A stretch of DNA of 20,484 bases from an uncultured Rikenellaceae bacterium. Lineage in GTDB: Bacteria; Bacteroidota; Bacteroidia; Bacteroidales; Rikenellaceae. Numbering within the stretch: the first letter of the stretch is position 1; each line of letters begins with the position of its first letter. Below are positions 1-20,484 of this stretch, piece by piece. The translations under genes were made by a program, and so were the position numbers. The notes under the pieces were generated by a model that saw only the letters and a list, made by a program, of their open reading frames with translations, ran no database searches and was not told the DNA's origin. The stretch spans positions 1 through 20,484 of the forward strand of contig CASDWR010000069.1 in NCBI GenBank assembly GCA_949284665.1, in the 5' to 3' direction.

Positions 1-1922
1 CCCGATTCACTGAAAGCGGCTTGTACGAAATACTTGTCGGCATATGACCAAGAAGCCGAGAAGAGGCCGGTTATCTGACGGCGTGGTTCGCTTATGAACT
101 TGAAAGTTCGTTTGGTAATGAAACCGGCCAGAATACCCTGCAATTTGTGCCGACCGAACTCACCGTCCCAGGAGAAACGTTGCGAGCCGAAAAAGCGTTG
201 GGAATAATAGTCCAGGAGTTTGTCGTTGTCAGACATGTCGCGCAAGGTATGGCTGCCGCTTTTAGTCAACACGGCACCCCACTCACCATCGTCGTTATAA
301 CCTTCGCTAATAAGGTACGCATCGTAATCTTCAGCCGTACCGAGGCGCACGAGATTCACTCCGTCGAATGCTCCGAACGTAGAGGATTTGAGCCCTTTTA
401 GCAAGAAGGAGAAATCCGCATCGAACCCCACGGTCATTAATCCTTTCCGGGTGGTTTCAGTATATTTCCCATTTTTCATCATGTTCCCCACGGGATTTTG
501 CGAGAACAGCGAGCTGACGGCATACCAGGGCGACGACAAGTCCGAACTGTTGTCGGCATAAACCGGGAAAGAAATGGCCGGAATGGTATTGAGATCGCTG
601 ATCACGTCGGGGAACTCCATCATACCCAGCGTGGTGTTCGAACTTTCATCCTCACTCGTATAATTCGAACTGTATCCGTAATTAGGAGACTTGCGATAGG
701 ATATATTCGAGAAGAACCCGAAACGCGCCGAGATGAAATGATTGAGTTTCACATCGAGATTAGTACTCAGATTGAGTCGGTTATAATTTGACGGTGCGCC
801 GATCTTGTAGATATCCCCTTCCCCGGAGTACCCGAGATAAGTTTGATACTTGATCACATCGTTACCCCCACTCATCGACACATTGGCGCGATGATAACTC
901 CGTGTGTTCTTAAGCACCAGATCGCGGAAATTCACATTTGGATACAACAGATCGTAAGGATCATTTTTCCGGTATCTATCCACATCGCTTCTGGAATAGA
1001 GCGGGGTCAGTCCGCTGTTGTCGCGGGCAATGTTGTTGAGCAGGGCGTAATTCACGCCATCCACCCATTCGGGCATACGGTCGACCGCGCTCAACCCTCC
1101 CTCATAACTCATATTGAGTGTTTTGTTGTTGGACTGACCGTGTTTTGTCCGGATGTAGATAATGCCGTTTGCACCGTAGGGTCCGTACATGGTTTTGTCG
1201 AGGACATCGCGAATCACGGTAATCGACTCGATTTCCTGTGGATCGAGCGGTGTTGCCCCTATGTCTACGGGCACATCGTCGAGCAGCACGAACAGTGTCT
1301 TGCCCCTGCTGCGTACGGTTACCCGGTCACCTGCACCGTACCGATTGATTCTTTCGAGTGCACTGACACCCGGAGCTCCGTTATTCTCCACGATTTCCAA
1401 TCCGGGGACCAAGCCGGTAAGCGCATTCCGGATGTCCGTAGAGGGATAACGAGCCAACTCTTCGCCCGAGATCACCACGGCACTGCTCATCGAGAAACGT
1501 TTTTTCTTGTCAGCGATCGGCAACGGCACATTATCTTCTTCCGTGGCAAGCAACTGGGCCGAATGGAGTGTAACGGTTCGGCTGTCCCGCACAATGTCGG
1601 CCATTGCCCGGACGCTTTGGAACCCTTCCTTGCGTATGGTAATGATGTCGCGGTCGGCAGCGGAGAAACGGACATTTCCCTCCCCGTCAGCCACCAGGTG
1701 TTGTTCGCCTTCTCCGATAACGACTTCTGCACCTGGGATGGCGGTACCGTCGTCTGCCCGAACGGTAAACGATATCTCTTTCGTCTCTTCCTGCCGTTCT
1801 TTCCGCTCCTTCGCACGTTCCTCTTTTCGGGACTGGGCTTCGGCCCGATACCCCGACAAAAGCGCCGCAAGCATCAAAACGAAAAAGGTCGAACGCGTTG
1901 TATATTGCATCTTTTTTCTCAT
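1..1922 (-). CDS. Second SusC-like TonB-dependent receptor, C-terminus beyond left edge
   Basis: Outer-membrane TonB-dependent receptor of the SusC/RagA type, expected to import glycan fragments across the outer membrane. About 640 residues are visible; the family usually has 1000-1100, so the barrel's C-terminal part lies outside the window. I prefer the ATG at 1922 over the one at 1910 because it supplies the basic start (MRKKMQ) of a signal peptide ending near AEA-Q (residue 30). There follow a highly charged K/R/E stretch (about 31-48), a carboxypeptidase-regulatory-like beta-sandwich (about 50-125), and a plug domain (about 145-260) with VISGEELARYPSTDIRNAL and DPQEIESITVIRDV. The usual VVVGYG-type TonB box is not evident; LPIADKKKRFSM stands in that region. 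The start is 30 bp after the SusD stop, so it is probably cotranscribed. It is a divergent paralogue of the receptor at 3825-7049, not a duplicate. The frame is open to base 1. Confidence 0.88.
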   Translation of the reverse strand, partial: MRKKMQYTTRSTFFVLMLAALLSGYRAEAQSRKEERAKERKERQEETKEISFTVRADDGTAIPGAEVVIGEGEQHLVADGEGNVRFSAADRDIITIRKEGFQSVRAMADIVRDSRTVTLHSAQLLATEEDNVPLPIADKKKRFSMSSAVVISGEELARYPSTDIRNALTGLVPGLEIVENNGAPGVSALERINRYGAGDRVTVRSRGKTLFVLLDDVPVDIGATPLDPQEIESITVIRDVLDKTMYGPYGANGIIYIRTKHGQSNNKTLNMSYEGGLSAVDRMPEWVDGVNYALLNNIARDNSGLTPLYSRSDVDRYRKNDPYDLLYPNVNFRDLVLKNTRSYHRANVSMSGGNDVIKYQTYLGYSGEGDIYKIGAPSNYNRLNLSTNLDVKLNHFISARFGFFSNISYRKSPNYGYSSNYTSEDESSNTTLGMMEFPDVISDLNTIPAISFPVYADNSSDLSSPWYAVSSLFSQNPVGNMMKNGKYTETTRKGLMTVGFDADFSFLLKGLKSSTFGAFDGVNLVRLGTAEDYDAYLISEGYNDDGEWGAVLTKSGSHTLRDMSDNDKLLDYYSQRFFGSQRFSWDGEFGRHKLQGILAGFITKRTFKFISEPRRQITGLFSASWSYADKYFVQAAFSES

Positions 1923-1952
1923 AACTGTTTCGAATTTAATGATCACAAACCG

Positions 1953-3809
1953 CTACCACGCCTCGTTGGGGACGTAATTTTTCATTTTCAGCAATTCGCT
2001 TTCAGGGATGGGCACATAATACATGGCGTTTTTCCATGCCACCTGGCGATCGGACGAAAGCTCCACCCTTTCGTATTTGAAACCGGTAGGATACTCCGCC
2101 GTGGGGGCCTCCAATTTCGTCGCGCGAATACCGTACAGTTTACCGGACATGATTGTCGGTGCATCCATCCATCGACGGATATCGCAGTAGTAATGGAAAC
2201 TTTCAAAACAAAGTTCCACGATCCGTTCGTTTTTAATACGGGGTCTGAGAGTTTGCGTGTTGGTTGTGAATTCGTCGCGAACGGGGGGCATTTCCATCCG
2301 CTCACGGACGAGATTCACTGCACCCAATGCGGTGAGGTCAGCCTCGGGAGCGGCTCCCGCAGGTCCGTATGCCTCATTGGCCGCCTCGGCATAGTTCAGA
2401 TAGACCTCTGCCATACGAATATAGGTGTCGGTCAATTTCTGTTGGGTCACCGACGACAATTGGGCAAGCGAACCGACGAGTTTGCATTCGTAATATCCCG
2501 TACTGGTTCTCCGGTCGGGATAACGCGAATCGTATTTCATGAGCGAGTTGTCCGGATAGGATCCGTCCTCATTGACATAGAGCGATGCATTCCCGTATCC
2601 GTCGAGAGGTTTCTGGTTGTAAATGATGGTATTGTCGAAACGTGGATCCCTGTTGACATAAGGATTCTGCGGGTTGTAAGAACCGGCAGCGATTGCGATT
2701 TCCTTCTCCTCGTCCGTATAAAGGGGATAACCGTCGATTGTTTCGAAACGACCGACGAAATTTTCGGTCGGGGCTTGTCCGGAAGCATTGTTCGCACCGG
2801 AAAAAGGACGGGCAAGATAGATTTCCACATCGCCGGCGCTGTAACGGAACGTACCCATTTTACGGGCCCATATCTGTTCGTTGGAATAGTCGACACCGTA
2901 AAAGTTTTTCGTATATTCGCTTTTGTCGAGCAGGATATATCCGTTTTTGCGAGCCACGTCGACTGCTTCCCAGCATGCGATTGCAGCATCTTCCCACAGG
3001 GTAAGGTCTCCGCTGGGATTATTCAGCGGGCTGGCAGCATACAGCAAGGCACGACCGCGGAAGGCCTTGGCTGCCACGCCATTGGGTTTGTCCTGATCAG
3101 GGTCGGCCAGGTTACCCGCACCGGAAGCTGGATCACGGCGCATCTTTCCGGCCAGATCCAGGTAATTGGCAGCCGTATCGAAATCGTCGGCGATCCGTTT
3201 GAGCATTTCGTATGCCGTAGGACGAGGTAAATCCCACTCATCATCTGCACCGAGCGCTTTGTCGATATAGGGAAGGGACCCATACATGCGGAACAGTTCG
3301 AAATGACAGAAGGCACGAATGAAATAGGCCTGACCGAGAAAATCGTTCCTTTCGCTATCGGTAATGCCCTCCACCATGTCGATATTCTGAATCGTGAGGT
3401 TGGCAACACGGATCGCTTTCCAGGAAGCGGATAGACGGGGAGCCTGCGAGAAGGTTCCCACCCGATTGCCGAAACCGACTCCGTTGATACCGCGTTTGTG
3501 GGGCTGCGCATTCTGCATACGACACATATCGCACATGTCGGTCAACGATTCCATGGTCATTTTCTGTTCGATCTTCATACCCCAGTACATCGGGCTGTGT
3601 GCCCTGACGTTGCGGTCAGCGGTACCTGAATAGACCGAATAGAAGAAATTCTTGAAATTCTCATAGCTCGAAAACACCTCCTTTTCGCTCAAACCGGAAT
3701 CCGGAGCCTTGTCGAGATAATCCTCAAGACAGGATGTAAGGCACAAGAGCGACAACATCAGAAGCGAGCACCTTTTTATAATGATACGTACAAAATTTTT
3801 CATACTCAT
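1953..3809 (-). CDS. SusD/RagB-family surface glycan-binding lipoprotein
   Basis: Partner lipoprotein of the SusC-like receptor; SusD proteins form a lid over the SusC barrel and bind the glycan at the cell surface. The 618-residue product has a signal peptide with lipobox LTSC (lipidated Cys27), then the typical mature start LEDYLDKAPDSGLSEKEVF. The N-terminal half carries SusD-like helical repeats, with the recognisable stretches GQAYFIRAFCHFELFRMYG and DLPRPTAYEMLKRIADDFD. The C-terminal RagB/SusD domain includes IKNERIVELCFE and DIRRWMDAP, and ends in YYVPIPESELLKMKNYVPN-type sequence typical of the family. The start lies 15 bp after the SusC stop and the stop 30 bp before the next receptor, which supports one transcript. 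The substrate cannot be read from the sequence. Confidence 0.95.
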   Translation of the reverse strand: MSMKNFVRIIIKRCSLLMLSLLCLTSCLEDYLDKAPDSGLSEKEVFSSYENFKNFFYSVYSGTADRNVRAHSPMYWGMKIEQKMTMESLTDMCDMCRMQNAQPHKRGINGVGFGNRVGTFSQAPRLSASWKAIRVANLTIQNIDMVEGITDSERNDFLGQAYFIRAFCHFELFRMYGSLPYIDKALGADDEWDLPRPTAYEMLKRIADDFDTAANYLDLAGKMRRDPASGAGNLADPDQDKPNGVAAKAFRGRALLYAASPLNNPSGDLTLWEDAAIACWEAVDVARKNGYILLDKSEYTKNFYGVDYSNEQIWARKMGTFRYSAGDVEIYLARPFSGANNASGQAPTENFVGRFETIDGYPLYTDEEKEIAIAAGSYNPQNPYVNRDPRFDNTIIYNQKPLDGYGNASLYVNEDGSYPDNSLMKYDSRYPDRRTSTGYYECKLVGSLAQLSSVTQQKLTDTYIRMAEVYLNYAEAANEAYGPAGAAPEADLTALGAVNLVRERMEMPPVRDEFTTNTQTLRPRIKNERIVELCFESFHYYCDIRRWMDAPTIMSGKLYGIRATKLEAPTAEYPTGFKYERVELSSDRQVAWKNAMYYVPIPESELLKMKNYVPNEAW

Positions 3810-3824
3810 ACAAATTTAGTCGTT

Positions 3825-6800
3825 TCAGAAAGACACCTGCAATCCGAACTTGTAGGTTCGCAACTGGGGATAGGTTCCATAAGTCAAATAGGTGTTTTCG
3901 GGATCACCCTCCAGCAGAGGGGTAAACGTCAACAGGTTGCTTCCGGTAATATAGAATTTCACGGCTTGTACGCCCATCCACTCCTTGAGTCGACGCGAAT
4001 TGAGCGTATAGCCGATGTAGAGGTCCTTGAGACGGAGGAAATCGGCCCGGCGCCACGATTTGCCCTTGATCATGGCTGCATAGCCGGCAGACGTTTTGTC
4101 TTCGGACAGTCCGGACCACGAAAGGTTCTCCTCGTACCCCGAGGTATAGTGCAAGGCACCGTGTGTACCGTCGAGGTTGTCGGGAGCCCAATAGTTGATG
4201 ACGGACTGGGTGACTTTATAATTTCCCTTGTAGAATCCATATTCATACATTTGATTATAGTTCACCCACTTGCCGGCATAGCCCTGAAACAGGACACTCA
4301 CTTCCAGTCCTTTCCAGTTGACCCCGGCACCAAACCCGTACATGATCGGCGGTTGCGTGGAACCCTCCATACGGGTAAGGTCGTTCTGGTCGATCTTACC
4401 GTCGCTGTTGTAGTCGAGGAACTTGTAGTCACCCACTACGAGGCTGCTTACCGGAATCGGAGCAATATTGCTGTGTATGTCATCGACCGTAGTGAAGTAA
4501 CCGTTCCCGGTAAGATAAGCGCCTTTAACCTGGGCGCCGATCGGCGTTCCGGCCACCTTTTTATGACTCAGGGCATAAGGGGCATCGTCTTTGACGATGA
4601 TTCGGTTTTCGTTGAAGCCGAAGTTCCCGGACACATAGAAACCCCATCCGGAAGAGAACTGTTTATTGTAATCTACCTCCACCTCGAATCCGTGCTTCTT
4701 GATCTGTCCTTTGTTGAGTTCCTTGGACGTATTGCCGACCCACATGGGGGTACTGTTGTCGGCCGAGATCAACATCTTATACCTTTTTTCATCGAACAGA
4801 TCCACTTCGACCATCAGGTTGTTGTTCAGGAAACCCAACTCGATACCCACATCGCGTTTCATCGCCTCTTCCCATTGTGCCACACTGTTGGCGATTTTGT
4901 CTTCCTTGATATAACCGTTCCCGTCGACGGAATATTCGCTGATATAGAGCCATCGGTTATTCGCATAGTCGCTACCGACCAACCCCTGCGAGTAGCGCAA
5001 TTTCAATCTGCTGATCCAGGGCACGGCCTGGCGGAAGAATTTTTCCTCACTTACGACCCATCCCACGGCAGCCGACGGGAAGAAACCGAAACGGTTTCCC
5101 GGAGCGAAACGTTCGCTGCCCGTGTATCCGAGGTTGAATTCAAACAGATATTTGTGTGAAAAATCGTATGTAATACGTCCCACGAGTGCCTCGTTGTAGT
5201 AAGGGAATTGGGTCGTACGGTCCTGTTCCGACCGGTTAATCAGTGCAAGTCCGGTAACCGTATGCCGGCCGAACGTACGCGAATAGTTGAGCGAGAGATC
5301 GTAATAGACATCGTAATAGAAACTCTTGTTGTTGTCATTCACCAAACCGCCCACGTTGATGTACGGCGGATTAGGTGTATAGATATCGCCCGTACCGCCG
5401 GTACGGCTCCACGGGTTCTCGCCGGTACCGATCTTCGAAAAGTCGAGCACATAATCGGGCTGTGAATACTGGGTAGTGAGCGAGTTGTACTTGTAATAGG
5501 TGCTGAGCGAGAATTTCGCTTTCACCGAAAGACCCGGGGTTATAAAATCGAGTTTCTGATCGAGGATAATATCCGAAAAGAGTTTTGAAGAGCTGTACTG
5601 GTTGAATTTCCCGCTGGTCAAAACGAAATAGGGGTTTCGGGTTACATCGCCCGTATTGTCAATCAGACGATCTTCCGCCAATCCGGGATAGTCCGGATCT
5701 GGCACCTCCTCCATCACCCACGCCGGATAGTAGAGCGGGTATTTGGTCGTACTCGAACCGAAAATGTATTTCCACAGTTCGTCATCGTTTGCCGGGACGA
5801 TCGGTTTGTTCTGGATCCCCACGTCGCCGCCCAAATTGAACGAAAGGACCGTGGTAGGAGTAAGGCTGAAGTCAAGGTTCGAACGGTAATTGAACCGGTT
5901 GTAGTAGAAACTGGTATCGTAGTTTCCCTTTTTGTAGGATTTGAAGAGGGAACTCTCGTGCGTATAGCCCAGCGAGGCGAAATAGCGCACGAACCTTGTA
6001 CCTCCCTGAAGTGTAAAGTTGCCGTTGTAGGATGGTGCAAAAGGTTTGGTAAGTTCCTTGAACCAGTTGACATCCGGATATTTGATGGAATTGAGTCTCG
6101 TCGAAGGATTGGCATATTCGTTCAACTCTTCTTGCGAGACCAGCGTGCTGAACTGTTGATCATTCATTCGGGCCACGTTCAACAACGACATGGTCGTATA
6201 GGCATCGACATGCGAAATCACGTTGATTGGTTCGCTCATACCCATCGAGAACGAGTAGTTCATTCGGGGTTTCGAGCCGGCCGTACCACGTTTCGTAGTT
6301 ACGAGAATTACGCCATTGGCTCCTTTGGCACCAAAGACGGCCGTTGCCGAAGCATCCTTCAATACCGAGATACTGCTGATCTCATTGGGATCGATTGCGG
6401 AGAAGTCGCGTTCCACACCGTCAACCATGACCAGAGGGCTCGAATCGGCAAAACTCGACAATCCACGGATCACAATCTCAGCATCACTGCTTCCGGGCTG
6501 TCCGGAGCGCTGAATGGTCGTCACTCCGGACAGTTTGCCGCTGATGGCATTGGTCACGTTGGTCATACCGGACTGAACCAGTGTTTCACCCCGGACCTGG
6601 GTAATCGCCCCCACGACACTTTCCTTTTTCTGCACGCCATATCCCACGACGACGATATCCTCCATCACGGCGGCATCCTCCACGAGTTCGATGAAATAGT
6701 CAGTTCGAGCCGTAAGTTCGATGTTCTGGGTTTTGTATCCGAGAAAAGAGACTTGCAGGATACCACCCTTTTCATTCGGGATCTCGATCGAAAAAACGCC

Positions 6801-7049
6801 GTTCGCTCCGGTAGCTACACCGATTACGGTATTACCGTTACGGTAGAGCACATTCGCACCGATAATACCGCCGTTTTTGTCTGTTACCGTACCGGTTACC
6901 GTACGTTTTTTTGCCGTATTCTGTGCTTGTGTTTCGCCGGCACAAAGGCAGAAAGACAAAAGAATCGAGACCGCAAATATCACTTTGAGCAGAACGGGGA
7001 AACGATGCCGGGCACCGATCCGTTCTTCACGATTGGTAAAGTTTTTCAT
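3825..7049 (-). CDS. SusC-like TonB-dependent outer-membrane receptor
   Basis: TonB-dependent importer that forms the SusCD complex with the adjacent lipoprotein. The frame opens at a GTG (7064), but I choose the ATG at 7049, giving 1074 residues and beginning MKNFTNREER. The signal peptide spans to about residue 43 (hydrophobic LLKVIFAVSILLSFCLCAG, then TQAQ). A carboxypeptidase-regulatory-like domain follows (VTGTVTDKNGGIIGANVLY, about 50-125). The TonB box MEDIVVVGYG lies at about 129-138. The plug domain (about 140-255) has the SusC signatures SGVTTIQRSGQPGS, VMVDGVERDFSAIDPNEI and GAKGANGVILVTTKRG. The rest is a beta-barrel ending in LRTYKFGLQVSF with terminal Phe. No N-terminal STN signalling domain is seen, so it is not expected to signal to an anti-sigma factor. 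It lies 181 bp after the GH3 gene; that gap contains a strong inverted repeat. Confidence 0.95.
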   Translation of the reverse strand: MKNFTNREERIGARHRFPVLLKVIFAVSILLSFCLCAGETQAQNTAKKRTVTGTVTDKNGGIIGANVLYRNGNTVIGVATGANGVFSIEIPNEKGGILQVSFLGYKTQNIELTARTDYFIELVEDAAVMEDIVVVGYGVQKKESVVGAITQVRGETLVQSGMTNVTNAISGKLSGVTTIQRSGQPGSSDAEIVIRGLSSFADSSPLVMVDGVERDFSAIDPNEISSISVLKDASATAVFGAKGANGVILVTTKRGTAGSKPRMNYSFSMGMSEPINVISHVDAYTTMSLLNVARMNDQQFSTLVSQEELNEYANPSTRLNSIKYPDVNWFKELTKPFAPSYNGNFTLQGGTRFVRYFASLGYTHESSLFKSYKKGNYDTSFYYNRFNYRSNLDFSLTPTTVLSFNLGGDVGIQNKPIVPANDDELWKYIFGSSTTKYPLYYPAWVMEEVPDPDYPGLAEDRLIDNTGDVTRNPYFVLTSGKFNQYSSSKLFSDIILDQKLDFITPGLSVKAKFSLSTYYKYNSLTTQYSQPDYVLDFSKIGTGENPWSRTGGTGDIYTPNPPYINVGGLVNDNNKSFYYDVYYDLSLNYSRTFGRHTVTGLALINRSEQDRTTQFPYYNEALVGRITYDFSHKYLFEFNLGYTGSERFAPGNRFGFFPSAAVGWVVSEEKFFRQAVPWISRLKLRYSQGLVGSDYANNRWLYISEYSVDGNGYIKEDKIANSVAQWEEAMKRDVGIELGFLNNNLMVEVDLFDEKRYKMLISADNSTPMWVGNTSKELNKGQIKKHGFEVEVDYNKQFSSGWGFYVSGNFGFNENRIIVKDDAPYALSHKKVAGTPIGAQVKGAYLTGNGYFTTVDDIHSNIAPIPVSSLVVGDYKFLDYNSDGKIDQNDLTRMEGSTQPPIMYGFGAGVNWKGLEVSVLFQGYAGKWVNYNQMYEYGFYKGNYKVTQSVINYWAPDNLDGTHGALHYTSGYEENLSWSGLSEDKTSAGYAAMIKGKSWRRADFLRLKDLYIGYTLNSRRLKEWMGVQAVKFYITGSNLLTFTPLLEGDPENTYLTYGTYPQLRTYKFGLQVSF

Positions 7050-7141
7050 ATTTGCTCGGTTCACTCATGTTAGTATTAAATTATATTAATCAAACGATTA
7101 CGCAATAAAAGGTTAGCTCAGTACAACGGTCATCCGACATC

Positions 7142-7167
7142 TCATTTTCGAATTGCGTCGAAAATGA
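7142..7167. promoter_or_regulatory. 10-bp perfect inverted repeat upstream of susC
   Basis: TCATTTTCGA and TCGAAAATGA flank the six-base spacer ATTGCG, a perfect 10-bp inverted repeat. It lies in the 181 bp gap between the GH3 stop and the chosen SusC start, about 93 bp before that ATG. Neither side has the T-run of an intrinsic terminator. It could be an operator for a dimeric regulator or a hairpin in the susC leader RNA that affects stability or processing. The role is inferred from symmetry and position only. I found no good TAnnTTTG box beside it. Confidence 0.45.
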
Positions 7168-7245
7168 TCGCACCGTAAAAGTAATGGAACCTTTGCAAGC
7201 CGATTGATACTTTAGTACATATCCGTTTGCAAAAAAGTACATTTT

Positions 7246-9447
7246 TTATTTCACACCTACATTTACTGTCGCTTCGCCGCGTATGTCAGCGGAAGAAGCA
7301 CCCACAAGCAATTTGTAGATACCGGGTTCGAGTACCCAACCGGCCTGCCCCGCATCGTAATAGGCCCACTCGTCGACGGGCAATTCGATCTCCACCCTGC
7401 GTGTTTCGCCCGGTTTCAGGTCCACCACTTTTTTGAACCCTTTCAGTTCCTTCTCCGCACGCAAAACCGCCGACTCGCTTTCGCGTTTCACATAAACCTG
7501 TACCGTTTCGCTACCGGAGACTTTTCCCGTATTGGTCACGTCGACCGACAGCGCTACCCGATCTCCGGATTTGTATGTTTTCTTGTCGACTTCAGGCGTT
7601 CCGAAATCGAAAACCGTATAGGAAAGTCCATGGCCGAAAGCGAACAAAGGTCTGATATTCTTGGTGTCGAACCATCTGTATCCCACAAGGATACCCTCGG
7701 AATAACATTGATGGCCGTCAACCCCCGGATAACTTTTCGGGCCGAACGAGACGGCCGCATTGTCTTCCAGCACGACAGGGAAAGAGAACGGCAACTTTCC
7801 GGAAGGATTCACGTCGCCCGACACGACGGATGCAATCGCATTTCCGGCCTCGCTACCCAGATACCATGCCTGCAAAACGGCAGGAACCCGGTCCAGCCAC
7901 GGCATTGCCACGGCATTACCGCTCACCAAAATCACGACTACATTATCGTTTACCTTAACCAGTTCATCGATCAACCGATCCTGACCGTACGGAAGATTAT
8001 ACTCTTTTCGGTCGGTGCTTTCGGCATCCTGATGATTGTTTTTATTCAAACCGCCCACAAAAAGCACGACATCCGCATCGGCAACTGCTTTCACTGCCTC
8101 GTCCGACAAAGCCCTGTTTTCGGTTTCGTTCGCATCGGGTGCATATCCATGCACATAAGCCACCTGACAATTCGAACCGAAACGGGTTATCAATCCTTCG
8201 AGAGGAGTAACTTCATACGCTGCCTTGAGACGCGAACTGCCACCTCCGGCAGTTTGGATACGGGTGGCATTGTCACCAACCACAACGATACGTTTCACAT
8301 TCCCGGGATCCAGAGGGAGTACTTTTCCTTCGTTCTTAAGCAGCACAATACCTGCCTCTGCAATTTTGCGGGCTGCCTCCGAGTGCTCCTCGGTCACGAA
8401 ACTCCCCCAAGGGCGGTTCCGGTTCATCGAAGTCCGGAAGATCAGGGTCAGGACCCGACGCGCCTTGTCATCGAGCGCTGCCATCGAAACTTCCCCCGCA
8501 CGCAGAGCTTCCAAATATGGTGTTGCAAGATAGTAGCGATCGAAAGCATTCGCTTCGCTTGTAGTCAACCCATCGGTTCTTGTTCCCATTTCTATATCCA
8601 GGCCGTTTTCGGCTGCCTGTTTCGTATCATGAGTACCGCCCCAATCCGAAATCACCGCGCCGTCGAACCCCCACTCTTTTTTGAGAATCTCATTCAACAG
8701 GATTTGGTTATGGCAACAATGTTCTCCCCTATATTTATTATAGGCACCCATAATGGACCAAGCGCCGCCCTCCTGTACGGCTGCCTTGAAAGCGGGCAGA
8801 TAAATTTCACGCAAGGCACGATCGTCGACTTCCACATCGATTTCCAGACGAGACTTCTCCTGATTATTGAGTGCAAAATGTTTCACACAAACGGCCACTC
8901 CGTTTTTCTGTACGGCCTGCACATACGGTACTACCATTCGGGAGGCGAGATAGGGATCTTCACCCATATATTCGAAATTACGACCGTTGAGCGGAAGGCG
9001 GTAAATATTCACTCCGGGACCGAGCAAGACATCTTTTTCACGATAACGGGCCTCTTCTCCGATCGATTTGCCGTAAAGAGCGGAGAGGTCGGGATCAAAC
9101 GTAGCAGCCAAAGCCGTCAGTGCTGGGAAAGCCGTACATGAATCGCTTGTCCATCCGGCTTCTTTCCAACTGTCCCACGATATCTCTTCTCGAACACCGT
9201 GAGGGCCATCGCTCATCATCAATTCGGGAATTCCGAGACGGGGCACACCGGGGCTGGTAAATTTCGACTGAGCGTGACATAACGCCACTTTTTCTTCCAT
9301 GCTCATCCGGGAAAGAGCATCCTCAACCCTTTCAGCGATCGACTTGCTCTCATCGAGATAGATCGGGATTTCACTTTTCGTTCCGCATCCGACAAAAGCG
9401 GACATTGCACATGCCAATACGGCAATCAGCCACGATTTAGATTTCAT
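7246..9447 (-). CDS. GH3 family beta-glycosidase (beta-glucosidase-like) lipoprotein
   Basis: Exo-acting retaining glycosidase of family GH3, probably releasing terminal beta-linked sugars in the periplasm or at the outer membrane. The open frame reaches 9594, but I choose the ATG at 9447: it begins a clean lipoprotein signal, MKSKSWLIAVLACAMSAF, with lipobox FVGC (Cys21). That leaves 733 residues. The GH3 N-terminal barrel shows MSDGPHGVRE, NFEYMGEDPYLASR, KHFALNN (189-195) and the nucleophile motif VISDW with Asp268. The GH3 C-terminal alpha/beta domain holds AESTDRKEYNLP, where the Glu is a likely acid/base, and FAFGHGLSYT. A C-terminal FnIII-like domain (ETVQVYVKR, ELKGFKKV) ends the protein. 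The upstream hydrolase stops at 9591; with this start the gap is 143 bp. If 9594 were used the genes would overlap as ATGA. Sugar specificity is unknown. Confidence 0.93.
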   Translation of the reverse strand: MKSKSWLIAVLACAMSAFVGCGTKSEIPIYLDESKSIAERVEDALSRMSMEEKVALCHAQSKFTSPGVPRLGIPELMMSDGPHGVREEISWDSWKEAGWTSDSCTAFPALTALAATFDPDLSALYGKSIGEEARYREKDVLLGPGVNIYRLPLNGRNFEYMGEDPYLASRMVVPYVQAVQKNGVAVCVKHFALNNQEKSRLEIDVEVDDRALREIYLPAFKAAVQEGGAWSIMGAYNKYRGEHCCHNQILLNEILKKEWGFDGAVISDWGGTHDTKQAAENGLDIEMGTRTDGLTTSEANAFDRYYLATPYLEALRAGEVSMAALDDKARRVLTLIFRTSMNRNRPWGSFVTEEHSEAARKIAEAGIVLLKNEGKVLPLDPGNVKRIVVVGDNATRIQTAGGGSSRLKAAYEVTPLEGLITRFGSNCQVAYVHGYAPDANETENRALSDEAVKAVADADVVLFVGGLNKNNHQDAESTDRKEYNLPYGQDRLIDELVKVNDNVVVILVSGNAVAMPWLDRVPAVLQAWYLGSEAGNAIASVVSGDVNPSGKLPFSFPVVLEDNAAVSFGPKSYPGVDGHQCYSEGILVGYRWFDTKNIRPLFAFGHGLSYTVFDFGTPEVDKKTYKSGDRVALSVDVTNTGKVSGSETVQVYVKRESESAVLRAEKELKGFKKVVDLKPGETRRVEIELPVDEWAYYDAGQAGWVLEPGIYKLLVGASSADIRGEATVNVGVK

Positions 9448-9590
9448 TTTCACTAATTTTGGGATTGATCGTTTCACATTGAGATATTCCATATCATATA
9501 ATTCTGACGGGGTCTGTTCCCTTGTGTGCAGCATCTGTTTCACAAAAACGATATTCTGCGAGAAGCAGGGATACCATACTCTGCGACGAA

Positions 9591-11042
9591 TCATTTCTGC
9601 TGTCCACGGCCGCTGTCAAAGAACCGGATCAGATTCCAGACATTGAGATTGATTTCTGCAGCTTTTTCAAGCATCGGAACATACGGATTGAAGTCGTTAT
9701 CCACAACCCCCTTGTTGGAATCACGATTACTGGGATCGGTTTTAAGATTTTCGGGATCATTGTCCTGATAGGTAAACCAATGCCATCCCACACAATTTTT
9801 GCTTTTAAGCAATTCGATCGTAAAATTCTGATAAAAATACCCCCTGTCGAGTTGCGTATGCACATTCCAACCCGCACCCGTATTATTGGGCAGTCCCGAA
9901 TCTTCACCCTTGACATACCATTCGGTAATCAGGAACGGTTTCCCGGACCATTCGCCCCATGCGGCCATACGTTCCCGAGAAGGTTGCCAATGGCGATAGT
10001 GGTTAATGGAGATCACATCCATGTAGCGTCCGGCCACCTCAAAGATTTCAGGGCTTGTCAGTTCCTGGTTCCGTTCCTGATTGAACCTGCAACCAAGGAA
10101 CAAATGATTGGGATCGACTTTTCGAAGTGCCCGGGTTACCTTTTTCATGTAGGTCTCAAACACATAGGCATAGAACGCCCTTTCATCCGCTTGGGTTACT
10201 TCATCGAGCGTCGCACCGTCGTGTCCTTTTCGCCGGTCGAGCCAATCTCGGGCAGCCAGATACCCCGCTTCGTCCTTGGCGAGCAAGGTCAGATGGCGTC
10301 TGAGCATATCATCCGGCCACGGGAGTTCGTTATCGGTGAAATACCCCAGAAGGAACTTGTCGTCACGATATTGGGCAAGCGGAGCGATGCTTTTCTCGAC
10401 ATAGGTATCGAATTCGGGATCGAATACCATCGGGAGATCGAACCGATACCCTTGCCAACCCGCCACACGGTATTTGCCGCCGAACCGTTTGCGATGTTCG
10501 GCACGATAGTTCCCCATCGGGTTGACTATCACCGTATAGACCAAAGGCTGTTCCATGCGGCGGAGCAAGCCGACATTCGACCATGCACCGGCTGCATTGA
10601 AACCATACCCTTTCAGCATGGCGGTTTCCTGTTCTGCCCATTGTTCATCGGAACCGTACTTTCCCTTCAATGCACGACGCTGCCGGTCGGAAGAGCCGGG
10701 TCGATATACGGCGACCCCTTTGCAATAAAAAGGATAACCCTCCGGATCGATCAACCACCAGCGACCATCGATTTGTTGGGTACGGAAAAACCCCGTCGCT
10801 TCCTGCCGATTCGTCATCCAGCTTCCGTACTGATTGACTGGAGGAGACTTACGTTCCTTATAACCGGGGATCCGATCGTACGTTTGTGTCGAATAGCTCT
10901 TCCATTGGGGATCGCGGGCATTCTTTCGTGCCTCTACATCTATCATGGGAGCATGTTTCGATTTTTCCTGCGTGTTGCCCGCATACGGAATAATCCACCC
11001 AAGCATCATGATTGCTGCCAGGCGGTAAAAGTTTCGTTTCAT
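9591..11042 (-). CDS. Secreted clan GH-A glycoside hydrolase, GH50 agarase-like
   Basis: Predicted endo- or exo-acting retaining hydrolase with a TIM-barrel fold. The 483-residue product has a signal peptide (MKRNFYRLAAIMMLGWIIPY) without a clear lipobox, so it is probably periplasmic. Clan GH-A features are visible: LLGYFTDNELPW with Asn-Glu (candidate acid/base Glu239) and KPFLITEWYVKGED with candidate nucleophile Glu374. The stretches WWLIDPEGYPFYCKGV, KGYGFNAAGAWS and VGWHWFTYQDNDP recall beta-agarases of family GH50. Characterised GH50 enzymes are often much longer, with an N-terminal accessory domain; this one is essentially the catalytic barrel. The GH-A assignment is firm from motifs; the GH50 assignment is from memory of family patterns, and agar as substrate is not shown. 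It is followed by the GH3 gene on the same strand, so the two may act in sequence on one glycan. Confidence 0.75.
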   Translation of the reverse strand: MKRNFYRLAAIMMLGWIIPYAGNTQEKSKHAPMIDVEARKNARDPQWKSYSTQTYDRIPGYKERKSPPVNQYGSWMTNRQEATGFFRTQQIDGRWWLIDPEGYPFYCKGVAVYRPGSSDRQRRALKGKYGSDEQWAEQETAMLKGYGFNAAGAWSNVGLLRRMEQPLVYTVIVNPMGNYRAEHRKRFGGKYRVAGWQGYRFDLPMVFDPEFDTYVEKSIAPLAQYRDDKFLLGYFTDNELPWPDDMLRRHLTLLAKDEAGYLAARDWLDRRKGHDGATLDEVTQADERAFYAYVFETYMKKVTRALRKVDPNHLFLGCRFNQERNQELTSPEIFEVAGRYMDVISINHYRHWQPSRERMAAWGEWSGKPFLITEWYVKGEDSGLPNNTGAGWNVHTQLDRGYFYQNFTIELLKSKNCVGWHWFTYQDNDPENLKTDPSNRDSNKGVVDNDFNPYVPMLEKAAEINLNVWNLIRFFDSGRGQQK

Positions 11043-11582
11043 TTCGGTTATTTTATTTCGGGTTTTTGTTCTATGCTCTCTTTTTGTTCACTTTCCTGTC
11101 CATCTCTTCGTTTTTCTATTTTTCTCCCCTCCTTTCCTTTCTCTTCATAAGCCGTATTCTCCAAGGAATTTCTTTCCTCTCTTTATCTCGCCCCCTTTCT
11201 TCGTCTACTCCTTGTTTTCTATTGTTCTCTCCAAACCCCATATTCCACGATCCCGCGCTTTCTTGGGACATTCCGTTTCCCTGCCCGTTTCAGAAAACCG
11301 GCACCTCATCCATCCTTCTATACATAAAGACTGTTAACAAAAATAGGGGATTCCTGTCGGACCATATGAACCGATCGTACAATATTACTGAAACTATCAT
11401 TCAAAATCCGATTACGCGCTTTATCACCACCTCGAAACGATTCCGACAATCAGTCGATCCAAGCAGTTTCTCCCTCAACTGAAAATTGTGTCGCACCGTG
11501 CCTGACGACCACCTACTCCAAAACATTCGACTCTTCTACGTACCGGAGCGATTCTTATTACCAAAAACACTCCCCGTCCCTC
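11043..11582 (-). other. Long leader/intergenic stretch, purine-rich in the transcript sense
   Basis: No convincing gene is seen between the GH-A hydrolase start and the kinase terminator. From about 11043 to 11240 the plus strand is almost all C and T, so a minus-strand leader RNA would be strongly G/A-rich. Two ten-codon ORFs lie in this leader: 11116-11148 (MKRKERRGEK) and 11071-11103 (MDRKVNKKRA). Their Lys/Arg/Glu content may only reflect the base bias. The plus-strand frame over this stretch is low-complexity Phe/Leu/Ser and I do not accept it as a gene. A possible -7 box lies at 11338-11345. Confidence 0.5.
11338..11345 (-). promoter_or_regulatory. Possible Bacteroidetes -7 box for the hydrolase genes
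   Basis: Read on the minus strand the octamer is TATTTTTG, an exact match to the Bacteroidetes -7 consensus TAnnTTTG. At the expected distance upstream only a weak TTCA is present in place of the -33 TTTG. It would give a leader of roughly 290 bases before the GH-A hydrolase. Single octamers occur by chance, so this is tentative. Confidence 0.25.
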
Positions 11583-11615
11583 AAAAAAACAGGCTGCCTT
11601 TTCCAAGGCAGCCTG
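11583..11615 (-). terminator. Intrinsic terminator of the ROK kinase gene
   Basis: CAGGCTGCCTT (11590-11600) and AAGGCAGCCTG (11605-11615) form a perfect 11-bp GC-rich stem with a four-base loop. On the minus strand the stem is followed directly by seven T (complement of A at 11583-11589). It sits 27 bp after the kinase stop, which separates the kinase transcript from the downstream hydrolase genes unless read-through occurs. Confidence 0.9.
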
Positions 11616-11641
11616 CGACATATCTGCGATTCGTCATATCA

Positions 11642-12745
11642 TTATGCTTCTCCGTCCAGTTTCGCAAGCGCAAAAGCATAGGCACCGAGCGAAATCGCCA
11701 TACTTGCTCCGAGTTTCGAAGTAATCACGCCCACCCGTTTTTCAGGATCGTATACCACCTCGTCGTCCGATCCGAAGACTTTGATTTTTCGCTGATCTCC
11801 GCGAGCGAACCGGTCGAACTCGGTTTCGTCATCCAGATCATACACCTTCATCTGTACTCTGTCGAGTTTGTCGCCACCGAGGGTTTCGATTTGCGAACGC
11901 ATCTCCCGCAGCAGGGCAGGCATAATCAAATCATTCGAGCGAGTGATATTTCCCCCTATCACAATCAACCCATCGATCATGGTGACAGCCGTAGCCATGG
12001 CATCCCCGGCAATTTCGCCCATTTCGGCAAAAGCCTTAAGTGCAGCATCCCTGTCGCCTTCCAATTGTCCGCGAGCGATCTGACTAATCATATAGGGATC
12101 CAGATCCGGTCGTGTATCGCCGGAAAGTTCAGCATAAACTCTTTTGATCGCCCGGGCAGAAACACCCTCCTCAACAATCACGCCGGGCATTTTCTTGTGA
12201 CGCAGACAGAATGTCTCCACACACGAATTATCTCCGATATGCAACTTGTTGTCAGCTACGAATCCGAACCCGAATCCGGTACCGAACGTATATCCCAGAA
12301 GATTTCTGTATTGTTTTTCACTCCCTTTGCGACGCAGTTTTTCGTTCACTTCCGGCAATACCCCTGCCAAAGCCTCGCCATATGCGTACAAATCGGCATC
12401 GTTGTTGATGTATACCGGGATTCCGAAACGGGATTCAAGAAAGGCTCCCAAAGCCACCCCATCACGGAATGAAGGGAAATTTGGCAGATACCCGCCGATA
12501 ATTCCGTTGGGATAATCGGCCGGGCCGGGAAAGGCGAAACTGATGGCTACCGGTTTTTCCGACAACTGTTTTTTCACACGGGTAAAACCCTCCACCATCG
12601 TCATCAAACATTTTTCAAGGTTATCCGCATTCGAAGGCATGGAGATCGGTTCGGTTACGAATTTGTTTCCGCGTACGGCCCCGAATACGAAATTCGTTCC
12701 GCCGGCATCGAGAGTCAGTACGACTCGAGAATCAAATTGATACAT
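11642..12745 (-). CDS. ROK-family sugar kinase
   Basis: Cytoplasmic ATP-dependent sugar kinase of the ROK/ASKHA fold, 367 residues, probably phosphorylating a hexose freed by the neighbouring hydrolases. The ATP-binding phosphate-1 motif is LDAGGTNFVFGAV (Asp13). VYINNDADLYAYGEA carries the likely catalytic Asp116. GYTFGTGFGFGFV (151-163) is the glycine-rich loop that in most ROK kinases reads GTGIGGG. The zinc-binding CxCGxxGCxE motif of many ROK proteins is absent; HIGDNSCVETFCLRHKK stands there, so this is a divergent branch. No DNA-binding domain is present, so it is not a NagC/XylR-type repressor. It is somewhat longer than the usual 300-320 residues, with an insert near FARGDQRKIKVFGSDDEV. 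It has its own terminator and a separate upstream region. Substrate unknown. Confidence 0.85.
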   Translation of the reverse strand: MYQFDSRVVLTLDAGGTNFVFGAVRGNKFVTEPISMPSNADNLEKCLMTMVEGFTRVKKQLSEKPVAISFAFPGPADYPNGIIGGYLPNFPSFRDGVALGAFLESRFGIPVYINNDADLYAYGEALAGVLPEVNEKLRRKGSEKQYRNLLGYTFGTGFGFGFVADNKLHIGDNSCVETFCLRHKKMPGVIVEEGVSARAIKRVYAELSGDTRPDLDPYMISQIARGQLEGDRDAALKAFAEMGEIAGDAMATAVTMIDGLIVIGGNITRSNDLIMPALLREMRSQIETLGGDKLDRVQMKVYDLDDETEFDRFARGDQRKIKVFGSDDEVVYDPEKRVGVITSKLGASMAISLGAYAFALAKLDGEA

Positions 12746-13103
12746 AATATGTCAAAATATTTCTGATGATTCATTTCGGCAGTTGCACCCACCTATTTCG
12801 CTCGGAGAGAGATAATCAAAACAAACGATGCTGCCCTTTCACCCCGGCACGGTCTCCATGCCGACGGGAATTCTCCAACGGAAACGGAAGTACGGTGTCG
12901 AACTCTAACGACAAAAATAACAAGATTTTCCGATAAAACACGACTCCCGACCCTCATTTTTTCATGACAACGCCACGAATGTCGACCGAAAAAGTGTGCA
13001 ATCAAGCAACGGCACACCGCATCGGCAGCAATTCCGGACTAAAAACGACTTATCGGATATCCATAAAATCGAAAACTCGCGAAACCATTCCTTTTATTCT
13101 GAA
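12746..13103 (-). other. Intergenic stretch between AraC gene and ROK kinase
   Basis: No supported gene here. The 74-codon frame at 12793-13017 is Arg/Cys/His-rich, has no recognisable family and I reject it. A candidate -7 box for the kinase lies at 12912-12919. No clear intrinsic terminator is seen after the AraC stop. Confidence 0.5.
12912..12919 (-). promoter_or_regulatory. Possible -7 box for the ROK kinase
   Basis: The minus strand reads TATTTTTG, matching TAnnTTTG, about 167 bases before the kinase ATG. A proper TTTG -33 box at 19-21 bases is not present (CGTG at 19 bases). The same octamer occurs at 11338-11345. Tentative. Confidence 0.3.
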
Positions 13104-14003
13104 TCACCCATGAATTCGCAATTTGCGTGATTTTCGGTATTCGGAAGGAGAACACCCTTTTTGCCGTCGAAAAAATTTGGACGGTGTCGCCTGGTCGGAA
13201 AAGTGGAGCATGAGGGCAATTTCCTGTACGGACTTGTCCGTATCATCCAACAACTTGACAATTTCACCGATAAGCATGCGATTAATCATTCCCGAAACGG
13301 ACTCTCCAGTAATTCGGCGAACGATTCGACTCAGATATTGCGGTGTAATGCAAAGCAATGATGCATAGAATCCGACCGTATGTCCCTGTTGAATATACTG
13401 CGGCAACAAACGGGTGAATTGCATAAACAACTTGTCCATACGTCCCGATTCCGATTGCTCTCCTCCACTCCCCGTTCGATGCAGATACGAATCAGCGACA
13501 TCGAGCAAGAACATCCAAAAAGCGTTTTTCAGCATCTCGGAACGAAAGTAGTGCGATCTGTTTCGCAACACGGCCTCGATATTTTCGATTCGTTGCCAAT
13601 AACCTTCCATCGTGGCTCTCTCCTCGACGAATACAGGGCTTTTTTGGGTTTCGAGTATGTAAGAGAATGGGAAAGGGGGTTTATTTTTAATCAGATCGCT
13701 CAAGAAATTCTCTGTGAACAATAACTGACAAGCTTGCAGGTTTCGTGAAATGGAGATCAGTTCCAGTGGCATCACATCGAGGATATCGGCAAATCCGTTT
13801 CGGGAGAGAGAACAGGCACGGCCATCTATCCGAACATGCATCTCACCCTCGCGGACCAACAAAAAAGAGTGGACCCCTTCGAAAACCATGGGGGTCGAAG
13901 TCCATGTTTCGGCCGTTATTTTCCACAAAGCGAATCCCTCATCCGAAAAAAGGCAATAACGGCCATAAAGAGTCGTGAAATCCTTGAAATCCTTGAAATC
14001 CAT
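13104..14003 (-). CDS. AraC/XylS-family transcriptional regulator
   Basis: DNA-binding regulator of 299 residues. The N-terminal half is a cupin-like sensor region (FEGVHSFLLVREGEMHVRIDG). The C-terminal ~95 residues form the double helix-turn-helix of the family: GFYASLLCITPQYLSRIVRR (first HTH), then SVQEIALMLHFSDQATPSKF and FRRQKGCSPSEYRKS (second HTH and signature end). The gene is divergent from the efflux operon starting at 14420, the usual place for a regulator of such operons in Bacteroidetes, so control of that operon is the simplest inference. The GC-richer glycan genes lie on the other side and could also be targets. The first residues, MDFKDFKDF, come from a 9-bp tandem repeat. 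The start at 14003 follows a good promoter by about 19 bases. Confidence 0.92.
   Translation of the reverse strand: MDFKDFKDFTTLYGRYCLFSDEGFALWKITAETWTSTPMVFEGVHSFLLVREGEMHVRIDGRACSLSRNGFADILDVMPLELISISRNLQACQLLFTENFLSDLIKNKPPFPFSYILETQKSPVFVEERATMEGYWQRIENIEAVLRNRSHYFRSEMLKNAFWMFLLDVADSYLHRTGSGGEQSESGRMDKLFMQFTRLLPQYIQQGHTVGFYASLLCITPQYLSRIVRRITGESVSGMINRMLIGEIVKLLDDTDKSVQEIALMLHFSDQATPSKFFRRQKGCSPSEYRKSRKLRIHG
13977..14001. repeat. 9-bp tandem repeat at the start of the AraC gene
   Basis: The unit GAAATCCTT occurs 2.8 times in perfect tandem (13977, 13986, 13995) and ends at the start codon. On the coding strand it encodes the repeated DFK of MDFKDFKDF. The unit is a multiple of three, so slippage would add or remove three residues without a frameshift. 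Confidence 0.85.
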
Positions 14004-14021
14004 CCCTCATCTTCTTGGAGA

Positions 14022-14054
14022 CAAAGATAACCATTATAATGGAATTTCGGACAA
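14022..14054 (-). promoter_or_regulatory. Promoter of the AraC gene with embedded 12-bp palindrome
   Basis: Minus-strand -7 box TATCTTTG (14022-14029) matches TAnnTTTG. A TTGT (14051-14054) lies 21 bases upstream as a near match to the -33 TTTG. The spacer holds the perfect palindrome CCATTATAATGG (14031-14042), a plausible operator, possibly for autoregulation. The predicted leader is very short. Confidence 0.55.
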
Positions 14055-14195
14055 TCCGGCTGTTGCGGGAAAGAGTGCTCCATGACAATTCCATGAAGGA
14101 ATTACAGAAGGCCATTCCCCCTTACGGGACGAACCGGTTTTGCTGCGGGAGGCACATGCAACCCATGGACGGGACATAACGACCCTCAATGTTTC

Positions 14196-14273
14196 ATATC
14201 GACAAATATTGTTTCCAGATATTCCGATTCCCTAATAGAAACCGCAAACAGGTTTTATATTGACAAACACTGT
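14196..14273. repeat. Imperfect 17-bp direct repeat pair, candidate regulator sites
   Basis: ATATCGACAAATATTGT (14196-14212) and ATATTGACAAACACTGT (14257-14273) agree at 14 of 17 positions; all three differences are transitions. The starts are 61 bp apart, close to six helical turns, so both would face the same side of the DNA. AraC-family proteins often bind direct repeats of about this length. The sites lie between the regulator and the efflux operon. Function is inferred. Confidence 0.45.
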
Positions 14274-14419
14274 ACAAGGAGAGACAAACGATCCGAGACG
14301 ATTTCGTCGTTTGCGTCTGAAGCAATCGGACAACGACGGGCGACATGGGATCGTACCGATCGCACCCGACCCGCAGATAATGTCGGATCGGGTGGTAAAA
14401 TACGAAAAACTTATCAACC

Positions 14420-14848
14420 ATGTACATAAAAATGAATAGAAACAAATTTTTAAATGTCATGATTCCGGCAGGTATGATGGCATTGTTTATCTCGTCCTGT
14501 ACGGGTCGCTCCGTCTCGGAGAGGACAATCGACTATCCGATACTTGTCGTGACGACAGGCAACGAGACCCTGTACACCTCATATTTGGCAACGATCAGAG
14601 GGCGCCAGGATATCGAGATATACCCGCAGATATCCGGAAAAATCACAAAAGTATGCGTAAAGGAAGGAGAGGTGGTTCGAAAAGGGCAAACACTTTTCGT
14701 AATCGATCCGGTTCCCTACGAAGCGGCCTTGCGGGTTGCCGACGCCAATCTTGCCGCAGCCGAAGTGGGAGTCGAATCCGCACAACTCGACTACGAGAGT
14801 ACCAAAGAGTTGTATGAACATCAGGTCGTCTCGTCGGGCATAGTATGA
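14420..14848 (+). pseudogene. Truncated RND membrane fusion protein (AcrA-like), N-terminal third
   Basis: N-terminal remnant of the periplasmic adaptor of a tripartite efflux pump; 142 residues against the usual 350-400. It has a lipoprotein signal (MALFISSC, Cys27 from the first ATG; MNRNKF at 14432 is an alternative start), the first barrel strands, the lipoyl half-motif RGRQDIEIYPQISGKITKV, VKEGEVVRKGQTLFVIDPVP, and the first helix of the hairpin ending LYEHQVVSS. Family members normally continue into the second hairpin helix and further domains. Here the frame gives only G-I-V and a stop, and those bases read in another frame as RND pump sequence. The breakpoint is therefore near 14826-14838. 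Without the second lipoyl half and membrane-proximal domains it should not work as an adaptor. Confidence 0.9.
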
Positions 14849-16149
14849 CAGGAGGCAGCGGTTCTTCAAGCGGTATGTTGGTACTGCAACTCAAGGACTG
14901 GAGTGAACGGAGAGGCGAAGACCACTCTTCAACGGCAATCATGACACGGCTGAACGAAGACATGCGTCACATCACCGATGCTGAAGTTTTCGTCATGGCC
15001 CCGAGCATGATCGACGGTTACGGTACAGGTAACGCCGTCGAGTTATACCTGCAAGACCGGAAAGGGGGTGAGATTCGTGATTTCTACAACATCACCCAGA
15101 ATTTCCTTGCTGTCCTGAACAACAGGGAAGAGGTTATGTCGGCCTTCAGTTCTTTCAAAGTAGACTATGTGCAGTACGTAGTGGACATCGATGCCGCCAA
15201 ATGCAAACGAGCCGGGATCTCACCATCCGACATTCTGGATGTGATTTCGGGTTATTACGGAGGAATTTATGCTTCGAATATCATCCGGTTTTCGAAAGTC
15301 TACCGAGTAATCATTCAGGCCGATCCCGAATATCGCCTTGATCCGGGCTCGCTCGACAACATCTATTTCCGTGTCGGCGATAAAATGGCCCCTGCCAGCC
15401 AATACGTTACACTCACAAAAACTTACGGTCCCGAAGGGCTCAACAGGTTCAATCTTTTCAATGCCATTTCAATCAACGTCACAATAGCCGACGGGTACAG
15501 TTCGGGCGATGTGATTGCCGCCATATCCGAAGTGGCCGGCGAAACGCTTCCCGAAGGGTACAGTTACGAATTCGGCAGCTCCTCGCGAGAAGAACACGGT
15601 TCGAACAACACCGTCTTCATCCTTGTTGTTTGCGTCATTTTCATCTACCTATTGTTGTGTTCGTTATACGAGAGTTTCTTTGTGCCGTTCGCTGTCATTC
15701 TTTCCGTTCCGTTCGGTATTTTGGGTTGTTTCGCTGCCGCCAAAATCTTCGGTGTGGAGAACAACATCTATCTTCAAACGGGAATGATCATGATTATTGG
15801 CCTGCTGGCAAAAACCGCCATCCTCATCACCGAATATGCAGCACAACGTCGAGAAGCAGGCATGAGTATCGAAGAAGCAGCATACGATGCAGCAAAAGTT
15901 CGTCTGCGTCCGATTCTGATGACCGTCCTTACTCTGATCTTTGGCATGTTGCCTCTTTTGTATGCCACTGGCGCCAGTGCCAACGGGAACCGTACCTTGG
16001 GAGCCGGAATCGTAGGCGGCATGCTCATCGGCACGATCGCCCTGCTCTTTTTCGTCCCGCCGCTTTTCATCCTCATGCAACGCTTGCAGGAAAAATACGG
16101 ATTCATCATACACAGAAAAAATGAAGACCATGAACAACTTAATAGTTAA
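14845..16149 (+). pseudogene. Truncated RND efflux pump (AcrB-like), C-terminal ~40%
   Basis: C-terminal remnant of an inner-membrane RND multidrug transporter: 434 residues against about 1030-1060. It begins in the family motif normally around residue 600; in the pump frame the sequence before the ATG reads VGHS and continues MTGGSGSSSGMLVLQLKDW. Retained are part of the porter PC region, the docking region (FRVGDKMAPASQYVTL), and membrane helices 8-12, including the helix-10 Lys in GLLAKTAILITEYA (Lys323, equivalent to AcrB Lys940) and RLRPILMTVLTLIFGMLPL. Helices 1-7 with the helix-4 Asp pair of the proton relay are missing, so transport is not expected. The ATG overlaps the preceding stop as ATGA, so the fragment could still be translated. 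The end overlaps the outer-membrane factor start by 29 bp. Confidence 0.93.
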
Positions 16150-17479
16150 TCGGACACCGCTCTATCGGATATTGCGGATTATACTTCCCGCTGCAATTTG
16201 TTGCGCTGTAACGGGATGCGGAATTTACGACACATTCCGGTCCTCGCAATACAGGATCGACAACTCGGCCTACGGCGATATTCCCATTTCGGACACGACC
16301 TCAATGGGTACGATCCGGTGGCAGGACTTTTTCCACGACGATGCGTTATGCAGACTGATCGACACTGCATTACGGAACAATGCGGATCTCCAAACGGCCC
16401 AAATGAAAACCGAAGAGGCACAGGCAGCACTCCGTTCGTCAAAACTGGCTTTTCTGCCCTCGTTCGATGTTTCGCCGGAAGTTGTTTACGATGGAGCGAC
16501 AACCGTACGATTGCCGGTAAATGCCAGTTGGGAAGTAGACCTGTTCGGATCACTCCGCAATGCCAAACGCGGAAAACTCGCCGCATTGTTGCAAAGCGAT
16601 GCCTATGCACAGGCCGTACGTTCGCAACTGATAGCTACGGTAGCTACGACCTACTACTCCCTATTGGCACTCGATGCCCAGCAGGAGATCTATAAAGAAA
16701 CAGAACAAAGTTGGAAACAAAATGTAGAAGTCACACGCCGTTTGATGGAAGCGGGGCGATACAACGCTGCATCGCTGGCACAAACCGAAGCCGATTACTA
16801 CAATGTCCGTAACAATCTTGTCGACATTGAACAACAAATTCGGGAAACGGAAAACCGTCTCTGTTCCTTGCTCGGCTGGACCCCCCGGACGATCGATCGG
16901 GGTTGCTTGAAAGATTGGACCAGACCGGAAATCGTATCCGTCGGGGTCCCGGTCCGCACGCTGGCCAATCGTCCGGACATCAAGCAATCGGAATATGCCC
17001 TTGCCGAAACCTTCTATTCGGTCAACATGGCACGTTCGGCACTCTATCCATCATTGACAATTTCGGGTAGCTACGACTTTCGTGAAACGTTTTACGAAGC
17101 GATCGGATCCCTGTTACAACCTCTTTTCCAACGCGGATCGTTACGGGCCAATCTGAAGATTGCCGAAGCGCAACGCCAGGAAGCAGAAATCGCTTTCCGG
17201 CAATCGGTCATCGATGCCGGAATCGAGGTGAACGATGCATTCATTGCTGTCAAGAGTTCCCGAGCCAAACGTGAAAACTGTGCAAAACAGGTCATGTACT
17301 TGCAAAATGCGGTAACCTGTACGCAGTTGCTGATGAAACACGGCACTACGACCTATCTGGAGGTACTTGCTGCACAAGAGGGTTTGTTGGAGGCACAAAT
17401 CAACGAAGTCGTAAACAGCCTGTCGGAAATTTCAAGTACAATCACGCTGTATCAGGCACTCGGAGGAGGGGCAGTTTGA
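16121..17479 (+). CDS. RND efflux outer-membrane factor lipoprotein (OprM/NodT family)
   Basis: TolC-like trimeric exit duct of a tripartite efflux pump, 452 residues, a normal length. The lipoprotein signal ends in AVTGC (Cys33; MNNLIVN at 16130 is an alternative start). The family pattern of two OEP repeats is clear: WQDFFHDDALCRLIDTALRN, NADLQTAQMKTEEAQAALRS, LPVNASWEVDLFGSLRNAKR, VRTLANRPDIKQSEYALAET, SALYPSLTISGSYDF, and the ending LLMKHGTTTYLEVLAAQEGL. No internal stop or frameshift is seen. It overlaps the RND remnant by 29 bp, so it was the third gene of the operon. With its pump and adaptor broken it is either an orphan or serves another pump. Confidence 0.93.
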   Translation: MKTMNNLIVNRTPLYRILRIILPAAICCAVTGCGIYDTFRSSQYRIDNSAYGDIPISDTTSMGTIRWQDFFHDDALCRLIDTALRNNADLQTAQMKTEEAQAALRSSKLAFLPSFDVSPEVVYDGATTVRLPVNASWEVDLFGSLRNAKRGKLAALLQSDAYAQAVRSQLIATVATTYYSLLALDAQQEIYKETEQSWKQNVEVTRRLMEAGRYNAASLAQTEADYYNVRNNLVDIEQQIRETENRLCSLLGWTPRTIDRGCLKDWTRPEIVSVGVPVRTLANRPDIKQSEYALAETFYSVNMARSALYPSLTISGSYDFRETFYEAIGSLLQPLFQRGSLRANLKIAEAQRQEAEIAFRQSVIDAGIEVNDAFIAVKSSRAKRENCAKQVMYLQNAVTCTQLLMKHGTTTYLEVLAAQEGLLEAQINEVVNSLSEISSTITLYQALGGGAV

Positions 17480-17557
17480 ATCTCTCATTCCCCCTTCTGG
17501 TCGCAATTATAACCCAACGCAACTAAACAAACATATCGAAATTTAAAAATAAAAAAC

Positions 17558-18136
17558 ATGAAAAAAACAATATTTATCGGATTGTCGTTAACCTTGGCCG
17601 CACTATCGGTTCAGGCACAAACCGAACGACGAATTCTCACGAAAGCAGAACAGACGAATTCCCGTGAATGGGAAATTTCGAAACAGGAAGAAGCCATCCG
17701 CGATTCCATCGCATATATTCAAGCACTCGACGCATTGGAACGGCTCGATTTTGTACTGGAAGCCGACCAATTGCAATTTCGACGAGGAAGGATGGCGTAC
17801 GTCTCGACCGTGACGAATTTCATTTCCTTGTCAGACGACGAAGCGACCGTTCAGATCGCGCCCTACAATGACGGCGGCCCGAACGGTGTCGGCGGCATAA
17901 CATTGGTTGGACGGGCTTCGGACATTCGGATCAAAACAGACAAAAAAGAGAATACCTACTTTTCTATGGATGTCATGGGCACCGGACTTTCCGCAACGGT
18001 CGACATCGTCCTCCCGAAAGGGTCAAATCGTGCATCGGTGACCGTCAACCCCTATTTCCACGGAAATCGCATCACGCTTTACGGCAATCTCTATCCCTCC
18101 AATCTGTCCCAGATTTTCAAAGGCAGAAGTTTTTAA
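17558..18136 (+). CDS. DUF4251-like secreted protein
   Basis: Small exported protein of 192 residues with a signal peptide, MKKTIFIGLSLTLAALSVQA, probably cleaved before Gln21. The mature part has a charged helical N-terminus (EWEISKQEEAIRDSIAYIQA) and then a beta-rich domain with the pattern I associate with DUF4251 of Bacteroidetes: VLEADQLQFRRG, TVTNFISLSDDEATVQIAP, GPNGVGGITLVGRASDI, YFSMDVMGTGLSATVDI, and LYPSNLSQIFKGRSF. Its function is unknown. It starts 78 bp after the outer-membrane factor on the same strand, so it may be the last gene of the efflux operon or have its own promoter in that A/T-rich gap. Confidence 0.78.
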   Translation: MKKTIFIGLSLTLAALSVQAQTERRILTKAEQTNSREWEISKQEEAIRDSIAYIQALDALERLDFVLEADQLQFRRGRMAYVSTVTNFISLSDDEATVQIAPYNDGGPNGVGGITLVGRASDIRIKTDKKENTYFSMDVMGTGLSATVDIVLPKGSNRASVTVNPYFHGNRITLYGNLYPSNLSQIFKGRSF

Positions 18137-18249
18137 AGGGAATTAGACAATGAAGTAGGGTGAATTTTTAGTGAGGTTCTTTTGGAGAGAAAGGGGACAA
18201 GGGAGCAAAAACAGTGTACATGAATACCCGAATCTCCGAAACAATAAAT

Positions 18250-19620
18250 ATGGACAAAGAGTTATTATTCGAACGTACTTCCGTACCGAAGGCCGTTCTC
18301 ATCAATGCCGTACCGGCGATTGTCAGTATGGTGGTGATATTGGCATACAACATAGCCGACACCTTTTTCATCGGTCAAACCGGCGACGAGTTATAAGTTG
18401 CCGCCGTATCGCTGGCCACCCCGGTTTTCCTTCTTTTCATGGCAATCGGCACACTCTACGGCATCGGTGGCACATCCGTCATCTCACGTGCTTTCGGGGA
18501 GAGGAAAGACGATTATGCACGCCGGGTAAGTTCCTTCTGTTTTTACGCCTCTCTTTTCACCGGAATTCTATTTATCATCCTTTTTTATTCCGGGATGGAT
18601 ATGATACTTTCCTGGGTCGGGGCGAGCACAGCAACTCGTGACTATGTACGCGTCTACCTCGAATGTGTGACATGGAGTGCTCCGTTTGTTATTCTCTCCA
18701 CTGCTTTCAGCAACATCATCCGCGCCGAAGGTCGCTCCATGGAAGCGACCACGGGCATGATGGCCGGAACGATTGTCAACATTGTGCTCGACCCGATCCT
18801 GATCTCCGTGCTCGATATGGGAATCGAAGGCGCGGCATGGGCAACGGTCGCAGGCAACCTTCTCGCGGCAACCTACTACTGGATCATTCTTATCGGCAAG
18901 AAATCGCAACTTTCCATAGCCTGGAAGGATTTACGACCGGATACAAAACTTCTGAAAGACGTTTTTGCAATCGGCATACCGGCTTCGCTCAACAGCATCA
19001 TGATGAGTATCTCGAACATCGTATTGAACCTGTTTTTGTCATCATACGGAGACATTTCCGTAGCGGCAATGGGAGTTGCCATGAAGGCCAACATGGTAGT
19101 TGTGTTGCTGCTGATCGGACTGGGACAAGGCATACAACCTCTGTTGGGTTACTGTTATGGCTCAGAGAAACAGGTACGTTTCAAACGAGTAATCCGTTTT
19201 TCGAATGTTCTGGCAGTTGCCATGGGCACATTTTTAACAGCGGGATGCTATCTTTTTGCCGAAGAGATTATCCGTATATTCATCGACTCGTCCGAACTGT
19301 TCGAACATGGCGTTCTTTTTTTACGTATCCTTTTGACGTCCGGCCCTTTTCTCGGGATATTATTCGTATATAACAACGCCCTGCAAGCCGTAGGAGCTGC
19401 ACGCGACTCGCTCCTCCTTTCATTGAGCAGACAAGGATTCATCTTTCTGCCCTGCCTGGTAATCTTTAACCGACTTTTTCACTTGGGAGGATTGGTTGTC
19501 GCACAACCCGTTGCAGATATTCTCTCCTGTCTGATAGCGTATCTGTTGTTCCGGCATACGATGCGTCAAAGGTCACAGGGAAAAGAGAGCCGATTACAAT
19601 TGTTGTCCGACCAACCATGA
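18250..19620 (+). pseudogene. MATE-family efflux transporter interrupted by one nonsense codon
   Basis: Na+ or H+ coupled multidrug exporter of the MATE family, 456 codons plus stop, a normal family length, but with an in-frame TAA at 18394-18396. The frame is otherwise continuous: FFIGQTGDEL, stop, VAAVSLATPVFLLFMAIG. Relatives normally have Gln here (Gln-Val-Ala-Ala-Val-Ser), so one C to T change (CAA to TAA) explains it. I start at the ATG at 18250 (MDKELLFERTSVPKAV); ATGs at 18214 and 18220 are also in frame. MATE features downstream include GIGGTSVISRAFGERK, SAPFVILSTAFSNIIRAEGR, GIEGAAWATVAGNLLAA and GQGIQPLLGYCYGSEKQVRF. Reinitiation at 18439 would lack the first helix and half of the second, so function is doubtful unless the stop is read through. 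Confidence 0.92.
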
Positions 19621-19660
19621 TGTAGGCATGGCGGTCGGAGCAAAAAAATCACCCGAAAAA

Positions 19661-19699
19661 TATTGCCGCAGAGCGTATTGTTAGTGCTCCGCGGCAATA
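19661..19699 (-). terminator. Probable terminator of the metalloprotease-like gene
   Basis: TATTGCCGCAGAGC (19661-19674) and GCTCCGCGGCAATA (19686-19699) form a 14-bp stem with one A-C mismatch (G-U on the minus-strand RNA) and an 11-base loop. On the minus strand the stem is followed by a five-T run (complement of A at 19656-19660). It lies 45 bp after the metalloprotease-like stop. The plus side has no T-run, so it serves the minus strand. A competing 8-bp hairpin, GCGTATTG/CAATACGC (19673-19702), shares its bases. Confidence 0.6.
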
Positions 19700-19743
19700 C
19701 GCCAATTATGTTACGAACAGATGACTATAATGCAGCCAAGCAT

Positions 19744-20484
19744 TTATTTTCCAAAATTGTAATTATCGTCGATCATTCTATTTACGGCATAGAGCATCGC
19801 CTTATAATGAGCTCTGTCCTGTAAGGGAGCCGAATCGACTCTTTTTGATAACAAGGTACGGACTTTCAGCATCATGTCGAAATAGTAGGTTGACGACTCA
19901 TCGATCACTGTAGAACGTATCCAGTTTTGCCAGGCATAACCGTATCCGAAATGGGTTTCGAACATGTGGTTCGCCACATAAAAACTTCCTTTTTCAGCTT
20001 CGATCTGCCGCAAAATCGATTCAAAACCGGCCATACGTCCCGTTTCATCCATTCCATACAGCAGCATCTGATCGACCGTAGGTGCATAAGCCTCTTCGAA
20101 AGAGATCATACCGTCGTTCAACGAAGAAAGTTTCCGGGCTCCAATATTGCTGACCGACACACTCATCATGTTAATCATCGCCTTTTGTAGGATTTTGTCT
20201 CCCTCGGTCAACCTGCGATTTTCGATGGCACTTTCCCATGTTCCCTGGTAAAGATCCTCGAAGAACTGGGCAACCGTATAGGGGTTCTCCTCAGCAAGAA
20301 ACGCCGAAAGTGTCACGCTCTGATAAATCTTCGTCAACGTATTGGCAAGCGTATTGTTCACGGCGGGTGAGAACTTCATATTAAGACTGAATTTCCGGTA
20401 AATATCCTCACTATCAAGCCATCCGTTGGTACTGAATTGTTTGAGTACCCACTTGAGGGAAGCTTGCTGACGTTCGCGAGGGAC
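19744..20484 (-). CDS. C-terminal part of a probable zinc-dependent metalloprotease, start beyond right edge
   Basis: The frame stays open to the last base; the first ATG inside the window (20379) is internal, not the start. About 246 residues are visible. The segment resembles the C-terminal helical region of the large (about 800-residue) secreted zinc-dependent metalloproteases of Bacteroidetes (DUF4953/DUF5117 type): VPRERQQASLKWVLKQFSTN, WLDSEDIYRKF, EENPYTVAQFFEDLYQGTWE and RAHYKAMLYAVNRMIDDNY. The catalytic HExxH region would lie outside the window, so protease identity rests on resemblance of the tail. It converges on the MATE gene, with a likely terminator between them. Confidence 0.65.
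   Translation of the reverse strand, partial: VPRERQQASLKWVLKQFSTNGWLDSEDIYRKFSLNMKFSPAVNNTLANTLTKIYQSVTLSAFLAEENPYTVAQFFEDLYQGTWESAIENRRLTEGDKILQKAMINMMSVSVSNIGARKLSSLNDGMISFEEAYAPTVDQMLLYGMDETGRMAGFESILRQIEAEKGSFYVANHMFETHFGYGYAWQNWIRSTVIDESSTYYFDMMLKVRTLLSKRVDSAPLQDRAHYKAMLYAVNRMIDDNYNFGK

What the first reader, a model, noticed from the sequence alone, without database searches (positions are those of the whole stretch)
14420..16149. Internal deletion joins an RND adaptor to the tail of its pump
The adaptor frame is normal to LYEHQVVSS, then enters sequence that in a different frame reads VGHSMTGGSGSSSGMLVLQL, a motif normally near residue 600 of the RND pump. About two thirds of the adaptor and 60% of the pump, roughly 2.5 kb, are missing. 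The joint has short GTC/TCG repeats (GTCGTCTCGTCGG, 14826-14838), compatible with a microhomology deletion. The new joint yields an ATGA stop/start overlap, so the pump tail could still be made. Either a real loss of a tripartite exporter or an assembly collapse.
Basis: partly seen in the sequence, partly recalled or inferred. Interest (0 to 1): 0.72.

Follow-up and report, generated by a model that had tools for sequence, protein, structure and literature searches.

The report
Recent deletion breaks a bacterial exporter
A gut bacterium has lost the middle of the genes for a three-part export pump through one apparently real deletion, and several relatives have broken the same pump in other ways, which suggests that it is often dispensable or costly there.

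Summary
An RND exporter operon lacks about 2.55 kb: the adaptor is native up to VVS (ending at 14833), then runs into the pump near residue 609. About 65% of the adaptor and 59% of the pump are gone; the outer-membrane gene is whole.

Assembly collapse is unlikely. A slightly different adaptor piece on another contig ends in the same joint-made residues (P0240), and the identical 434-aa tail also lies on a contig longer than the window (P0001). Among 272 fetched proteins the best full-length pump is 87% identical to the tail, so no intact pump of this species was seen.

The tail shows no clear excess of changes at conserved sites, so the deletion looks recent.

Wider finding: of five related operons that share a divergent araC gene, four are broken, each differently; of 37 other RND operons put through the same check, none is. 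A wider listing holds one broken pump outside this group. This resembles the published repeated loss of gonococcal mtrCDE. Whether selection or neglect drives it is not shown. A known kind of event, of modest interest.

The parts
13104..14003 (-). Divergent AraC-type regulator gene, shared with the L026, L028, L034 and L076 operons
   Evidence: Pfam HTH_18 and HTH_AraC; 48-52% identical araC genes in the same divergent place in the four relatives
14420..14848 (+). Remnant of the RND adaptor gene, native up to about 14833, then 5 codons made by the joint
   Evidence: P0240 ends in the same residues
14831..14845 (+). Deletion joint: adaptor codons for VVS end at 14833, pump codon for the M of SMTGG starts at 14845; 2549-2571 bases missing here against five relatives
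14845..16149 (+). C-terminal piece of the RND pump gene, open frame of 434 aa
   Evidence: ACR_tran 609-1020 of 1021; identical protein on two contigs
16121..17479 (+). Outer-membrane factor gene (NodT type), whole
   Evidence: OEP, outer_NodT above its curated cut-off; single open frame

Best explanation
One real deletion of about 2.55 kb removed the last two thirds of the adaptor gene and the first 59% of the pump gene of an AraC-linked RND exporter operon. The exporter is very probably dead: the adaptor remnant stops soon after its lipoyl-like part, and the pump remnant lacks its N-terminal half with the DD motif (residue 404 in L034) that couples protons in AcrB (recalled). The outer-membrane gene is whole and may still be made. 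The loss is recent compared with the distance to sequenced relatives, yet is carried by more than one allele. Shown: the missing stretch, the joint in a second allele, the whole outer-membrane gene. Inferred: loss of export, recency, and that the joint arose by a simple deletion with little or no homology.
For: Intact operons of the same order in relatives; joint placed by five of them; same joint-made ending SGIV in P0240, a different allele on a 1165-base contig; identical free-standing 434-aa tail on a 30,069-base contig; best full-length pump only 87.1% identical to the tail among 272 fetched proteins; 8 changes of 262 at sites invariant in nine others, against 9 of 263 (L027), 20 of 274 (L033) and 5 of 259 (L028).
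Against: No reads were mapped. The DNA of the 1165-base and 30,069-base contigs was not seen, only their proteins. Exact P0239 (142 aa) was found on the window's contig alone. An intact adaptor of this species was not searched for at full length. The outer-membrane gene being whole gives no proof of use. L026 (1 of 255) and L034 (0 of 254), which are close to each other, have fewer changes in the tail than the window.
Confidence: 0.87

Rival explanations
1. Assembly collapse or chimaera: the assembler skipped 2.5 kb and the genome is intact.
For: The genome is a fragmented assembly (281 contigs, 76.6% complete). A neighbouring gene (ROK) has its best matches outside the assigned genus, so the contig may even be misbinned.
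Against: The joint-made ending is seen in a second allele with two other residues (P0240); the free-standing tail is seen on a longer contig; at most about 3 bases could be shared at the joint, too few for a repeat-driven misjoin (inference); no closely similar full-length pump turned up.
Confidence: 0.06
2. Repeated loss driven by selection: this AraC-linked exporter is costly in these gut bacteria, so different species break it independently; the window's deletion is one case. This is an account of why, and can be true together with the best explanation.
For: 4 of 5 AraC-linked operons broken, each differently, against 0 of 37 other operons given the same check (Fisher p 4.5e-5; without the window 3 of 4 against 0 of 37, p 3.8e-4). 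P0241, an adaptor of 181 aa that seems to lack an internal stretch, is on 20 contigs. Published parallel in gonococcal mtrCDE (PMC7431566, abstract seen).
Against: The group was defined after looking and its members are related, so the p values are only a guide. Two of the lesions are single stop codons in metagenome assemblies, one with coverage 5.7 by its contig name (L028). The broken pump in G232:C11 shows that breaks occur elsewhere too. Loss through lack of use gives the same picture. No phenotype is known.
Confidence: 0.3
3. The remnants are kept for a new use, for example to keep the outer-membrane gene translated through the ATGA overlap.
For: Tail frame of 434 codons is open and shows no clear excess of changes at conserved sites; adaptor piece 0 of 47; the outer-membrane gene starts inside the end of the tail frame.
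Against: A recent deletion explains the open frames just as well. The ATGA overlap follows from the frame of the joint. No other species with the same fusion was seen.
Confidence: 0.06

Closest known systems
HAE-1 type RND tripartite efflux operons (AcrAB-TolC and MexAB-OprM type; NCBIfam RND_mfp, TIGR00915, outer_NodT)
   Same: Gene order adaptor, pump, outer-membrane factor; all three pieces match these families
   Different: The middle of the operon is deleted, so two of three parts are fragments
Loss-of-function alleles of mtrCDE in Neisseria gonorrhoeae (Ma et al. 2020, PMC7431566; abstract seen)
   Same: One RND-type exporter operon broken again and again
   Different: Here between species of uncultured gut Bacteroidales rather than within one pathogen, on few genomes, with no phenotype or niche link shown
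AraC-linked RND operons of L026, L028, L034 and L076 (Alistipes-named MAGs)
   Same: Same divergent araC gene and operon; pump tail 84-86% identical to that of L026, L028 and L034
   Different: L034 is whole, the other three carry other lesions; L026, L028 and L034 have a tetR-type gene before the adaptor, of which no trace was found in the window

Membership tests
Working HAE-1 RND tripartite exporter | Full-length adaptor of about 370-380 aa | tested here: not met
   142 aa, native to VVS only
Working HAE-1 RND tripartite exporter | Full-length pump of about 1040 aa with the DD motif in its N-terminal half | tested here: not met
   434 aa, profile 609-1020; DD motif is at residue 404 of the intact L034 pump, in the lost part
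Working HAE-1 RND tripartite exporter | Outer-membrane factor | tested here: met
   452 aa, outer_NodT above cut-off
Inactivated RND operon by internal deletion | Remnants line up with both ends of an intact operon in relatives, with one gap | tested here: met
   2549-2571 bases missing against five relatives
Inactivated RND operon by internal deletion | Joint present outside this one contig | tested here: met
   P0240 ends in the same joint-made residues; P0001 on a second contig; seen as proteins, not DNA
Inactivated RND operon by internal deletion | Loss of export activity | not testable with these tools
   Needs an assay
Repeatedly inactivated exporter (mtrCDE-like pattern) | Excess of independent breaks over comparable operons | tested here: inconclusive
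   4 of 5 against 0 of 37, but a small group chosen after looking

The most novel reading that the evidence does not exclude
One AraC-linked RND exporter is under repeated, selection-driven inactivation across Alistipes-like gut bacteria: making it is costly in their habitat, so different species break it again and again by different lesions while intact copies persist in others. It would be a commensal counterpart of gonococcal mtrCDE loss.
Probability: 0.3. Interest if true: 0.5.

Novelty: new member of a known kind. Interest (0 to 1): 0.3.

Why it matters
A single broken operon is ordinary. The clustering of independent breaks in one exporter group could matter: it points to a pump whose cost or uselessness in the gut could be measured, and it warns that counting RND genes in metagenome-derived genomes can overstate the number of working exporters.

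Tried and rejected
Assembly collapse was tested by looking for the joint elsewhere and is disfavoured by P0240 and P0001. Relaxed selection in the tail was tested and not clearly seen. I considered that loss of the local tetR-type regulator came first: it is present in L026, L028 and L034, cut short in L076, and left no trace in the window, but L026 and L028 are broken with the regulator present, and L027 and L033 are whole without it, so this was left. I considered a shared hot spot because P0243 also ends at VVS (contig of 7498 bases), but could not tell a contig end from a break. The adaptor search accepts only proteins of about 78-248 aa, so its many short adaptors give no rate. Literature: one search for Alistipes, efflux, pseudogene and chicken listed one paper, not on this subject by its title and abstract start; one search on efflux loss of function listed 15 of 104 papers, of which I opened the outline and abstract of one. 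I make no claim that repeated loss in Alistipes is unpublished.

Full report
What is there. The window is the whole contig C69 (20,484 bases) of an unnamed, fragmented genome, G000 (1.89 Mb, 281 contigs, 76.6% complete). At 14420-14848 lies a 142-aa piece of an RND adaptor, at 14845-16149 a 434-aa C-terminal piece of an RND pump, and at 16121-17479 a whole outer-membrane factor. A divergent AraC-type gene lies at 13104-14003.

The joint. Intact operons of the same order were found in L033 (the same place as G020:C2), L034, L027 and others. In five relatives the adaptor runs on past VVS for some 240 residues and the pump has about 609 residues before the M of SMTGG. The window passes from one to the other across 11 bases, so 2549-2571 bases are missing. 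Only about bases 14831-14833 could be shared by both sides, so microhomology is short and inferred.

Real rather than collapsed. A protein search with the adaptor piece (72 candidates, 34 hits) found P0240: 129 aa, 98% identical with two differing residues, on a 1165-base contig, ending in the same SGIV that only the joint can encode. The exact 142-aa piece was found on the window's contig alone (P0239). A search with the tail found the identical 434-aa protein on two contigs, the longest 30,069 bases, longer than the window's own (P0001). A search with the tail part of the L034 pump scored 7998 candidates and listed 120. Among all 272 proteins fetched, the best full-length pump is 87.1% identical to the tail (P0128), so no intact pump of this species was seen.

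Age. At tail residues invariant in nine other sequences the window has 8 changes of 262; L027 has 9 of 263, L033 20 of 274 and L028 5 of 259, while L026 and L034, close to each other, have 1 of 255 and 0 of 254. For the adaptor piece the window has 0 of 47, for the whole outer-membrane gene 13 of 173 (L033 12 of 172, L027 9 of 169). Four-fold sites in the tail differ by at least 55% from the nearest of these relatives, so a long neutral period should have left many changes. I infer that the deletion is recent compared with that distance.

The same operon in relatives. L026, L028, L034 and L076 share the divergent araC gene (48-52% identical). L026 (the same place as G171:C59) has an in-frame stop in its adaptor at about residue 240 of 382; L028 (G180:C7) has an in-frame stop in its pump; L076 (Candidatus Alistipes excrementipullorum, G028:C71) has lost the adaptor and the front of the pump, has lost a further stretch inside the pump and another from the pump end into the outer-membrane gene, and has a frameshift near the end of that gene; L034 (G177:C63) is whole. 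So 4 of 5 with the window are broken. L026 and L028 were called from single assemblies.

Controls. Of the 68 loci, I put 40 through the frame check (L026-L063, L071, L076) and added L023, the window genome's second RND operon. The 37 outside the AraC-linked group (L027, L029-L033, L035-L063, L071 and L023) show no break in adaptor or pump, 0 of 37; a stop flagged in L061 lies at the very start of the match, and L048 has no outer-membrane gene on its stretch. The other 28 loci (L064-L070, L072-L075, L077-L093) were not checked. Fisher p is 4.5e-5, or 3.8e-4 without the window. The group was defined after looking and the loci are related by descent, so these values are only a guide.

A wider look. 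A search of 268 genomes of the family with the tail printed 150 pump places and said that more were not listed (my count of the rows). Nine have frames under 1000 aa. By frame and contig lengths seven of these run to a contig end; the two left are the window and G180:C7 (L028). Against the pattern, G232:C11, outside the AraC-linked group, has an internal stop in its pump; G232:C10, also flagged, was not checked. L076 does not appear in that list because its pump is in pieces; it was met again through its outer-membrane gene. Nine adaptor places flagged with a stop, other than L026, were fetched and have it only at an end of the match, or none in my alignment.

Mechanism. The pump remnant lacks the N-terminal half with the DD motif (residue 404 of the L034 pump; its role is recalled from AcrB), and the adaptor remnant lacks most of its length, so export through this system is not expected. 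The outer-membrane gene is whole, and its start overlaps the end of the pump frame. The ATGA overlap follows from the frame of the joint. The same genome keeps one intact RND operon on another contig (C274, L023).

Why it is lost is open. Ma et al. 2020 (PMC7431566; [quoted passage not shown] The pattern here is alike in form only. Neglect without selection explains it as well.

Verdict. It is a new case of a known kind of event; the repeated breakage in one exporter group is the part worth following.

Noticed in passing
18250-19620: A MATE-type exporter gene also looks interrupted: a frame starting at 18250 meets a stop at 18394-18396 and goes on open in the same frame to 19620; the 393-aa part from 18439 matches a MATE profile only from position 45. 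No close relative was found in the other 22 genomes of the genus.
   Followed up: partly
14197-14208 and 14258-14269: Two copies of an element like TATYGACAAAYA between araC and the adaptor, the only two matches of my pattern in the window; similar elements lie in the same gap in L026, L028 (one each) and L076 (two), with none by this pattern in L034. Possibly a regulator site.
   Followed up: partly
11642-12745: The ROK-family gene on this contig has its best matches (up to 73%) in other genera of the family and none at E 1e-90 in the other 22 genomes of the assigned genus, so the contig may be misbinned.
   Followed up: partly
L026 2414-3019, L028 2399-3031, L034 1677-2252, L076 527-814: A tetR-type gene stands between araC and the adaptor in L026, L028 and L034 and is cut short in L076; the window has no trace of it.
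   Followed up: partly
P0241, P0244, P0245, P0248 (protein lists): Several short adaptors look like separate breaks in other species: P0241 (181 aa, 20 contigs) seems to lack an internal stretch; P0244, P0245 and P0248 share nearly the same start and then differ. Contig ends were not excluded.
   Followed up: no
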